From Candidatus Sulfotelmatobacter sp. (lineage in GTDB: Bacteria; Acidobacteriota; Terriglobia; Terriglobales; Acidobacteriaceae): a stretch of 64,000 nucleotides of DNA. Positions 1 through 64,000 of the stretch are shown here, one piece after another. The stretch's first letter is position 1, and each line of letters opens with the position of its first letter. The position numbers and the translations under genes are program-made. The notes beneath the pieces are model-generated. The model was not told where the DNA came from, searched no databases, and saw only the letters and a program-made list of their open reading frames with translations. The stretch is from assembly GCA_030041215.1 (NCBI GenBank), contig JASHOH010000094.1, forward strand, positions 1 through 64,000, read 5' to 3'.

Positions 1-1
1 C

Positions 2-799
2 GCGTTTGGCATGGCGCTGTGCCTGATGAAGAACTACGATCCGTTCAAAGCGCCGACGCACTTCAAGCTTTATGACCTGCTGAGCAAGTTCGACAAGAAC
101 TACAACGTCACCGGCCGCAACTACGGCAAGGTCGGGCCGGAGCGGACGATTGATGATGTGATGAAGCGGCGCACAGACCGCTGGAACTTCCTGTTCATCG
201 CAGGCATGTGGTTCCAGGATCTGTTCAACTATGACTTCCGGCGGACCGAGCAGTGCATTATTCCGTACGCGACGCAGGAGGGCGAGATTTCCTTCTGCGC
301 TTACAACACGGGCGTGGGATGGAGAAACATCATCGAGAAGATGCACATGACGGCCACGCTCACCAAGTGGTACGAAGAGCACGGGCGCCACGAAATTTTC
401 GCCGGCGGCAAGAAAGTGAAGATGGAAGAGCAGCATGTCGACTATCTCAAGCTGCGCGAAGAAATCGTCACTACTGAACTGCAGCACGATCTCGACAAGC
501 TGGGCATCGCCAAGACCGCGCGCGAAGAAAAGAAGCGTGCGCGAGATGCGAAACTTCAGCCGCCAGCCGTCAACTCTCAGTTGTCTGCGAAATTGGACGG
601 TGAGTTCGCAATTCCTGGCCAGCATCGCGGCCCGCAGAAAAACGACGCTGCCTACAACGCGCGCATGGCTTCGCTGTATCGCGAAGTTGTGCTGAAAGAG
701 AAGCCGCCGACTTCCGAAAACGGTTTCATTCCGCTGGATGCATTCGTAAAGTCGAACGCGCCTAAACCGGAAGTGGCAGAGCCGGTGGCGGGAGACTAG
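2..799 (+). CDS. Radical SAM protein, tetraether-lipid-synthase (Tes)-like, C-terminal part
   Basis: The frame is open to the left edge, so the start and the radical SAM CxxxCxxC core lie outside the window; the coding part here is about 265 residues. Recognisable are the segments FLFIAGMWFQDLFNYDFRR and IIPYATQEGEISFCAYN, which resemble, from memory, the C-terminal region of the MJ0619/Tes family of radical SAM enzymes that join lipid tails in membrane-spanning ether lipids. Acidobacteria make such lipids (iso-diabolic acid, brGDGT), so the context is consistent. The last 110 residues are charged and low in recognisable structure (REEKKRARDAK). It converges on murA. The family call is moderately sure; the substrate is inferred. 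Confidence 0.55.
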   Translation, partial: AFGMALCLMKNYDPFKAPTHFKLYDLLSKFDKNYNVTGRNYGKVGPERTIDDVMKRRTDRWNFLFIAGMWFQDLFNYDFRRTEQCIIPYATQEGEISFCAYNTGVGWRNIIEKMHMTATLTKWYEEHGRHEIFAGGKKVKMEEQHVDYLKLREEIVTTELQHDLDKLGIAKTAREEKKRARDAKLQPPAVNSQLSAKLDGEFAIPGQHRGPQKNDAAYNARMASLYREVVLKEKPPTSENGFIPLDAFVKSNAPKPEVAEPVAGD

Positions 800-838
800 C
801 TCGCAGCCGTCAGCTTTCAGCTAACAACAACCAACTCC

Positions 839-856
839 GGCCGCTGAAAGGCGGCC
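839..856. terminator. Short GC hairpin between convergent genes
   Basis: GGCCGC and GCGGCC form a perfect 6-bp stem around a 6-base loop, in the 66-base gap between the radical SAM gene and murA, which converge. There is no T tract, so it may be only a weak or non-functional terminator. Confidence 0.25.
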
Positions 857-865
857 CGAGTTACT

Positions 866-2140
866 TCACGGCAGCATGTTGCCAATCCTTCTTATCTGCG
901 CCCCCACGCCTTTCAGCTTCTCTTCAATCTTCTCGTACCCGCGGTCGATGTGATACACGCGGTCGATAATCGTTTCGCCGTCGGCGACCAGAGCGGCAAG
1001 AACTAACGATGCGCTGGCACGCAAATCGGAAGCCAGAACGGCAGCCGCGCTGAGCGGGGTTTTGCCGCGAACTACTGCACGGTTGCCTTCTATCTTGATA
1101 TTTGCTCCCATGCGCACCAGCTCCAGCGCGTGCATGAAGCGGTTCTCGAAAATATTTTCAGTGATGATCGACGCGCCGTCGGCTTGGGTGGCCAATGCCA
1201 TGAATTGCGCCTGCATGTCGGTGGGAAAACCGGGATATTCTTCGGTGCTCACATCCGCAGCAGCTAGCGGATTGTCGCCCATGACGCGCACACAACCGGC
1301 TGAGGCTTTGGTTTTGACTCCCGCTTCTTTCAGCTTGCTCAGAATGGCGGTAAGGTGAGCCGGTTCGCATCCGGCAATGTTCAGGTCGCCACCGGTCAGC
1401 GCGCCGACAATCAAAAAAGTTCCTGCTTCAATGCGGTCAGGGATGATGCGGTGCTTCGCGCCTTTCAGTTTGCTCACGCCTTTCACGCGGATGATCGGCG
1501 TGCCCGCGCCTTCGATCTTCGCTCCCATTTTGTTGAGCAGCGCGGCGAGGTCAGCGACTTCGGGTTCGCGGGCGGCGTTTTGCAAAACGGTTTCGCCTTC
1601 CGCAAGCGTTGCGGCCATGAGCAGGTCTTCGGTGCCCGTTACGGTGATCTTATCGAAAACAATTTCCGCGCCTTCGAGGCGCTTGGCAGTAGCCTCGATG
1701 TACCCGTGATCTTGCGTGATCTTTGCACCCAGCTTTTCGAGACCTTTAATGTGCAGATCAATCGGCCTCTGTCCGATGGCGCAACCGCCGGGCAGCGACA
1801 CGCGGGCGCGTCCGCAGCGCGCTACCAGCGGGCCAAGCACGAGCGTCGAAGCGCGCATGGTTTTGACCAGTTCGTACGAGGCTTCGGGTGTGGTCAGTTT
1901 TTCGGCTTGAATGGTGGTGCGGTGATGGGCGCGCCCGTAGCCGAGTTCCACCTCGGCGCCCATAGCAGCGAGGAGCTTACGCGTGGTTTCAATGTCGCGC
2001 ACTTGCGGAATGTTTTCCAGGATCACGGGTTCGGCAGTAAGCAGCGCCGCAGCCATGCAAGGTAGCGCGGCGTTCTTCGCGCCGCTGACGCGCACCGTAC
2101 CCAACAGCGGCTCTCCGCCGCGGATCACGAATTTGTCCAT
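866..2140 (-). CDS. murA: UDP-N-acetylglucosamine 1-carboxyvinyltransferase MurA
   Basis: Catalyses the first committed step of peptidoglycan synthesis in the cytoplasm, transfer of enolpyruvate from PEP to UDP-GlcNAc. The protein begins MDKFVIRGG, the usual MurA start, giving 424 residues against about 420 for the family. An upstream TTG at 2176 would add 12 unlikely residues. Lys22-Asn23 (GAKNAALP) and the catalytic Cys120 in [13 protein letters not shown] are present, so the enzyme should be fosfomycin-sensitive in principle. The C-terminal half has the expected inside-out alpha/beta barrel motifs ([26 protein letters not shown]). It stands alone, 142 bases downstream of the M13 peptidase gene on the same strand. 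Confidence 0.97.
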
Positions 2141-2282
2141 GATGAGTTCGCAGTGAAGGATTATTTTAGCGGGCAATGCGCAATAGGACGGGTAATCGGA
2201 AGGGCACCGCCCAGGGTTACGTGCCTATCATTATCTGTCAGCCCACGCTGGTCGCCCGAGCTGACCTGCTCCGCTCGACGCT

Positions 2283-4358
2283 CTACCAAATCCGCACGCG
2301 CTTCGGCGGCGCGAGGTACAACGTCTCATCGGGCTTCACATCGAAAGCTGCATACCAGGCATCGACGTTGCGCACGGTGTCGGCGCGATATTCCTCGGGC
2401 GAATGTTCGTCTGTCAGCACTTGCTGCCGCAGCGCGTCGGGACGGATCTTCGATCCCCAGTTCTGACCAAAAGCGATGAAGAACTGCTGATCGCCGGTAA
2501 AGCCATCCTGCACCGGAGCTTGTTTTCCGCCCAGCGAAGCTCGATAACCATCGTACGACGCCGAGACACCACCCAGATCGGCAATGTTTTCCGCGATCGT
2601 TTGCTTGCCGTTGACGTGCAGATCGGGAAACGGCGTATACGCATCGTATTGCGCCGCCAGCTTCGCAGTGGCTTCTTCGAAATGCTTCAGGTCTTCGGGC
2701 GTCCACCAGTTACGCAGCGCGCCGGTCGCGTCGAACGTGCTGCCTTCTGTATCGAATGTGTGGCTGATTTCGTGCCCAATAATCGAGCCGATGGCACCGT
2801 AGTTCACGACGGAAGGCGCTTTCGGATCGAAGAACGGAGGCTGCAGAATCGCAGCCGGGAAGTTGAGTGCATTCTGGAGCGGCAAATTCACCGCGTTCAC
2901 CGTCTGCGGCGTCATCGACCACTCTTTGCGATCGATATCTTTCCCGAGCCGGCTGAGGGCGTAGTGATAGTCAAACAATGAGCCGCGCCAGATGTTGCCG
3001 AGAATATCGTCAGGCTTGATCTCAAGTCCGGAATAGTCGTGCCAGGTCTCGGGATAGCCGATGCCCACATACAGTGAACTCAGCTTGGCCTTGGCCTCCG
3101 CCTTCGTAGCGGGATTCATCCAGGTCAGCGCATCGATGCGTTTGCGGAAAGCTTCCACAATGTTGCGCACCATGGCTTCACCCTCGGCTTTCGCCTCGGG
3201 AGAGAAATATTTTTGAGCGTAGATGCGGCCGACATCGTCCCCCAGCAAATCGTTCACAATGAACACGCCACGCTGCCATCGCGGGCGCTGTTCCGGTATT
3301 CCATATAGCGTCTTGCCAAAAAATGCAAATCGCTCCTCGTTGAGCGCCTTCGGCAGCACTCCGGAATAGAACTCGAGCAGATGGAATGCCAGCCAGTCTT
3401 TCCAGGTATCGAGCGATTCGGAAGCAACCAATTGCGACTCGCTGGCAAATGCCGCCGGCTGCCACACGATGAACTTTTTTTGTTGCGAAAGTTCCGCGCC
3501 GCGAAAGAACTCGTTCCAATCTAGTCCTGGGGCTTTGCTCTCAAAGTCTGACTGATTCCAAGGATTATCCGCTTTGTGGATGTCTTCGTTGTCAGCAAGG
3601 CTGGTGTGCTTCTCCGCAATTTTGCGCTCCAGTTCGACGATGCGTGCGGCGTGCGCGTCTGCATCGGTAAATCCAGCCAGCTTCAGCATCGCCGCCACAT
3701 GCTTTTGATATTCCTCGCGAGTCTTTTTCATCTGTTCGCTGTCGGAGACGTAATACTCGCGATCGGGCAGCTGCAATCCTCCTTGCAACAGATAGGCCGT
3801 GTAGTGCGCCGAGTCGTTGAAATCTGGAGCGGCCCATAATCCGAACAAATTCGGCGTGTGGAAGTTGGTATTGTTAAGCGCGTCCACATCAGCCCGCATG
3901 CTCGCGCCCAGAGCAAAGGCCAGTTCTTTTTTGTCGCGGATCGCGGCGATCTTGTCGAGATGCGGCTTGATCGGCGTGAGGCCCTTCGCCTCAATCGCCT
4001 TCTCATCCATGTAGGAGTTGTACAGATCAGCAATTTTGCGCTGCGGCGATCCCGCAGCCCCATTGGCTTTTGAGACTTCTTGAATCAGGTCAGCAGTCCG
4101 CTTGTTGGCCAGGTCGTCGAGAATGGTGAACACTCCCACGCCCGCACGGTCGTTGGGAATTTCTGTTCGCTTGATCCACTCGCCATTGGCATACAGATAA
4201 AAATTGTCCCCCGATTTCACCGACCGGTCGATGTTCTCGATTTGAATGCCGTGAGTTGCCGGCTGAATCTGGGCTGCTTCCTGCCCGAACATCATGCAGA
4301 ACAGAGAGGGGATTATCAGCAGGAGAAAAGAGGTAGAAAATTTATCGGTGGATTTCAT
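2283..4358 (-). CDS. M13-family (neprilysin/PepO-like) zinc metallopeptidase, exported
   Basis: A 691-residue zinc endopeptidase expected to cut oligopeptides outside the cytoplasm. An N-terminal hydrophobic stretch (STSFLLLIIPSLFCMMFG) looks like a signal peptide. The zinc motif HEISH is at residues 529-533, and the third ligand lies in ENIADLGG (Glu590), the M13 signature. The C terminus VRIW matches the family ending CxxW with Cys replaced, common in bacterial M13 enzymes. The N-terminal two thirds form the helical lid domain. Length and motif spacing are normal for the family, so it should be active. The substrate cannot be read from the sequence. It is probably its own transcription unit, with a 208-base gap upstream. 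Confidence 0.93.
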   Translation of the reverse strand: MKSTDKFSTSFLLLIIPSLFCMMFGQEAAQIQPATHGIQIENIDRSVKSGDNFYLYANGEWIKRTEIPNDRAGVGVFTILDDLANKRTADLIQEVSKANGAAGSPQRKIADLYNSYMDEKAIEAKGLTPIKPHLDKIAAIRDKKELAFALGASMRADVDALNNTNFHTPNLFGLWAAPDFNDSAHYTAYLLQGGLQLPDREYYVSDSEQMKKTREEYQKHVAAMLKLAGFTDADAHAARIVELERKIAEKHTSLADNEDIHKADNPWNQSDFESKAPGLDWNEFFRGAELSQQKKFIVWQPAAFASESQLVASESLDTWKDWLAFHLLEFYSGVLPKALNEERFAFFGKTLYGIPEQRPRWQRGVFIVNDLLGDDVGRIYAQKYFSPEAKAEGEAMVRNIVEAFRKRIDALTWMNPATKAEAKAKLSSLYVGIGYPETWHDYSGLEIKPDDILGNIWRGSLFDYHYALSRLGKDIDRKEWSMTPQTVNAVNLPLQNALNFPAAILQPPFFDPKAPSVVNYGAIGSIIGHEISHTFDTEGSTFDATGALRNWWTPEDLKHFEEATAKLAAQYDAYTPFPDLHVNGKQTIAENIADLGGVSASYDGYRASLGGKQAPVQDGFTGDQQFFIAFGQNWGSKIRPDALRQQVLTDEHSPEEYRADTVRNVDAWYAAFDVKPDETLYLAPPKRVRIW

Positions 4359-4566
4359 TGGGGACCATCCGTGCGACCGAGAGAATCTCCGCAGATGCAG
4401 GGATTCAGCAACACTCAGACTACCACGGTCACGTTTAGTTTCTTTGGCGTCCGCCGCAAAAAACCTTAGCCGACGCCGCTCAGTCCGCGTGGCAAACCGT
4501 TACTAACACTCATCAATTGTCGTTCCCTTTGCCCGCAGCTTAATCTCGTCCTCCGCACGTAATCAG

Positions 4567-5370
4567 TCAACAAATCCCCATCAGCTCGCGAAAGATCTCG
4601 TTGCACTTCTCCGATGATGCACTTTCGCTATGCGGGCTGTGGCGCCCGGTCTCGATAAAACGCAGCTTCGACCCGGCGACTGTTCGATGTGCCCGCTCAA
4701 TCTCTCCCGGCTCAGTCCGTGGATCGCCTCTGCCATGGACAAACGTCACCGGCACTTTCAGCTCACCCAAACGCCCGCCGTATAAATCTTCGTGCAGCCC
4801 TATACTCTCGGCCGCAAGTTCCAACCAGACGCAGCAATTGCGCTGCACCACGTTTTTCCAAAACTTGGCCCCGTGGTCTGCGAGTAACAGTTTGTGCATC
4901 TTTTCGCTCACTTCGCCGGGATGCCTGGCGAACTTTTGGAAGAAGCTGCGGGAATTCGGTTTGTCACGATGGAAATGAAATGCTTCAAGAATCAGCTGCT
5001 GGCAGCGCTCAGGCGCCCGCAAACCAATGAGCGCGGCAATGACGGCGCCATCACTGTGCCCCCAAAAACTCGCGCGCCCGATTTTAAGCTTGTCCAACAC
5101 CAGCAGCATCTCGTCGGCGGCCCGGCGATGAAAATCCGTTGGCAGTGGTCCGGGAAAATGCGTAGAGCGACCGTGTCCGGAGCGGTCGGGAATGATGAAG
5201 CGAACTGCGCTGCTTAGCGCTTCGATCTGGCGGTCGATTGCGTAGGCGCCATAACCCCAGCCACCATGCAGGAAAACGACCAGACGGCCAGTACCAATGT
5301 CCCGGTAGTGAATGGTGACTGGCAGTATTCCGGGAGCGTGCGGCGATGTAGACAATTCCAGAAAAGGCAT
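4567..5370 (-). CDS. Alpha/beta-hydrolase fold protein
   Basis: A 267-residue hydrolase of the alpha/beta fold. The oxyanion-hole motif HGGWG is at residues 35-39, the nucleophile elbow is GHSDG (Ser106), an acid lies in HGRGDP, and the catalytic His lies in TGRHSPHSE near the C terminus. The start is placed at the ATG in MPFLELSTSP; the frame is open further upstream but that would run into the preceding CLC gene by about 98 bases. It lies 49 bases downstream of the CLC gene on the same strand and may be its operon partner. The substrate is unknown; haloperoxidase/esterase-type enzymes are closest by eye. Confidence 0.8.
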   Translation of the reverse strand: MPFLELSTSPHAPGILPVTIHYRDIGTGRLVVFLHGGWGYGAYAIDRQIEALSSAVRFIIPDRSGHGRSTHFPGPLPTDFHRRAADEMLLVLDKLKIGRASFWGHSDGAVIAALIGLRAPERCQQLILEAFHFHRDKPNSRSFFQKFARHPGEVSEKMHKLLLADHGAKFWKNVVQRNCCVWLELAAESIGLHEDLYGGRLGELKVPVTFVHGRGDPRTEPGEIERAHRTVAGSKLRFIETGRHSPHSESASSEKCNEIFRELMGIC

Positions 5371-5419
5371 GGAACCTCGAGCCCGATGATTTTCGGCTTC
5401 AATAAGAAAACGACCACCG

Positions 5420-7207
5420 TCACTCTGCCATCGGCACTTCAATCGTGCTGCGGCTCCCATATTTCTTGAAAACCGATCCGCGCGAGGCCACGCCTTCGAG
5501 CTGGCTGGAGTCGGCACGGTTCACCACCGGCACCAACGCGTAATCGTTCACATAGCGCAGCGCCGAATCGAGCGACAGATCGGGATAGAGACTTGGAGTC
5601 GGCTGCGCAGGGAAAACCGAAGCCAACGTGCGCTCGCCTTTACCTTCAAGATAAAGGCGCTGCAATTGCTCGCGCGTAATCGTGCTCCAGCCGGCGGGAT
5701 GCAGCCGTACGAGGAAAACTGACTCGGGGGAATCCTGAATGCGTCCGTAATTGGCATCGACACGATCCTGTGCGACGAGGATGATCTCCGGCGGAGGCTG
5801 CATGGCATCTTCGACATGCAAGATGGTTTCCTCGCGCTCTTCTTCGAGCGAGGGCAGGATGAGGCCGTCCTGGCGCGTAAGCAGATCGAAAATGGGCACC
5901 GCTTGCAAACTGCGCGAGACAAAATAGGAAAACGTATTCGCGACCATGACCGGGACAATGATCTCGTAGTTGCCGCTGACTTCGAGCACCATGAAGACCG
6001 AAGTCATAGGAGCACGCAGAAATCCCGCGAAAAGCACGCCCATGCCGACTAGCACGTACGTGCCCGTCGATCCTGTGAGATGAGGGAAGAAGATGCGCTC
6101 CACATCGCCGACTGCTCCGCCGAGCATTGCGCCGATAAACAATGTAGGCGCGAACATGCCACCGGGCGTGCCGCTGACAAATGAAACTGTGGTTGCGATT
6201 ATCTTCAGTACGGCGAGCACTGCGAGAAACTTCCAGACGAACTGTCCATGCATGGCCTGGTCCATCGATTCGTATCCTGCGCCCATCACCTGCGGCGCGC
6301 CCAGAAACCCGATGAGGCCAACGATGAGTCCCGCGAGCGCGGGTTGAAAAAACTGCGTCCATCGAGGCAGGGCTTTCAGCCGGGGACGCAGAAAGCCAAT
6401 CGATTTCGCAAAAGCCACCGAAGCAATGCCGCCGACGATTCCCAGCACGGCATAAGCGATCAATTCGGCAGGATTCTTGAAAGTTGTAACCGGAATGCGA
6501 AACAGCGGTTCACTACCGAGAAACCAGCGCACAATGACAACACTTGAAACCGCGGCCAAAACGACGGACCCGAGAATGCCCGCGCTCCAGCGGCCGATGA
6601 CCTCTTCAATGACAAAAAGCACAGCAGAAATTGGGGCGTTGAACGCAGCCGCCAAACCTGCGGCAGCACCAACCGGAGCCATCAGACGCAGCTTTTCGCG
6701 TGAAATTTCCAGCCAGCGCCCCAGGGCCGATGCAATGCCGGCGCCGATTTGCAGCGAAGGATCTTCGGGGCCGAGCGATTGTCCTGAGCCGATGGCCAGC
6801 GCGGAACAGATAAATTTTCCAATTGCAGTGCGGAATGGAATCACGCCGTTAAAGATGTAGAGGGCAGCCTTGGTCTGGTTGACGCCGCTGCCGCGAATGC
6901 CGGGAAAAACATAGATCACAAGCACGGCCACAACCAGACCCACAATCGAAGGCACCTCGACCAGACGCCAGCTATGGGCCTGAGGTAAGGGACCTAGTAG
7001 AGCAAGGTGCGTCCAGTCGATGGCAAGTCGGAAGCAGACCACGGCAAGACCGGAGAAAATTCCGATGAATATAGAAAGAATGAGAAAGAAAACTTCCTCG
7101 TTAAACACACCCTCGAAGCGAGCGAACAGACGACGAGAAAGGTTGGGCGGAGTGGGTTCCTCGACCGGGGTAACAGCGATACTGGGGGGAGCGACCGAAT
7201 CTGTCAC
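5420..7207 (-). CDS. CLC-family chloride channel/antiporter with C-terminal CBS region
   Basis: A 595-residue inner-membrane anion transporter. The N-terminal ~430 residues carry the CLC helices. The three anion-selectivity motifs are recognisable but altered: GSGVN (106-110) for GSGIP, GPEDP (146-150) for GREGP, and GGMFAP for GxFxP. The gating glutamate is kept (Glu148), and a glutamate equivalent to the proton glutamate is present in FVIEEV (201-202), which favours H+/Cl- exchange over a passive channel. After residue ~440 a cytoplasmic extension resembles a CBS pair (DAMQPPPEIILV, DYALVPVVNR). The GTG start overlaps the stop of the TPR gene by four bases (GTGA), so translation is probably coupled. 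Confidence 0.92.
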   Translation of the reverse strand: MTDSVAPPSIAVTPVEEPTPPNLSRRLFARFEGVFNEEVFFLILSIFIGIFSGLAVVCFRLAIDWTHLALLGPLPQAHSWRLVEVPSIVGLVVAVLVIYVFPGIRGSGVNQTKAALYIFNGVIPFRTAIGKFICSALAIGSGQSLGPEDPSLQIGAGIASALGRWLEISREKLRLMAPVGAAAGLAAAFNAPISAVLFVIEEVIGRWSAGILGSVVLAAVSSVVIVRWFLGSEPLFRIPVTTFKNPAELIAYAVLGIVGGIASVAFAKSIGFLRPRLKALPRWTQFFQPALAGLIVGLIGFLGAPQVMGAGYESMDQAMHGQFVWKFLAVLAVLKIIATTVSFVSGTPGGMFAPTLFIGAMLGGAVGDVERIFFPHLTGSTGTYVLVGMGVLFAGFLRAPMTSVFMVLEVSGNYEIIVPVMVANTFSYFVSRSLQAVPIFDLLTRQDGLILPSLEEEREETILHVEDAMQPPPEIILVAQDRVDANYGRIQDSPESVFLVRLHPAGWSTITREQLQRLYLEGKGERTLASVFPAQPTPSLYPDLSLDSALRYVNDYALVPVVNRADSSQLEGVASRGSVFKKYGSRSTIEVPMAE

Positions 7208-8367
7208 TGGCTGCTGGCCTCGCGTCTTTGGGAGATCAACAGCAGCGCTTCGTCAACTCCCTGCGGCGCACCGCAGATGGTCGCGGTCTGTTGCTCGATT
7301 TGAAAAACCACATCCATGATGGTATCGGGCAGGTCGGTTTCGGCGGCCAAGCGAAGGCGCGCCAGATCGGGCTTGACGGCAACCCAGCGCACTTGCAATG
7401 CCCCCAGCGGCGTTGTAGGCGCGAGAGTTTTCAGATCGGCGCCATTGTTCTGCGCGCACTCGCTCAGGCGCTTTTCGGCTTGCGCAAATGCGGCGGCAAT
7501 GCGGCGGTTGCGCTCGGCATCAGAGATGTGGCTGCGAAAGGGATTCGTCCTTAAAATAAGGTCGCTGGTGTCCAGCATTTCGCGCGATTGCTTGTCTTGC
7601 GGGTTCACGCTGACTGCGCCCTGCAAGTAGCGCTGCGCCAGCGCGTAGTTCCCCATGCGGTATGCGGCCTCGCCGGCACAGGCGAGGGCAGCGCCACTTG
7701 AAGGCTCAGTATGCAGCACTTCCCTGCACTGCGCCAGCGCGCCCGCCCAGTCCTGGTTCTGCGCGAACAACTCAGCCACCTGCAAATGCGCAGCCGGATT
7801 TGGCGGCAACAAAGAGGCCAACGCCAGCAGTTCCGATTCGGCTTTGTTGCGTGCACCCTGTTTCATCAGAAATTGAATCAACTCGATGCGAGCTTTGGTG
7901 CGGTTGGCATCGTAATTCGTGCTCCACACTCCATACATGGTGTTGTGGTAGTAGCGGATTGCATCGTCGATGTTGCCCTTGTGCGCGGCCACGCGGGCCA
8001 GCGCAAGATTGACAGCGCCATCTTGCGGCGTGCGTTGCCAAAGCGCGAGGAGATAAGACTCCGCCTCTTCAAGACGCCGAGGGTCGTTGCTGTCTCGCAA
8101 CGCGCGCGCCAGGCTAAGCTGGTATTGCGGGCTGTTGGGATCGCAGGTCAGCGCGGCACGGAAGGCGGCAATGGCCTTGTCGTATTGGCCATCGGCAGCA
8201 GCAGTGAGTCCTTGTTCATAGAGCTTGCGACCGCGAGACTGCTGGTTGGCATTGTAACGTGCCACCAGGTGTCCCACCCCGGCGAAGGCAATCGCCGCCG
8301 CCGCAGTCAGGATTAACAGTACTACCGGAGCAGAACGCGGAACATACCTGGGGAGCGTCCAGGACAT
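7204..8367 (-). CDS. Membrane-anchored TPR protein
   Basis: A 387-residue protein starting MSWTLPRYVPR; a GTG 18 codons upstream is possible. One hydrophobic helix (VVLLILTAAAAIAFAGVGHLVA) near the N terminus anchors the chain, and most of the rest is tetratricopeptide repeats: GLTAAADGQYDKAIAAFRAAL, LARALRDSNDPRRLEEAESYL, AGEAAYRMGNYALAQRYLQGAV. The C-terminal ~120 residues are not TPR and are unassigned. It overlaps the CLC gene by four bases, so the two are co-translated, and it diverges from the esterase gene across about 109 bases. A scaffold role is inferred; no partner can be named. Confidence 0.8.
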   Translation of the reverse strand: MSWTLPRYVPRSAPVVLLILTAAAAIAFAGVGHLVARYNANQQSRGRKLYEQGLTAAADGQYDKAIAAFRAALTCDPNSPQYQLSLARALRDSNDPRRLEEAESYLLALWQRTPQDGAVNLALARVAAHKGNIDDAIRYYHNTMYGVWSTNYDANRTKARIELIQFLMKQGARNKAESELLALASLLPPNPAAHLQVAELFAQNQDWAGALAQCREVLHTEPSSGAALACAGEAAYRMGNYALAQRYLQGAVSVNPQDKQSREMLDTSDLILRTNPFRSHISDAERNRRIAAAFAQAEKRLSECAQNNGADLKTLAPTTPLGALQVRWVAVKPDLARLRLAAETDLPDTIMDVVFQIEQQTATICGAPQGVDEALLLISQRREASSQ

Positions 8368-8476
8368 ATCTCGTATCACGATATCATTTTGCACGGGCGG
8401 GTTGTCTGGTGCGGCCTGCACTCTCCAAATCTTGATTGTTCAGGTAATATATTCCGTCCACTTTTCGCCACCCGGA

Positions 8477-9187
8477 ATGAATCGCGAATACTACAAACGC
8501 TATAGCCAGGAATTGAACCGCGACATGGAGGCCCTGGTCTTCGGCCATGCCGGAACGCCGATCATTGTCTTTCCGACCTCCATGGGAAAGTTCTTCGAAT
8601 ACGAAGATCGCGGCATGATCGGCGTGCTCGCCCCCAAGCTTGAGGGTGGTGACTTGCAGATATTTTGCCCGGATGCTGTTGATCTCGAGAGTTGGTACAA
8701 CAAGCACGTCCACCCCAAAGTGCGGGTGATGCGGCATCTGCAATATGAGCGCTACATTTTGCACGAGTTCATTCCGTTTCTTCGTTGGAAAAATCAATCC
8801 CCGCAATTGTGTGTTACCGGATGTAGCTTCGGGGCCTACCACGCCGTGAATTTTGCCTTTAAGCATCCAGATGTCGTGACCCATTGTGTGAGCATGAGCG
8901 GAGCGTTCGATATCCATCAGTTCTTAGACGGCTATTATGACGACGATTGTTATTTCAATTGCCCGGTCGATTATCTGCCGAACATGAGCGATGACTGGTT
9001 TTTGAGCCGCTATCGGCAAATGAAGATTGTTCTGGGCTCAGCTGATTGGGACATGTGCCTCGACCAGAACGTGAAGCTCTCGGGCATGCTGAACAGCAAA
9101 GCCGTGCCGCATTGGCTGGATATCTACAACGATAATTCGCGGCATGACTGGCCGCTGTGGCACAAGATGGCGGCAAAGTACTTCTAG
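8477..9187 (+). CDS. PF00756-type esterase/alpha-beta hydrolase of an amidoligase cluster
   Basis: A 236-residue cytoplasmic hydrolase starting MNREYYKRYSQELNRDM; an earlier ATG-less extension into the promoter region is unlikely. The nucleophile elbow GCSFG (Ser117) is followed by AYHAVNFAFKHPD, typical of the esterase D/putative esterase family. A candidate acid is in GSADWDMC and a candidate His in NSRHDWPLWH. There is no signal peptide. It heads a plus-strand group that continues, after a broken minus-strand gene, with ATP-grasp, GCS2-type ligase and M29 aminopeptidase genes. I infer it processes an ester or amide made by those ligases. Confidence 0.8.
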   Translation: MNREYYKRYSQELNRDMEALVFGHAGTPIIVFPTSMGKFFEYEDRGMIGVLAPKLEGGDLQIFCPDAVDLESWYNKHVHPKVRVMRHLQYERYILHEFIPFLRWKNQSPQLCVTGCSFGAYHAVNFAFKHPDVVTHCVSMSGAFDIHQFLDGYYDDDCYFNCPVDYLPNMSDDWFLSRYRQMKIVLGSADWDMCLDQNVKLSGMLNSKAVPHWLDIYNDNSRHDWPLWHKMAAKYF

Positions 9188-9258
9188 CGCCACCCGCGAC
9201 CTCGATCAGCATGACATCTTATGAAGTTCGGCAGCGAAGTGGACAGCGCCGCATCGGC

Positions 9259-10821
9259 TCAAGGCATGCGGCCAAAGTATGGCGGGTCGGGAATGAGCCG
9301 CAACGCGTAGGGCTTATCGGGGAAGTCAACCATTCCCCGGCGGCCCATTTTGTTGCTGGCGATATCCTCTGGTTTCAGGAGATAGATGCGGACCGTGGCG
9401 GTGTAATCGCCAACAGTTCCGTACAGGTGAACCAATCCTTGATTTGCGCTTCCGAACTTTTTACTGTAAACGCGGGGCACGCCATTTACTACTGAAAAAT
9501 CTACCTGATCAAAGCCGTCATCAATTTCCCAATTGGCCAGCGCCGTGACGTCATGGTTTCCATCATCGAGCAGCCTGAAGCGCTGCGTTTCCCCTAGCCC
9601 CATCAGAATCTGGAGGAAGAAGGCCGAATTGCACGGAATATAAGGACTACCCTGCGTGGTGCAGGTTCTAGCGCGTGCCGAAACGGACGACCCTGTCGGC
9701 AGGGGTTTCGATGTGTCAGCGCTCGGGGGCGCTTCCGCGGAGTGTACCACCTCCTCGACCATACTCTTGGGAATTTTGAAGCTGGACTCACCAATCGTGT
9801 ATTCGACCTTGTCACCCTCTTCTTTGGCGCCGTCGGCGTGAATGGTGCGGCCGTTCTTGAGGCGAATGATAGCGGACGATGCTGCCTCCGGGGCTGGCTT
9901 CCCGTTTGTCGAACCTGCGCGGTTGGCGCCAGTTCCCGTCATCGAAGATTTGGGCAACACGGACGGAGCGTCCGCATCGTCAAGATTCCATTTCGCCAGC
10001 AAGGTCCCGGCCTGCATTACGCAAGGATCAGAACACTCGTATTGCCGCGTCTCCCCGCTGAACCGCTCGCCGATCGTGATGGCAGTGGGGCTTGTGCGGC
10101 TAAGTCCCAATCAATAATCCCGTTCCGCTGCGCCCTTATTCTTTCTGGTTATGCCGAATGGCAGGCGGCTGATAAATTGACTGGTGTTCGCGTCGAACAC
10201 ACTGTGCCACTCGATGGTGGTGAAGGAAGTAGGAGTTGCCCTGTGGGTGTCGTACTGAATTTCCAGCGTGGGCCATTCCGTTGTCGACCAGTCTTTGATC
10301 GACATGGTCTTGAGTTCCGTGAGCGGTTCTTCCGGGTCGAGCAGGACCTTCTTCTAACGCTGGATGTGACCCGACATATCGGCACGAAAGACGATTAGCT
10401 CGGTGAGGAAATTCGGCCGGTCGCTGCGCTGGAAACTCTGGGCTTGGAAGATGAAAGTCTGTTTCAGTCCCTCGAATTCAATGGAGGCGATGCCCTCGGG
10501 TTCCCCCGTAGCGGCGCTGCCTCGCATGGAGACCCCCACATCCACCATGCGCGGCTTCTCGCCGGGAATTTGCACTGTTAGTGCAGGATCCCACTGCACC
10601 ACCGCGCCTGGATAAAGCGTCTGAAGCAGAGATTCCATGACGCTGGCTCTCATTTCGCCGTAGGCCTTCCGCCGGTCGCCCGGCTTCATCTGAGCAATCC
10701 CAATTTCATAGGAAATAAGCAGAACAACGATAGCGACGATAAGGGCACATGCGCACCTGCGCGCATGTGCCGAGAGGCACCGGACGGCGCGCATTTGGGC
10801 AGACAATCTCATGCCTGTCAT
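9259..10821 (-). pseudogene. Exported-protein gene split by two in-frame stop codons
   Basis: Three open segments, 10821-10357, 10353-10114 and 10110-9259, lie in exactly the same reading frame and are separated only by TAG at 10354-10356 and TGA at 10111-10113. Read through, they give one chain of about 520 residues. It starts with a membrane/signal helix (CALIVAIVVLLISYEIGIAQ), then a beta-rich segment (VVQWDPALTVQIPGEKP), and then two Ig-like modules that resemble each other (FSGETRQYECSD...LLAKWNLDD and GLGETQRFRLLDD...LANWEIDD). I read it as a recent pseudogene. Alternatives are two adjacent genes that happen to share a frame, or assembly errors. The function is unknown; an exported beta-sandwich protein fits. 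It interrupts the ligase cluster on the opposite strand. Confidence 0.6.
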
Positions 10822-10916
10822 TGTGATCCGGCCTCGATTCTAACCGACGTGGATTCTGCCGGTGAACGGTACCGGAGTAATCACGATATGGCCCTCTCAT
10901 CCAAAGTAAGTTCTGT

Positions 10917-10944
10917 TTGCAGTGGCAACCCGAATTGGTCTAAT
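10917..10944 (+). promoter_or_regulatory. Candidate promoter of the ATP-grasp gene
   Basis: TTGCAG, 16 bases, then TCTAAT (5 of 6 to TATAAT). Transcription would start about 60 bases before the TTG start codon at 11011. The -35 match is modest. Confidence 0.35.
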
Positions 10945-11010
10945 GTGACTGTTGCGTTTTGCACTGTTGATGGCCGTTTGCAGCAATGTTGAAGGAAGTC
11001 GAGGTGCGGA

Positions 11011-11997
11011 TTGTTGAGGAGAATCGGAATTCTTTTCGGGATGGAGAATACCTTCCCGCCCGCGTTCGTCGACAAGATCAACTTGATGAACGTAGATGGT
11101 GTCGAGGCGGAGTTCGTTAAGATCGGCGGCGTCCGAATGGACGAGCCGAAGAAATACGACGTCATCATCGACCGTATCTCGCAGGATATCGCCTTCTACC
11201 GCGCCTACCTAAAAAATGCGGCTCTGCACGGCACGATCGTCGTGAACAATCCCTTCTGGTGGACCGCCGACGATAAATTCTTTAACTACGCGCTGGCGCA
11301 CAAGCTGGGCGTGGCAATTCCGCCGACAGTGATTCTGCCGCATAACAAGCATCCCGAAGGTACGACAGACCGCTCCATGCGCAATCTGATTTTCCCGCTC
11401 AACTGGCAGGAAATTTTCGATTACGTCGGCTTCCCCGCATTCCTCAAGCCTTACTCCGGCGGGGGATGGAAGCACGTTTACCACGTGCACTCGCCCGAAG
11501 AATTTTTCCAGCATTACAACCAGACCGGCGACCTGTGCATGACCTTGCAGCGTGCGGTGAAGTTCGAGGAGTATTACCGCTGCTATGTGGTGGGCCAGGA
11601 AAAAGTGCACATCATGAAGTACGATCCCAAGGCGCCGCATCATGAGCGCTATGTGAAGGGAAATCCGCCGCCGTCCTCGCCTGCTTTGAGAGAACGGATT
11701 GAAAAAGACTGTCTCACCTTGTGTCGAGCATTGGGATACGACCTGAACACAGTGGAGTTCGCGGTCGAAGGCGGCGTGCCTTACGCAATCGACTTCCTCA
11801 ATCCTGCTCCGGACGCCGAAATCACTTCGGTTGGGCAGGAGAACTTCGATTGGATTGTGAACGCCGCCGCCGAGATGGCGGTGAAGATGGCCTTGAGCGG
11901 AGAGAATCCTGCGAAAGAGTTACGCTGGGCCGGATTGTTGAAAGGAGTCGGCAGCTTAACCAAGCGAGCCGCCAAGAAATCCAAGGCCGCTAAGTAG
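11011..11997 (+). CDS. RimK-like ATP-grasp ligase
   Basis: A 328-residue cytoplasmic protein of the ATP-grasp fold, which joins a carboxylate to an amine or thiol through an acyl phosphate. Segments that fit are FPAFLKPYSGGGWKHVY (nucleotide-binding strand and glycine loop), TLQRAVKFEEYYRCYVVG (central strands), and NTVEFAVEGGVPYAIDFLNPAPDAE (metal-binding acidic residues and Asn). The start TTG has GAGG six bases upstream; an ATG at residue 11 is the alternative. The gene leads the ATP-grasp / GCS2 / M29 series. The C terminus is lysine-rich (KRAAKKSKAAK). The substrate pair is not known, but the neighbours suggest synthesis of a peptide-like amide. Confidence 0.8.
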   Translation: MLRRIGILFGMENTFPPAFVDKINLMNVDGVEAEFVKIGGVRMDEPKKYDVIIDRISQDIAFYRAYLKNAALHGTIVVNNPFWWTADDKFFNYALAHKLGVAIPPTVILPHNKHPEGTTDRSMRNLIFPLNWQEIFDYVGFPAFLKPYSGGGWKHVYHVHSPEEFFQHYNQTGDLCMTLQRAVKFEEYYRCYVVGQEKVHIMKYDPKAPHHERYVKGNPPPSSPALRERIEKDCLTLCRALGYDLNTVEFAVEGGVPYAIDFLNPAPDAEITSVGQENFDWIVNAAAEMAVKMALSGENPAKELRWAGLLKGVGSLTKRAAKKSKAAK

Positions 11998-12138
11998 GAA
12001 ACCGGATCCGCACTGATTAAATTTTGTGGTCGATCGGTACGGAATAACCGTTCCGAGTTGTTCTCTACGATTGTTATACTAATTGTGCCTGTTTGTGCAG
12101 CTTCCTGGGGCATCCTGCAAAGAAAAAACGGCACAAGC

Positions 12139-12178
12139 GGGTTCCTCCGCCTTCGCTTCGCGAAGCCGTCGGAATGAC
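12139..12178 (-). repeat. Dispersed GTCATTCCGA-family repeat, copy 1
   Basis: Read on the minus strand it starts GTCATTCCGACGG and contains the perfect palindrome GCTTCGCGAAGC (12155-12166), then a purine-rich end GGCGGAGGAACC. It lies just upstream of the GCS2 gene and explains why the open frame appears to extend upstream of the true ATG at 12212. Confidence 0.6.
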
Positions 12179-12211
12179 AACGCTAGCATTCTCGTACCTG
12201 ATCGAGTCGTT

Positions 12212-13351
12212 ATGCAGCCTAGTTTCACTCTCGGCATTGAAGAGGAATATCAGACCATAGATCCGGAAACTCGCGATCTGCGGTCGCATATTCAGGTCGA
12301 GCTCCTGGAAAAAGGCAAGAAAATACTTCAGGAGAAGGTGAAGGCGGAGCTGCATCAGTCCGTAGTCGAGGTCGGCACTGGCGTTTGCAAAAACATCAAG
12401 CAAGCCAAAGCCGAAGTCAAAGCGCTGCGCCGCGACATTATCCGCCTGGCCCGGGAAAATGGATTGTGCGTCGCCTCAGTTGCAACCCATCCTTTCTCGG
12501 ATTGGCGCGTGCAGGAAATCTATCCCGATGACCGCTACAAAAACATCGTCGAAGATATGCAACTGGTGGCGCGCGCCAATTTAATTTTCGGCCTGCACGT
12601 GCATGTGGGCGTGGAGGACCGCGAGACTGCGATCCACATGATGAACCACGCCCGCTATTTCCTGCCCCATATTCTGGCGCTGTCGACGAACTCGCCCTTT
12701 TGGCTGGGGATGAATACCGGTCTAAAATCGTATCGCTGCAAGGTGTTCGACAAATTTCCGCGCACTAACATTCCAGATTACTTCCCGAGCTGGGGCGAAT
12801 ACGAAAACTTTATCAAGTTGCTGATCAAGACCAACTGCATCGACAACGCCAAGAAGATTTGGTGGGACATTCGCCCGCATCCGTTCTTCAATACGATTGA
12901 GTTTCGCGTCTGCGACATCCCCATGCGAGCCGACGAAACCATCGCCCTCGCCGCGTTGATTCAGGCAACCGTAGCCAAGCTGTACAAGCTGTACGAGGCC
13001 AACCAGGGATTCCGCCTCTACCGCCGCGCGCTCATTATGGAAAATAAATGGCGCGCCTCGCGTTATGGCCTCGACGGCAAGCTAATCGACTTCGGCAAGC
13101 AGATCGAAGTGCCTACCCGCGATCTGGTCCGCGAATACCTGCATTTTATCGACGATGTAGTGGATGAACTTAATTCGCGGGAGGAGATAAATTACATCCA
13201 TACCATACTGGAGCGCGGCACCGGCGCCGACCGCCAGTTGCAGGTTTACAAAGAAACTGGAGATCTGAAAAAAGTAGTCGATTACATTATTGAAGAGACG
13301 GAGCAGGGACTGGAAGAGACCGAGCCGGTGGCCGTCAGAAAAGTAGGGTAA
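12212..13351 (+). CDS. GCS2/YbdK-family carboxylate-amine ligase
   Basis: A 379-residue member of the glutamate-cysteine ligase type 2 (YbdK) family, ATP-dependent enzymes that couple a carboxylate to an amine. The diagnostic N terminus is FTLGIEEEYQTID, with acidic metal ligands. LHVHVGVEDRETAI, ALSTNSPFWLGMNTGLKSYR and FNTIEFRVCDIPMRADETIALAAL are the other family blocks. The start is set at the ATG in MQPSFTLG, since the upstream open frame covers a dispersed repeat. The stop codon overlaps the start of the aminopeptidase gene by one base (TAATG), which implies translational coupling. Whether it uses cysteine or another amine cannot be told. Confidence 0.9.
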   Translation: MQPSFTLGIEEEYQTIDPETRDLRSHIQVELLEKGKKILQEKVKAELHQSVVEVGTGVCKNIKQAKAEVKALRRDIIRLARENGLCVASVATHPFSDWRVQEIYPDDRYKNIVEDMQLVARANLIFGLHVHVGVEDRETAIHMMNHARYFLPHILALSTNSPFWLGMNTGLKSYRCKVFDKFPRTNIPDYFPSWGEYENFIKLLIKTNCIDNAKKIWWDIRPHPFFNTIEFRVCDIPMRADETIALAALIQATVAKLYKLYEANQGFRLYRRALIMENKWRASRYGLDGKLIDFGKQIEVPTRDLVREYLHFIDDVVDELNSREEINYIHTILERGTGADRQLQVYKETGDLKKVVDYIIEETEQGLEETEPVAVRKVG

Positions 13352-14439
13352 TGAGCAATCCTGTGGAGACATCGAACGAAGAAGTCAAAATTCCCGCTTC
13401 TCGCAGGAGCGTCGAGAAGTGGGGCACCCTGAGCATCCCATTCGATCCCGAATATCTCCCCGGCGCGCACAATGCGGTTCACGTCTGCCTGCGAGTGCAG
13501 CCGACAGAAAAAGTCTGCGTCATCACCGACGAAGTCACACTGGAAATTGCGGCCGCCATCGTCAGCGAGCTTGAAAACCTCGGCGCTCCTTGCCGCGCGT
13601 GGGTGCTCGAAGACCTAGCCGAGCGGCCATTAAAAAAGCTGCCTCAGCAAATAATCGACGATCTCGAAACCAGCCAGGTTTCCATCTTTGCCGTGCAAGC
13701 GCAGCCGAACGAACTTCGATCGCGCATGCAGATGACCGACGTGGTCAATCGCCGCAGAATTCGCCATGCGCATATGGTCAATATCAACCGGCAGATCATG
13801 CTCGAAGGCATGAGAGCCGATTTCAATAAAGTCGACCGCTTGAGTGCAAAAGTCGTCGCCATGGTGCGCAAGGCACAGCGCGTGCGCGCCAAAACTGCGG
13901 CTGGAACCGATCTCACCGCCGATCTGAACCCGAATTACCGCTGGCTAAAAACTAGTGGGATCATCACTCCGGAAAAATGGGGCAATCTGCCCGGCGGCGA
14001 AATTTTCACCACCCCCGGCGAAGTAAACGGCACATTCGTCATCGACGGCGTCGTCGGCGACTATCTCTGCGCAAAATTCGGCAACCTGCGAGAGACTCCG
14101 CTGACCATCCGCATCAAGAACAATCGGCTCACCGAGGCACACTCAGCCAATCAGGAACTCGAAGACGATTTCTGGAAATACACGCACACTGACGAGAACA
14201 GTGACCGCGTGGGCGAGTTCGCCATCGGCACCAACATCGATCTAAAAGACGTGATCGGCCAGATTCTTCAGGACGAAAAATATCCCGGCGTGCACATCGC
14301 CTTTGGCAATCCTTACGGCGCGCACACCGGCGCGGAATGGGATTCATCCACCCATATCGACGTCGTAGGCCGCAAGTTCAACATCTGGGTCGACGACGAG
14401 CAAATCATGCAGGATGGGAAGTTTCTGCTGCAGGCGTAG
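13351..14439 (+). CDS. M29-family aminopeptidase
   Basis: A 362-residue cytoplasmic metallo-aminopeptidase of family M29 (thermophilic aminopeptidase, AmpS/AmpT). Ligand-bearing motifs are present in order: NLPGGEIFTTPGE, VGEFAIGTN, YPGVHIAFGNPYG and STHIDVVG, with the expected Glu, Glu, His and His-x-Asp. It is slightly shorter than the usual ~410 residues, mostly in the N-terminal domain. Its start overlaps the stop of the GCS2 ligase gene, so the two proteins are probably made together. In such a setting the peptidase may trim or recycle the ligase product; this is inference from context. Confidence 0.88.
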   Translation: MSNPVETSNEEVKIPASRRSVEKWGTLSIPFDPEYLPGAHNAVHVCLRVQPTEKVCVITDEVTLEIAAAIVSELENLGAPCRAWVLEDLAERPLKKLPQQIIDDLETSQVSIFAVQAQPNELRSRMQMTDVVNRRRIRHAHMVNINRQIMLEGMRADFNKVDRLSAKVVAMVRKAQRVRAKTAAGTDLTADLNPNYRWLKTSGIITPEKWGNLPGGEIFTTPGEVNGTFVIDGVVGDYLCAKFGNLRETPLTIRIKNNRLTEAHSANQELEDDFWKYTHTDENSDRVGEFAIGTNIDLKDVIGQILQDEKYPGVHIAFGNPYGAHTGAEWDSSTHIDVVGRKFNIWVDDEQIMQDGKFLLQA

Positions 14440-14578
14440 GCCGCCTCTTGAGCAGAACGCAGATCAGCTACCCGATAATTCCTCAGCTTGAACTCGGGCA
14501 TTATTTCATTTCCTACGGCTCGATAACTTTATTAGAATAACTCCAGAAACATACCTCGTTTCCCAGTGAGGTTGTGCC

Positions 14579-17500
14579 ATGCGGCGTCTCCCCGCGGCTC
14601 TGTTGTTGTGTTGCTGTTGTTTTCCTATCCAAGCTCTAGCCCAAAACGCAGCCATTACTGGCACGGTAGCAGACAGCACCGGCGCGCTTGTAACGCAGGC
14701 GAAAGTCACCGCCCGCAACCTCGCCACAAGCTTGTCACGCTCCACAGCAACCGACGGATCCGGTAGTTACCGAATCACCAGCCTCGCTCCCGGAGTCTAT
14801 GATGTGCTCGTCGAGCACAAAGGGTTCAAGGCGGTCGACTATTCCGACGTGGAGCTTACTGTCGGCCAGGTTCAGAACCTCAGCCCGACACTTGTGCCCA
14901 GCGCAATGGCCGAAACCGTCACTGTGAAGGGCGAGCAGGTTGCCCCAATCGATCTGGATGATGCGCAGATCGGGAATCTGGTCAACGGTGAACAAATCCA
15001 GGACTTGCCGCTCATTCTGCGTGATCCCTACCAACTGGTGCTTCTTTCTCCAGGATCGATTCAGAGCAATTCCATTTTGCAAGGCTTCTCGGTCAACGGT
15101 TCCCGCGAGCGCAACAATAATTTCCTCCTCGACGGCACCGACAATAACGATGCCGAGATTCCCGGGCTTACCCAACCTCAGCCCGGACTGACCTCTCTCA
15201 ATCCTGATTCCATCCAGGAATTCCGCGTTATCACTAGCAATTTTCTTCCCGAGTTCGGACGCAATACCGGTGCGATCATCGACATCGTGAGCAAGCGCGG
15301 CACTAACGAATTTCACAGCGACATTTATTGGTTTGGACGCTTCGATGCTTTCGGGGCTCGTGACTATTTCAACCATGAAACCAATGCGGCCGGCCAACTC
15401 GTGCCGAAGGATTCGTATTCGCGCAATACTTTTGGCGTCTCCGCCGGGGGACCGCTGCGGCGCGACAAGACCTTCTGGTTCGCGAACTACGACGGCGACC
15501 GCTTCTCTACGACTCTCACGAATTCAAGCATCGTGCCCACCCAGGAATTTAAGACCGGCAACTTCACCTACACAGACAGTGAGGGACAGCAAGTTCCTAT
15601 CAATGTAAGCACACTCTCGTCGTTCAATAACATCAACGGGTTGCTGCCGGATCCGACGATGCAGAAGATTTTCGCATTGTATCCCGCGCCGAATGGCCCC
15701 AGCGTCGACAGCATCCGCGGAGTGCTTTTCTTTCCCAGCCCCTCGCACACCACCAGCGACAACGTAAGCGCCCGCGTCGATCACAACTTTTCGCAAAGCG
15801 AGACCCTGGCGGTGCGCTACACCTTCAATCGATATGACGATCCCAATTTCGACCACACCGATTTCCTCTCCGGGCTGGGAGCCACCGGTACCGCGCAGCG
15901 TAGGCAGAACATTTCTGGACAACTTACGTCTGTGATCGATCCCAGGCTGGTGAACAACCTCCGCCTCGGTGCAAACCGCATCAATTTCCCGCTCACGTGC
16001 GAAGGCTTGAGCACTCTCGACAGTTTTGGCCTGACGGACGCTTACGGGCGCGGCTTCGATTTCCCGCTGCCGGGCATCGATGGATTTGGCTGCCTAATCA
16101 TGGTCGACCGTGACGGCTCCATCCGGTTTAGCGGCACCTATACGACCGGCGATGACGTGACCTGGGCGCGGGGCCGCCATACCTTCAAGTTCGGCGTCGA
16201 GACGCGCGACGTCTACTCCAACAGCACGAATGATTTTCTCTCGCGATCGACGGTCGATTTCAATTACTTCGCGAACTACGGCGTGCCTGCCTTCTTTACC
16301 GGTGACAACAATAATGTCGACAACAACCCAACCCTGCAGGACATGGTGTGGTCACTGTTCGGCAACGTGGACTCGGTGACTCAGGCACAGTTCTTCAATA
16401 AGAGTGGCAATCGTACCGCCAACGATCTTCGCGGGTTCCGCCAAAAAGAATTTGCTGCCTTCGCGCAGGATACGCTGAAGATTCGTCCTGATCTCACTCT
16501 GAACTACGGACTCCGCTATCAATTCAACGGCGTTCCCTACGAAGTGAACAACCTGCTCTCTACGCTTTTTGTCTCGCCCAGTGGGCCGGCGCCGTTCACC
16601 TTCGTGATTGCCGGACAAAAAGGCCAGGGTTTGCCGCCTCTCTATAACAACGACTGGCACGATTTTGAGCCGCGCGTGGGCATCGCATGGGATCCTTTTA
16701 AAGATGGCAAAACCTCCGTTCGCGTCGGCTACGGCATCTTCCACGACCGGCTCTTCGGCCAATTGCTGGGGCTGACGCGCGGCGACCCGCCCTTCCAGCA
16801 GAACTACTTCGAATCCTACCTTTTGCCCCTTTCGCCAGCGATGCCGACATGTCCTCCCACTTGGGTTCAAAGCCAGTTAGGGCTGTGCATTGGCCCGGCA
16901 GCTTCCACGCTCACTCCGCCGCCAACGCTTCAAACCACACCCGTGGTGAACAATGGCGATGGCGATCTTCCCTTCCTCATCGATCCAAACCTGCGCATGC
17001 CCTACAGCCAAAGCTGGAATTTTGGCGTGCAGCGTGATTTGCCCGGCAGCGTCATCGTAGAAGTGAATTACGTAGGTTCAAAAGGAACTCGCATACTTCG
17101 TCTGGTCGATGGCAATCCGCCGCAACCAGCCTTAGTCGCCCAGCTAGAAGCTTTCTGCGCCCAGCCGAACCCCTTCAACTGCACACAATCCACGTTGCAG
17201 TTCAACAATCTCTGGTTTGGGGCTGAATCGGGGAATCTGCCTTTCGATGCCGTCAACAACAACGCCTTTCTGCACGCCGAACTCTTCAATAATGAGGGTT
17301 CATCCATTTACAACGCCATGCAGGCAAACGTGACAAAGCGCATGTCGCACGGCCTCACGTTACAGGCGGCCTATACCTGGGCACACGCCATTGATAACTC
17401 CTCCGACCCGCTGACGCCCGCGGCAGGCAACAATGAATTTCCCCGCAACTCCCTTGACCTTGCAGCCGAGCGCGGCAATGCCGATATCGATGTGCGCCAG

Positions 17501-18049
17501 CGCCTGGCGCTCAATTACTCCTGGGCGCTTCCCATCGGCCGCGGCCATGATCATCTGGCCGAAGGCTTGGCCGGCAAGGCCTTTCAGGGCTGGGAAGTTG
17601 CCGGCATTACAACCTTCTCCACCGGACTTCCCTACGATATCTACACCGCGCTCGATACCGCCCATACGGGCCAGCAGCAGCGGCCCGACTACAACCCAGG
17701 GGGAACGCCTGTACCGGTCAGCAATCCACAGACGCAAACTGGACCCAACCTTGGGCTATTCTCTGATCCTGCATGGGGGAACGCGGGCAACCTGGGGCGC
17801 AACCACTTTTACGGCCCCGGCGTGAACAACTGGGATATGCTTCTGCAAAAATCCGTGAGCCTTTCCGAACGGGTCAACTTGCGATTACGCGCCGAGAGCT
17901 ACAACCTGTTCAACCGCACCCAATTTGGCCAGCCAGGAAATCTCACCTTTGATCCCAACACGTTCGGCCAGTCCACCTCCGAGGTACGCCGTCCAGACCT
18001 CACCACCGGCTCCCGCCAGCTTCAGTTTGGGATGAAGCTAAGCTTCTAG
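14579..18049 (+). CDS. Oar-like TonB-dependent outer-membrane receptor
   Basis: A 1156-residue outer-membrane protein. A signal peptide (MRRLPAALLLCCCCFPIQALAQ) is followed by a carboxypeptidase-regulatory beta fold (~residues 25-100: ITGTVADSTGALVTQAKV), a plug domain (IQEFRVITSNFLPEFGRNTGAIIDIVSKRGTNEFH is the characteristic block, broken here over residues ~210-240) and a long beta barrel ending in an aromatic residue (LQFGMKLSF). GAGG precedes the ATG by about seven bases. It follows the M29 gene by 139 bases on the same strand and could import a substrate for, or re-import a product of, the ligase cluster. A -10-like TAGAAT at 14533-14538 may belong to its promoter. Confidence 0.9.
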   Translation: MRRLPAALLLCCCCFPIQALAQNAAITGTVADSTGALVTQAKVTARNLATSLSRSTATDGSGSYRITSLAPGVYDVLVEHKGFKAVDYSDVELTVGQVQNLSPTLVPSAMAETVTVKGEQVAPIDLDDAQIGNLVNGEQIQDLPLILRDPYQLVLLSPGSIQSNSILQGFSVNGSRERNNNFLLDGTDNNDAEIPGLTQPQPGLTSLNPDSIQEFRVITSNFLPEFGRNTGAIIDIVSKRGTNEFHSDIYWFGRFDAFGARDYFNHETNAAGQLVPKDSYSRNTFGVSAGGPLRRDKTFWFANYDGDRFSTTLTNSSIVPTQEFKTGNFTYTDSEGQQVPINVSTLSSFNNINGLLPDPTMQKIFALYPAPNGPSVDSIRGVLFFPSPSHTTSDNVSARVDHNFSQSETLAVRYTFNRYDDPNFDHTDFLSGLGATGTAQRRQNISGQLTSVIDPRLVNNLRLGANRINFPLTCEGLSTLDSFGLTDAYGRGFDFPLPGIDGFGCLIMVDRDGSIRFSGTYTTGDDVTWARGRHTFKFGVETRDVYSNSTNDFLSRSTVDFNYFANYGVPAFFTGDNNNVDNNPTLQDMVWSLFGNVDSVTQAQFFNKSGNRTANDLRGFRQKEFAAFAQDTLKIRPDLTLNYGLRYQFNGVPYEVNNLLSTLFVSPSGPAPFTFVIAGQKGQGLPPLYNNDWHDFEPRVGIAWDPFKDGKTSVRVGYGIFHDRLFGQLLGLTRGDPPFQQNYFESYLLPLSPAMPTCPPTWVQSQLGLCIGPAASTLTPPPTLQTTPVVNNGDGDLPFLIDPNLRMPYSQSWNFGVQRDLPGSVIVEVNYVGSKGTRILRLVDGNPPQPALVAQLEAFCAQPNPFNCTQSTLQFNNLWFGAESGNLPFDAVNNNAFLHAELFNNEGSSIYNAMQANVTKRMSHGLTLQAAYTWAHAIDNSSDPLTPAAGNNEFPRNSLDLAAERGNADIDVRQRLALNYSWALPIGRGHDHLAEGLAGKAFQGWEVAGITTFSTGLPYDIYTALDTAHTGQQQRPDYNPGGTPVPVSNPQTQTGPNLGLFSDPAWGNAGNLGRNHFYGPGVNNWDMLLQKSVSLSERVNLRLRAESYNLFNRTQFGQPGNLTFDPNTFGQSTSEVRRPDLTTGSRQLQFGMKLSF

Positions 18050-18141
18050 TGGCGGGGCCAACATTTGCGGCAGCCATCAACGCAGCGAGTGGTGCACCAT
18101 GTTCGAGATACAGATAAATAAGTGACTTTTTTTTGAACCTC

Positions 18142-18210
18142 GAAGGACACAAAGGTAGACGAAGTCAAAGCCGAACGGATTTACTTCGTGATCCTTCGTG
18201 TCCTTTGTGG
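18142..18210. repeat. Dispersed GTGTCCTTTGTGG repeat, inverted pair
   Basis: GAAGGACACAAAGG (18142-18155) and CCTTCGTGTCCTTTGTGG (18193-18210) form an imperfect inverted pair with one mismatch in 13 positions. A related inverted pair occurs on the other side of the next gene at 19512-19564. The surrounding 217-base gap holds nothing else that I recognise. Confidence 0.55.
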
Positions 18211-18266
18211 TTTGTCTTGGTGCTCATTGCGGTGTGCACTTCTGATCGTGCATCATAGTCTCTCCC

Positions 18267-19469
18267 ATGATTCCTTCCCTGCGCCGGCAGTTCAATGCCA
18301 GCTTCACGCCGGAAAAATATCAGCAGTTTCTGCGCCGCATTGATGAAGCCTCCGGCACTCACGTGCAATTCCGCTTGTGCGAGACCCCATGTTTTTTCCC
18401 AAAATCGCTGCTCGATCGCATGACCGAAGACGGCAAGGAACTGATTCGACAACTAGTGGAAAATCCTGACTACCGCGCGCGGTCGGAGCAGTCCATTCCC
18501 CCTGAGTTCCGCGTTCCCAATGAGCCTCCGCATCCCATGTTTATTCAGGTCGACTTCGGGCTGGTTCGCAACGCAAGTGGCAAATTGCAACCGAAACTCG
18601 TCGAACTGCAGGCCTTCCCTTCCCTGTACGCATACCAGGTAACGCTGGCGCAAAGTTACCTCGACGTCTACGGATTACAGAATGCCTCTGTCCCAGGGTT
18701 GAGTTATTTTCTAAGCAGACTTGACAACCAAACCTATCGTGACCTTCTCCGCCAAGCGATTGTCGCCACGCACGATCCCGAGAACGTGATCCTGATGGAA
18801 ATTCACCCGCAGGAGCAAAAAACGCTCCCTGATTTTCTGCTCACCGAGAAAATGCTGGGCGTGCGCACGGTCGATATCGAAAAGATCAAGAAGAAGGGAT
18901 CGCACCTCAATTACGAACACGCAGGAAAACAAATACCCATTCGCCGCATTTATAACCGGGCCATCGTCGACGAACTCCAGCGCAAGCGAGTCAAACTCAA
19001 CTTCGATTGGCGCGACGACCTCAACGTTGAATGGGCGGGCCATCCTAACTGGTATTTCCGCATCAGCAAGTTTTCCATTCCTTATTTGCAGCACGAATCG
19101 GTCCCGAAGACCTGGTTCCTCGACAAACTCGACCACGTTCCCGATGATCTCGAAAACTACGCTCTAAAACCGCTTTATTCTTTCGCCGGACTTGGAGTGG
19201 TCATTGCCCCGAAGAAAGAAGATATCGACGCCATCCCTGCCGAAAAGCGTTCGGAATACATTTTGCAGGAACGATTGCATTTTGAGCCGGTCATTGAGAC
19301 TCCATTTGGCGGCACCAAAGCCGAAGTGCGCGTGATGTATGTCTGGCTGGATAAGTTGACGCCAGTTCTGACTATCATCCGCATGGGCCGGGGACTAATG
19401 ATGGGCGTCGACCATAACAAGAATATGGAGTGGGTGGGAGCCTCGGCCGGACTGTGGACGGATGATTAG
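18267..19469 (+). CDS. ATP-grasp-like ligase-fold protein, unassigned
   Basis: A 400-residue cytoplasmic protein with no signal peptide. The C-terminal half looks like an ATP-grasp core: ENYALKPLYSFAGLGVVIAP (lysine strand plus glycine loop), SEYILQERLHFEP (hinge), and GGTKAEVRVMYVW (acidic metal-binding strand). The arrangement recalls circularly permuted or glutathionylspermidine-synthase-like ATP-grasp proteins, but I cannot fix the subfamily. It is the second ATP-grasp-like gene of the island and lies 217 bases after the TonB receptor. Dispersed repeats of the same family flank it on both sides. The role as a second amide ligase is inferred. Confidence 0.55.
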   Translation: MIPSLRRQFNASFTPEKYQQFLRRIDEASGTHVQFRLCETPCFFPKSLLDRMTEDGKELIRQLVENPDYRARSEQSIPPEFRVPNEPPHPMFIQVDFGLVRNASGKLQPKLVELQAFPSLYAYQVTLAQSYLDVYGLQNASVPGLSYFLSRLDNQTYRDLLRQAIVATHDPENVILMEIHPQEQKTLPDFLLTEKMLGVRTVDIEKIKKKGSHLNYEHAGKQIPIRRIYNRAIVDELQRKRVKLNFDWRDDLNVEWAGHPNWYFRISKFSIPYLQHESVPKTWFLDKLDHVPDDLENYALKPLYSFAGLGVVIAPKKEDIDAIPAEKRSEYILQERLHFEPVIETPFGGTKAEVRVMYVWLDKLTPVLTIIRMGRGLMMGVDHNKNMEWVGASAGLWTDD

Positions 19470-19511
19470 ATGCCGCGGCTATACTTGGCATTTTGAAACC
19501 ATGAAGGGCTC

Positions 19512-19564
19512 GAAGGTACACGAGGGAAAGTCAGGGGTTCCTCCGTGCCCCCTCGTGTCCTTGG
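19512..19564. repeat. Dispersed GTGTCCTTTGTGG-family repeat, second inverted pair
   Basis: CGAAGGTACACGAGGG and CCCTCGTGTCCTTGG are inverted with one extra base in the left arm. It is a relative of the pair at 18142-18210 and lies just after the ATP-grasp-like gene. Confidence 0.5.
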
Positions 19565-19593
19565 TGGTTTCCCTTACGTATTTCAGCCACGGG

Positions 19594-19968
19594 TCAGCTC
19601 CTGAGGCCCTCTGACCCATCCGCCCTTCTTACTATCCTGGTTTGCAGTTCGCGCCCATTCGGCCGCCGCAAGAATAAGTTATCGCCTTCTAATCGCACTG
19701 CGACCGGCTGGCCTTGCTGGAACTCGCCGGGCGCGTACCCATCGGCCATGGCGGTATCGTATTCTCCCGTATAAACCATTCCTTGCACCTTAACCACGAC
19801 ACGGTGAACCGGCTGTGCAACGGATTCTCGCAAAATTTCGGCTTCGGCCTGCTGCCAGTTTTCCAGATCGTGCCCTGGCACACACCCGTTGCGGCGATAA
19901 ATCTCCTCGGCGCGGCGGCGAATGGCCTCGTGCATCTGCGGAGAGGGATTTGCATCGGCGGGGGCCAT
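19594..19968 (-). CDS. DUF2934-domain protein
   Basis: A 124-residue protein. Residues ~13-50 (MHEAIRRRAEEIYRRNGCVPGHDLENWQQAEAEI) fit DUF2934, a short helical motif found in many acidobacterial and proteobacterial proteins of unknown function. The C-terminal part (VKVQGMVYTGEYDTAMADGYAPGEF, then GDNLFLRRPNGRELQTRIVRR) is beta-rich and not recognised. There is no signal peptide. It stands alone between a plus-strand ATP-grasp gene and the minus-strand binding-protein gene. Confidence 0.75.
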   Translation of the reverse strand: MAPADANPSPQMHEAIRRRAEEIYRRNGCVPGHDLENWQQAEAEILRESVAQPVHRVVVKVQGMVYTGEYDTAMADGYAPGEFQQGQPVAVRLEGDNLFLRRPNGRELQTRIVRRADGSEGLRS

Positions 19969-20103
19969 ATGAATTGATACTAGCCGCGAGGGCGGACGTT
20001 TCAGTCACAAATGCCGCACAAAAGGACATTGGCAGTTTTCAATTTGGGGAATTTTCTTAGGCAGAAAAAATCAATCGAGTTTTGCAGTATGGCTTCTGGA
20101 AGA

Positions 20104-21477
20104 CTATTGTCTTAGCCAAATCTCCACGCGGCGGTTCCTCTCGCGACCTTCTTCGGTGTCGTTCGACGCCACCGGCAAATCGGCGCCCAGGCCCCTGACT
20201 ATGCCCGGTTTCAGGCCTCGTTCAACGAATTGTGTTTCTACCGTCTTGGCGCGGATCAGCGACAGTTCTTTGTTCAGCTTGGGAGTCTCCGTGCCATCGG
20301 CGAAACCGAACAGCAGAATTTTCTCACCGCTATATCGCAGGTCGGCGACAAAAGTTGCCACGCGATCGACATCAACGATGGCTTTGTTGTCCAGGTCTGA
20401 CTTGCCGGCACGAAAGCGGAAGTTGAGCGACAAGCGCTGTGCTCCAGCCGTCAGCTGACGGTAATCGAACGGAGCCTCGCGGGTCACCTGTTGGTTCTGC
20501 GGGATGATGTTTTGCGCGATGAAGCCGGTATCTCCGACAACGTCCTGCCCTTGCTTGGAAAGTGCAAATTCCACAAATTTCCGCGTGAAAGGATTCGATG
20601 GATTTGACGGCGTGTATAGATACAGACGCCGCGATAGAGGATAGTCCTCTGTCGCCACCGTCAGCGGAGTAGCCAACAGCGGGCGGGCACCTTTCTCAGA
20701 AACCGCCAATGCCTTCGCACGACGAATGTAGGGCAGCCCAATAAACCCGATTCCGTTGGGATCGTTGGCAACTGCATTCGAAAGTGCGTTGCTGTCCTCA
20801 AATCGCTGCGCGCTGGGCGCCAGGTTCTTGCCTCCAAGAACAAGCGACTTAAACGTATCATACGTTCCAGATTTATCGTCCCTAGCGTAAATCTTGATTG
20901 GCCCCGGCAAGGGTCCAACCTGGGACCAGTCACTGAACTCGCCGGAAAAAATCTGCATGATCTGGCCTTTGGCAAGCCCATTCACCGGGTTTGCAGGATT
21001 GACAATAACAGCAATCCCGTCTAGCCCAAGCACATGTTCGCTGTCGGCCGAAGACATATCTCCCAGCGAAGCCAGTTTGGCAACTTCATCCGGCTTGATC
21101 CGGCGAGAAGCCATGCCAATATCGCAAATGCCCTCGGCTAGGCTGGAGAACGCCGTCGCCGATCCGTGCGCCGCAATGTGAATCACCGACACGGCACTTT
21201 GTGACGGCAGGATACCCTGCACGATTTTTTCTTCTGGATTGGCTCCGGGCAGGATCTTCACATTGGTTGCGCCCTGCGCCTTCAGAAAAGCCTCTGCCAA
21301 CGACGGAGCCATCGCGGCGCCAATCGTGTTGGAACCAGCCAGCCTGAGAATTACATTCTGCTTTCCGGTCTTGGCACCCCAGCTAATCTGCGAGTCACGC
21401 CAAACCACAAACCCCAACAGTATTAAACAGACAACTCCGGCTGAGAGCAGTGATAACCTTAGTCGTGACAAACTCAT
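20104..21477 (-). CDS. Phosphate-binding-protein (PstS)-like domain fused to OmpA C-terminal domain
   Basis: A 457-residue envelope protein. After a membrane or signal helix (LLSAGVVCLILLGFVVW) comes a periplasmic binding protein of the PstS type (LRLAGSNTIGAAMAPSLAEAFL, DIGMASRRIKPDE, YARDDKSGTYDTFKSL, GFIGLPYI). It is followed from about residue 360 by an OmpA/peptidoglycan-binding domain (LNFRFRAGKSDLDNKA, LLFGFADGTE, LSLIRAKTVETQFVERG, ERNRRVEIWL). The start is the ATG in MSLSRLRLSLL; an earlier GTG at 21525 is less likely. No pst transporter genes are near. A sensor or cell-wall-tethered phosphate binder is inferred. Confidence 0.85.
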   Translation of the reverse strand: MSLSRLRLSLLSAGVVCLILLGFVVWRDSQISWGAKTGKQNVILRLAGSNTIGAAMAPSLAEAFLKAQGATNVKILPGANPEEKIVQGILPSQSAVSVIHIAAHGSATAFSSLAEGICDIGMASRRIKPDEVAKLASLGDMSSADSEHVLGLDGIAVIVNPANPVNGLAKGQIMQIFSGEFSDWSQVGPLPGPIKIYARDDKSGTYDTFKSLVLGGKNLAPSAQRFEDSNALSNAVANDPNGIGFIGLPYIRRAKALAVSEKGARPLLATPLTVATEDYPLSRRLYLYTPSNPSNPFTRKFVEFALSKQGQDVVGDTGFIAQNIIPQNQQVTREAPFDYRQLTAGAQRLSLNFRFRAGKSDLDNKAIVDVDRVATFVADLRYSGEKILLFGFADGTETPKLNKELSLIRAKTVETQFVERGLKPGIVRGLGADLPVASNDTEEGRERNRRVEIWLRQ

Positions 21478-21634
21478 GGGCAAACTCGTAAAAGGCGGGG
21501 AAACCCGGGCACGCGGATTGTACACTTAACTGAGCATGTTCGGAAGTCTTAACTTCCGCCATGGCCACCTGGAGACTTTGAAACCCTGTTTATGTCCATT
21601 TTTTTTCTTAATCATAGCTGTGCCTCACAGAGAG

Positions 21635-21663
21635 TTGACCGGATGCTTCTGCGGGCCTAACAT
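21635..21663 (+). promoter_or_regulatory. Promoter of the Ser/Thr kinase gene
   Basis: TTGACC, 17 bases, TAACAT: 5 of 6 and 4 of 6 to the sigma-70 consensus with ideal spacing. Transcription would start about 20 bases before the ATG at 21691. Confidence 0.5.
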
Positions 21664-21690
21664 TAGCGCGGACGGGAGTATTGTCTTCCC

Positions 21691-24090
21691 ATGATCGGCC
21701 AGACTGTATCCCACTATCGCATCCTGGGAAAACTGGGAGGCGGTGGCATGGGGGTGGTCTATGAAGCCGAGGACCTGAAGCTGGGCCGACACGTTGCGCT
21801 CAAGTTTATCCCTGAAAATCTGGTAGGCGATGCCAAATCGCTTGAACGCTTCTCCCGCGAGGCGCGAGCAGCTTCGCAACTGAACCATCCCAATATCTGC
21901 ACCATTCACAGTATTGAAGACAACAATGGGCACCCCTTCATTGTGATGGAAAAGCTGGAGGGCGAGAGCCTGAAGCAATGCATCGGCGGCTGTGCGATGG
22001 AGACAGACAAGGTACTCGACATTAGCATTCAGGTCGCCGATGCCTTGGCCGCTTCTCACGCCAAGGGCATCGTGCATCGCGATATCAAGCCAGCCAACAT
22101 CTTTCTCACACCTAGTGGGCAGGTGAAAGTTCTCGATTTCGGCCTGGCCAAGCACCTGCACAACGTCGGTACCGACAGCAATCCCGTCATTGCGGAGGAT
22201 TCTCTCACCGCCGTGGGCATAATTCCGGGGACCGCGGTCTACATGTCTCCCGAGCAGGCGCGCAGCGAGGATGTCGACTTCCGCACCGACCTGTTCTCTT
22301 TTGGCGTGGTCATGTACGAGATGTGCACCGGCAAGAAACCGTTCTCGGGCAAGAGCTCCCTAATGACGCTCGATGCCGTGCTGCACGACAAGCCGGCTCC
22401 GCCGGGGTCGATGAATGCGAACGTTCCCGTCGAACTCGAAGGCATCATCGGCAAGGCGATGGAGAAAGACCGCAAACAGCGGTATCAAAGTGCCTTGCAG
22501 ATGAAGGCCGACCTGCAGCAATTGAAACGGGAAACGGAATCGGGGCAGATGAAATCAGGGCTGCAATCCAAACTGCGGGTTGCCAGCCAGACCTTCGGCC
22601 GACCCAGCACTAGCCGTTGGCAGCTTTGGCTGCTGCTGGGAACAGTCGCGATTCTTGTCACCGTGCTCAGCGCAGTTGCCGCCTATTGGTTTAAACATCG
22701 GTCCGCTTCGAGCCTGGAGCAGGCCAACGCCATCGCCGTGCTGCCTCTGCAAAACATGAACGGCGACATCGCCGTCGAATACTTGCGTACTGCCCTGGCC
22801 GACGAATTAACCAGCACCCTGACCTATGCACGTTCGCTCGAAGTAAGGCCCTCCTCGGCAACGCGGAAGTATGTAGAGTCGGATATCGATCCAAAGACGG
22901 TAGGCCAGCAGTTGCACGTTGGCCGGCTGCTCACAGGCCACTTCATCCGCCGAGGCGAGCAGCTCACCGTGACTTTGGAAGCGATCGATGTCCCTGATGA
23001 CCGCCTGATCTGGCAAACTACCGTCACCACCGGCGTAAACGATCTCATCTCACTGCAAAATCAGTTGAGCGCGCAGGTGCAGCAAGGGTTACTGCCTGCG
23101 CTGGGCGCTGGAGGCAGCTTGAGCACGGCTTCGCGTCCCAAGAGCCAGGAAGCCTATGATCTCTATCTTCATGCCCTGGCCCTTTCACACGATCCCGGCC
23201 AGAACAAAGATGCAATTGCTGTGCTGGAGCACGTGGTGGGGGTCGATCCCGGCTACGCGCCGGCCTGGGAGGCGCTCGGCGAACGCTATTATTACGACTC
23301 TACTTATGGCGGCGGCGGCGAGCAGATGTTCCAACAGTCGAATCGCGCCTACGAAAAGGCGCTCGCCCTCGATCCTAACCTTGTCTCCGCCGCCAGCCAT
23401 CTCATCACGAATCGCGTGGAGCGCGGCGATCTCAGCCATGCCTATGATGAAGCGAGTGATCTGGTGCGCCGGCGTCCGCAGAGCGCAGACGCGCACTTTG
23501 CCTTGAGCTACGTGCTCCGTTACGCGGGAATGACCGAGCAGGCCACGCAGGAATGTGACAAGGCACTCTCGCTCGATCCCGGCGATTTCGGCTTCCGCTC
23601 CTGCGCGTTTGCGTTTCTCGAGCTCGGCAAAGCCGACCGTGCCCTGGATTTCGTGCGCCTTGATCCGGGTTCTGAATGGGCGGCGTGGTTGATGCCGTCT
23701 GTTTATCTGGCTCAAGGCAACGTAGCGCAGGCGCGTCAAAGTGTGAAAGACGTCGGCAAGGCGCAGGTTTACCACCGCGAATTGCTGACTGCCTGCACGC
23801 AGCCACAGCGTCCACCGGATATTGACCGCATTGCGCGCGAAGCAGAAAACTCGGTGATGACCGAACTCGATCCCGAGCAGTGGTATCGAGTCGGCGCATT
23901 GTTGGCCTATTGCGGACAAAAGGAAGCAGCTCTACGTCTGCTGCGAAACGCCGTGCAGCAAAATTATTGCGCTTACTCACCGCTGCTGGAGGATCCACTG
24001 CTGAAGGATCTGAGAAAAGACACCGAATTCAATCAGGTGCTCACCGCCGCCAGCAACTGCCAGGCGTCGCTGAAAGAAGGGCGGCAATAA
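21691..24090 (+). CDS. Transmembrane Ser/Thr protein kinase with TolB/FlgO-like and TPR domains
   Basis: A 799-residue Hanks-type kinase. The catalytic domain (~1-280) has the glycine loop GGGGMGVV (16-23), ATP lysine Lys38 (VALKFI), HRDIKPAN (catalytic Asp131), DFG (149-151) and [10 protein letters not shown], so it should be active. A single membrane helix (~311-335, [21 protein letters not shown]) leads to an outer part with a TolB/FlgO-like fold ([39 protein letters not shown]) and TPRs ([29 protein letters not shown]). This layout is common in Acidobacteria. A good promoter lies just upstream. Ligand and targets are unknown. Confidence 0.93.
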
Positions 24091-24095
24091 GCAGT

Positions 24096-24251
24096 GACAG
24101 CCGCGAGAGGGACCTTACGTCAGCTCGGCCGCACCGTTGCAGTGGAAAAGATCGTATATGCTGCATGTATCTACGCCGATCTTTTCGACGACCGCGACAA
24201 AAGCCGCGTGTCGTAAAGTCCTTCCAAGAGCTTCGCTCTTGTCGGAATGAC
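24096..24251. repeat. Intergenic region with two dispersed-repeat copies and hairpins
   Basis: Between the kinase and PIG-L genes. 24096-24119 is identical over 24 bases to 62297-62320. 24218-24251 is a minus-strand copy of the GTCATTCCGA family with the hairpin CAAGAGC-TTC-GCTCTTG. Between them GAAAAGATCG (24145-24154) and CGATCTTTTC (24177-24186) form a 10-bp inverted repeat, possibly a terminator of the kinase gene. Confidence 0.55.
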
Positions 24252-27180
24252 ATCTACGCAATTACAAGGTCAAGGCTGTGTAAAGAATTTGCGTCAAAGC
24301 GGCCCTAGACCCCATCCTTGTAAGGTGCAATCATCGACTCCTATAAAGGCGCTGCGAAGCAACCTCGTCCGTTGTCGGCTCCTGGCGAGCGTTTTCATCA
24401 GCATTCTGGCCGTATCACTCATTGTTCCTGTCTTCCTGTTTGGCTGGCGTCCTCCGATCCAACCGGACAATGCCGCACCCGCAAACCACCCGCCGCAATT
24501 TCCTGCGCTGCCCTACATGGGCATTCTCCCCGACCTGCCCCAGGATCAGGGAGCGGCGGGCCTGCGCCTGATGCTTCGCCGGTTGAGCACGACTGCCCGG
24601 CTCATGCAGGCTGTCGCGCACCCCGACGACGAAGATGGCGGCATGCTCACTCTCGAATCGCGTGGCCACGGGGCCAGCGTGTTGTTAATGACGTTGAATC
24701 GCGGCGAAGGCGGCCAGAACAAAATCGGCAGTAATTTATCGGATGTTCTGGGCGTGCTGCGCACGCTCGAATTGCTGGCGGCCGATCAATATTACGGAGT
24801 GCAGGAACGTTTCTCGCACGTTGCGGACTTCGGCTATTCGAAAAGCGCCGACGAAACGTTTTCCAAATGGGGTGGACACGATGTTGCGCTGGGCGATATG
24901 GTCCGCGTGATTCGCACTTTCCGTCCCGATGTGCTGGTAGCGCGTTTTTCCGGCACCGAGCGCGACGGCCATGGACATCATCAGGCCTCGAGCATTCTTA
25001 CGCAAGAAGCGTTCCGCGCCGCCGCCGATTCCAAGCGTTTCCCCGAGCAAATTGCGGAGGGCCTCGAACCTTGGCAGGCCAAGAAACTCTACATCGGAAA
25101 CGTATGCAGCTTCGGCGCCCAAACCTGTCCCGACGACAAATGGTCCGTCAAGCTGAACTCCGGCCAGCCCGATTCTGATCTTGACGGCTCCTATGTGCAG
25201 TTCGCGATGAAAGGATTGCGCCATCAGCTTTCGCAAGGAGCGGCTAATTGGAATGTCGATCCCGGCGATCGCTTCACTTTTTACAAGCTGATCGACTCCG
25301 TCGAACCGCCGAAGTTCGATAAAGACGGCCACGAAAAAGATTTCTTCGATGGCATCGACACCACCTTGCCAGGCCTCGCCTCACGATTGGGTGCAGAAGA
25401 AATCAAGGTTCCGCAGCTAGAGCAAGAGCTCACAACTATCGTCAACACAATCTCCGAAGCCAATGTAGACGTTAAGAGAAACGATATCTCAGCGGCGACA
25501 ACCCCTCTTATGGCGGCCCTCGCAGAGCTTCGGCAGGCCCAAGCCGAAATCAGCAGCAGCGCTCTCAGCGCTACCGCCAAAGCCGATCTCCTGATGCGCC
25601 TCCGCCAAAAGCAGCAGCAGGCGCAAACCGCGCTAAATGAAGCTCTGAACGTAACTCTCGAGGCGGTCCTAGTTTCGCGTGTCGACTCCAGTGGCCACGC
25701 TCTTAAGGAACTTCCGAAAGAATCCGAAGCGTTGACCGCCGTTTCTCCTGATCAGGAATTTCTCGTGGCAGTCGATCTGCATAACGGGTCAAAGCACGCG
25801 CTTACACTCCACAATCTGAAGCTCGAAGTCCCCGCCGGCTGGGGGACTGTTTCCGACAAAACCAAGCGCGTGCCCATCAAGCCTGAAGGCAACGAACAGG
25901 TCGTCTTCCGCCTTCGCGTTCCGAAAGATGCGCAATATACGCGTCCTTACTGGCATCGCGATGATCCCGAAACCGAGAGCATCAATCACATCGACGACCC
26001 CGAATATTTAACCCTGCCATTTCCACCGCCTCCCCTGCGCGCGCGAGTAACATACTCGCTGGCAGATGACAGGTCGACAACGCAAATCAGCATTGAGCAA
26101 CCGGTCGTCGCCGAGTTCCTGGACGAATCTGGCAAAGAAACCGCTCGCCCACTGGCCATCGTGCCAGCATTCTCCGTCGCTCTCGAACCTGGCACGCAAA
26201 CCATTTCCACGCACAACGGCGCAAGCTCCACTGTGACCGTGGGAGTTACCAACAATCTCTCCCGCAACGATCAGGGAGAGCTGCGTTTGGAACTGCCGCC
26301 GGGATGGCGTTCTGAGCCTGCGCAAATTGCGGTACAGTTCAGCCGTCGCGGAGAAAAGCAGGACTTTCAGTTCAAGGTCTTCCCTGCCAAATTGCAGGAG
26401 GGGCGCATCACGATCCGCGCCGTCTTGCAGACTGACGGCCAGAAGTACAGCGAAGGTTATACGCTTGTAACGCGCGAGGATCTCGGCAGCTTCTACTACT
26501 ATCAGCCCGCCATACAGCGCGTGAGCATCGTCGACGTAATCGCGCCGCACGATCTGAAAATCGGCTACATCATGGGCGCAGGTGACGATATTCCAACCGT
26601 GCTCCGGCAGGTCGGAATGAACGTCACTCTGATTCCACCAGAAAAGCTGTCGACCGAAGACCTGAGCCAGTACGCCACTATCGTCCTTGGCATCCGCGCA
26701 TATGACACGCAAAAAGATGTCGTGGAAAACAATCAGAAGCTGCTCGACTTCGTTTCCGCCGGCGGAACTCTGCTCGTGCAATACAACACAGGCGTCTCCG
26801 ACTTCAACAACGGCCACTTTACACCGTATCCTGCCGAACTCAGCCGTGCGCGCGTTTCAGTCGAGGAAGCTCCAGTTGAAATTCTTGCGCCCGATGACGG
26901 AGTGTTTCATTATCCCAACACCATAACGTCCCGCGATTTTGATGGCTGGGTGCAGGAGCGCGGCCTCTACTTCATGGATAAATGGGATGATCATTTCGTT
27001 CCTCTGCTTTCATGCCATGATCCGAACGAAGAGCCGCAGAAAGGTGGCCTGCTACTGGCGCACGATGGCAAGGGAATTTACATCTACACTGGATATGCAT
27101 TCTTCCGACAATTGCCCGCAGGTGTGCCGGGAGCGGTCAGATTGTACGTGAATTTACTCAGCGCTGGAAAGCAGAAATGA
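24247..27180 (+). CDS. PIG-L/LmbE-family deacetylase, exported
   Basis: A zinc-dependent N-deacetylase of the PIG-L family extended to nearly 1000 residues. The zinc motif is VAHPDDEDGG, with a second histidine block GHGHHQASS. The first ~65 residues hold a hydrophobic export or membrane segment (LLASVFISILAVSLIVPVFLFGW). The remaining ~600 residues include beta-sandwich segments (NGSKHALTLHNLKLEVPAGW, VTVGVTNNLSRNDQGELRLELPPGW) and a C-terminal ThuA/glutamine-amidotransferase-like block (TIVLGIRAYDTQKDVVENNQKLLDFV). The ATG at 24247 lies inside a dispersed repeat, so the true start is probably later, for example GTG 24325. An acyl-sugar substrate is inferred. Confidence 0.82.
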   Translation: MTSTQLQGQGCVKNLRQSGPRPHPCKVQSSTPIKALRSNLVRCRLLASVFISILAVSLIVPVFLFGWRPPIQPDNAAPANHPPQFPALPYMGILPDLPQDQGAAGLRLMLRRLSTTARLMQAVAHPDDEDGGMLTLESRGHGASVLLMTLNRGEGGQNKIGSNLSDVLGVLRTLELLAADQYYGVQERFSHVADFGYSKSADETFSKWGGHDVALGDMVRVIRTFRPDVLVARFSGTERDGHGHHQASSILTQEAFRAAADSKRFPEQIAEGLEPWQAKKLYIGNVCSFGAQTCPDDKWSVKLNSGQPDSDLDGSYVQFAMKGLRHQLSQGAANWNVDPGDRFTFYKLIDSVEPPKFDKDGHEKDFFDGIDTTLPGLASRLGAEEIKVPQLEQELTTIVNTISEANVDVKRNDISAATTPLMAALAELRQAQAEISSSALSATAKADLLMRLRQKQQQAQTALNEALNVTLEAVLVSRVDSSGHALKELPKESEALTAVSPDQEFLVAVDLHNGSKHALTLHNLKLEVPAGWGTVSDKTKRVPIKPEGNEQVVFRLRVPKDAQYTRPYWHRDDPETESINHIDDPEYLTLPFPPPPLRARVTYSLADDRSTTQISIEQPVVAEFLDESGKETARPLAIVPAFSVALEPGTQTISTHNGASSTVTVGVTNNLSRNDQGELRLELPPGWRSEPAQIAVQFSRRGEKQDFQFKVFPAKLQEGRITIRAVLQTDGQKYSEGYTLVTREDLGSFYYYQPAIQRVSIVDVIAPHDLKIGYIMGAGDDIPTVLRQVGMNVTLIPPEKLSTEDLSQYATIVLGIRAYDTQKDVVENNQKLLDFVSAGGTLLVQYNTGVSDFNNGHFTPYPAELSRARVSVEEAPVEILAPDDGVFHYPNTITSRDFDGWVQERGLYFMDKWDDHFVPLLSCHDPNEEPQKGGLLLAHDGKGIYIYTGYAFFRQLPAGVPGAVRLYVNLLSAGKQK

Positions 27181-27202
27181 TGGCCGATCGTGGATCAACC
27201 TA

Positions 27203-27472
27203 ATGGGTATTGCGATGGAGCATCGAGAGGAATGGAAACCCGTTTTAGAGGCCGAAGTCAAGCGTTGGCGAGCACAGCCGTTCGAGCAACTTATAGCAGA
27301 GCTGCAGGAGGAACGTGTCTACGAGATCGAGTTTGGTGGCAGAACCTACCAGGTTGAAGTGGAGATCTTGGAAAACACCGACAGCTATATTCGCGTAGTC
27401 GTATCGGTAGACGACGGCTCGGTGCCAGCTTCATTTCGTCCCTTGTCTGAAAGTTTCATTCGAAATAAATAA
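27203..27472 (+). CDS. Small conserved-looking protein of unknown function
   Basis: An 89-residue acidic protein, not recognised. The N-terminal part is helical and charged (EEWKPVLEAEVKRWRAQPFEQLIAELQEE); the second half is a likely beta sheet (YEIEFGGRTYQVEVEILE, SYIRVVVSVDDGS). The start may be the ATG at 27203 or the one at 27215. It sits 22 bases after the PIG-L gene and 15 bases before the permease gene, so the three are probably one transcript. Confidence 0.6.
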   Translation: MGIAMEHREEWKPVLEAEVKRWRAQPFEQLIAELQEERVYEIEFGGRTYQVEVEILENTDSYIRVVVSVDDGSVPASFRPLSESFIRNK

Positions 27473-27487
27473 AGCGCTAATCAAGGC

Positions 27488-28945
27488 ATGGGTTCTCCAA
27501 CAAAGCCGGAGCCGAATTCTCACGGCCTTATCCGCGGTATGGGCCTGGGCACGGCCACCGCCCTCAACATGATCGACATGATCGGCGTGGGGCCATTCAT
27601 CACCATGCCGCTGGTGGTTGCTGCTATGGGCGGTCCACAAGCCCTGCTGGGCTGGATCGTCGGCGCGCTGCTCGCTTTTTGCGATGGACTGGTCACCGCC
27701 GAACTGGCCGCCGCGCTTCCCGGCTCCGGCGGAACCTATCGCTTCCTCAGTGAAATCTACGGCCCCAAAAAATGGGGACGGCTGTTTTCGTTTCTTTTTA
27801 TCTGGCAGCTTTCTTTCAGCGCTCCGCTTTCGATCGCCAGCGGATGCATAGGACTGGCAGGGTACGCCGCATATTACTGGCCCAGCCTCGACATGGTTTA
27901 TATGACGAAAACTGCGGCGCTGCACATCCCTTGGGCAGGACCATTGCAAGTGAGCTGGATTGTGACGCGCGGCACAGGCGTTGCAATCGTAATCTGTTTT
28001 TTCACCGTTCTGCTTCTCTACCGGCGCATCACGGTCATCGGGAGGCTTTCGAAAATCTTGTGGCTGGGCGTGATGGCAACGATCGGTTGGATTGTCGTCG
28101 CCGGCTTGACGCACTTCGATTCCGCGCTGGCCTTCGATTTTCCTCCCGGCGCGTTCACGCTATCGCGAAGTTTTTTCACCGGCCTGGGCGGAGCTCTTCT
28201 GGTTGCGACATATGATTATTGGGGCTATTACAACGTCGCCTACCTTGGCGATGAGATAAAGGACCCCCAGCGTAATATTCCGCGCGCGCTGCTGCTTTCC
28301 ATTCTGCTGGTCGCGTGTCTATATCTACTGATGAACTTGTGCGTTCTGGCCGTGGTTCCCTGGCGTGAAATGTTGCAGGCGGGCCAAAACAACAGCGGGT
28401 TGTATGTTTTCTCCTTATTTATGCAGCGGGTCTATGGCGACTGGGCGGCGCGCCTGGTGACGGCGCTGGTCATCGTTACCGCATTCGCATCGGTTTTTTC
28501 GCTCACGCTCGGATACTCGCGCGTTCCTTATGCGGCCGCTCTCGATGGCAATTACTTCCGTGCGTTCGCCAGAGTTCATCCGGTTTATCGTTTCCCGCAT
28601 ATTTCTCTGCTATCCCTGGGGGTTGTGGCCGCGGCATTTTGTTTTCTGCACCTGCAAGACGCCATCGCCGCTTTGGTGGTGATTCGCCTGATTCTTCAGT
28701 TTCTGGTGCAGGCGGTGGGAGTGATTGTATTTCGTGTACGACGTCCAGATGTGCCGCGCCCATTTCGCATGTGGCTGTATCCTTTGCCGGCGTTGCTGGC
28801 GATCGCGGGATTTCTGTTCATCCTTTTCAATCGCCAGAACTGGCAGAAAGAATTTCGTTACGCGATCGTAATCTTGGTAGCAGGGATTGTGATTTATATG
28901 ATTCGCGCGTGGCGAACGCATGAGTGGCCGTTTGCGACTGCCTGA
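27488..28945 (+). CDS. APC-superfamily amino-acid permease
   Basis: A 485-residue inner-membrane transporter with about 12 hydrophobic helices. The N-terminal helix 1 motif NMIDMIGVGPFITMPLV and the conserved GGPQALLGWIVGALLAFCDGLVTAELAAALPGSGGTYRF region (split here over helices 2-3) are hallmarks of the APC amino acid/polyamine family. DYWGYYNVAYLGDEIKDP is the usual helix 6-7 segment. It imports amino acids or polyamines; the exact substrate is open. It follows the small gene by 15 bases. Confidence 0.92.
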   Translation: MGSPTKPEPNSHGLIRGMGLGTATALNMIDMIGVGPFITMPLVVAAMGGPQALLGWIVGALLAFCDGLVTAELAAALPGSGGTYRFLSEIYGPKKWGRLFSFLFIWQLSFSAPLSIASGCIGLAGYAAYYWPSLDMVYMTKTAALHIPWAGPLQVSWIVTRGTGVAIVICFFTVLLLYRRITVIGRLSKILWLGVMATIGWIVVAGLTHFDSALAFDFPPGAFTLSRSFFTGLGGALLVATYDYWGYYNVAYLGDEIKDPQRNIPRALLLSILLVACLYLLMNLCVLAVVPWREMLQAGQNNSGLYVFSLFMQRVYGDWAARLVTALVIVTAFASVFSLTLGYSRVPYAAALDGNYFRAFARVHPVYRFPHISLLSLGVVAAAFCFLHLQDAIAALVVIRLILQFLVQAVGVIVFRVRRPDVPRPFRMWLYPLPALLAIAGFLFILFNRQNWQKEFRYAIVILVAGIVIYMIRAWRTHEWPFATA

Positions 28946-29035
28946 TGCTGCTTGCCGAGGCGGCGGAGAATGCGGAAACAGGTCATCGCTAAAAAAACTG
29001 AGCTTTGAGCCAATTATTATTACAATTGAGGAATC

Positions 29036-29620
29036 ATGATGAACAAGAAATCACGCTATCTTTCACTTTGGTTGGCCCTGACCGTGGTCGCCGCCGCTCA
29101 GGTGCAATCACAGGAGAAAAAGAAAAAGTTGGAAGACGAGCACCGCACAGTGGCGCAAGTGCTGGACCGCTCTGTGTCGAACGCGGACCATGAATTCACT
29201 GAGGCAGCCGACGCCATGCCTGAAGACAAATTTGCATTTGCGCCCACCAACGGCGAATTCAAAGGCGTACGCAACTTCGGCGAGCAGATCAAACACGTCG
29301 CCGCTGTCAACTACATCTTTGGAGCCGCCATCCTCGGCGAAAAGGTTCCAGTGGACGTGGGGGGCGAAAACGGCCCGGCGTTGCTGAAAACAAAATCGGA
29401 AATCATGGGTTACTTAAAGGACTCTTTTGTTTACGTGCACAAAGCGGTGCAGAGTATCAACGAGAAAAATCTCGCTCAGCCGATTAAGAGTCCATTCGGA
29501 GAAGGCAAAGTTACGCGCCTGGGCCTTGCCACCAGCGTGTGCAGCCACGCTTTCGACCACTACGGCCAGATGGTGGAATACCTGCGTATGAATGGGATCA
29601 TCCCGCCCGCCAGCCGTTAA
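29036..29620 (+). CDS. DinB-like four-helix protein with a signal peptide
   Basis: A 194-residue protein with a signal peptide (LSLWLALTVVAAAQVQSQ) followed by a DinB-type four-helix bundle: VLDRSVSNADHEFTEAADAMPEDKFAFAP, then FGEQIKHVAAVNYIFGAAILG and ATSVCSHAFDHYGQMVEYLRMNGIIPP. The histidines that bind metal in DinB proteins (KHVAA and SHAFDH) are present. GAGG lies upstream; ATG 29036 and 29039 are both possible. Most DinB proteins are cytoplasmic thiol-linked enzymes, so export is notable, though exported versions are frequent in Acidobacteria. Confidence 0.85.
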   Translation: MMNKKSRYLSLWLALTVVAAAQVQSQEKKKKLEDEHRTVAQVLDRSVSNADHEFTEAADAMPEDKFAFAPTNGEFKGVRNFGEQIKHVAAVNYIFGAAILGEKVPVDVGGENGPALLKTKSEIMGYLKDSFVYVHKAVQSINEKNLAQPIKSPFGEGKVTRLGLATSVCSHAFDHYGQMVEYLRMNGIIPPASR

Positions 29621-29628
29621 AGCGCTGA

Positions 29629-29892
29629 TCATTCTCTCGTGCCAATGGGCTGAAGAAATCCAGAAGCCACGTTTGGTTTGCCTATCTCTCGGGCCTTGCG
29701 CACACGGGCAGCAGGGCGTGCTTCTTCAGCGCAGATATTGACGAGGTGCTCCTGAAAACTAAGGCGAGGCTGTTCGGCAACACGGGCAGCATAAGACTCG
29801 AGCGCTTCAAGAAAATTTTCGATCTCTTTCTGCGCCTCGGCCGCAGACGTTCCCTGCCGTCGCTGAATCTTCCAGTGCGCCGTCCGCTTCAT
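29629..29892 (-). CDS. Small charged helical protein of unknown function
   Basis: An 87-residue protein, not recognised. It is rich in Ala, Glu and Arg and probably mostly helical (SAAEAQKEIENFLEALESYAARVAEQ). GGAGA lies eight bases before the ATG, which supports translation. It ends 8 bases from the stop of the convergent DinB-like gene and starts about 150 bases from the end of thrB, on the same strand as thrB. Confidence 0.5.
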   Translation of the reverse strand: MKRTAHWKIQRRQGTSAAEAQKEIENFLEALESYAARVAEQPRLSFQEHLVNICAEEARPAARVRKAREIGKPNVASGFLQPIGTRE

Positions 29893-30042
29893 TACAAGAG
29901 TCTCCGCGCAAATCCAATCGGAAAAAATGAAAGTTAAGTTCTACAGAACACTGACACGAAACAAAAAGTCGCGCTTTAGGGGAGGAATTTACTTTATTCC
30001 TTAATTGGATGGCTGTAAATAGCCCTTCTATATGAGGAAAGA

Positions 30043-30975
30043 CTACCAACGCACGCCGAGAGGATTAATACTCGTAATCAGCAATTCGGCGCGCAGCCCC
30101 GCGTTCGCCAGATGGGTCGCGATCAACTTACGTGTTTTTTCGGCCGAAACTCGCGGATCGAGAAAAACGATGACAGAGGGTCCAGCGCCGCTGAGTGCGG
30201 CTCCGAGCACGCCTGAACCGGCCTTTAACTCGCAGAGGCACGGCAATAGAGGACAAAGCGGAGCCCGATACGGCTGATGAACCCGATCCTCGAGCGCTTC
30301 ACGGAGCAGGTCATGCCGGCCCCGCGTCAGTGCAGCCAGCAATAGCATCGAGTTCTGAATGTTCGCCACGGTATCAGCCCGCGAATATTGCGCGGGCAGT
30401 ACTCGCCGCGCCTCCTCTGTGGAGAGCGGCTCCTCAGGTATGGCCAGCAACAGCGGCCACTTCCCCTTCGGCTGAAGCCGAACGGCTCGCACTGTGCCGT
30501 CGGCAGACATGGCGGCAACAGTCAATCCGCCCAGCCAGCACGCCGACGCGTTGTCGGCATGGTGTTCGCGCCGTGCCGCCTCGGCAATGATCTGCTCATG
30601 ATTCCAGCCCAGCCTGCCAAAATGATTGGCCAGCGCAATGCCCGCGAGCCGCGCTGCTGCGGAAGATCCGCATCCCTTGCCGATGGGGATGTCGTTTTTA
30701 ATTTTCATCTGTAGCGGAACGACATCTGCGCCAGCAGCCTGCAAAATTTCCCGGTAGGTTGTGAGGATCAGATGATTCTCGATTTTCTGGCAAATTTCCG
30801 GGTCGCGCCCGGTGGCTGTAATCGCGAAATCGTCTGCTGTTCTAGCGTCGATTTCGATATGCAAATCCAGTGCAATCGCGGCTGCATCGAATGCCGGACC
30901 TAGATTGGCTGAAGTGGCGGGCAGCGCCAGATGGAATGCAGTCTGCCCTTTTCTGCGTGTCTGCGTCTTAGACAT
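30043..30975 (-). CDS. thrB: Homoserine kinase
   Basis: Phosphorylates L-homoserine to O-phosphohomoserine, the substrate of threonine synthase encoded just upstream. The 310-residue protein is of the GHMP kinase fold: N-terminal LPATSANLGPAFDAAAIAL, ATP-binding PIGKGCGSSAAA, and C-terminal LGAALSGAGPSVIVF. The start is the ATG in MSKTQTRRKGQT; the open frame continues 50 codons upstream but that part is a dispersed repeat. It lies 154 bases after thrC on the same strand. Length is normal for ThrB (~310). Confidence 0.95.
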   Translation of the reverse strand: MSKTQTRRKGQTAFHLALPATSANLGPAFDAAAIALDLHIEIDARTADDFAITATGRDPEICQKIENHLILTTYREILQAAGADVVPLQMKIKNDIPIGKGCGSSAAARLAGIALANHFGRLGWNHEQIIAEAARREHHADNASACWLGGLTVAAMSADGTVRAVRLQPKGKWPLLLAIPEEPLSTEEARRVLPAQYSRADTVANIQNSMLLLAALTRGRHDLLREALEDRVHQPYRAPLCPLLPCLCELKAGSGVLGAALSGAGPSVIVFLDPRVSAEKTRKLIATHLANAGLRAELLITSINPLGVRW

Positions 30976-30997
30976 TCGGTAGTGGCGCAGTTTGCCT

Positions 30998-31040
30998 GTC
31001 ATCCTGAGCAAGCCTCCTTTGCGCAGCGAAGCATCTGGGC
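30998..31040 (+). repeat. Dispersed GTCATCCTGA-family repeat between thrC and thrB
   Basis: Starts GTCATCCTGAGCAAGC and continues through GCGCAGCGAAGCATCT, the same pattern as the other copies in the window. It occupies most of the thrC-thrB gap and creates the false upstream extension of thrB. Confidence 0.5.
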
Positions 31041-31129
31041 GAGCCGCGCGACGCGGCGCGCTCTCTGCGCCGCAACAATCGCGCGCTTGGCTCGCCTCCC
31101 TATCAAACTGCACGACTACAGACATTCGC

Positions 31130-32500
31130 TTACGTTGTGCTGGATTTCTCTGCCTGTTCCAGAGTTTGAATAACAGCCTTCAGGCTGGCGTCAAGAACTA
31201 CGGGGCGATGCCGATAAACATTCAGCTGTGCATTTTCTGAAAACAACTCGCCACGATGAAATTCCATGGTGAAGTCCGGATCTTTAAGCAAGTTCCCGGT
31301 CAGAACCAGCACAACCATTTCATCTTTCTTGACAAATCCGCGCCGCAACAATTTTTTCAGCCCAGCCAAAGTCACCGCAGAGGCAGGCTCGCAACCAATC
31401 CCTTCCGCACCGATTTCCGCCTTGGCCTGCGCGATCTCGATTTCACTCACTTCTTCAACTATGCCTCCAGTGGCGTTCAGTACCTTGATCGCTTTTTCCC
31501 ACGAAGCCGGACTTCCAATGCGAATCGCCGTAGCGCGCGTCTCGGCCTTCACGCTCACCAACCGCTTGCCGCCTTCGCGTAACGTACGTACCAGCGCGTT
31601 CGCTCCCTCGGCCTGAATCACCGACAGCCGCGGCAATTTCGCAATCAGGCCGACCTGCCGCATTTCGAGCAGCCCCTTGCCAATCGCAGAACTGTTACCC
31701 AGATTTCCTCCGGGCACAATGATGTGATCTGGTGGCTGCCACTCGAACTGCTCCAACAATTCATACGCAAGCGTCTTCTGCCCTTCGATCCGAAACGGAT
31801 TGAGCGAATTTAACTGATACACCGGCGCACTGCGCACCAGCTCCTGAAGAAGGCGCAGGCAGCCATCGAAATCCGTGCGCAGTTGGCAGGTGAGCGCCCC
31901 GTAATCAAGCGCCTGCGAGAGTTTGCTCCAGGAAATTTTGCCCTCCGGCACCAGCACGAGGCTTCGCATCCCGCCGCGGGCAGCGTAAGCGGCCATCGAC
32001 GCCGATGTGTTGCCTGTGGAAGCGCATGCGACCCAGCGGTAGCCCGCTTGCCGGGCAAAGGTTGCCGCCATAGTCATGCCCGTATCTTTGAATGAGCCTG
32101 TCGGATTCAGCCCTTGATGCTTGGCATACAAGTGTTGCACTCCCATTGTTCGCGCCGCTCGCAGAAGCGTATACAGCGGCGTGTTGCCTTCGCGCAAAGT
32201 GACAATCACCTGTTCGGATGACGGTGCTGGCAGCAGCTCCCGGAACCGCCACACTCCACTCAAATCAGGCGCGCTGTTGGAAGATTTTCGCCCACGCCAG
32301 GCAGCCTTCAGTGCGGCTGAGTCGATCGCGGAGGACTCCCAGAGCGGATTGGTCACTTCGACTAAGTTGCCGCACTGGGAGCAGCGAAAGTCCTGGCCTG
32401 CCGCCTGCGCTACCGAACCGCAGCCGATGCAGCGGAATACAAAATTCGCAAGCAGTGGGTTGGGATAAACGCTCTCTTTGCTGGTCACGGAAGGCTGCAT
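31130..32500 (-). CDS. thrC: Threonine synthase
   Basis: A 456-residue PLP enzyme that converts O-phosphohomoserine to threonine. The PLP lysine is Lys138 in NPTGSFKDTGMT, and the phosphate loop is GGNLGNSSAIGKG. An N-terminal zinc-ribbon-like motif (Cys24, Cys27, Cys40, Cys43) is typical of the archaeal/bacterial short ThrC group, as is the closing LTGNLLKDP. The start ATG is nine bases after the cupin stop. The gene order cupin-thrC-thrB suggests one transcript; homoserine dehydrogenase is not in the window. Confidence 0.95.
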   Translation of the reverse strand: MQPSVTSKESVYPNPLLANFVFRCIGCGSVAQAAGQDFRCSQCGNLVEVTNPLWESSAIDSAALKAAWRGRKSSNSAPDLSGVWRFRELLPAPSSEQVIVTLREGNTPLYTLLRAARTMGVQHLYAKHQGLNPTGSFKDTGMTMAATFARQAGYRWVACASTGNTSASMAAYAARGGMRSLVLVPEGKISWSKLSQALDYGALTCQLRTDFDGCLRLLQELVRSAPVYQLNSLNPFRIEGQKTLAYELLEQFEWQPPDHIIVPGGNLGNSSAIGKGLLEMRQVGLIAKLPRLSVIQAEGANALVRTLREGGKRLVSVKAETRATAIRIGSPASWEKAIKVLNATGGIVEEVSEIEIAQAKAEIGAEGIGCEPASAVTLAGLKKLLRRGFVKKDEMVVLVLTGNLLKDPDFTMEFHRGELFSENAQLNVYRHRPVVLDASLKAVIQTLEQAEKSSTT

Positions 32501-32509
32501 CGAGTCAGA

Positions 32510-32965
32510 TTACTTCCCGCCTCGCAGGTAATGATCTTTTTTCTCGATCCAATCGGCGCGTGGCGGGGTGAACACATCGAGATCGACCGTGTCTTCCAGC
32601 GCCTCGGCTTTGTGCCGCATGTGGGCCGGAATGCAGAGCACTTCTCCGGAGTGGACCACGATTTCGCGGCCGTCAATCCAGAACTTCAACGCACCATCGA
32701 GAATGTAGGTGAGCTGCTCGTTGTGATGGCTGTGCTCAGGAACAACACAGCCCTTTTTCATCAGCACTCGTGCCAGCATAATCTCCTGTCCCACCACGAA
32801 TTGCCGTTGCAGCAGCGGATTCAGGTCTTCCAGCGGAATCATGTGCCAGGGAAGGTATTGCAGTTCGTGCTCGCCGGCGGCATGCTTGGCAACGGCGCGC
32901 TGTGCGCGCGCGTGTGACTTGGCCCCATCAGCTTTTCTCCGCCCGGACACTTTTTTCTTAGCCAT
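32510..32965 (-). CDS. Single-domain cupin protein
   Basis: A 151-residue protein starting MAKKKVSGRRKADG, preceded by a strong GGAGG. The first ~45 residues are basic and probably disordered. The cupin barrel follows, with metal-binding motif 1 VPEHSHHNEQLTYILDGALKFWIDG and motif 2 VLCIPAHMRHKAEAL. Such small cupins bind a metal and either sense or convert a small molecule. It stands nine bases ahead of thrC and so is probably co-transcribed with threonine synthesis genes. The link may be regulatory or incidental. Confidence 0.88.
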   Translation of the reverse strand: MAKKKVSGRRKADGAKSHARAQRAVAKHAAGEHELQYLPWHMIPLEDLNPLLQRQFVVGQEIMLARVLMKKGCVVPEHSHHNEQLTYILDGALKFWIDGREIVVHSGEVLCIPAHMRHKAEALEDTVDLDVFTPPRADWIEKKDHYLRGGK

Positions 32966-33064
32966 CAAATCCTCCGTGGAGGCGTCGCTTGCAACGTCTC
33001 GCCCACACGCGCCGCCTGCCTGCTCACAAATCATTCCGCGAATCCGCGGTTGCCCTTCAGAAAC

Positions 33065-34411
33065 CTAATGCACCTTCCCCCCATACAACTTCACTGCATT
33101 ATCATGCAAATACCCATGCGCCAATTCCAGCGCCCGCGCCTCACTGATCTCATTCTCCGAAATCATTTCCGCCAACGCTGCGGCTAGTGCCATTCGCGAC
33201 GACTTCGCCCCCAGCCAGTAACTCTCTTCCGCTCCCAGAACCTGATTGTACGGGAAACAGTCAGTGCCAAATGTGATCTTCTCCGGGAAAGTTTCCAGCC
33301 ACATCTTCAGCGTTTCTTTGAACGCCGAAGGATACTGCGCCAGCTCGCCAAACGAAGAATCGATGTACACATTCTTCATCGCCGCCAGCCAGATCGCCTG
33401 CCGCTCCAGCGGATACCCTCCATGAATCAGCACAAACGTCGTCGAAACGTACCGTGGATCGCGCAGCACGCTCTCAAGGTTCATCACATTGCTCTGCGAA
33501 AGATTGAAATAATCGCCGATTCCTACTGCCGTGTGAATGTGTACAGGAATATTCAACCTCCCGCCGAGCCCAACGAGAAAGCGAAAAATATAATCCTGAA
33601 AAATTCGATATTCCTGCTCGCTCGGCACACCGCCAGAAGCATACTTCTGATAAATCTCCTCCGCCTGGCTGCGCGGCGGATCGGAAAACGTCAGCGGCCG
33701 GAAATACGCCACTTCAAACTTCATCGCGATCCCGCCCTTTTTCATGTTGTCATCGAGAACGCGCACAATAAATTCGAGGTAGTCGGCAAACTTCGCCGGC
33801 AGCTTGCTCACATTCTCCTGCTGCATCCAGCGGTGCAGCATCTTTTCCTGCAAGGGAATGAACACCCCTTCATCGGGATTCCGCGCTGTCTCACGCTCGT
33901 TATTGAACGGCCACATGAACGAATCCGCAAAGAACACCCAAGGAAAGCGCTTGGGATCGAGATAATCCGCCATCATGGCGCGGTTCGCCACCGAACTCTC
34001 GGTGTTGATCTTGTCGAGAATCAGATCGAAATAACCCGCGCCCGGATACTGCTTTCTCAACTCTGCCTTTTTCGCAATCAGCCATTTCGCATGTTCCGGC
34101 GAAAGATCGTCATATGGATACCCAAACAGCGCCTTAGCTGCCGCAATTAGCTCCGGATTATCATCGCGCGTGCGCAACGGCTCGCTGGCATCTGGCGGCG
34201 CAGCCATCGCGTCCACGTCGGGATCATCGGAGAATCCGGGATGCGCATGGTGATCGAAAGCGGGAATTTTGTCGATCGCCGACTGAAGCCGCTGATAAAT
34301 TTGCTGCACGTCCGGACCGGGCGAGGGACGCGCCTGCGCGGCGGTGAGGACTGAAGAACTGGCGACCATAGCAAGCACGAAACCTCGCAGAAGTCCCGAC
34401 GATAATTTCAT
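33065..34411 (-). CDS. Exported amidohydrolase-superfamily metal enzyme
   Basis: A 448-residue TIM-barrel hydrolase with a signal peptide (LLRGFVLAMVASSSVLTAAQA). Metal-binding motifs are AFDHHAHPGF (strand 1), VHIHTAVG, VLIHGGYP and ITFGTDCFPYN (terminal Asp), in the order of the amidohydrolase_2 family. The start MKLSSGL has GAGGG seven bases upstream. It is about 100 residues longer than most amidohydrolase_2 members, with the insertions between strands 1 and 5. The substrate is unknown. Downstream of the outer-membrane-protein gene on the same strand, 42 bases away. Confidence 0.85.
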   Translation of the reverse strand: MKLSSGLLRGFVLAMVASSSVLTAAQARPSPGPDVQQIYQRLQSAIDKIPAFDHHAHPGFSDDPDVDAMAAPPDASEPLRTRDDNPELIAAAKALFGYPYDDLSPEHAKWLIAKKAELRKQYPGAGYFDLILDKINTESSVANRAMMADYLDPKRFPWVFFADSFMWPFNNERETARNPDEGVFIPLQEKMLHRWMQQENVSKLPAKFADYLEFIVRVLDDNMKKGGIAMKFEVAYFRPLTFSDPPRSQAEEIYQKYASGGVPSEQEYRIFQDYIFRFLVGLGGRLNIPVHIHTAVGIGDYFNLSQSNVMNLESVLRDPRYVSTTFVLIHGGYPLERQAIWLAAMKNVYIDSSFGELAQYPSAFKETLKMWLETFPEKITFGTDCFPYNQVLGAEESYWLGAKSSRMALAAALAEMISENEISEARALELAHGYLHDNAVKLYGGKVH

Positions 34412-34453
34412 AGACAGTCCCTCAAGGGCTTGAAGCCCGCGCGGTTTCAAGTC

Positions 34454-35194
34454 TCATCTGCGATCTCTGCCAACATCAAACAGCACCCCGAAAGAAAGGT
34501 GCAGGTACACCCCCGAACTCGGGTGCTCCCGCGAAAAGATTCCCCCGAGTCCAGCTTCCATGACGAAGTGTGTGTTATCAGAGACACGCCCAGTCGAGCC
34601 GATAACTCCAAGTGGAACGAGCGCGCCCGGCGCGTGATCCGTGCCCGTCCCTCCGGCACAAAAAAGGTTGACGCAGCCGTGCGAACCTGCCAAACGAAAA
34701 GAAGTATAGTAATTCCAGCTCTCGCTCAGATTGTTGGTGCCGATCACCGTGGCCAAATCGGCGCTCACGCTGCGGCCGTCCCCCTCATCCGCTGCTCCCA
34801 AGCCTCCTTCGAGCCGGAACCCCTGGTTCACTTGATATCGCATCGCAACCTTCGAGGTAGCTCCAAAACTGCCATCCGATTGATTGTCTGCCACAACGTC
34901 GAAGCCAAGGTCGATGCGGTTGCTCACGCCCCGGCGCCACCGCGCAAACCAGTCCGTTCCCCCTCCGTGGTCGCAGGGCGAGGCCACCAGCTCACCGTAA
35001 ACTCCGACCCCGACACCCAACTCGGTGTTCCCAGGCGCCGCTGTGGCAGGGCCGCCGAATGTGGCGAGAGGCGGAGGCGAAGCGATAAGTTTGCAATTCG
35101 GAGAAGCCTGGGTTTGCCCCCACGCACGACAGAGAGAAATCGCTACAAGCATGAGCACGGGCGCCATTCGCGCTTGATGTGCGACTGGAAGCAT
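34454..35194 (-). CDS. Putative outer-membrane beta-barrel protein
   Basis: A 246-residue protein with a signal peptide (MAPVLMLVAISLCRAWGQTQA). The mature part shows alternating amphipathic strands (NTELGVGVGVYGELV, SNRIDLGFDVVADNQ, TSKVAMRYQVNQGFRLEGG, FVMEAGLGGIFS, GVYLHLSFGVLFDVG) that end near an aromatic/hydrophobic strand, as in small porin-like barrels. No specific family recognised. The start is the ATG in MLPVAHQARM, 58 bases after the SDR stop; the longer open frame overlaps the SDR gene and is rejected. Confidence 0.65.
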   Translation of the reverse strand: MLPVAHQARMAPVLMLVAISLCRAWGQTQASPNCKLIASPPPLATFGGPATAAPGNTELGVGVGVYGELVASPCDHGGGTDWFARWRRGVSNRIDLGFDVVADNQSDGSFGATSKVAMRYQVNQGFRLEGGLGAADEGDGRSVSADLATVIGTNNLSESWNYYTSFRLAGSHGCVNLFCAGGTGTDHAPGALVPLGVIGSTGRVSDNTHFVMEAGLGGIFSREHPSSGVYLHLSFGVLFDVGRDRR

Positions 35195-35252
35195 GTTGCG
35201 AGCCTCACGCCTTGGATTCGATGCTACGGATTGCACGTCAGTCAGGGACAAT

Positions 35253-36041
35253 TTACAAGCCTTTATACGAACCGCCATCCACCAGAATCGTCTGCCCGGT
35301 GATGTACGATGCACGCTCGGATGCCAGCCACACAATCGTCTCCGCAACTTCCCGAGGATCTCCTAATCTTTTCAGGGGAGCGTCCGACGCCCATCCCTGA
35401 AAAATTTCTTCCTCGCTCTCGCCCGACGCGCAGGCCCGCGCCTCGGCTAATTCCTTCAGCCGGTCCGTTGCTGTAAAGCCCGGGCCAACATTGTTTACCA
35501 GAATGCCATCTTTGCCGAACTCATTCGCGAGGCTCTTCACCAGCCCGACCACCGCCGCCCGCACCGCGTTCGATAGCACGAGATCGACGACCGGCTGCTT
35601 GGTGGTGATCGATGTCAGCGTGACGATGCGTCCCCAGCGTTTTCTCTGCATGTGAGGAATGACCTCACGCGCAAAATATACCGCACTGAGAAAGTTCATT
35701 TCGACCGCACGCTGCCACTCTTCGAGCGACGTTGCGAGAAATCCTTTCGCCGGAGGTCCACCGGCGTTGGTGACGCAGATATCGACGCTGCCGAATTTTT
35801 CGGCAACAGCCGCGACAAATCGGCGAACAGCTTCAGCGTGGGTCACGTCGAGCGGTTCGGCGAGAACATCAACTTTATATCGAGCTCGGACCTGTTCAGC
35901 CGCAGCCTCCAGCGTTTGTCGCTTCCGCGCGCACATCGCCACCCGGCAGCCTTCCGCAGCAAAAGCTTCTGCCGTGGCGCGGCCAATCCCCTGACTGGAT
36001 GCGGCAACCAACGCCACCCTGTCTTGCAGCTCAAGATTCAT
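35253..36041 (-). CDS. Short-chain dehydrogenase/reductase-fold protein with altered active site
   Basis: A 262-residue Rossmann-fold protein. It has a cofactor-binding motif ASSQGIGR (residues 14-21), DVT, NAGG (92-95) and MNF, and ends ASYITGQTILVDGG like a 3-oxoacyl-ACP reductase. The catalytic serine (Ser144 in LTSIT) is there, but the YxxxK pair reads SNAVR (157-161), so Tyr is Ser and Lys is Arg. This divergent group is widespread; whether it reduces anything is open. It heads the minus-strand series SDR, outer-membrane protein, amidohydrolase. Confidence 0.88.
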   Translation of the reverse strand: MNLELQDRVALVAASSQGIGRATAEAFAAEGCRVAMCARKRQTLEAAAEQVRARYKVDVLAEPLDVTHAEAVRRFVAAVAEKFGSVDICVTNAGGPPAKGFLATSLEEWQRAVEMNFLSAVYFAREVIPHMQRKRWGRIVTLTSITTKQPVVDLVLSNAVRAAVVGLVKSLANEFGKDGILVNNVGPGFTATDRLKELAEARACASGESEEEIFQGWASDAPLKRLGDPREVAETIVWLASERASYITGQTILVDGGSYKGL

Positions 36042-36100
36042 GAACGTGGAATTATAAACGTTGCGACGACCTCGTCGAACCGATAGCGCATGCCAGAATG

Positions 36101-36155
36101 GCCATTTTCGCTTTGCGCTCTTTGCGGAACTTCTTTTGCGTTCTCTGCGGTTAAC
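36101..36155 (+). repeat. Possible dispersed TTTGCGTTCTCTGCGG-type element
   Basis: CTTTGCGCTCTTTGCGG and TTTTGCGTTCTCTGCGG lie in tandem here. The form recalls the GTGTCCTTTGTGG elements at 18193 and 19550 and the TTCTCCGCGTCTCCGCGG stretch near 58040. The rest of the 208-base gap shows nothing else. Confidence 0.35.
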
Positions 36156-36249
36156 GGTTTCACTTTAAGTGCTACAAAGGATCTTGCAAACCGCACCCTC
36201 CTTGCAGCCAGACCTGCTCACGATTACTCTGGATGGCAACGAGGCCTTC

Positions 36250-37443
36250 ATGAAACCCCGTCATCCTGAAACCAGCGCGGTCCGCGGCGCAGCCGATCTC
36301 GCAAAGAAAAACGGCCCAGTATCCACCCCCATCTATCAAACTTCTACGTTCGCAGTTACAGACAATGATGAGCAGTTGCGCACGACCGGCAGCGACCACT
36401 ACTACACGCGCTATGGCAATCCGACCAACACCGTCGCTGAGCAAACGATCGCCCGGCTTGAGAGCGTGGAAGCCGCGCTCACCTTCGCCTCCGGCATGGG
36501 AGCAATCACCACCACGATGATGGCACTGCTCAAGAGCGGCGACCACATCGTCGCCCAGCGCGACATCTATGGCGGCGTAAACAAGTTTCTCTCGCAATGG
36601 CTGCCGAGGATGGGCATCGAGACCACTTTTGTCGACACCACCGATTACGATCAGCACGCCCGCGCCATTCGGCCGAATACCAGGCTACTTCACATCGAGT
36701 CGCCGACGAACCCGGCATTGCGCGTGGTGGACTTCGCAAAAATCACAGCGTTAGCGAAGCAGCACGGCCTCATCAGCATGATCGATTCCACCTTCGGCAC
36801 GCCCATCAATCAGCGCCCGGCCGAGTTCGGCATCGACCTGGTCATGCATTCGGGAACGAAATATCTTGGCGGACACACCGATCTCATCTGCGGCGTGGTC
36901 GCCGGTCGCCGCGAACTGATCGAAAAAATCTGGGAGACGCGTACCACGCTTGGCAACTGCATGGACCCTCACGCCTCATGGATGCTGGTTCGCGGCCTGA
37001 AAACTCTCGCCGTGCGCGTCGCCCGGCAGAACGAAAACGCACAGCGTGTCGCCGAATTTCTTTCGCGGCACGCCAAGGTGCGAAGCGTGCACTATCCATT
37101 CTTGAAGGACCACCCGCAGCACGCGATCGCCCGGCGGCAGATGACCGGCGGAGGCGGTATGGTGACCCTTGAAGTGGAAGGCACCGGCGACGACGCCCGC
37201 CGCATCAGCGAAGCCATGCGCCTGTTCACCTTGGCGCCCAGCCTCGGTGGAGTCGAGTCGCTGGTCTCGATTCCCGTGCTCACTTCTCATCTGATGGTGC
37301 CAGCCGCCGAACGCGCGAAGATGGGCGTGACCGAGCAAATGATTCGCCTCTCAGTCGGAATCGAGAATATCGACGACCTCATCGTCGATCTCGAGCACGC
37401 TCTGGAAGCGATTCCGGCACGGCAGCAGGTGACGGTAGGGTGA
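36250..37443 (+). CDS. Trans-sulfuration PLP enzyme (cystathionine gamma-synthase/lyase family)
   Basis: A 397-residue enzyme of the Cys/Met metabolism PLP family. Family blocks are YTRYGNPTNTVAEQTIARLE, FASGMGAITTTMMALL, DNS-like IDSTFGTP, and MHSGTKYLGGHTD with the PLP lysine; the C-terminal SLGGVESLVSIP and RLSVGIENIDDLI complete the set. The ATG in MKPRHPETS has GAGG five bases upstream and is preferred over a GTG 27 codons earlier. It may make or break cystathionine, or act on methionine or O-acyl-homoserine; the subfamily is not resolved by eye. It is linked by function, not position, to thrB/thrC through homoserine. Confidence 0.92.
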   Translation: MKPRHPETSAVRGAADLAKKNGPVSTPIYQTSTFAVTDNDEQLRTTGSDHYYTRYGNPTNTVAEQTIARLESVEAALTFASGMGAITTTMMALLKSGDHIVAQRDIYGGVNKFLSQWLPRMGIETTFVDTTDYDQHARAIRPNTRLLHIESPTNPALRVVDFAKITALAKQHGLISMIDSTFGTPINQRPAEFGIDLVMHSGTKYLGGHTDLICGVVAGRRELIEKIWETRTTLGNCMDPHASWMLVRGLKTLAVRVARQNENAQRVAEFLSRHAKVRSVHYPFLKDHPQHAIARRQMTGGGGMVTLEVEGTGDDARRISEAMRLFTLAPSLGGVESLVSIPVLTSHLMVPAAERAKMGVTEQMIRLSVGIENIDDLIVDLEHALEAIPARQQVTVG

Positions 37444-37487
37444 AGTGAGGCCGATCTCAATTGACCTCAAATCGATTCCGGAGCAAA

Positions 37488-37517
37488 AAGAAACTCGGCC
37501 TCGCAACCGAGTTTCTT
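37488..37517. terminator. Bidirectional intrinsic terminator
   Basis: AAGAAACTCGG and CCGAGTTTCTT form a perfect 11-bp stem with an 8-base loop, with A and T runs at the arms. It sits between the converging trans-sulfuration enzyme gene and the TonB receptor gene and can serve both. Confidence 0.75.
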
Positions 37518-37536
37518 ACGATCAAGCGTTTCTAGG

Positions 37537-40500
37537 CTAGAAAATGAACTTCAGCGCCAACTGCAGGATTCGAGGAAAGTGCGCCGAGCCTGCCCGGAAC
37601 AGATAGGGCCCATCGACGCCCGCGCATGAAGCATCGCCCGCAGAATTGTTGGGCCCTCCGTAGCAACTGATGACGCTGTCAGTATTCCCGACCCCGGAGT
37701 TCGAACCGGCCGACCCCCCTTCGCCGCCGAGGTAGCTGAACTCGGTATGGTTGAACACATTGAAAGCCTCGGCACGGAATTCAAAGTACTTGCTTTCGGT
37801 GACGGGAAAATGTTTGAGCAGGGCCATGTCGAAGTTCGTGCGCCAAGGATTGTTCAGGTTGTCCCGCCCCGAATTGCCGAAGGTAAGGCCTACCGGCGCC
37901 GCGAATGCCGAGGGGTTGTACAGAAGCGGCCCGTAGCCCGGGGAAGGAGTGTTGACGACACCCGCGCGAGGGTTTCCAACAATGTCAGGCCACGACCCGC
38001 CAGTCAGGCTACTCAAGTTGCCGATTGCCGAGTAAAGATTACCCACACCGGCGTTATCGGCGGGTGCAGCGGTGCCAATGGAGCCATACGTTCCCGTGGC
38101 CGGATCCAAAATGTTGTCATAAACCGTCGTTCCTTTGTTGTAGACGGTGAACGTAGTTCCGCTCTCAATTAACGTTATGCCCGACCATTGCCATCCACCT
38201 AGGAGCGTATGGGCCAATCCTTTTCTTCCCTTCAAAATCGGCAAGTCGTAAACGTACCCGATGTTAAAGACGTGCCGCTGGTCAAAGCTGGAACTGGCGC
38301 GCATGCTGTTCAGGTTATACGAATTGATGAGGCTGGCATCGTCGGCGGAGGAAGAATCGTCAATCGAGTGACTGTAAGTGTACGTAGCGTTCAATTCAAG
38401 TCCGCCAATGTTATGGCGGAGAGAGGCTTGTAGTCCGTGGTAATTTGAGGAGCCGGTCTCGTCCTTGCGTCCGATGCTGCCAAATCCTTGGTAAGGACGA
38501 TAGAAGTCCGGCGAGACGATGCCGCACGCCACCGCCAGATTGTTGGCCCATCCCCCAATTTGACTAGTCGTATAGGTGGTGTTGCCAGTAACGGAATTGC
38601 CGTTTGAGTCGGTGATCGTAACCGGCCCCGCCGTAGCCGTGGACTGTCCGGTCGTCGAACTCTGGGACACTCCTCCGCAGTCGAATGGCGTAATGGGCAC
38701 GCCCCCGGCTGCGACGTAGGGATTCTGGCTCGCTGGTACGGGGGCGATCTGGTTGTATTCATACGCACGCGCCAGATGGACGCCGGCGCTCCCCACATAC
38801 GAAAGCGTGGCCACGAGGCCGCGTCCAATCTCGTGCTGAATGTCGAAATGCCACTGTTGCACATACGGCCAAGTGGCCTTGCTTGGAATCGAAGTAACCG
38901 TCAACGGCGGCGTTTCGCCAGGGGTGATCAGGGCGGGAGTCAGTGCTCCATAGCCTGACAGGTTCTGGCCAGTAGCATTGTTGGTTATGGTCGTAGTCTG
39001 CGTTTTCGGGTTCATCGGCTCAAGCAAATCGGTGTTTGATTCGTTGCCGTTCATGTGCTCGAAGAAAATACCATAGCCGCCGCGAATGGCCCATTTGCCA
39101 TCTCCTTTGGGGTCAAACGCAAAACCGACGCGCGGAGCTGGATTCCACCAATGGTTGGTCATGCAACCTTTTGGAACACCGGGAGTTACTCCACAATCCA
39201 CCCACCCATTGTAGGGATCAGAGATGACGTTCCCGGTGGCAGGATCGATTGGGCTCGCGCCTGGAATGTAGTAAGCAGGATCGAAATTGTAAGCGTAGTT
39301 GTTCAACTCACGATAGGTTCCAAAGAAGCTGAAGCGGATTCCTAGGTTCAGCGTTAATCGCTTTGTGGCATGCCAGTCATCTTGCACATAAGGCTCATAA
39401 ATGTGATAGAAGTTGTGCATTTTGAGCTGCGATGCTTCTTGCGTGAAGCTGGTGATGTTGCCCAGCAGCAGGTCGGCGTAAGCGTTGCCCGTCGAATTCG
39501 TGCCCCCATTCGATGAATTTGCGAAACCCAATATGCCGTTCGCTCCCGTGGGCGGTTGCGGAACTTCGTTCTTGTGAGCGTCCACGAAGTACATGCCGAA
39601 TTGCAGGTTGTGCGGCCCGACGATTTTGGTCACATTGTCGCGCAAGGTGACTGTCGGGTTCGAATTCAGGGGACCCTCAGGAACGTAACCAGGATCTTCC
39701 GAAAAGGTATACAAGCTATCGACGACACTTATGCCGGGCACTTCGGGCGCGTTGTAGCCGAATCCGTTGTTATATAAACCGAGTGTCCCGAAAGCGGAGC
39801 CGCGCTGCCAGGGCCCGGTAAGATTGGTTGCGATGTGGTCGGTGGTGTAACTGGCGACGAACTCATTTAGCAAAGAGGGAGAAACGTTGGCCGTCAGCCG
39901 AGCTACCATGCTGACGCCGGGATTCTTGAAATTTGTTTGAATGGTTGGAAAGGTAACGCCGTCGGTCCATAGAGGGACCGGGTATTGCTCCACCCACGAA
40001 TCATGAATGTAGTGGAAGCTGGCGCGAATTTTATCGGTGACGTTGTGATCGATCTTGAACAGCTCCTGCCGCCAGTTCATGGGAAGAGTGGGGGGCGCGT
40101 ACCATTCATCATTCACGCCGGGAATGTTCCCTGATGAAATATTGGGCTGCGGAATCATCGCTGTGAGGGCGGTCGCAATCGCCGAATTCTGGATCGGCAC
40201 TTGGTCATTCACAAACGGCTGGCCAACATCGCCGGGGCTTGTGCCGATGGGCTGTGCAACGCCATTTATAAATGCGGGAACAAGCGGGCACTCGGGATTG
40301 CTCGGAATTGAACACTGGTCCGAGAAATTACCGGTGCGGTCATTCACTGTGGGAACAAAAGTTGTTGTAAAGAAACTTGACGCCGGCGTCAGCTCGCGGC
40401 GCCATTCCTCCGACCAGAAAAAGAACGTCTTCTGCTTATTCACGTTATAGTGACCCGGAATGTAAACCGGCCCACCGATGGTAAAACCGAAGTCGTTTTT

Positions 40501-41340
40501 CCTATATTTGGGTGGCGAAGGAAAGTCGAATGGCGTGGCGTTCAAGTCATCGTTGCGGAAGAACTCATACAGGTCACCGTGGAAATGGCTGGTTCCGGAC
40601 TTGATTTCCGTCTCGACCGTGCCGGAGCCGTTCTTGCCGTACTGCGCTCCGTAGTTCGAAGTCAGTACTTGTACTTCTGCGATGGCATCGATGCTGGGAT
40701 AGACGTTGAGCGTGGTGTTGCTGCCGTTGTCCAGCATGTCGCCACCGTCGACTTCGAAATTGTTATATTCGGTGCGACCCCCATTCACGCTGAACGCCAC
40801 AGTGGTAGCGCCGGGGTCACCCTCTTCCGTGCCGGACTGGTTGGTCACGCCTGGCGACAGACCGAGCAACTGGGTAAAATCGCGCCCATTCAGTTCGAGT
40901 TGACTGATTTCCTTGCCGGTGATTGTGTTACCCAAGTCCGACGACTGCGTTTGCACCTGTGCCACTTCCTCGCCCTGCACCACGACTTCAGTGGCAAGCG
41001 CTCCGACTTGCAGGGTCACGTTCACCCGGGCTTTTTCCGCCACGCGCAGTATCACGCCCTTCGCTTCATACTTCTTGAAGCCGGTCGCCGTAACGGTCAA
41101 ATCATACGAGCCGATGGGCAACGCGGCGAACAGATAATCGCCGCTGTCGTTGGTGGGCGCAGTGCGGTTAATCCCGTGCTCGGTGTTGGCTATCGTTACC
41201 TGCGCCTTGGGAATGGCCGCACCGCTCGGGTCCGTCACCGTTCCCGTAAGAGATGCCGTATCCTGTGCCCATGAGGCCACGGAGAATACCGAAGCCGTCG
41301 CCAATAATGCAATCGCCCGCCGTGTAGCATACAGTTTCAT
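37537..41340 (-). CDS. Oar-like TonB-dependent receptor, first of a pair
   Basis: A 1267-residue outer-membrane receptor. The signal peptide (AIALLATASVFSVASWAQ) is followed by a carboxypeptidase-regulatory domain (SLTGTVTDPSGAAIPKAQV), a plug (EVQVLTSNYGAQYGKNGSGTVE) and a beta barrel ending LQLALKFIF. The ATG in MKLYATRRA is preceded by AGGAG; the longer frame is rejected. A promoter block with an operator-like palindrome (41466-41510) lies upstream and matches that of the second receptor. It ends at a strong terminator at 37488-37517. The substrate is unknown; by analogy with other LacI-linked receptors, it may be a glycan. Confidence 0.92.
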   Translation of the reverse strand: MKLYATRRAIALLATASVFSVASWAQDTASLTGTVTDPSGAAIPKAQVTIANTEHGINRTAPTNDSGDYLFAALPIGSYDLTVTATGFKKYEAKGVILRVAEKARVNVTLQVGALATEVVVQGEEVAQVQTQSSDLGNTITGKEISQLELNGRDFTQLLGLSPGVTNQSGTEEGDPGATTVAFSVNGGRTEYNNFEVDGGDMLDNGSNTTLNVYPSIDAIAEVQVLTSNYGAQYGKNGSGTVETEIKSGTSHFHGDLYEFFRNDDLNATPFDFPSPPKYRKNDFGFTIGGPVYIPGHYNVNKQKTFFFWSEEWRRELTPASSFFTTTFVPTVNDRTGNFSDQCSIPSNPECPLVPAFINGVAQPIGTSPGDVGQPFVNDQVPIQNSAIATALTAMIPQPNISSGNIPGVNDEWYAPPTLPMNWRQELFKIDHNVTDKIRASFHYIHDSWVEQYPVPLWTDGVTFPTIQTNFKNPGVSMVARLTANVSPSLLNEFVASYTTDHIATNLTGPWQRGSAFGTLGLYNNGFGYNAPEVPGISVVDSLYTFSEDPGYVPEGPLNSNPTVTLRDNVTKIVGPHNLQFGMYFVDAHKNEVPQPPTGANGILGFANSSNGGTNSTGNAYADLLLGNITSFTQEASQLKMHNFYHIYEPYVQDDWHATKRLTLNLGIRFSFFGTYRELNNYAYNFDPAYYIPGASPIDPATGNVISDPYNGWVDCGVTPGVPKGCMTNHWWNPAPRVGFAFDPKGDGKWAIRGGYGIFFEHMNGNESNTDLLEPMNPKTQTTTITNNATGQNLSGYGALTPALITPGETPPLTVTSIPSKATWPYVQQWHFDIQHEIGRGLVATLSYVGSAGVHLARAYEYNQIAPVPASQNPYVAAGGVPITPFDCGGVSQSSTTGQSTATAGPVTITDSNGNSVTGNTTYTTSQIGGWANNLAVACGIVSPDFYRPYQGFGSIGRKDETGSSNYHGLQASLRHNIGGLELNATYTYSHSIDDSSSADDASLINSYNLNSMRASSSFDQRHVFNIGYVYDLPILKGRKGLAHTLLGGWQWSGITLIESGTTFTVYNKGTTVYDNILDPATGTYGSIGTAAPADNAGVGNLYSAIGNLSSLTGGSWPDIVGNPRAGVVNTPSPGYGPLLYNPSAFAAPVGLTFGNSGRDNLNNPWRTNFDMALLKHFPVTESKYFEFRAEAFNVFNHTEFSYLGGEGGSAGSNSGVGNTDSVISCYGGPNNSAGDASCAGVDGPYLFRAGSAHFPRILQLALKFIF

Positions 41341-41465
41341 CACCAAATTCTCCTGACTCCCTGACAAAGGCTGAATGGATATGGGCACAGCCGCAGAGAA
41401 CCCTCCCTACTTTCGGTTGTTCGAGCTATTCCATTTTCGGGAGATCCGCGCCCCACAGAATCAGC

Positions 41466-41510
41466 TATTAAAACGTATGAATAGTGCTTTTCTACTATGC
41501 CCGATGTCAA
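41466..41510 (-). promoter_or_regulatory. Promoter with LacI-type operator, first receptor
   Basis: On the minus strand TTGACA (41510-41505) is followed after 21 bases by an 18-base near-palindrome, TATTCATACGTTTTAATA (41483-41466). The -10 is degenerate (CACTAT-like) and overlaps the operator. The same arrangement precedes the second receptor. The 348-base gene-free stretch 41341-41688 also holds the two terminators listed next; I see no gene in it. Confidence 0.6.
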
Positions 41511-41511
41511 G

Positions 41512-41535
41512 AAAAAAAACGCGAACCCGCGTTTT
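41512..41535 (-). terminator. Intrinsic terminator abutting the first receptor promoter
   Basis: On the minus strand AAAACGCG, loop GGTT, CGCGTTTT and four more T (8-bp stem, T8 in total), ending one base before the TTGACA promoter. It probably stops transcripts coming from the second receptor gene. Confidence 0.65.
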
Positions 41536-41649
41536 ACCGTTCACTTCATGAAAATTTCCGCACTCCAGCAGGCCCTCGGAATCCCCGACGTCCAAACATG
41601 AAACTTCTGTGCAAATATAGGAAAGTATTCGGGGCGCGAATTACCGCCA

Positions 41650-41676
41650 GGAAGCGGGTCTGAAATACCCGCTTCC
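41650..41676 (-). terminator. Hairpin just after the second receptor gene
   Basis: GGAAGCGGGT and ACCCGCTTCC, a perfect 10-bp stem with a 7-base loop, 12 bases after the receptor stop. There is no T tract, so it may protect the transcript 3' end or help the stronger terminator at 41512-41535. Confidence 0.5.
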
Positions 41677-41688
41677 CGAGCTCAATCG

Positions 41689-44600
41689 TCAGAAGGTGAA
41701 CCGCGCACCAAACTGGAATTGGCGCGGAGTGTTGACGTTGGTCGTAATCCCGCCGAATGGCTGGTTCGCGCTCACCGCCAGGGTCTGCATGGGTGGCATT
41801 CCATATTGTGCCCAGTTGGCCACGTTGTACGAGGAAACGTCGAAGCGAAGGTTCTTATTTTCTCCTATAGCGAACGCCTTGTAAATCGAGAGATCCAGGT
41901 CCCGCGCTCCCCGCGTGCGCACGTTGGCAAGATAGGCCGGGGCGTTACCGGGAATCAACGGATTCGTGGTGCCCCCGTTCTCCGTGCCGGGTATTGCGAA
42001 GCAGTTGTTGTTGACCCAGTTCACAGGCGTGCGCTGAATGCCACTCGCCGGATTGCAGACCAGATCGGCTCTTTGATTGAAGTAGCCAGGAGTCACCCCT
42101 GACGACGGCGATGCAATAGGAACCCCGGTGCTCAGATAGGTGATCGCATTTACGGTCCATCCACCTGCAAATTTATCCGCGGCACCATTCAGATTCACAC
42201 GTTGCCCCTTGCCAATCGGCAAATCATAAGAAACCTGCCCGGTGAACACGTACTTGACGTCCTGCGGGCTGATTGAGTGCTCGTACTTCAGATCTCTCCA
42301 GTCCTGCGGTCCGCCCGGGTTGTGAGAACCCACGAAGCCCAGAGGCGGATACCCGTCATCGGTCATGATCTTTCCCCAGGTAAAAGTGCTAAGCGTGGTG
42401 AAGTGGCCCGTCAGTCTTTTCTGCACCTTGGCTTGCAAGGAACTATATTCTGAATCCCCTGCCGGGTAGCCCCACACGAGGATGCCGTTCCCGGTGCCGT
42501 AGCTCCCGTTACCGAATTGCGGGAACGGCTGGAGGGTCGCCCATTGAGGAACTGTGGCTTGTCCGCTGAAGTTTGAGTTCAGGCTCACCGGCCCAGCGTT
42601 GGGCACCATACAGTTCGCTGCAGTAACGACGCACAGCGAACTCCCGTATTGCGCGATCGTGGCCAGATCAAGGTCGTTCAAATCTACGTTGCTAAAGGGC
42701 AGGAAAAGACCGCGGCTACCGACATAGCCGACAGTTACTACAACCTGATGCGGCAGTTCGTACTCCAGCGCGAAATTGTAATTGTAGACGGTCGGGGTGC
42801 GCTGGGAGTGGAGCACGGTGCTCAAGGCAATGCCCAGGTTGTTGGCCAAGCCCGTCGGCGGGGAGGTGAGAACCGGGATAATTCCCCCGGGTGTACCAGG
42901 CGCGGTGGGGAAGGGATTGCTGAGAGAATAATCGCCATTGTAGACCCCGGGGGTGGGCAACGGGCATGCTCCGGAGACCAATCCGAAGATCGAATTGCCA
43001 CTGCCGTCTGGGTTATAGCAGGTGCCGTTCCATGGAGTCCCGGACGAGAAGCCATCGGTGTTGATGGCGTTAGAGACGTTGTGCGTGCTGGGGCCGTAGT
43101 AGAACCCTGCGCCACCCCGCACCACGAAATGCGTAATCGGCTGCCAGGCGAAAGCCAGGCGAGGTCCGAAATTGTGCAGATTCGTTGTGAACGGCGAGCG
43201 ATTGTTACTGTTGACGTAGATTTCCGCCCCGGTATACGTGACACCATTCAACGTATTACTCACAGTGGGATTGAAATACTCCTGGCGGTTGAAGCGCTCG
43301 TTGCGACCACCGAATATGTCCCAACGTAAGCCCGCGGTGATGGTCAGACTCTTCGAGGCGTGGTAGGTGTCTTCGACAAAAGTCGCGTAGTACGGGTTGG
43401 ACTCGGCTAGGAAGACGTCTTTGCTGAAATTTCCAAAGTAGCCGAGATTGCTTTCGGCTCCTGGCGACATGCCCATGCCTGCGAGGATCGAGGCAAAATC
43501 GCTCCCGCCGAATGGAACGCCGGACGCGGGCGTGGTTTGTTGATCTGTTGCGGTGAGGTCGAAGCCGTACACGCCTGCTGGGTCCGGCGGCTCGCCGGCG
43601 TTGTAATATCGCTTCATCCATTCAAAGCCAGTCGATAGCTCGTGCTTGCCCCAAACCTTATTGATGGTGGCATTCGCATCGCTGTTTTCGCTGACATAAA
43701 AAAACAGATTGTAGTTAGCGGTGCCGCCCACTCCGTCCGATAAGACCGGCGGGGTGTAGTCGTTGAAAATCATGAAGGGAAGCTGCTTGATAACCTGTTG
43801 CGCGGCCAACGAGGCGGGGAAGCCAACCGTGGTGCCGTTGATGGTACCGAGATTGGTAATATTTGTGCTGCTGTACGTGGGATTTCCCTGATTCTCATGA
43901 TGCCGCGTAAAGGAATAGCGCAGATTAAGGACCGTGGTGGAATTGAGCGTCAGGTCGTCGGCGAGGATAACGTTGCGCGCGTTGGTTGTGTTCTGAGCAT
44001 AGTTGAGATCCCACCCGGGGGCGGGGAAAACATTGGCCGTAGAGAAGATCAGCTTGTCATAGGAGAATCGGGTGAAAATGCGCTGCTTATCGCTCGCGTT
44101 CCAGTCGACGCGCACATCGAACCTGTGTGCATTGAATGGATCCAGGCCCGGCAGTTGGAAATTATCAAGGACGTCAGACGTTGCTGAATCGCAGGTGCTG
44201 GGGTTGGGGAAATTGCAGTGCGGCATGTTCGACAGAAACAGCAAGCCAATGGGATTCGCGGCCGCTTCCGGGATCACGTTCCCCGGAAACTGCTGCCGGC
44301 ACAAGCCCAGTGCCCCGCAAGGCTGGTCGGGCTGGGTCGGATCGTAGATCGGAAAACTCATAGCCGAAAAGTTGCCGGTTCTTTCGGCGCTGGTGGGGAC
44401 GGTGAACGCGTCTATACCCTCGAACTCCACCTGCTGAGTGTCCTCGTAATCCGCGAAGAAGAAGAGCTTATCGCGCTTGATCGGTCCCCCGATGGCGGCG
44501 CCCTCCTGATAGCGGTGGAAGGGAGGGGGCGTGTTGCTTTGGCCGAGGCTCAACTGACTTTGCTTATTGAAATAGTCGTTCGATGCCAAAACATTGGGCC

Positions 44601-45438
44601 GGAACACCCCGAAAACGTCGCCATGAAGCTTATTGGTGCCGGACTTGCTCACCAGGCTGATGACCCCCGCAGCGCCGCTCTGGTAGGAGGCGGGCGTATT
44701 CTGCGTTTCGACACGAACCTCCTCGACGCCATCCTCCGGAATGTTCATCGCCGGGATGATCGCTGCAGAATTATTTTCCGCAATTCCGATGGGGCTGCCG
44801 TCGAGCATGTAATAAGCGGAGCCCACGATAGAGCCATTGATCGTGTCCGCCGACACGTCGACGCCGGGGCGCCCGATCGAAATGTTCTGAATGTTCGCCA
44901 TCGAGTCGCTGGAGTTCGCCGAACCATTGACCGGAATCACGCCTGCACTCAACTGCACGAGATCGTATACATTGCGGTAGACAAGAGGCACGCGGTCGAT
45001 CGTCTCGGCCGTGATGAGCGAGCCCACGGTAGAGTTGGTGGGCTCAACCAAGGCAACTCCTTCCGTGACGGTGATCGTCTCCGAAATCGCGCCCACTTGC
45101 AGCGTGATGTTCACTTCCGTCACCTGATCGAGATCGACCGTGATATTGCCTCGCACCACGTTCGCAAATCCCTTTTGGCTTACTGTGACCTTATACTTGC
45201 CGGGATTGAGGGAGATGAAGCTATAGAGCCCCGCGGAGCTGGTGACCGTGTGCAGCGTCACCCCAGTCGCACTGTTCAGCAAAGCTACTTGGGCTCCGGG
45301 AACGATGGCTGCGCTAGGGTCAGTAACCGTACCGCTGATGCTGCCCCTTCCAGCCTGGGCGAAAGCCATCATTCCAGCGAACAACATAAGAAAACACGCA
45401 CAGGAGTACGCTCTTCTAATGAAACCGCATGAGTTCAC
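41689..45438 (-). CDS. Oar-like TonB-dependent receptor, second of the pair
   Basis: A 1249-residue receptor. The GTG start (VNSCGFIRRAYSC) has a strong AGGAGG about seven bases upstream, so the longer TTG-started frame at 45468 is not preferred. After the signal peptide (FLMLFAGMMAFAQA) come the regulatory beta domain (SISGTVTDPSAAIVPGAQV), plug (VEEVRVETQNTPASYQSGAAGVISL, split into two parts) and barrel ending FQFGARFTF. It differs from its neighbour enough that they are paralogues, not a recent duplication. Its promoter block (45646-45690) matches that of the first receptor. Confidence 0.92.
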   Translation of the reverse strand: MNSCGFIRRAYSCACFLMLFAGMMAFAQAGRGSISGTVTDPSAAIVPGAQVALLNSATGVTLHTVTSSAGLYSFISLNPGKYKVTVSQKGFANVVRGNITVDLDQVTEVNITLQVGAISETITVTEGVALVEPTNSTVGSLITAETIDRVPLVYRNVYDLVQLSAGVIPVNGSANSSDSMANIQNISIGRPGVDVSADTINGSIVGSAYYMLDGSPIGIAENNSAAIIPAMNIPEDGVEEVRVETQNTPASYQSGAAGVISLVSKSGTNKLHGDVFGVFRPNVLASNDYFNKQSQLSLGQSNTPPPFHRYQEGAAIGGPIKRDKLFFFADYEDTQQVEFEGIDAFTVPTSAERTGNFSAMSFPIYDPTQPDQPCGALGLCRQQFPGNVIPEAAANPIGLLFLSNMPHCNFPNPSTCDSATSDVLDNFQLPGLDPFNAHRFDVRVDWNASDKQRIFTRFSYDKLIFSTANVFPAPGWDLNYAQNTTNARNVILADDLTLNSTTVLNLRYSFTRHHENQGNPTYSSTNITNLGTINGTTVGFPASLAAQQVIKQLPFMIFNDYTPPVLSDGVGGTANYNLFFYVSENSDANATINKVWGKHELSTGFEWMKRYYNAGEPPDPAGVYGFDLTATDQQTTPASGVPFGGSDFASILAGMGMSPGAESNLGYFGNFSKDVFLAESNPYYATFVEDTYHASKSLTITAGLRWDIFGGRNERFNRQEYFNPTVSNTLNGVTYTGAEIYVNSNNRSPFTTNLHNFGPRLAFAWQPITHFVVRGGAGFYYGPSTHNVSNAINTDGFSSGTPWNGTCYNPDGSGNSIFGLVSGACPLPTPGVYNGDYSLSNPFPTAPGTPGGIIPVLTSPPTGLANNLGIALSTVLHSQRTPTVYNYNFALEYELPHQVVVTVGYVGSRGLFLPFSNVDLNDLDLATIAQYGSSLCVVTAANCMVPNAGPVSLNSNFSGQATVPQWATLQPFPQFGNGSYGTGNGILVWGYPAGDSEYSSLQAKVQKRLTGHFTTLSTFTWGKIMTDDGYPPLGFVGSHNPGGPQDWRDLKYEHSISPQDVKYVFTGQVSYDLPIGKGQRVNLNGAADKFAGGWTVNAITYLSTGVPIASPSSGVTPGYFNQRADLVCNPASGIQRTPVNWVNNNCFAIPGTENGGTTNPLIPGNAPAYLANVRTRGARDLDLSIYKAFAIGENKNLRFDVSSYNVANWAQYGMPPMQTLAVSANQPFGGITTNVNTPRQFQFGARFTF

Positions 45439-45645
45439 AGCACACCTCCTCAGCTGTCGATATTTCAAAATTTGAACAGCAAGGGTAGTAGCCTTCGCCC
45501 ACGACAGACGAGGATGAGTGCGAAAGCAGTGGGCACCGGCTCGCCCTGTGCAAATTCACTCGGTGTTCTTCCGGAGTTCGTTCGGAGCCTCGCAGCTCGG
45601 ATGGACCTTCGAAGCATTCCGCCGGGTGTGTAAAGGTGGTTCGTT

Positions 45646-45690
45646 TATTAAATCGTATTAATATTGGCTTTTTTCGATATCTGATGTCAA
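45646..45690 (-). promoter_or_regulatory. Promoter with LacI-type operator, second receptor
   Basis: On the minus strand TTGACA (45690-45685), 21 bases, then TATTAATACGATTTAATA (45663-45646). This operator matches 16 of 18 bases of the one before the first receptor, and the -35 flank GATGTCAAGAAAAAA (plus strand) is identical over 15 bases. The 314-base gap 45439-45752 also carries T-rich, hairpin-prone sequence (45690-45726) after the LacI gene; no gene is seen. Confidence 0.62.
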
Positions 45691-45752
45691 GAAAAAAGCC
45701 GCCTTCTTGGCCGAACTCGGTTTTCATCTAGTTAAAAGTTCCAGGGGAGAGG

Positions 45753-46799
45753 CTAGGCTAGTTTTCTCGTCGATTCGCGCACCACCAACTGCGGCGCAAC
45801 TTTGCGATGCTGGCCGGTGACCTCACGTTTCTCAAGTACCGAGTTGATCCCTTCCAGCACAATGCCCACTGCGCCTGCGCCCATAGCCTCCATAGGCTGG
45901 CGCACTGTGGTGAGGGGAGGGGTACACAGCGCCGAGGCGGCCACATCATCGAAGCCGATCACCGAGCAATGCTCCGGAACTCGCCAGCCATGTTTATCGA
46001 GGGCGCGAATCGCGCCGAAAGCTGTCATATCGTCAAAGGCGAGTAAGGCCGTGAATTCTCGCTTCTGCTTGATGAATTCTCCCGTCAGCTTCTGGCCAGC
46101 CTCAAAACTCGACAAGGGATCGCGCGATTCCGGTAGATCGACCACCAACCGGTTATCGATTTCCAGCCCCCGCTCTTTGGCACAGTTGCGGATACCGCGC
46201 CAGCGCGGAGAGCTATCCGCCAGTGCTTTCGGCCCGCGAATGAAAGCGATATTGTGGTGGCCGAGCGAGTACAAGTGTTCTAAAGCAGCGTAGCCGCCGA
46301 TCTCATTGTCCACGATTACCGAACTCATCGAATCGCCTTTGAGTTCGCATCCAATCAGTGCGGTGGGGATGCTGCTTTTTTCCAGATCAGCGAGCAGGTT
46401 GATGTCGAGAAAAAGCCAGTTCGCCAGGACGATCAGGCCTTCAATGCGGCGGTCGAGCAGCATCTCCAAATAACGCTCGAAGCGGCTGCGCTCGTTGTGC
46501 ACATCGGTAAGAATCGGCAGATACGACGCCTGATACAGCGTGTTCTCAATTCCCCGCAACACCAGCGTGCAGTAAGGATCGGTCATGTCAAAGACCATCA
46601 CGCCGACGGTGTGGCTGCGCTTGCTGCGCAGTGAGCGCGCAAATTGGTTGGGACGGTATCCAAGCTTTTCCGCCGCGCGCTCGATTCGCCTTTTCGTGAC
46701 CGGAGGGATGTAGCGCGCCAGCGGTGCATCGTTCAACACGATCGACACCGTCGTCGAAGAGAAGCCGCTCTCTTTCGCTACATCGCGAATGGTAACCAT
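45753..46799 (-). CDS. LacI-family transcriptional regulator
   Basis: A 348-residue regulator. The N-terminal helix-turn-helix and hinge are clear (TIRDVAKESGFSSTTVSIVLNDAP, then KRRIERAAEKLGYRPNQFARSLRSKRS), followed by a sugar-binding-type effector domain (VGVMVFDMTDPYCTLVLRGIE, ALLAFDDMTAFGAIRALDKHG, VIGFDDVAASALCTPPLTTVRQP). It lies directly upstream of the two receptor genes on the same strand and is the obvious candidate for the regulator that binds the paired operators. Ligand unknown; LacI proteins usually sense sugars. Confidence 0.94.
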   Translation of the reverse strand: MVTIRDVAKESGFSSTTVSIVLNDAPLARYIPPVTKRRIERAAEKLGYRPNQFARSLRSKRSHTVGVMVFDMTDPYCTLVLRGIENTLYQASYLPILTDVHNERSRFERYLEMLLDRRIEGLIVLANWLFLDINLLADLEKSSIPTALIGCELKGDSMSSVIVDNEIGGYAALEHLYSLGHHNIAFIRGPKALADSSPRWRGIRNCAKERGLEIDNRLVVDLPESRDPLSSFEAGQKLTGEFIKQKREFTALLAFDDMTAFGAIRALDKHGWRVPEHCSVIGFDDVAASALCTPPLTTVRQPMEAMGAGAVGIVLEGINSVLEKREVTGQHRKVAPQLVVRESTRKLA

Positions 46800-46875
46800 T
46801 GAAGCGCGTCCTGCTTACTCAGTCACAATCCCGCCCCGATTCCCGCGCTTGAATTCTCCGCGCAGCTTGGCGGAC

Positions 46876-46904
46876 ACTACAGCAGAGAGTAATACGAGTG
46901 TCAA
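46876..46904 (-). promoter_or_regulatory. Promoter of the LacI-family regulator gene
   Basis: On the minus strand TTGACA, 17 bases, TGTAGT (4 of 6 to TATAAT). It overlaps the start of the divergent TPR gene. A half-site GTATTACT lies inside the spacer, which could allow self-control. Confidence 0.4.
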
Positions 46905-48139
46905 GGGCCAGCGTAGAATCTACAATTTGGATTTTTCTTATTCTGGTCGCTTTCGGAACGACGCTGACAGGCCAAGCGGCCCCTCCTGCCAACGGCGCTG
47001 AAGCGCCGGCAACCACGCCAGCGGCGCAATCCGCTGCGGTTTCTGATCCTGCGCAAATTTTTCTGGCAGGCCAAAATGCGTTAAACAGCAACCGGCTCGA
47101 GGAAGCCGAGCGCGATTTCCGCCACGTGCTGGCCATTGACCCAAATTCCGGAGCGGCCTATGCCAATCTTGGCGTCGTCTACATGCGGCGCAAGCAGTGG
47201 ACCAAGGCACTCGAAAACCTGCGCAAGGCTGAGCATCTCATGCCGCAGGTTCCAGGAATTCGCCTCAACATCGGCCTCGCCTACTACCGGCAAAACGAGT
47301 TCTTAAAAGCTATACCGCCATTTGAATCGGTTGTACGCGATGAACCGGGTGCTCTGCAGCCCCGCTACTTGCTTGGCCTCTGTTATTTTTTCGCAGAGCG
47401 ATGGGCGGATGCCGCCGATACTCTCAATCCCCTCTGGTCAAGTGAATCAACGCAACCCAGCTATCTATACGTGCTTTCCATCGCTGCCCATCGCGCCGGG
47501 AAAAAAGATCTCGATGATCGCGCCACCACGCAGCTCATCAAAACGGGCGAAGACTCCCCCGAGTTCCATCTCTTCATGGGCAAGGCTCATCTTAACTTGC
47601 AGCAATACGACGAGGCACTAGCCGATTTTCAAGCCGCCGCAGCGGCCGATCCCAAACTTACTTTCGTTCACTTCAATCTCGGCCTGACATATCTAAAGAA
47701 ACAGGATTACGAGAAGGCCCGCGATGAGTTTCTCAAAGATGCCGCCATCGAACCCGACCTCGCCCTCAACTATGACGAACTCGGCGATGTCTACTCACTT
47801 CTCGAGCAGGACACCCATGCGGAAAAAAATTACCGCGAAGCCCTGCGCCGCGACCCGCGTCTCATTAACTCCTATATCGGCCTGACAAAGATCTACCAGC
47901 GCCAGCAAAAATTTCAGCAGGCCCTGACTGCGATCAATGCAGCCAATAAGCTCGATCCGAACCGCACCGACGTTCACTATCTTCGCGGCCAGGTCCTCAT
48001 GCATCTCGGCCGCAGAGAAGAAGGTAAAAAGGAACTGGAGACTTCCGTCCGTATCGATAACGAGCGCCGCGCCCAGCGCGAAAAACAGGTCGAAAGCGGC
48101 ACTCTGCCCTCGCCCGAACTGCTCGAAGATGACCAATAA
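46898..48139 (+). CDS. Exported TPR protein
   Basis: A 413-residue protein with a signal peptide (IWIFLILVAFGTTLTGQA) and about nine TPRs, for example AQIFLAGQNALNSNRLEEAERDFRHVLAIDPNS, AYANLGVVYMRRKQWTKALENLRKAE and DYEKARDEFLKDAAIEPDLALNYDELG (the repeats are split here). The start is a GTG that overlaps the divergent LacI promoter. A periplasmic scaffold or protein-interaction role is inferred; it is followed 93 bases later by the AsmA-like gene on the same strand. Confidence 0.82.
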   Translation: MSRASVESTIWIFLILVAFGTTLTGQAAPPANGAEAPATTPAAQSAAVSDPAQIFLAGQNALNSNRLEEAERDFRHVLAIDPNSGAAYANLGVVYMRRKQWTKALENLRKAEHLMPQVPGIRLNIGLAYYRQNEFLKAIPPFESVVRDEPGALQPRYLLGLCYFFAERWADAADTLNPLWSSESTQPSYLYVLSIAAHRAGKKDLDDRATTQLIKTGEDSPEFHLFMGKAHLNLQQYDEALADFQAAAAADPKLTFVHFNLGLTYLKKQDYEKARDEFLKDAAIEPDLALNYDELGDVYSLLEQDTHAEKNYREALRRDPRLINSYIGLTKIYQRQQKFQQALTAINAANKLDPNRTDVHYLRGQVLMHLGRREEGKKELETSVRIDNERRAQREKQVESGTLPSPELLEDDQ

Positions 48140-48232
48140 GAAGACCCATAGTGCCCCAGTGATAAACTTGCGCTGTACCTTATCCCTTCGCCTCGCATCG
48201 CCCGCAAGTTGATCGTCTGCTAGGAGGCTTCC

Positions 48233-49843
48233 ATGAAGCGCGGCCTGAAGATCGCAGCTATTGTGATCGGAATCTTGATTCTCATCATCATCGCCATTCC
48301 GTTTTTCGTCGACGCCAACAGCTTCCGCCCGAAGATCGAGTCTGAACTGACCGACGCGCTGGGCAGGCAGGTGAAAGTCGGCAATATTTCGCTGTCGTTG
48401 TTTTCTGGAGGCGTAACTGCCGACAACATTTCCATCGCCGACGACCCCGCCTTCAGCAAGAGCGACTTTGTAACGGCAAAGTCGCTGAAAGTTGGCGTCG
48501 AAATGATCCCACTCATTTTTTCCAAGACGCTTAACGTCACCGAGATCAGGCTCACCCAGCCCGAAATTAGTCTGGTGCGCTCCGAAAATGGCGAGAAGTG
48601 GAATTTCTCCAGTCTTGGCGCAACGCCCGCCGCGCAACCGTCTACAACGCAGCCAGCTCGGGCCGCGCCGGCGCAGACTGCGCCAACTCAAGAAACTTCG
48701 CCTGCACCCAGCAGCTCTTCGTCGACCAATCCGAATGTTTCTGTTGCCAAGCTCAGTATCGACAATGGCAGGATGACCGTCAGCCGGGCGGGAGGCTCAG
48801 AACCACCGCGCGTCTACGACAAAGTTGACATTCAAGTCAGCGGCTTCTCCTTGAACAATTCGTTCCCATTTCACTTGAACGCCAACCTTCCCGGCGGAGG
48901 CACACTGAAGCTCGACGGCAACGCCGGTCCAATCAATGCCGGCAACGCAGAGCTCACGCCGCTCGAAGCCAAAGTCTCCGTGAAGCAGATGAACCTTGCC
49001 GAATCCGGCTTCATCGATCCAGCCTCAGGTATTGCTGGCATCGCTGGTTTCGATGGGACGCTTACCTCCGACGGCCACGAGGCCAAGACTAACGGCACGC
49101 TCAAGGTCGACAAGCTTCAGGTTGTGAAGAAGGGATCGCCCGCCGGCCGTACCGTCGAAGTGCAGTACGAAGCGACGTACAACTTGAAGACTGTGTCCGG
49201 CAGCGTGGTCCGCGGCGAGATTAAGCTGGGCAGCGCCGTCGCCAATCTGAGCGGAACCTATGACGCTCACGGCAAAGTAACCAGCATCAACATGAAGCTG
49301 ACTGGCCAAGGCATGCCGGTGGATGATCTCGAAGCCATGCTGCCTGCAGTCGGAATCGTTCTGCCTTCCGGCTCGCAATTGAAAGGCGGCACACTCAACC
49401 TCAATTTCAACAGCACCGGGCCGGTCGATAAGTTAGTGACGGTCGGCACGGTCAAGCTCGAAAACTCGGCCCTCGCCGGATTCAATCTGTTATCGAAATT
49501 GTCCGCCATCCCCGGGCTTGGCGGGAAGGGTTCGGCCAACGACACGACCATTCAGAACTTCAGTTCCGATGTCCGCGTCGCCCCGGATGGCACGCGCACT
49601 GACAACATCAATTTGACCGTGCCCTCCTTAGGTTCCGTCACTGGGGCAGGAACCGTCAGCCCAAACAATGAACTGGATTTCAAACTGAAGGCCGACAACA
49701 TTCCGATTCATGTAACTGGAACAACTTCCGAACCGAAGTTCGCGCCCGACATTAAAGGATTGGCAGGAAGCCTGTTGAACCAAAAAAATCTGGGAAAGAG
49801 CGCGCTAGGCGGCGTGACCAGTCTATTTGACAAGAAAAAATAG
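48233..49843 (+). CDS. AsmA-family protein
   Basis: A 536-residue protein with AGGAGG before the ATG. The N-terminal membrane helix (KIAAIVIGILILIIIAIPFFVDANSF, split) is followed by the AsmA N-terminal block ESELTDALGRQVKVGNISLSLF and FVTAKSLKVGVEMIPLIFSKTLNVTEIRL. A Pro/Ser/Thr-rich linker (~138-165) leads to a beta-rich C-terminal half with the AsmA_2-like end (ISVP-type LTVPSLGSVTGAGTVS). AsmA proteins take part in outer-membrane lipid homeostasis; the exact role here is inferred. Likely co-transcribed with the TPR gene ahead. Confidence 0.9.
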   Translation: MKRGLKIAAIVIGILILIIIAIPFFVDANSFRPKIESELTDALGRQVKVGNISLSLFSGGVTADNISIADDPAFSKSDFVTAKSLKVGVEMIPLIFSKTLNVTEIRLTQPEISLVRSENGEKWNFSSLGATPAAQPSTTQPARAAPAQTAPTQETSPAPSSSSSTNPNVSVAKLSIDNGRMTVSRAGGSEPPRVYDKVDIQVSGFSLNNSFPFHLNANLPGGGTLKLDGNAGPINAGNAELTPLEAKVSVKQMNLAESGFIDPASGIAGIAGFDGTLTSDGHEAKTNGTLKVDKLQVVKKGSPAGRTVEVQYEATYNLKTVSGSVVRGEIKLGSAVANLSGTYDAHGKVTSINMKLTGQGMPVDDLEAMLPAVGIVLPSGSQLKGGTLNLNFNSTGPVDKLVTVGTVKLENSALAGFNLLSKLSAIPGLGGKGSANDTTIQNFSSDVRVAPDGTRTDNINLTVPSLGSVTGAGTVSPNNELDFKLKADNIPIHVTGTTSEPKFAPDIKGLAGSLLNQKNLGKSALGGVTSLFDKKK

Positions 49844-50297
49844 GATCATCGCGACTGATGTACCCCGCGTAACCCTGGGTGCCCCTGTGTTTCAAAGATG
49901 TTGTTCTTCGCTGCTTAGAATCTATCGGGCGCACACTATGCAACGCCGTGCCACTCAGGAGTGGTACAACGTTTCCCACTTTTCGCACGTTTTTTGCACG
50001 AGCGCCCTGGTGCCTTAGGTAATTGGGCTTTCACAGCCACTTCCTCCATTAAACACGCTGCTTTCGCGCAAATGTGCGCGTTCTCCAGTCCCGCCCCATG
50101 GAATCTGAATTGCTCTCCTCATTGTGTTGACAAGTGTGGCGGGGAGGGCCATACTTAGGCACAAAGCTGCAACATTTTTCACACGCTTTAACTCTCGGTG
50201 AGAGCCTTTCTCGAATCCCAGTTCGACTGGGCCTCTGCCAAGTGTTTTCTCCCCCCAAATACGGGTTTCATGTTTCACAAATCTCAGGAGGATCGTC
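49844..50297 (+). promoter_or_regulatory. Intergenic region with the SBBP-gene promoter and a structured leader
   Basis: A 454-base stretch without a gene. TTGACA at 50127-50132, 17 bases and CATACT at 50150-50155 make a good sigma-70 promoter, giving a leader of about 135 bases. The leader holds hairpins TCTC-GGT-GAGA (50192 region) and CCCAG-TTCGA-CTGGG (50217-50231). Upstream GTGCCACT and AGTGGTAC (49950 region) form another hairpin. 49865-49897 (GTGCCCCTGTGTTTCAAAG) resembles 55750-55772. None matches a riboswitch class that I know. Confidence 0.5.
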
Positions 50298-53141
50298 GTG
50301 TCGAAGTCACTTGCCAATAGGAAGTGGGTCTGTGCGCTGTGCGCCGTCCCACTGATCGTCATCGCGTCGTTTGCTCTGTTTCTCGGCTCACACAATCGCG
50401 CGGCTAAAACTGTTGCAGCTGAACCCGCGGGGCGCGCGCGCCTTCGGGCAAGCTATGCCGCGCTTCCGCTTGCCTTTGAACAGAACCAGGGGCAGACCGA
50501 CTCTGAGGTCAAGTACATGGCCCGCGGAGATGGATACACTCTGTTTCTGACCCCGAACGAGGCCGTCTTTTCGCTGCGGTCACGGTCCAAAGCCGAAGAC
50601 TCCTCCACGCAGCGTCCGAACCTGCGCCCGAAAAATTTCGCGCAGCCGGGTGCTCACCAGGAAACCACTGCTGTCGTGCGCATGAAGCTGGCAGGCGCGA
50701 ATCCGCCGGTGCAGGTCTCCGCGAGCGACCTGCTGCCGGGCAAGAGCAACTATTTCATCGGCAATGATCCGGCCAACTGGCGCACCGATGTTCCGCATTA
50801 CGCGCGTGTTTCTTATCAGGACGTCTATCCCGGCGTAGACCTCGCCTTCCACGGCGCACAGAGCCAGACGGAGTTCGATTTCCTGATCGCTCCTGGCGCC
50901 GATCCCACGCCCATCGCTTTCAATTTCGCAGGCGCCCAGAGTGTCAGAACTGATGACGCAGGAAATCTGGCAGTTTCCTCCGCTGCCGGCAACATCATTC
51001 TGCACAAGCCCGTGGCTTATCAGGAAATCAACGGCTCGCGCCAGCTTGTGGACGCAAAATTTGTCATGCAGGCGGCAAACAAGATTGAGTTTGCATTAGG
51101 CAGCTACGATCGCAGCCGCGAGTTGGTGATCGACCCCAGCATCGCCTATGCGTTCTCGACATATCTTGGCGGCAGCGGCAACGATGAAGGTCAGGGCATC
51201 GGCATCGACAGCAACGGCAACATTTATGTGACCGGGCAGACGGCCTCCACCAACTTTCCGACGACGACCGGCGCGTTCCAAGGCACATGCGGAGGCTGCT
51301 CAACCGGGGGCTCCAACGTGTTTGTCAGCAAGATTGCGTCGGATGGCTCCAGCCTCATCTACTCCACTTATGTTGGCGGATCTGGCACCGATAGCGGAAA
51401 CAGCATCGCGATAGATTCTTCCGGCGACGTCTTCGTCGCGGGTGCGACATCATCTAAGAACTTCCCCAAAGCAGGCACTCCGTTCCAGGGTAGCTGTAAG
51501 AGTTGCACGAGCAGTTTAGCCAACAACGCGTTTGTGTTTGAGCTGAATTCGACCGGTTCGGCGCTCACATACTCCACTTACCTCGGCGGCACCGGTAACG
51601 ACGTCGCCTCGGGTATCGCTCTGGCGTCTGATGGCTCCGGAGACGTTTTGGTTGTTGGGTCAACGTCCTCAACAGACTTCCCAACCTCGAATCCTCTTCA
51701 AGGGCCCCCGACCCTGACAAACTTCACTGCCGCTTTCGTCACGAAGTTTAATTCCTCCGGCAGCGCCTTGGTTTATTCCACGTACCTTGGTGGGAGCACC
51801 ACCGGGGATAGGGCGACCTCAGTCGCCGTGGACGCCTCGGACAACTCCTATATCGCCGGCCAAACCTACAGTTCAACTTTCCCCACCACAACGGGAGCAT
51901 TTCAGACCACGTGCGGTGGTTGTGGTAGTGGCAATTCCAACGCGTTCGTGACCGTCATCAGCCCCACAGGAAGTAACTACGTCTATTCCACATTTCTCGG
52001 TGGCAGCGGTCCTGACAAAGGCGATGGCATCGCGGTGGACTCCTCCGACAACGCCTACATAACAGGGGCTACGGATTCGAATAACTTCCCCGTTCAGTCG
52101 CCGCTGCCCGGGCTAGGGAAGCTCCTGGGCGTCACCAACGCGTTCGTCACAAAGCTGAACCCCACAGGAAGCGCGCTTGTGTACTCCACCTATCTTGGGG
52201 GCAGCGGCTCTGATGCGGGCGCCAGCATCTCGCTCGATAGCGGTGGTGATGCCTATGTGACCGGCCAAACCAATTCCCCTGGGACGGGAAGCACTGCGTT
52301 TCCAACAGCGAATGCCATTCAAGCTACACTTGGCGGTGGCTACGACGCTTTTGTGAGCGAAATCAATCCGGCTGGTTCGCAGCTCATCTTCTCGACCTAC
52401 CTTGGCGGTTCACTCGATGAAGACGACGGCGGCAACTACGGAGCAATTGCAGTCGATAGCCCGGGCGCTAACATCTACGTAACCGGAAACACGGCTTCGA
52501 CAGACTTCCCGATACAGAATGCGTACCAGAATGCCAATGGCGGCGGTTCCAGCGGCACAACTGACGCCTTTGTCACGAAGTATGCCCAGCCAGCCTTTAG
52601 TGTTTCAGCTACCGCTCCTTCGTCCGTCAATCCCGGATCTCCGGCAACGTCCACGGTTACGCTAACTTCGTTCTACAGTTATGGCTCACCAGTTAATCTG
52701 AGCTGCACGGTCACCGGCAGTGGCTCTCCGCTTCCCGCGTGCAGCGCGACAAGTTTCTCGACAAATCCCGTAACGCCGACTTCGGCCGGCGCTACGTCCA
52801 CGCTCACAATAACCACGACTGGCCCGAGCAGCGCGCTGGCACATCCGAGATCGATTTTCTACGCGATGTGGTTGCCGGTCGCCGGCATATCGCTGGCCGG
52901 GTTCGGTTTCAGTTCGTCGGATTCGCGCCGACGCAAACTGTTCGGGATGCTCATGCTCCTTATGGTCATCTCCGCCATGCTGATCCTTCCCGCCTGCGGT
53001 GGCTCAAGCAGCAGCGGTGGAGGTGGTGGTGGTGGCGGTGGTGGCACACCGGCAGGCAATTATACGGTGACAATCACGGGCACGGGTACTGACACTAGCG
53101 TAACTACTCGCGCCACGACTGTAACCCTCACCGTCAATTAG
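50298..53141 (+). CDS. Seven-bladed SBBP propeller protein with C-terminal LPACGG tail
   Basis: A 947-residue exported protein; GTG start with AGGAGG six bases upstream. After the signal helix (VCALCAVPLIVIASFALFLG) comes an N-terminal domain of the kind that precedes SBBP repeats (PLAFEQNQGQTDSEVKYMAR). Seven SBBP repeats follow (YSTYLGGSGNDEGQGIGID... and six more), which fit one seven-bladed beta propeller. After an Ig-like segment the C terminus carries a membrane helix, SRRRK, a second helix ending LILPACGG, a ten-glycine run and a small beta domain. The tail matches that of the next gene. It is presumably a surface protein; the ligand is unknown. Confidence 0.88.
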   Translation: MSKSLANRKWVCALCAVPLIVIASFALFLGSHNRAAKTVAAEPAGRARLRASYAALPLAFEQNQGQTDSEVKYMARGDGYTLFLTPNEAVFSLRSRSKAEDSSTQRPNLRPKNFAQPGAHQETTAVVRMKLAGANPPVQVSASDLLPGKSNYFIGNDPANWRTDVPHYARVSYQDVYPGVDLAFHGAQSQTEFDFLIAPGADPTPIAFNFAGAQSVRTDDAGNLAVSSAAGNIILHKPVAYQEINGSRQLVDAKFVMQAANKIEFALGSYDRSRELVIDPSIAYAFSTYLGGSGNDEGQGIGIDSNGNIYVTGQTASTNFPTTTGAFQGTCGGCSTGGSNVFVSKIASDGSSLIYSTYVGGSGTDSGNSIAIDSSGDVFVAGATSSKNFPKAGTPFQGSCKSCTSSLANNAFVFELNSTGSALTYSTYLGGTGNDVASGIALASDGSGDVLVVGSTSSTDFPTSNPLQGPPTLTNFTAAFVTKFNSSGSALVYSTYLGGSTTGDRATSVAVDASDNSYIAGQTYSSTFPTTTGAFQTTCGGCGSGNSNAFVTVISPTGSNYVYSTFLGGSGPDKGDGIAVDSSDNAYITGATDSNNFPVQSPLPGLGKLLGVTNAFVTKLNPTGSALVYSTYLGGSGSDAGASISLDSGGDAYVTGQTNSPGTGSTAFPTANAIQATLGGGYDAFVSEINPAGSQLIFSTYLGGSLDEDDGGNYGAIAVDSPGANIYVTGNTASTDFPIQNAYQNANGGGSSGTTDAFVTKYAQPAFSVSATAPSSVNPGSPATSTVTLTSFYSYGSPVNLSCTVTGSGSPLPACSATSFSTNPVTPTSAGATSTLTITTTGPSSALAHPRSIFYAMWLPVAGISLAGFGFSSSDSRRRKLFGMLMLLMVISAMLILPACGGSSSSGGGGGGGGGGTPAGNYTVTITGTGTDTSVTTRATTVTLTVN

Positions 53142-53160
53142 CCACAATCTGAAACAGCTG

Positions 53161-53189
53161 AGGCCGCCTCAACGCGAGGCGGCCTTTTT
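53161..53189 (+). terminator. Strong intrinsic terminator after the SBBP gene
   Basis: AGGCCGCCTC, loop AACGC, GAGGCGGCCT and four more T: a perfect 10-bp GC-rich stem with a T tract, 19 bases after the stop codon. Confidence 0.88.
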
Positions 53190-53304
53190 CCTGCTTCCTT
53201 GAATTGGCACGAATCACAACTCTGATCTAAGATTCATTCGTACATATTCTCAAGCCCCAATTTATCTTCAAGCAGCGTTTGCGTTATCGGAGGAATCGAA
53301 GCTA

Positions 53305-54321
53305 GTGAGTTCCTGTCCCCTCATGATGAATCCCAGGCATATGGCGCGCCCCGTCGTTTTCGCATTATTGCTCGCTGCCGCAAGCATAGCTTCGGTTTCA
53401 GCCGCCCTTGCGCAAACAATTACGCTCACGCCCTCGCTTCCTTCCGCAGTCAACGCCGGCGACAGCGCCGTCGGTTCGCTCGGCGTTACTGCGAGTTTCG
53501 ATAACACCGTTACCTTCACATGCACGGTGACCTCGACCACAGTCACATCGAATCTGCCCACCTGCATAATCAGTCCCGATTCGGTCATCCCGCCGGCTAT
53601 TCCATCCATTACCATCACCACCTGTGGCGGCGTTACTTCGACATGCACCGGGCCTACCCCCACGGGCATCTATTCCATCGCCATTACCGGAACGAGCCAG
53701 ACACCGCCGGCGTCAGCAACCATCAATCTTGCGATCAACGTCGTGGGCAGCACCGCCCAGGACTATGCCCTTTCCGTGCAGCCTACGACAGCGAGCCCAA
53801 GTCCTGTCAGCCCGGGCAACTCCGCCACTACTACGGTGACTGTCTCGGGCATCGGGAGCTATTCAGGAACTGTCACGGTCGCCTGTCTTTCGATTACTCC
53901 GGTTGTTGAGGCCGAACCCTATTGCACGTTTAACCCACCCACCGTGACGGTATCGAGCGGCGGCCCGGCACAGACGACCACGCTGACCATTACAACCCTG
54001 GGCCCAGTACCGGTCGTCACCGAAGTGTTCCATCTCCCACGTGCGTTCTACGCTATATTCCTGGCCTTTCCCGGCATCGCGATAATTGGAGCAACCGGCA
54101 GCAGAAAACGCAGAACGAGATTTCTGGCATTTTTCCTGCTCGTGACTGTTGCCGGAAGCCTTCTGTTGTTGCCCGCCTGCGGCGGCACCACCAAGAACAA
54201 TCCCACTGGCCTGACCACGCCCAAGAACACTTATACGTTTACGCTGACCGCTACCGATAACAATGGAAACGGCCCCGCCAATTCCACCAACCCGGCCACA
54301 GTAACGCTGACGGTAGACTAG
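53305..54321 (+). CDS. Exported Ig-like protein with C-terminal LPACGG tail
   Basis: A 338-residue protein. The signal peptide (PVVFALLLAAASIASVSAALAQ) is followed by two Ig-like beta sandwiches (SVNAGDSAVGSLGVTASFDNTVTFTC, then SPGNSATTTVTVSGIGSYSGTVTVAC; parts quoted). The last ~100 residues are laid out like those of the SBBP protein: helix (FYAIFLAFPGIAIIGA), SRKRR, helix ending LLLLPACGG, then YTFTLTATDN and VTLTVD. The GTG start at 53305 or ATGs at 53323/53341 are all possible. Same strand as the SBBP gene, separated by a terminator, so it has its own promoter. Confidence 0.8.
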   Translation: MSSCPLMMNPRHMARPVVFALLLAAASIASVSAALAQTITLTPSLPSAVNAGDSAVGSLGVTASFDNTVTFTCTVTSTTVTSNLPTCIISPDSVIPPAIPSITITTCGGVTSTCTGPTPTGIYSIAITGTSQTPPASATINLAINVVGSTAQDYALSVQPTTASPSPVSPGNSATTTVTVSGIGSYSGTVTVACLSITPVVEAEPYCTFNPPTVTVSSGGPAQTTTLTITTLGPVPVVTEVFHLPRAFYAIFLAFPGIAIIGATGSRKRRTRFLAFFLLVTVAGSLLLLPACGGTTKNNPTGLTTPKNTYTFTLTATDNNGNGPANSTNPATVTLTVD

Positions 54322-54337
54322 CTTGGGCCAGCGGCTC

Positions 54338-55108
54338 ATGTTACGGCTGCAAAACATTGCGTGCCGCCGTATTGCGCGGCAGGTTCTATGCGCCCTGGTT
54401 GTTTGCGGCTTGCATTGCGCTCGTGTGTCGGCGATGCCATCGCCCCCCTACGCCGACAAACAAAAGACACAGCCGCCCACAATCCGCTGGAGCGAAACTC
54501 AGTCCGGCTGCACTTTTTCCCGCGGCGACGATGGCAAATATCGTTACGGGCTATGGTCACGTGATCTTGGGATTGTCCTTGCCGTTGACGCACGCGAGTT
54601 GCAGGTCATCCGCCATCGTATTGAGCCGATTTTCGGGGTTCTTCTGACCATTCGTTATCGCGGCCCCGGCACGCTCGAAACTTCTTCCGAAGGAATCACG
54701 CTGCAATTTTTGAAACACTTCAAAGTCGTGCAACCCGTGCTCGATCCCGATGACTACACACAAAAAATTCAGGCCGACGCCGATGCCGCGGACGCCGAAA
54801 CTCGCCGCTGGGTCGCCCGGCACCCTCAGAAAAAGGAGAAGACCGAAGCGCGCGAGCAGGACTATCAAAAGTCGGTCAGCGAACTCATCGACTTTCTGGG
54901 GCGCAACAGCCTCCGCCCGGCGCACCTCAACAGCGGCAATCCGGAAGTCAGCGGATGGGTTTTTTTCGATACAAAGAACAAATGGCTGGGAGGATGGAAG
55001 TCACAGGAGGATTTTGTGCTGCGTGTGCCCCTGGCCGGCTACATCTTCGAATTCCCCTTCAAATTGCCGCCCACGCCCGGGGAATTACTGCTTCAAAAGC
55101 GCCCGTAA
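54338..55108 (+). CDS. Exported protein of unknown function
   Basis: A 256-residue protein, not recognised. Signal peptide (RRIARQVLCALVVCGLHCARVSA), then a beta-rich part (YRYGLWSRDLGIVLAVDARELQVIRHRIEPIFGVLLTIRYRG, split) and a charged helical linker (ADAADAETRRWVARHPQKKEKTEAREQD) before a second beta-rich end (GWVFFDTKNKWLGGWK, FVLRVPLAGYIFEFPFKLPP). ATG at 54338 is preferred to a TTG five codons earlier. It begins 17 bases after the Ig-like gene and is probably co-transcribed with it. Confidence 0.7.
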   Translation: MLRLQNIACRRIARQVLCALVVCGLHCARVSAMPSPPYADKQKTQPPTIRWSETQSGCTFSRGDDGKYRYGLWSRDLGIVLAVDARELQVIRHRIEPIFGVLLTIRYRGPGTLETSSEGITLQFLKHFKVVQPVLDPDDYTQKIQADADAADAETRRWVARHPQKKEKTEAREQDYQKSVSELIDFLGRNSLRPAHLNSGNPEVSGWVFFDTKNKWLGGWKSQEDFVLRVPLAGYIFEFPFKLPPTPGELLLQKRP

Positions 55109-55224
55109 AAGCCTGTGTGGAGCGGTCAGTCTTTTGTGGCGCGGCACTCCTGCCTGCGTCACCTCGAAGGCAAACCGCAACCCGCCTAAACCCGAAACCA
55201 GCCGAAGCCCAACAACGAATCTCA

Positions 55225-55635
55225 CTACGACGCAGCCTTCCGGCTCTGCCGTTCCAGCTCCGCCGCTTGATGCATCAACACATCGCGCAACGAAACCAAT
55301 CCCTTGAGCTCCTTGCCGTCGACGATCGGCAGGTGCCGGAACCCAAACTCGCGCATGATGAACAGACACTCTTCAATACTCTCATCCAAGCCCACTGACC
55401 GAGGCTTGGCCGTCATTACTTCGGCCACGCCGGTGTACGATGGCGTGCGTCCTTGAGCCACAACGCGGTTCATGATGTCGCGCTCGGAAATGATGCCCGC
55501 GAGTTCTCCATTTCGAACTACAGGCAGGGCGCCGACGTTGTGCTCCATCATGAAGCGCGCCGCCTCCAGCACGGTGCGTCCGGCCTCGATCGAATACACT
55601 TTTCGGTCTTTCACCAGGTTGCGCAGGGTGGACAT
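55225..55635 (-). CDS. CBS-domain-pair protein
   Basis: A 136-residue cytoplasmic protein made of two CBS domains (VYSIEAGRTVLEAARFMMEHNVGALPVV...ISERDIM, and RSVGLDESIEECLFIMREFGFRHLPIV...VSLRDVL). Such stand-alone pairs bind adenosine nucleotides and often regulate a partner. AAGGAG lies seven bases before the ATG in MSTLRNLVKD. A longer open frame upstream is rejected. No partner is evident nearby. Confidence 0.93.
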   Translation of the reverse strand: MSTLRNLVKDRKVYSIEAGRTVLEAARFMMEHNVGALPVVRNGELAGIISERDIMNRVVAQGRTPSYTGVAEVMTAKPRSVGLDESIEECLFIMREFGFRHLPIVDGKELKGLVSLRDVLMHQAAELERQSRKAAS

Positions 55636-55839
55636 GACAAACTCCTTTGCGAGGACGGCCCGGGCATAAAACCCAGTCCCGGCCAATTGGCGAGCGGGCA
55701 TTACTTTATCACAGGCACGCGGCCTTCGTCGGCCCCAACACCGGCGCCTCTGTGTCCCCTGTGTTTAAGTCTTTTCGACCGAGGAAGGAGAATGCCCAGC
55801 GCGTAGCAGCTCTGGGCATTCGAAAAAAGGCTCTGAAGA

Positions 55840-56247
55840 TTACTGCAGGTGATTCACGCGCGCAGGATTAGCATCTGCCGAGCTGGCATCCGTACGCGGC
55901 GTCATCGACACGACAACGTATTCGCGTTCTTTGTTGTCCATGCCTTCCACCGTCAGCAACATCTTGTCCTTCTGCAGCCGGAATTGCGCCTGCTCGCCTA
56001 CCGGCAACAGCACGCGGTGCTTCTCATCTATTGGCTGGATTTTGTAGATGGTCTTCTCGCCTTGCACTACGTACTGCTGGCAAAGCAACTCCTGCGTCTT
56101 GTGGTTATTTTTGGCATCTTTTTCCTGGCTGCCGCATTCCACCGATTCCATCCCTATTATCTTCCCGCTCATGTAAGCCTTTGGGTCCTTGGCATAGGCC
56201 AGGGTCGCCAACAAAAGCGAAGCCAATACCAGCGATTTATAGCGCAT
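55840..56247 (-). CDS. Small exported protein of unknown function
   Basis: A 135-residue protein with a signal peptide (YKSLVLASLLLATLAYA) and a strong GGAGG eight bases upstream of the ATG. The mature part is beta-rich with two cysteines (VECGSQEKDAKNNHK, LLCQQYVVQGEKTIYKIQP), likely a disulfide. No family recognised; similar small secreted proteins are common in Acidobacteria. Confidence 0.75.
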   Translation of the reverse strand: MRYKSLVLASLLLATLAYAKDPKAYMSGKIIGMESVECGSQEKDAKNNHKTQELLCQQYVVQGEKTIYKIQPIDEKHRVLLPVGEQAQFRLQKDKMLLTVEGMDNKEREYVVVSMTPRTDASSADANPARVNHLQ

Positions 56248-56446
56248 GAAAAAGCCTCCATTCGCGCACTGAATTAACTCGTTCCCTTCGAGCTCCCAGA
56301 GACGCTCTCCATCGATTTTTTCTGATTGCGCTGGGCGGGATTAGATAACGGGAGTTATTGGCCTGAAGTAATACTGGAGCTTCCCGATGCAGGCTTTTGA
56401 GGGATTTTCGGGCAGCTGCTCAGTTTGACTTCGCCACAACGGCGGC

Positions 56447-56525
56447 GTCATTCCGAAGCCCCGCGCTTTCAGGTAGACCCGCGGCTTCAGTCGCGGACGG
56501 CGAAGCCGCGGGGCGGGGAATCCCC
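56447..56525 (+). repeat. Dispersed GTCATTCCGA-family repeat, long form
   Basis: About 75 bases from GTCATTCCGAAGCC through CGCTTTCAGGTAGACC to GAAGCCGCGGGGCGGGGAA. It is nearly the same over its whole length as 59944-60020. CCCGCGGCTTC and GAAGCCGCGGG inside it form an 11-bp hairpin. The rest of the 294-base gap 56248-56541 shows nothing else. Confidence 0.65.
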
Positions 56526-56541
56526 CAGCGAACGGTACGCG

Positions 56542-57837
56542 TCAGCGCTCGACCACTCTTTCCAGCATGGAAAAGAATTCGGGATTAGAAATGGCCGCGC
56601 ACTCACTATTTCGTATCACACTCTCACCGCTCGAGCGCAGCGCGGCAATGCTGAATGCCATGGCGATGCGATGGTCGCCAAAGGACTCGATTTCCGCCCC
56701 ATGCAGCCTCTGCTGGCCGGGAATCTTTAATCCATCCTCGCGCTCTTCCACTTGCGCCCCCATGGCGCGGAGATTCTTCGCGATCGCCGCGATTCGGTCC
56801 GACTCTTTCACGCGTAGCTCTTTCGCATCGCGAATCTCGATTCCCTCTTTGGTGTACGGCGCGATCGCCGCCAGCACCGGAATTTCGTCAATCAACGCGG
56901 CGGTGTCGGCCCCGGCAATCGTGGCGCCTTTCAGCTGGCCGCCTTCAACTTGCAACGTACCCTCCAGCTCGCCGTGTGTCTCCTCCAACTGCGTGACCGA
57001 AATCCGAAGCCCCATCTGTATCAAAATATCCAGCAGCCGAGCCCTCGTGGGATTCATCAGCACATCTGAAATCGTGAGCTGCGAATCAGGAAACAGCCCG
57101 GCCGCGCACAGAAAAAAGGCGGCACTCGAAAGATCTCCTGGGATGCGCGCCTCAATCCCGTGTAAGCGCTGCCCGCCCTGAATCCGCGCTTCATTTCCTG
57201 AGCGCTCAACTCGCGCGCCAAAAGCCCGCAACGCCAGCTCCCCATGGTCGCGCGTGCGGAGTGGTTCTTCCACCCAAGTTTCGCCGTCTGCCAGCAACCC
57301 CGCAAAGAGCAGACAAGTCTTCACCTGCGCGCTCGCCACCGGCATTCGATAATGAATGCCCTTCAGCCTGCTTCCGCGAATTCGCAACGGCGGACGCCCA
57401 TTCTGCGACTCAATCGTGCCGCCCATGGCCCTAAGCGGCTCGATCACGCGACGCATCGGACGCCGCGACAGTGACTCATCTCCCGCCAGTTCGCTCACGA
57501 ATGGCTGCGCCGCCAAAATCCCACTCAACATCCGGATCGTTGACCCCGAATTGCCGCAATCCAGCTGCCCACTCGGCGCAGCCAGCGACGACCCGGTCCC
57601 GTGTATCTCGATGACATCGTCACTATCCTTTCGTTCCCATTTGACGCCAAGCCCGCGCAGGCAGCCGAGCGTGCTGGCGCAGTCGGCGCCGGTCGAATAA
57701 TTCGCGAGCCGTGACTGCCCCTCCGCCAGCGCCGCCAGCATGGCATAACGATGCGAAATCGATTTGTCGCCGGGAATGCTGACGCTGCCGCGCACACTTC
57801 GGGCCGGACGCTCCACGACCTCAGACGCCGCTTTCAT
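56542..57837 (-). CDS. aroA: 3-phosphoshikimate 1-carboxyvinyltransferase (EPSP synthase)
   Basis: Sixth step of the shikimate pathway, joining PEP to shikimate 3-phosphate. The 431-residue protein starts MKAASEVVERP; the longer open frame is not needed. IPGDKSISHRYAMLAALAEG (residues 21-40), DCGNSGSTIRMLSGILAAQPF, SLSRRPMRR, IPGDLSSAAFFLCAA, VKESDRIAAIAKNLRAMG and the final FGDHRIAMAFSIAALRS are the family blocks, with catalytic residues kept. DCGNSGSTIRML, with Ser-Thr rather than Ala-Gly, looks like a class II-type variation; glyphosate response is not inferred. The next gene upstream is the trio with the a/b hydrolase. Confidence 0.96.
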   Translation of the reverse strand: MKAASEVVERPARSVRGSVSIPGDKSISHRYAMLAALAEGQSRLANYSTGADCASTLGCLRGLGVKWERKDSDDVIEIHGTGSSLAAPSGQLDCGNSGSTIRMLSGILAAQPFVSELAGDESLSRRPMRRVIEPLRAMGGTIESQNGRPPLRIRGSRLKGIHYRMPVASAQVKTCLLFAGLLADGETWVEEPLRTRDHGELALRAFGARVERSGNEARIQGGQRLHGIEARIPGDLSSAAFFLCAAGLFPDSQLTISDVLMNPTRARLLDILIQMGLRISVTQLEETHGELEGTLQVEGGQLKGATIAGADTAALIDEIPVLAAIAPYTKEGIEIRDAKELRVKESDRIAAIAKNLRAMGAQVEEREDGLKIPGQQRLHGAEIESFGDHRIAMAFSIAALRSSGESVIRNSECAAISNPEFFSMLERVVER

Positions 57838-58121
57838 CTCATGTTCAATATAGCGGAAAGGAGGCAGTGGAGATGCGAAAGGGAGCGATGTCAGATTGTA
57901 AGTCAATCGAAGCGTTCAACGGCAATGAGGCGGCCTCATCCCGGGCGCAGCCACTTTCAGGCGGAGCTAGGAGCCGCCCTTCGGCATGGCGAAGGGAGTC
58001 ACTGGCGTGCATTTCTCCGCGACTTCCCCGGCCGTTCTCCGCGTCTCCGCGGTCTAAGATTTTACCCGCACGAGCACGAAGTCAGAGGTGTACGGGTGTA
58101 GTCAAGACATCAAGAATCCGC

Positions 58122-58529
58122 TCACACCAGCGCCTTCGCCTCGGCACTCGCTTCGCGCAGGATGTCAGCCGAAACTTCCCGCATCCGCACGCCGAACTCA
58201 AACATCGGTGTCTCCACGCCGCGTCCCCAGCGCGCCACTTCCCAATGCGCGCGAATAAACTTCACCTCTGGATGCGCCGTCAAATCGAGCAGCAGCGGCG
58301 TCTCCCCGCGATAAAACTTCTGCGGAAAAGTGGCGAGCGCCTTTGTATCCCGTGCGGCCCCATCCGCTGACCCGTGAACGCTCACATCAATCGACTCCTG
58401 CTCGATAATGTTCGTGATCTCAAGCGTCAGCAGAAAAACGCGATTGCGCGCGCCACTTACGTCGGCGCTTGGCCCGTCGCCTTTGGCAATTACCGTCGTT
58501 TTTTCAGGAACAAGAAAAGTATCAATCAT
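58122..58529 (-). CDS. Conserved-looking protein of unknown function
   Basis: A 135-residue protein, cytoplasmic by appearance and not recognised. It is beta-rich (TTVIAKGDGPSADVSGARNRVFLLTLEITNIIE, KFIRAHWEVARWGRGVETPMFEFGVRMRE, parts quoted). It lies 284 bases upstream of aroA and 79 bases downstream of a hydrolase gene, all on the minus strand. The 58020-58060 stretch between it and aroA contains a TTCTCCGCGTCTCCGCGG element like other dispersed repeats. Confidence 0.65.
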   Translation of the reverse strand: MIDTFLVPEKTTVIAKGDGPSADVSGARNRVFLLTLEITNIIEQESIDVSVHGSADGAARDTKALATFPQKFYRGETPLLLDLTAHPEVKFIRAHWEVARWGRGVETPMFEFGVRMREVSADILREASAEAKALV

Positions 58530-58608
58530 GACGCGAGAATTTTACCAAAAGTACTCTTTATTGCTGATTTGGAGATCCGAAAACGCGCAGCCTAGAAAGC
58601 GTTTCTAA

Positions 58609-59430
58609 TCAACAATCAGCAATTTTGTGCTCCGTCCAGAACTTCCGCAGCATGCTGCTTACTTCTTCTGGCTGCTCCCAAGGCGAGTAATGTCCGGCGT
58701 TGGTAATCACCCGCAACTCGCTGCCTGAAATATTCCGACGCATCAGTTCCGCTTCATTCCGTCCTGTAAGCACGTCTTGATCGCCGGTGACAATCAGCGT
58801 CGGCACGTTGATGGTCTTCAACGTCACCACCGAATCCGGGCGCTCCGCCATTCCGCGCTGCACCTGCGCAACATCTTCCGCCGACATTTTCCTCATCATG
58901 CGCAGCGCTCCTTCAACCAGATCAGGACGCGCCGCTCGCGTCGTTTCCCCAAGCAGCTTTGGAACCATGCTCTGGAAAAACGGCTCGGCTCCGCGCTCAA
59001 GCACATCGTTCGCCGCCTGCAGTCGTCCGGCGCGCGCTTCAGCCGAGTCAGCCGGAGCCTTGGTATTAAATAGCCCCAGCGCCACCACCCGCCCCCGATG
59101 CCTGCGCCAGAATTCGAATAAAGCGTATCCGCCGATCGAAACCCCAATCATCGGAGCCCGCCCCACGCCAGCATCGTCCATCACCTTTGTGATATCGGCG
59201 GCATGCTTTTCCATCGTCACCGGATCTTCCCCCGCTCCGGAGTCTCCATGGCCCCGCAAATCAGGCAACACCAGCCGATATCGCGAACTCAGCGCCCCCG
59301 CAACCGGCAACCAGAATTCGTGATTTGCAGGAAAAGGATGCAGCAGAATCACGGACGATCCATCGCCCATTACGCGGTAAACAATCTCCGCGTCGCCGCT
59401 GTGAATCCGGTGGAGAGAATGTGGAGGCAC
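58609..59430 (-). CDS. Alpha/beta hydrolase (enol-lactonase-like)
   Basis: A 273-residue hydrolase with a complete catalytic triad: nucleophile Ser98 in GVSIGGYALFEFW, acid in VTGDQDVLTG and His in NAGHYSPWEQPEEV. LLHPFPANHEFW is the oxyanion-hole region. It is closest to 3-oxoadipate enol-lactonase and related esterases by eye, but no pathway neighbours support that. The start is a GTG at 59430. Both sides carry short TGATTGATGATT/AATCAGCAATCAACAA simple repeats. Confidence 0.88.
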   Translation of the reverse strand: MPPHSLHRIHSGDAEIVYRVMGDGSSVILLHPFPANHEFWLPVAGALSSRYRLVLPDLRGHGDSGAGEDPVTMEKHAADITKVMDDAGVGRAPMIGVSIGGYALFEFWRRHRGRVVALGLFNTKAPADSAEARAGRLQAANDVLERGAEPFFQSMVPKLLGETTRAARPDLVEGALRMMRKMSAEDVAQVQRGMAERPDSVVTLKTINVPTLIVTGDQDVLTGRNEAELMRRNISGSELRVITNAGHYSPWEQPEEVSSMLRKFWTEHKIADC

Positions 59431-59530
59431 GCGAGGAATTGATGATTGCTGATTGATGATTTTTGATTAAAAAGCAGCAACTCGGGCAGACAGCCGACAA
59501 CTTGGCCCAAAATCAGCAATCAACAATTCC

Positions 59531-59845
59531 CTATGTCTGCGTCACTCTCTGCGTACCCGCCGGCGCGCTCAGCATCAGCGGCTCTTCCGGCATTACGATC
59601 CACGCAATCGGATACGCGAGCAACCCCACTCCTGTCATCAGCGAAGCCAGCAGCCACATCAGACGCACGACGGTAACGTCAATATCAAAATATTCGGCGA
59701 AGCCCAAGCACACGCCGGCGATCTTCCGCCCCTGCCGCGGCCGCACCAGTCTCTTACGTGCTACCGAGGCTCCCACGCGAATGCCGCAATATGCGCAAAC
59801 ATTCGCATCATCCTGAATGACCTTGCCGCAGTAGTTGCAGTACAT
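59531..59845 (-). CDS. PspC-domain membrane protein with N-terminal zinc ribbon
   Basis: A 104-residue protein. The first ~25 residues form a double-Cys zinc ribbon (YCNYCGKVIQDDANVCAYCG), followed by a PspC domain (KIAGVCLGFAEYFDIDVTVVRLMWLLASLMTGVGLLAYPIAWIVMPEE, split) with one or two membrane helices. PspC proteins act in envelope stress response. GGGGGA precedes the ATG in MYCNYC; a GTG four codons earlier is possible. No psp genes are near. Confidence 0.88.
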   Translation of the reverse strand: MYCNYCGKVIQDDANVCAYCGIRVGASVARKRLVRPRQGRKIAGVCLGFAEYFDIDVTVVRLMWLLASLMTGVGLLAYPIAWIVMPEEPLMLSAPAGTQRVTQT

Positions 59846-59943
59846 AAGATCCCCCACAAGACAATACGTGATTCTAGCGTGAAATGTTCCTTGTTGCTGG
59901 ATTCAAGCCCAGTAGTGGGTCAATTTGGATTCCGCCGGTTGGA

Positions 59944-60088
59944 GTCATTCCGAAGTCCCCCGCTTTCAGATAGACCCCTGGCTTCAGCCAGCGGCGGCGA
60001 AGCCGCGGGGCGAGGAATCTCAGACCCGTTAACCTATGGGTAGGGAGATCCTTCGCTCCGGCTGAAGAACGGCTGCGCCTAGGATGAC
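59944..60088. repeat. Two dispersed repeat copies in opposite orientation
   Basis: 59944-60020 is a plus-strand long copy of the GTCATTCCGA family, closely matching 56447-56521. 60044-60088 is a minus-strand copy (GTCATCCTAGGCGCAGCC read on the minus strand, ending GAAGGATCTCCC). Together they fill the 276-base gap between the PspC gene and the TPR gene. Confidence 0.6.
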
Positions 60089-60121
60089 GCCAGAGAACGA
60101 AACCATTTTTCTTGCCGCCAC

Positions 60122-61384
60122 TTACTCCCGATACGCTTCCTTCATATACTGCCGCGCTTTTTCTGCCGGCGGCGTGCTGCCGTTTTCCGCCACCACCGTC
60201 TCATACTTTTTCATCGCCAAATCCCGCTTTTGTAGCAGATCATACATCTCTCCCGCGGCGAGATTGGCTTTCTGCAGCGTCTCCGGATCGGGCTGCGAAG
60301 CCTCGCTCACCATCTCATAAGCCGCAACGGCTCCCGCATAATCTTTCTGGCTGCGCAACAGCTCGCCCAATCCCCACGCGGCCATTTCGTAATGCAGGTT
60401 GCCGTACTTCCCTTCCCGTCCGTTCTGCCAGACTTTGCGATACTCGGCCGCCGCCTCCTGAACGTGGCCGGCCGAGCGATACAAGTTCGCTTCCTCCAAA
60501 GAAAATAAATAATTCCTCGGATATCTTTCCGCCAGGCCGTGCATGAGTGCCCGCGCCTCATCAAGCTGCCGCTCTCGTCGCAGAAACAAACTCAGCACCA
60601 CCTGCGCATCGATTGCGTTCTCTCCGCCGCTGTTCGCCACTTCGCGCAAGTAAGCCAGCCCCTTTTCCTTCGACCCGCTCAAGCCCACCAGCGCCACCGC
60701 CACCTTCACGCTCCAGGGCAAGCTGCCCATGACGTAGTTGTGCGCCCCCACCACCAGCTTCGCATCAACATAATGCGGATCGAGTTCCAGCACCCGCTCA
60801 TGATCATGCCGCGCGCCCACCGCATTGCGCAGCGCAGAAAACCACGCCCGCTCCACCAGCGCCGTATACAACGCAAACTGCGCCCGCGTCACCCCGTGGT
60901 CGTAAATGGCTTTCACATCGTTGGGGTTGGCCTTCAGTTCCTGCTCTTCCAGGCCTTCGGCCTGCGCCACCAGTTGCTTGATTTCTTGTTTCGCCTTCGG
61001 ATCGGCTGGCCGGTGCGCCTGTCCGATAAAGCTGTCATTGGCGTATTCCCCGCTGTTCATCGCCCCCATGCGGTAGAGTTCCCGCATCAAGACCGCGCTC
61101 AGCAGATGATTCGCCGCCGCGGGATCGTTCGGATGCCGCTCCAGCACGCGCTCAAACTCCGGCACGGCGCGGTCGTAATCCATGTTGTAGAAATGGTCGT
61201 AGGCGGAACTGAGCAGCGGGTCGCGCAGCACGGGATCAGCATCGGCCGAAGCAATGGGGGAGTTCGCGCTCTGGCCTGCTGCACTGCCTTGTGGCAGACA
61301 ACACAGGGCGAAGCAATACAAAAAGAGCAATGCGCGACTATGATCCACCCATCTCGCTGCTTTCGGATTCAACCCGAACCCCAT
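60122..61384 (-). CDS. Exported TPR protein
   Basis: A 420-residue protein starting MGFGLNPKAARW, with a signal peptide (ALLFLYCFALCCLPQGSAAG). TPR units are seen in YDHFYNMDYDRAVPEFERVLERHPNDPAAANHLLSA, YRKVWQNGREG and LLRSQKDYAGAVAAYEMVSE. The central part (LVVGAHNYVMGSLPWSVKVAVALVGLSGSKEKGLAYLREV) is less typical and contains a hydrophobic stretch. A role in envelope complex assembly is inferred. It diverges from the zinc-ribbon protein gene across about 305 bases. Confidence 0.8.
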   Translation of the reverse strand: MGFGLNPKAARWVDHSRALLFLYCFALCCLPQGSAAGQSANSPIASADADPVLRDPLLSSAYDHFYNMDYDRAVPEFERVLERHPNDPAAANHLLSAVLMRELYRMGAMNSGEYANDSFIGQAHRPADPKAKQEIKQLVAQAEGLEEQELKANPNDVKAIYDHGVTRAQFALYTALVERAWFSALRNAVGARHDHERVLELDPHYVDAKLVVGAHNYVMGSLPWSVKVAVALVGLSGSKEKGLAYLREVANSGGENAIDAQVVLSLFLRRERQLDEARALMHGLAERYPRNYLFSLEEANLYRSAGHVQEAAAEYRKVWQNGREGKYGNLHYEMAAWGLGELLRSQKDYAGAVAAYEMVSEASQPDPETLQKANLAAGEMYDLLQKRDLAMKKYETVVAENGSTPPAEKARQYMKEAYRE

Positions 61385-61689
61385 ACCGTCTCTTGTCAAG
61401 TCTACTCGACTTTTCGCAAAGCACGGGACGAACCAAAACTGTCATCGCATGCTGGCCTGCACTTTTGCCTGAATTTGCACTCGTGCTGCCTATAATCAGC
61501 AGTGAAACGGCCGGAACCGTGGTCATCAACACTGACGTAACTGGGCATCTTTACGGGTTCGCAGGTAATAATTGCGCGCAGATTAGGTGCAAGGCGCGGA
61601 AAACGCGGCCAAGTATCTGAGTCCACTGCACCTTGGCTTGCGACAGCTTTGGCTGTCAGTTTGCGAGGGCCAAGTCAGCGTTCCTATCT
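61385..61689 (+). promoter_or_regulatory. Intergenic region with a perfect TATAAT box
   Basis: Gene-free 305 bases between divergent genes. TATAAT at 61491-61496 lies on the strand of the next gene but has no good -35 at 17 bases (CCTGAA). A leader of about 190 bases would follow. AGCTTTGGCT/AGCC-type short hairpins near 61640 are weak. Nothing else is recognised. Confidence 0.3.
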
Positions 61690-62232
61690 ATGGCTGATGT
61701 AGTTCACGATGTGCAGCAGGATTTCTGGAGGTCCCCGGCCCTCGAGCCGGCGGCCGTATCTCCGCTCTCCCCTGCTGTTTCTGAAATGGCTGAAGCTTGC
61801 AGCGACTGCGCCACCGAGTTCATGATCGGGGCGCGCTTTTGCCACGTCTGCGGGCAGCGGCGTCCTATGGCCGTCTCCGACGCCGAAATCGTCGCGGGTC
61901 ATTGGAGCCGAGGCATTGCTTATCTGCGGGAATCAGCAATAGCCATCCACAAGCGCGCCCGTAGCACCTGGCACAAAATCTCTTTCCCCGGCTGGATGCG
62001 GTACCTTCACTTCCACGAGATTCAGCGCTGGGTCGGCCTGCCAACAGCTTCGTTCGTCGCTTTCATGATCGGCCTCGGCTGCGTAGCCGGGGCGATCGGA
62101 GTTAGTCTCTTTTATAAAGCCTCGAACCTGGCCGAATTCCAAGCCATCCAGATGTGGCGCATTGAATGGCTGCTGGCCGCGACCGCTTCGTTCGTGGCAG
62201 GAATTTTGTTGAAGAAACCTTCTCGGGGTTAA
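61690..62232 (+). CDS. Membrane protein with zinc ribbon
   Basis: A 180-residue protein starting MADVVHDVQQDFW. A zinc-ribbon-like motif CSDCATEFMIGARFCHVCG lies near residues 36-55, and two hydrophobic helices follow (ASFVAFMIGLGCVAGAIGVSLF and WLLAATASFVAGILL). No family recognised, but the zinc-ribbon plus two-helix layout is frequent in Acidobacteria. A TTG at 61633 would start a longer form; the ATG at 61690 is preferred. Confidence 0.65.
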   Translation: MADVVHDVQQDFWRSPALEPAAVSPLSPAVSEMAEACSDCATEFMIGARFCHVCGQRRPMAVSDAEIVAGHWSRGIAYLRESAIAIHKRARSTWHKISFPGWMRYLHFHEIQRWVGLPTASFVAFMIGLGCVAGAIGVSLFYKASNLAEFQAIQMWRIEWLLAATASFVAGILLKKPSRG

Positions 62233-62279
62233 GCCCCTCCCCCGCATCTACGCTGAACTGATGTCCTTGTGTAAGTGAT

Positions 62280-62320
62280 GTCATCCCGAACGCGGCGACA
62301 GCCGCGAGAGGGACCTTACG
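62280..62320 (+). repeat. Dispersed GTCATCCCGA-family repeat
   Basis: Starts GTCATCCCGAACGCGGC; its last 24 bases are identical to 24096-24119. It lies in the 220-base gap between the zinc-ribbon gene and thiD, which converge; no other feature seen there. Confidence 0.55.
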
Positions 62321-62452
62321 ATGCGCGTCAACCGGCAGCGGCGCGGTAAAAGGACACCTCGCTGCCTGCGGCGTGAGGAGTTCTCAGCGGACAGCTGCGG
62401 GCTGAAGGATTCATGCTTTCCCCTCTACACTAAGCGGAGCTGAACACCCGTC

Positions 62453-63304
62453 TTAAGACTCGCCACCGTTGCCGGCGGCCCGTCTCTGCTGGTTCATGCG
62501 GTAAAGATGATGCACCGGGCCCGTTCCTCGTCCCAGCGGATGCCCTGCCGCAATTGCCGCCTGCACATAAGTTTTGGCCAGCAGCGCAGCCTCAGCCAGT
62601 CCGCGGCCGAGAGCCAGGTGGCATGCCATCGCCGTGGCGAAAGCACAGCCTGCGCCATGGGTCGATTGCGATTGCAGCCGCTCGGCTTTGAAAACCTCCT
62701 CCCCCACACCATCTTTCGTGCGAAAGCTCAACAGATCGATCGCCTTTTCCAGATGTCCGCCCGTGATAACCACTGCCGCCGCACCCATTTCATGCAGCCT
62801 TGCCCTCGCGGCCCGCATCTCGTCCAAATCCCCGACTTTTAGTCCCGTTAACGCGGCCGCTTCGTCGACATTCGGCGTTATCACATCAGCCAACGGAATT
62901 AGCCTTTCGACCAAAACTTTCACCCCGGCGGCATCCAGTAGATCAGCCCCGGAAGATGACTTCAGCACTGGATCCAGGACGACGTTCGCCAGCTTAGCCC
63001 TGCCGGAGCGCTGCCCAAGGAATTCGGCCACAGCCTTGGCCACCTTCGCCGTCCCCAGCATCCCAATGTGCACCGCAGAAATCGGGATATCAGTCGCCAA
63101 CTCTTCGAGCGTGTCAGTTACCACCGTCGGATCAAGCGTCTCTACCCGCCGCACTCCCGCCGTTGACTGAACTGTCAGCGCGGTTATGCAGGCGACCCCA
63201 TAGCAGCCGTGAGCTGCAATAGTCTTGATATCGGCGGTCACCCCGGCTCCCGAAGAGGGGTCGAATCCTGCTATCGTCAGCACAACTGGCGGTTTCTCAG
63301 CCAT
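62453..63304 (-). CDS. thiD: Hydroxymethylpyrimidine/phosphomethylpyrimidine kinase
   Basis: Phosphorylates HMP and HMP-phosphate in thiamine synthesis. The 283-residue ribokinase-fold protein has TIAGFDPSSGAGVTADIKT (residues 10-28), HIGMLGTA, VLDPVLKSSSGADLLD, ITPNVDEAAALTG, and an anion-hole block STHGAGCAFATAMACHLA. The C-terminal extension (LGRGTGPVHHLYRM) is slightly longer than in E. coli. No other thiamine gene is in the window, and I see no TPP-riboswitch motif upstream. Confidence 0.95.
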   Translation of the reverse strand: MAEKPPVVLTIAGFDPSSGAGVTADIKTIAAHGCYGVACITALTVQSTAGVRRVETLDPTVVTDTLEELATDIPISAVHIGMLGTAKVAKAVAEFLGQRSGRAKLANVVLDPVLKSSSGADLLDAAGVKVLVERLIPLADVITPNVDEAAALTGLKVGDLDEMRAARARLHEMGAAAVVITGGHLEKAIDLLSFRTKDGVGEEVFKAERLQSQSTHGAGCAFATAMACHLALGRGLAEAALLAKTYVQAAIAAGHPLGRGTGPVHHLYRMNQQRRAAGNGGES

Positions 63305-63636
63305 GGTTCCTGTCCATTTTTACCTAAAACATTCATTCCAAAACAACTTAGGAAATTTTCCCTTGCAAGTTGTTGATTCTAATGACAATGAAAAATTTTC
63401 ATCGCGTACACTGAACTGGCTATTTACTTAAACATAAACATCTAACTGCTGTGTTTCTAGCAACATGTGCTGATTGTTGATGATAAGCAAGAAGTTACGT
63501 GCGATATCGATAATTAGGACATAACCCTCGGCCATGAACTTTCGGATTGACAAGCTCCCGTCCGTTCCCTAGCATTTACAGAACACTAAAACGACAGCCT
63601 AGCTAGGACGACTTTTGAGTATGCGAGGAGAACTGA
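63305..63636 (+). promoter_or_regulatory. AT-rich intergenic region with rlpA promoter
   Basis: A 332-base stretch between divergent thiD and rlpA genes, clearly richer in A/T than its surroundings. TTGACA (63547-63552), 17 bases, TAGCAT (63570-63575) is a strong sigma-70 promoter for rlpA, giving a leader of about 55 bases. No gene is seen. Confidence 0.55.
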
Positions 63637-64000
63637 ATGCGAGAACGTTTAGCTCATGGACTGATGATCGCTTTTCTGGTCTTCGGTCTGGGAGCGACTC
63701 AGGGCCCAAACAACTCGGAGGCCAGCTCACTGCCGGGTAACTCCGTTCCATCCAAGCCCGAGGTGCTCAAGCAGACCGTCAAGAAACTTCCGTATCAAAT
63801 TGGCACAGCTTCATGGTACGGCGAGGACTTCGATGGTAAACCAACGGCCAGCGGCGAAGACTACGACATGTACGATCTGACCGCCGCCCACCCGACTCTG
63901 CCCCTGGGCAGCTACGTGCGGGTCACGAACCTGCGCAACGGACGCGCGGTCGTGGTCAAGGTGAACGACCGGGGCCCGCTAGTGGAAGGCCGCATCATCG
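63637..64000 (+). CDS. rlpA: RlpA-like septal lytic transglycosylase, N-terminal part
   Basis: The first 121 codons; the window ends inside the gene. A GAGGAG precedes the ATG. The signal peptide (LAHGLMIAFLVFGLGATQG) is followed by a short linker and the RlpA double-psi barrel: GTASWYGEDFDGKPTASGE, YDLTAAHPTLPLGSYVRVTNL and VVVKVNDRGPLVEGRII with the catalytic Asp. Members cleave naked glycan strands of peptidoglycan at the septum. The length and any C-terminal SPOR domain lie outside the window. This gene is too close to the edge to have been seen as a complete frame. Confidence 0.9.
   Translation, partial: MRERLAHGLMIAFLVFGLGATQGPNNSEASSLPGNSVPSKPEVLKQTVKKLPYQIGTASWYGEDFDGKPTASGEDYDMYDLTAAHPTLPLGSYVRVTNLRNGRAVVVKVNDRGPLVEGRII

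Follow-up and report, generated by a model that had tools for sequence, protein, structure and literature searches.

An internal type II signal peptide within a split Ig-like domain is proposed for a C-terminal tail of acidobacterial surface proteins

The C-terminal tail shared by two otherwise different surface proteins of an acidobacterium is understood here as an internal type II (lipoprotein) signal placed within the last Ig-like domain, at which Lgt and LspA would lipidate and cut the chain and strands F and G would re-clasp what had been cut; we put the probability of this reading at roughly 0.55. One chain may in this way be turned into two chains that stay clasped, and many acidobacterial surface proteins are probably lipid-anchored through the tail. 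Acidobacteria are abundant in soil, and we know of no account of how the large proteins that they secrete, such as propellers and subtilisin- or kumamolisin-like proteases, are fixed to the cell.

Both proteins are encoded on the forward strand of the window, the 64,000-nucleotide stretch of Candidatus Sulfotelmatobacter DNA analysed here, and their bodies are unlike. Protein 1 (50298-53141) comprises DUF7948 and an SBBP beta-propeller, both identified with Pfam, ahead of a final split Ig-like domain with the tail, whereas protein 2 (53305-54321), for which no Pfam family scored over cut-off, has an N-terminal signal peptide that by eye is of type I appearance (53323-53415, ending ..VSAALAQ), an intact Ig-like domain (~53416-53745) and, last, a split one that bears the tail. 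The tails, 39% identical, read IFYAMWLPVAGISLAGFGF..SRRRK..LILPACGG..YTVTITGT..VTLTVN in protein 1 and AFYAIFLAFPGIAIIGAT..SRKRRTR..LLLLPACGG..YTFTLTAT..VTLTVD in protein 2, with helix, Arg cluster, helix, LPAC-GG, linker and beta strands following in the same order. In protein 1, hydropathy and sequence place the first hydrophobic helix, TM1, at 52854-52910 (chain running out to in) and the second, TM2, the putative h-region of the internal signal, at 52938-52988; between them lies RRRK (52926-52937), by sequence and loop charge statistics the predicted cytoplasmic loop and n-region, and behind them come the lipobox-like LPAC (52986-52997, with the predicted cut directly before the predicted lipidated Cys at 52995-52997) and a Gly/Ser linker (52998-53045). 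The corresponding elements of protein 2 are TM1 at 54046-54096 and TM2 at 54121-54171 (helices 97-114 and 118-138 of the AlphaFold2 model), the RKRR loop at 54103-54114 and LPAC at 54169-54180, the predicted lipidated Cys being 54178-54180.

The common layout that a sequence-only reading had noticed in the two proteins is therefore present, and since both match one curated NCBIfam model, NF058595 (invert_tail), nearly end to end (83.7 bits over model positions 1-113 in protein 1 and 61.1 bits over 1-112 in protein 2, of 113; cut-off 37), the sharing is not attributable to chance. Restriction of the tail to these two proteins, named beforehand as a result that would speak against a sorting or anchoring signal, is not what we find: tails over the NF058595 cut-off occur at 10 places in the source genome, and the tail is present in all 44 genomes of the host's family within a 396-genome sample of the phylum. 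The tail itself is already modelled and named in a public database, its description being 'lipo-invert putative C-terminal anchoring domain'; the model, which covers the same tail as that of the window proteins, goes no further than naming it and conjecturing an anchoring role, and a search of the open-licence PMC literature found no paper on the tail. New here are the split Ig domain, the latch formed by its last two strands and the additional domains that follow the Cys in some loci, all of them absent from the visible part of NF058595.

The 'small beta domain' that had been read as a separate unit at the end of each tail dissolves on closer analysis: profiles, AlphaFold and fold comparison agree that YTxTxT and VTLTV represent the final two strands of the last Ig-like domain, a domain whose predicted fold is interrupted between its fifth and sixth strands by hairpin, lipobox and linker. 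Strands A-E occupy 52584-52832 in protein 1 (Ig profile and tail profile) and 53752-54006 in protein 2 (AlphaFold2 model and profiles), and the F-G latch completing the domain is assigned to 53046-53138 and 54214-54318 (model strands 159-169 and 182-188), respectively. The tail profile matches 21 intact Ig-like domains in two pieces that adjoin in the protein and lie 52-81 model positions apart; outside tails, the first part was matched 59 times, with the second part adjoining in these 21 and the first part alone in 38, many of them weak. An Ig profile built from the 21 intact domains in turn matched 113 of the 127 tails once before the hairpin (ending near 74-80) and once after the Cys (starting near 65-76), another 12 by the first part only, and 2 without a usable pair. 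Coverage of the profile does not discriminate, as it was reached in 106 of 125 tails with reversed F-G strands vs 118 of 125 true ones; the score separates the two (39.7 vs 58.6 bits). AlphaFold2, a tool blind to membranes, built a single Ig domain across the insertion together with a helical hairpin. The predicted tail domain aligns with contiguous Ig-like domains of 99 to 107 residues at Z 10.7-13.2, and the joined halves align with Ig-like domains of the Vpr fibril form (8jmw) and of a Micromonospora sialidase (2ber) at Z 13.2 and 12.9, rmsd 1.9, these domains being uninterrupted where the tail domain has its hairpin. Foldseek alone gave a weak result, with 2 matches at E <= 0.001. By prediction, both parts together make up one Ig-like domain.

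The latch is mostly kept at the end of the chain. Its presence in the 80 loci collected with a search pattern reflects selection, because that pattern sat inside the latch, and a latch-free model served as the unbiased check; 29 of the 30 loci found with it have the latch at the C terminus, including behind inserted domains, two of the 29 latches (L196 and L203) being weak by profile. In ten loci and one gene of the same family, the Cys is followed by whole domains before the final strands are reached, and these strands still end the protein. The inserted repeats of L109, L128, L133 and L142 are Ig-like by eye and match no Pfam family, and L128, with six of them, is missed by NF058595. For the domain behind the Cys of L146, eight of ten relatives were counted (L174 and L175, read in a wrong frame or strand, are excluded): in seven of the eight, it stands directly after the lipobox of an ordinary lipoprotein, and among the eight, L178 has a type I-like signal.

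Around the Cys, the tail has much of the anatomy of a lipoprotein signal, and that anatomy is conserved among the tails. All 127 of the tails retain the Cys, and the residue at -1 is A, G or S in 126 of them, giving a lipobox-like motif after a hydrophobic stretch. The strict lipobox is [LVI][ASTVI][GAS]C, and it fits only 35 of the 127; in proteins 1 and 2 alike, position -2 is occupied by Pro. The last K or R mostly lies 13-22 residues before the Cys, and K+R averages 4.1 in the loop between the helices, against 1.8 and 0.4 for the flanks on the outer side. In most tails, the Cys signal is found some 40-50 residues before the stop, and at the other end of the protein a crude rule classed the N-terminal signal as type I-like in 33 of 37 open reading frames with a visible 5' end and as lipobox-like in 1 of 37. 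A yardstick of N-terminal lipoproteins from the fetched loci was dropped, several of its 9 candidates being spurious. The anatomy supports the earlier suggestion that the lipobox-like Cys belongs to an anchoring signal at the C terminus, possibly cut before the Cys, and NCBIfam reads the tail in the same way; a separate beta domain and the call for a new enzyme find no support.

In the mechanism that we propose, export would be begun by the N-terminal signal peptide and transfer stopped by TM1, with the basic loop remaining cytoplasmic as the n-region of a second signal whose h-region, TM2, would place the lipobox Cys on the outer side. Lgt would lipidate the Cys and LspA would cut before it, leaving two chains per gene: a body ending in strands A-E and the hairpin, and a lipoprotein piece reaching from the acyl-Cys to strands F-G. 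We infer that the pieces re-associate, strands F-G rejoining the split Ig domain and clasping both, and that the body would therefore be held by the lipid. TM1 alone could anchor the body, so that the lipid would seem superfluous if TM1 were not removed as well. In the tails, the residue after the Cys is G or S and never D; under the sorting rule of E. coli, the outer membrane would then be the destination of the lipid piece, with the hairpin left in the inner one, and this counts against the proposal.

Two helices and a basic loop would be enough for mooring, and the Ig domain is already complete in the uncut AlphaFold models; both points favour an uncut membrane hairpin, in which TM1 and TM2 hold the last Ig domain at the inner membrane and the Cys stays unmodified, or is lipidated with no cut. 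We consider this unlikely, however, for it leaves unexplained the invariant Cys, the small residue before it, the Gly/Ser run behind it and the lipoprotein domain that follows it in L146. The conflict between inner-membrane hairpin and outer-membrane lipid would vanish if two cuts were made, one by LspA ahead of the Cys and one ahead of TM1 by another intramembrane protease, be it a rhomboid, an exosortase-like enzyme or an unknown one, with the nicked Ig domain held by lipid alone and free for the outer membrane. TM1 followed by the basic cluster resembles a C-terminal sorting signal, many tails have a Pro ahead of TM1 (101 of 118 aligned), and weaker rhomboid-like matches occur in 9 of 9 genomes; yet the tail alignment revealed no invariant motif before TM1, exosortase (PF09721) was found in only 23 of the 44 family genomes (one copy in the source genome) and not in the tail-bearing G007, G023, G179, G321 and G394, and rhombosortase (TIGR03902) scored over its curated cut-off in 0 of 9 genomes, which together make a double cut rather improbable. 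That the piece from TM2 onward is made as a separate lipoprotein from an internal translation start is scarcely credible: basic loop, TM2 and Cys alone do have the shape of a lipoprotein signal peptide, but an alignment of 125 tails shows no position around the basic loop at which a Met, Val or Leu start is conserved, and the reading frame stays open across each of the ten tails that score over cut-off in the source genome.

The ordinary enzymes of the proposed internal signal are in place. Lgt turned up in every one of the 9 tail-bearing genomes tested for it, as did LolA (9 of 9), and LspA (PF01252) was matched in 41 of the 44 family genomes, the 35 high-quality ones among them without exception; because PF01252 is single-copy in 40 of the 41 matching genomes (two copies in G398), there is no LspA paralogue tied to the tails. 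The co-occurring unknown protease or acyltransferase for which the sequence-only reading proposed a search is not required by the data, since Lgt and LspA are present and five genomes have the tail but no exosortase, and a dedicated extra protease, considered among LspA paralogues, exosortases and rhombosortases, was rejected as a candidate. A wider form of the proposal, to which we give somewhat less than an even chance, envisages two-chain lipoproteins as a general strategy of Acidobacteriota: one secreted protein would be cut at its internal type II signal into a body and a lipoprotein piece, strand complementation would provide the clasp, and if a second protease also removed the hairpin, the product would be a nicked, purely lipid-held protein that could reach the outer membrane.

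If the internal signal is real, type II signal peptides are not limited to the protein start, and the ordinary Lgt/LspA machinery can lipidate a protein near its C terminus; lipoprotein predictors confined to the N terminus would miss such proteins. The split Ig domain would be a self-made clasp, of possible use in protein display, and as this clasp can carry extra domains, the lipid piece could be a surface module of its own.

Among known systems, MYXO-CTERM/myxosortase likewise concerns secreted proteins with an invariant Cys, a hydrophobic helix and an Arg cluster in the C-terminal region, and Lgt has been proposed as the lipidating enzyme of that system (PMC11980579). There, the order given is Cys, helix and Arg at the chain end, without a lipobox, whereas in the tail order and side are reversed (helix, Arg, helix, lipobox Cys, exported strands). 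LPXTG, PEP-CTERM and GlyGly-CTERM signals resemble TM1 and the loop in having one helix and then a basic cluster near the C terminus, but the tail chain continues past the basic cluster and has no common motif before TM1; a PEP-CTERM signal would further imply an exosortase wherever it occurs, unlike the five tail-bearing genomes without PF09721, and a GlyGly-CTERM signal a rhombosortase over cut-off, as seen in none of the nine genomes. With bacterial lipoproteins, the substrates of Lgt and LspA, the tail shares a basic n-region, a hydrophobic h-region, a lipobox-like Cys, a Gly/Ser linker and, in one tail, a domain otherwise seen in ordinary lipoproteins. Signal peptidase II substrates have the signal at the precursor N terminus, whereas that of the tail is internal and stands behind a complete secreted protein.

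The two window proteins encoded at 50298-53141 (+) and 53305-54321 (+), termed protein 1 and protein 2, have the ends that the sequence-only reading described: a hydrophobic helix (TM1), an Arg-rich loop, a second helix (TM2), a lipobox-like Cys (LPAC), a linker and two final β-strands. Domain search assigns DUF7948 and an SBBP propeller to the body of protein 1, while profile search finds one intact Ig-like domain and an interrupted last one in protein 2; identity between the two tails is only 39%, despite the adjacent genes. In an NCBIfam hmmscan, both tails match NF058595.1 (83.7 bits for protein 1, 61.1 bits for protein 2; curated cut-off, 37 bits), a model named 'invert_tail, lipo-invert putative C-terminal anchoring domain', and the tail is therefore already known to curators by name. 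The tail proteins are members of NF058595, and what is new is the split Ig domain, the suggested clasp and the insertable lipoprotein piece described here; a search of open-licence PMC papers found no publication on the tail. Another neighbouring gene pair, each with the tail, occurs in a genome of the same genus (G084:C13:41955-43546, L140).

Counted per genome, the tail extends well beyond the two proteins to which it might have been confined. NF058595 gives 12 rows in the window's own genome, ten of them above cut-off and both window proteins included, and it matches in all 44 sampled genomes of the window's family, Acidobacteriaceae (weakest E 7.2e-12), of which Terriglobus albidus (L091) is a member; the list of genomes lacking a match starts only with other families. 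Across a phylum sample of 396 acidobacterial genomes, 195 match at E 0.001 and 49 exceed the cut-off, the weak matches looking mostly like matches to plain Ig strands. Per-genome tail counts are lower bounds, since at most 11 candidates were scored in each genome of this sample. With a 32-tail alignment as query, five genomes gave 11 to 21 matches each, part of them to strands only. Full tails are also present in two genomes of a distant family, f43 (G216:C4:191052-191405, L036; G272:C7:318655-318990, L042); few other f43 genomes carry the tail, and transfer or patchy loss is possible for these two. The bodies vary: four further tail proteins of the window's genome comprise two of kumamolisin type (Pro-kuma_activ), one with DUF7948/SBBP/DUF11 and one with FG-GAP.

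The terminal strands had been read as a separate small β domain, a view that the profile evidence overturns: they are half of an Ig domain interrupted by the hairpin, lipobox and linker. A 182-position profile, built from tails plus 70 upstream residues, matches 70 distinct full tails and also intact Ig-like domains, some within the tail-bearing proteins and some elsewhere. It matches 21 such intact domains in two pieces (positions about 2-83 and 150-182) that adjoin along the chain (separated by -11 to +9 residues) but lie 52 to 81 model positions apart, and the stretch absent is exactly the hairpin, lipobox and linker. The reverse profile (102 positions), made from those 21 intact domains only, matches 113 of 127 tails twice, before the hairpin and after the Cys, with end and start meeting near position 75. 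On removal of the hairpin, one-piece coverage of this profile reaches at least 80% in 118/125 tails, compared to 3/125 unaltered, and the median score goes up to 58.6 bits from 40.7; a control with the end strands reversed scored 39.7 bits, yet coverage was still high (106/125). AlphaFold2 models of the last domain of protein 2 (58 sequences, mean pLDDT 85.3; strands up to residue 81, helices 97-114 and 118-138, strands 159-169 and 182-188) and of tail locus L155 (54 sequences, mean pLDDT 84.7; mostly 97-98 in both Ig halves, about 60-68 in the hairpin) align to contiguous domains of known structure. Residues 2-174 of the L155 model superpose on 404-502 of 2ber (97 aligned, rmsd 1.9, Z 12.9) and on 594-700 of 8jmw (Z 13.2); the protein 2 model gives Z 11.8 with 8jmw and 10.7 with 2ber. 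The prediction is therefore of a single Ig-like domain, one loop of which holds the membrane hairpin.

The comparison of tails drew on 127 distinct ones, of which 57 came from named genome contigs and the other 70 from the window and whole-genome loci. Every one keeps the Cys, preceded by A, G or S in 126 (N in L102) and followed by G in 87, S in 26 and D in none; the final K/R lies mostly 13-22 residues upstream. A strict lipobox occurs in 35/127. Read from sequence, the loop, TM2 and Cys have the form of a lipoprotein signal. Because both helices are hydrophobic (median hydropathy 1.97 for TM1, 2.14 for TM2) and K+R is concentrated in the loop (mean 4.1, as against 1.8 in the 15 residues before TM1 and 0.4 in the 15 after Cys; loop above either flank in 111/127), the tail fits an N-out, loop-in, Cys-out topology. 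By a crude rule, the N-terminal signal is type I-like in 33 and lipobox-like in 1 of 37 tail ORFs with visible 5' end. The aligned tails have no invariant motif before TM1, but in L181-L210 and the L107 family Pro is common a little upstream of TM1 (101/118 aligned tails), as is Trp at the TM1 start (73/103). Loops of tens of residues separate the helices in L092, L121, L135, L138 and L156.

On the simplest account the tail is an internal type II signal peptide, the Cys of which would be lipidated by Lgt; LspA would cut before this Cys, yielding two chains from one gene, with the final two strands clasping onto the split Ig domain. Lgt and LolA were each found in 9/9 tail-bearing genomes tested, and LspA in 41/44 family genomes (35/35 of high quality). 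As to sorting enzymes, rhombosortase was above cut-off in 0/9 genomes, and exosortase was not found in five tail-bearing genomes, with one present in the window's genome. Against the internal-signal account, TM1-TM2 alone could hold the body without lipid; the lipid would then be a second anchor, or TM1 would also be cut. The nearest published system is MYXO-CTERM, with its invariant Cys, helix and Arg cluster and with Lgt proposed as acyl transferase (PMC11980579); it is reported there as lacking a lipobox, and its order and topology are the reverse of the tail's. The signal would act as in classical lipoproteins, but tail proteins are not filed among these because it is not at the N terminus. 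The internal signal peptide mechanism is open to testing.

A clasp role of the final strands is suggested because they stay at the very end even behind inserted domains. One to six Ig-like-looking repeats follow the Cys, and then the same two closing strands, in eight loci from soil acidobacteria ('gp2' and related; L109, L110, L125, L126, L128, L133, L134, L142); L154 has an fn3 domain there. About 110 residues separate the Cys from the final strands in L146, whose inserted domain was found ten times in 8 of 60 family genomes searched; 7 of 8 copies read were ordinary lipoproteins with the domain directly after an N-terminal lipobox. Of the 80 loci found via a pattern in the final strands, 59 were read as plain tails; another 10 carry inserted domains and 5 have long loops, while 4 are truncated or could not be read (L114, L116, L127, L163) and 2, from outside the phylum, were read as tail-less intact Ig domains (L164, Catellatospora; L167, Chloroflexi). 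As that pattern lay in the final strands, a second search used a latch-free model ending three residues past the Cys: among the best 30 loci of eight family genomes, the strands were present in 29 (two weak by profile), behind an inserted domain in L200. The exception is one of the ten above-cut-off genes of the window's genome, disrupted past the linker (G000:C18:101298-101543; L019/L058/L190): its frame closes 15 residues past the Cys by count, without the final strands, and strand-like sequence with stops lies in another frame (L020), as from a frameshift or assembly error. L146 itself is a Kelch protein in which three 'choice-of-anchor Z' repeat stretches (NCBIfam NF058597, a number close to NF058595) precede the tail.
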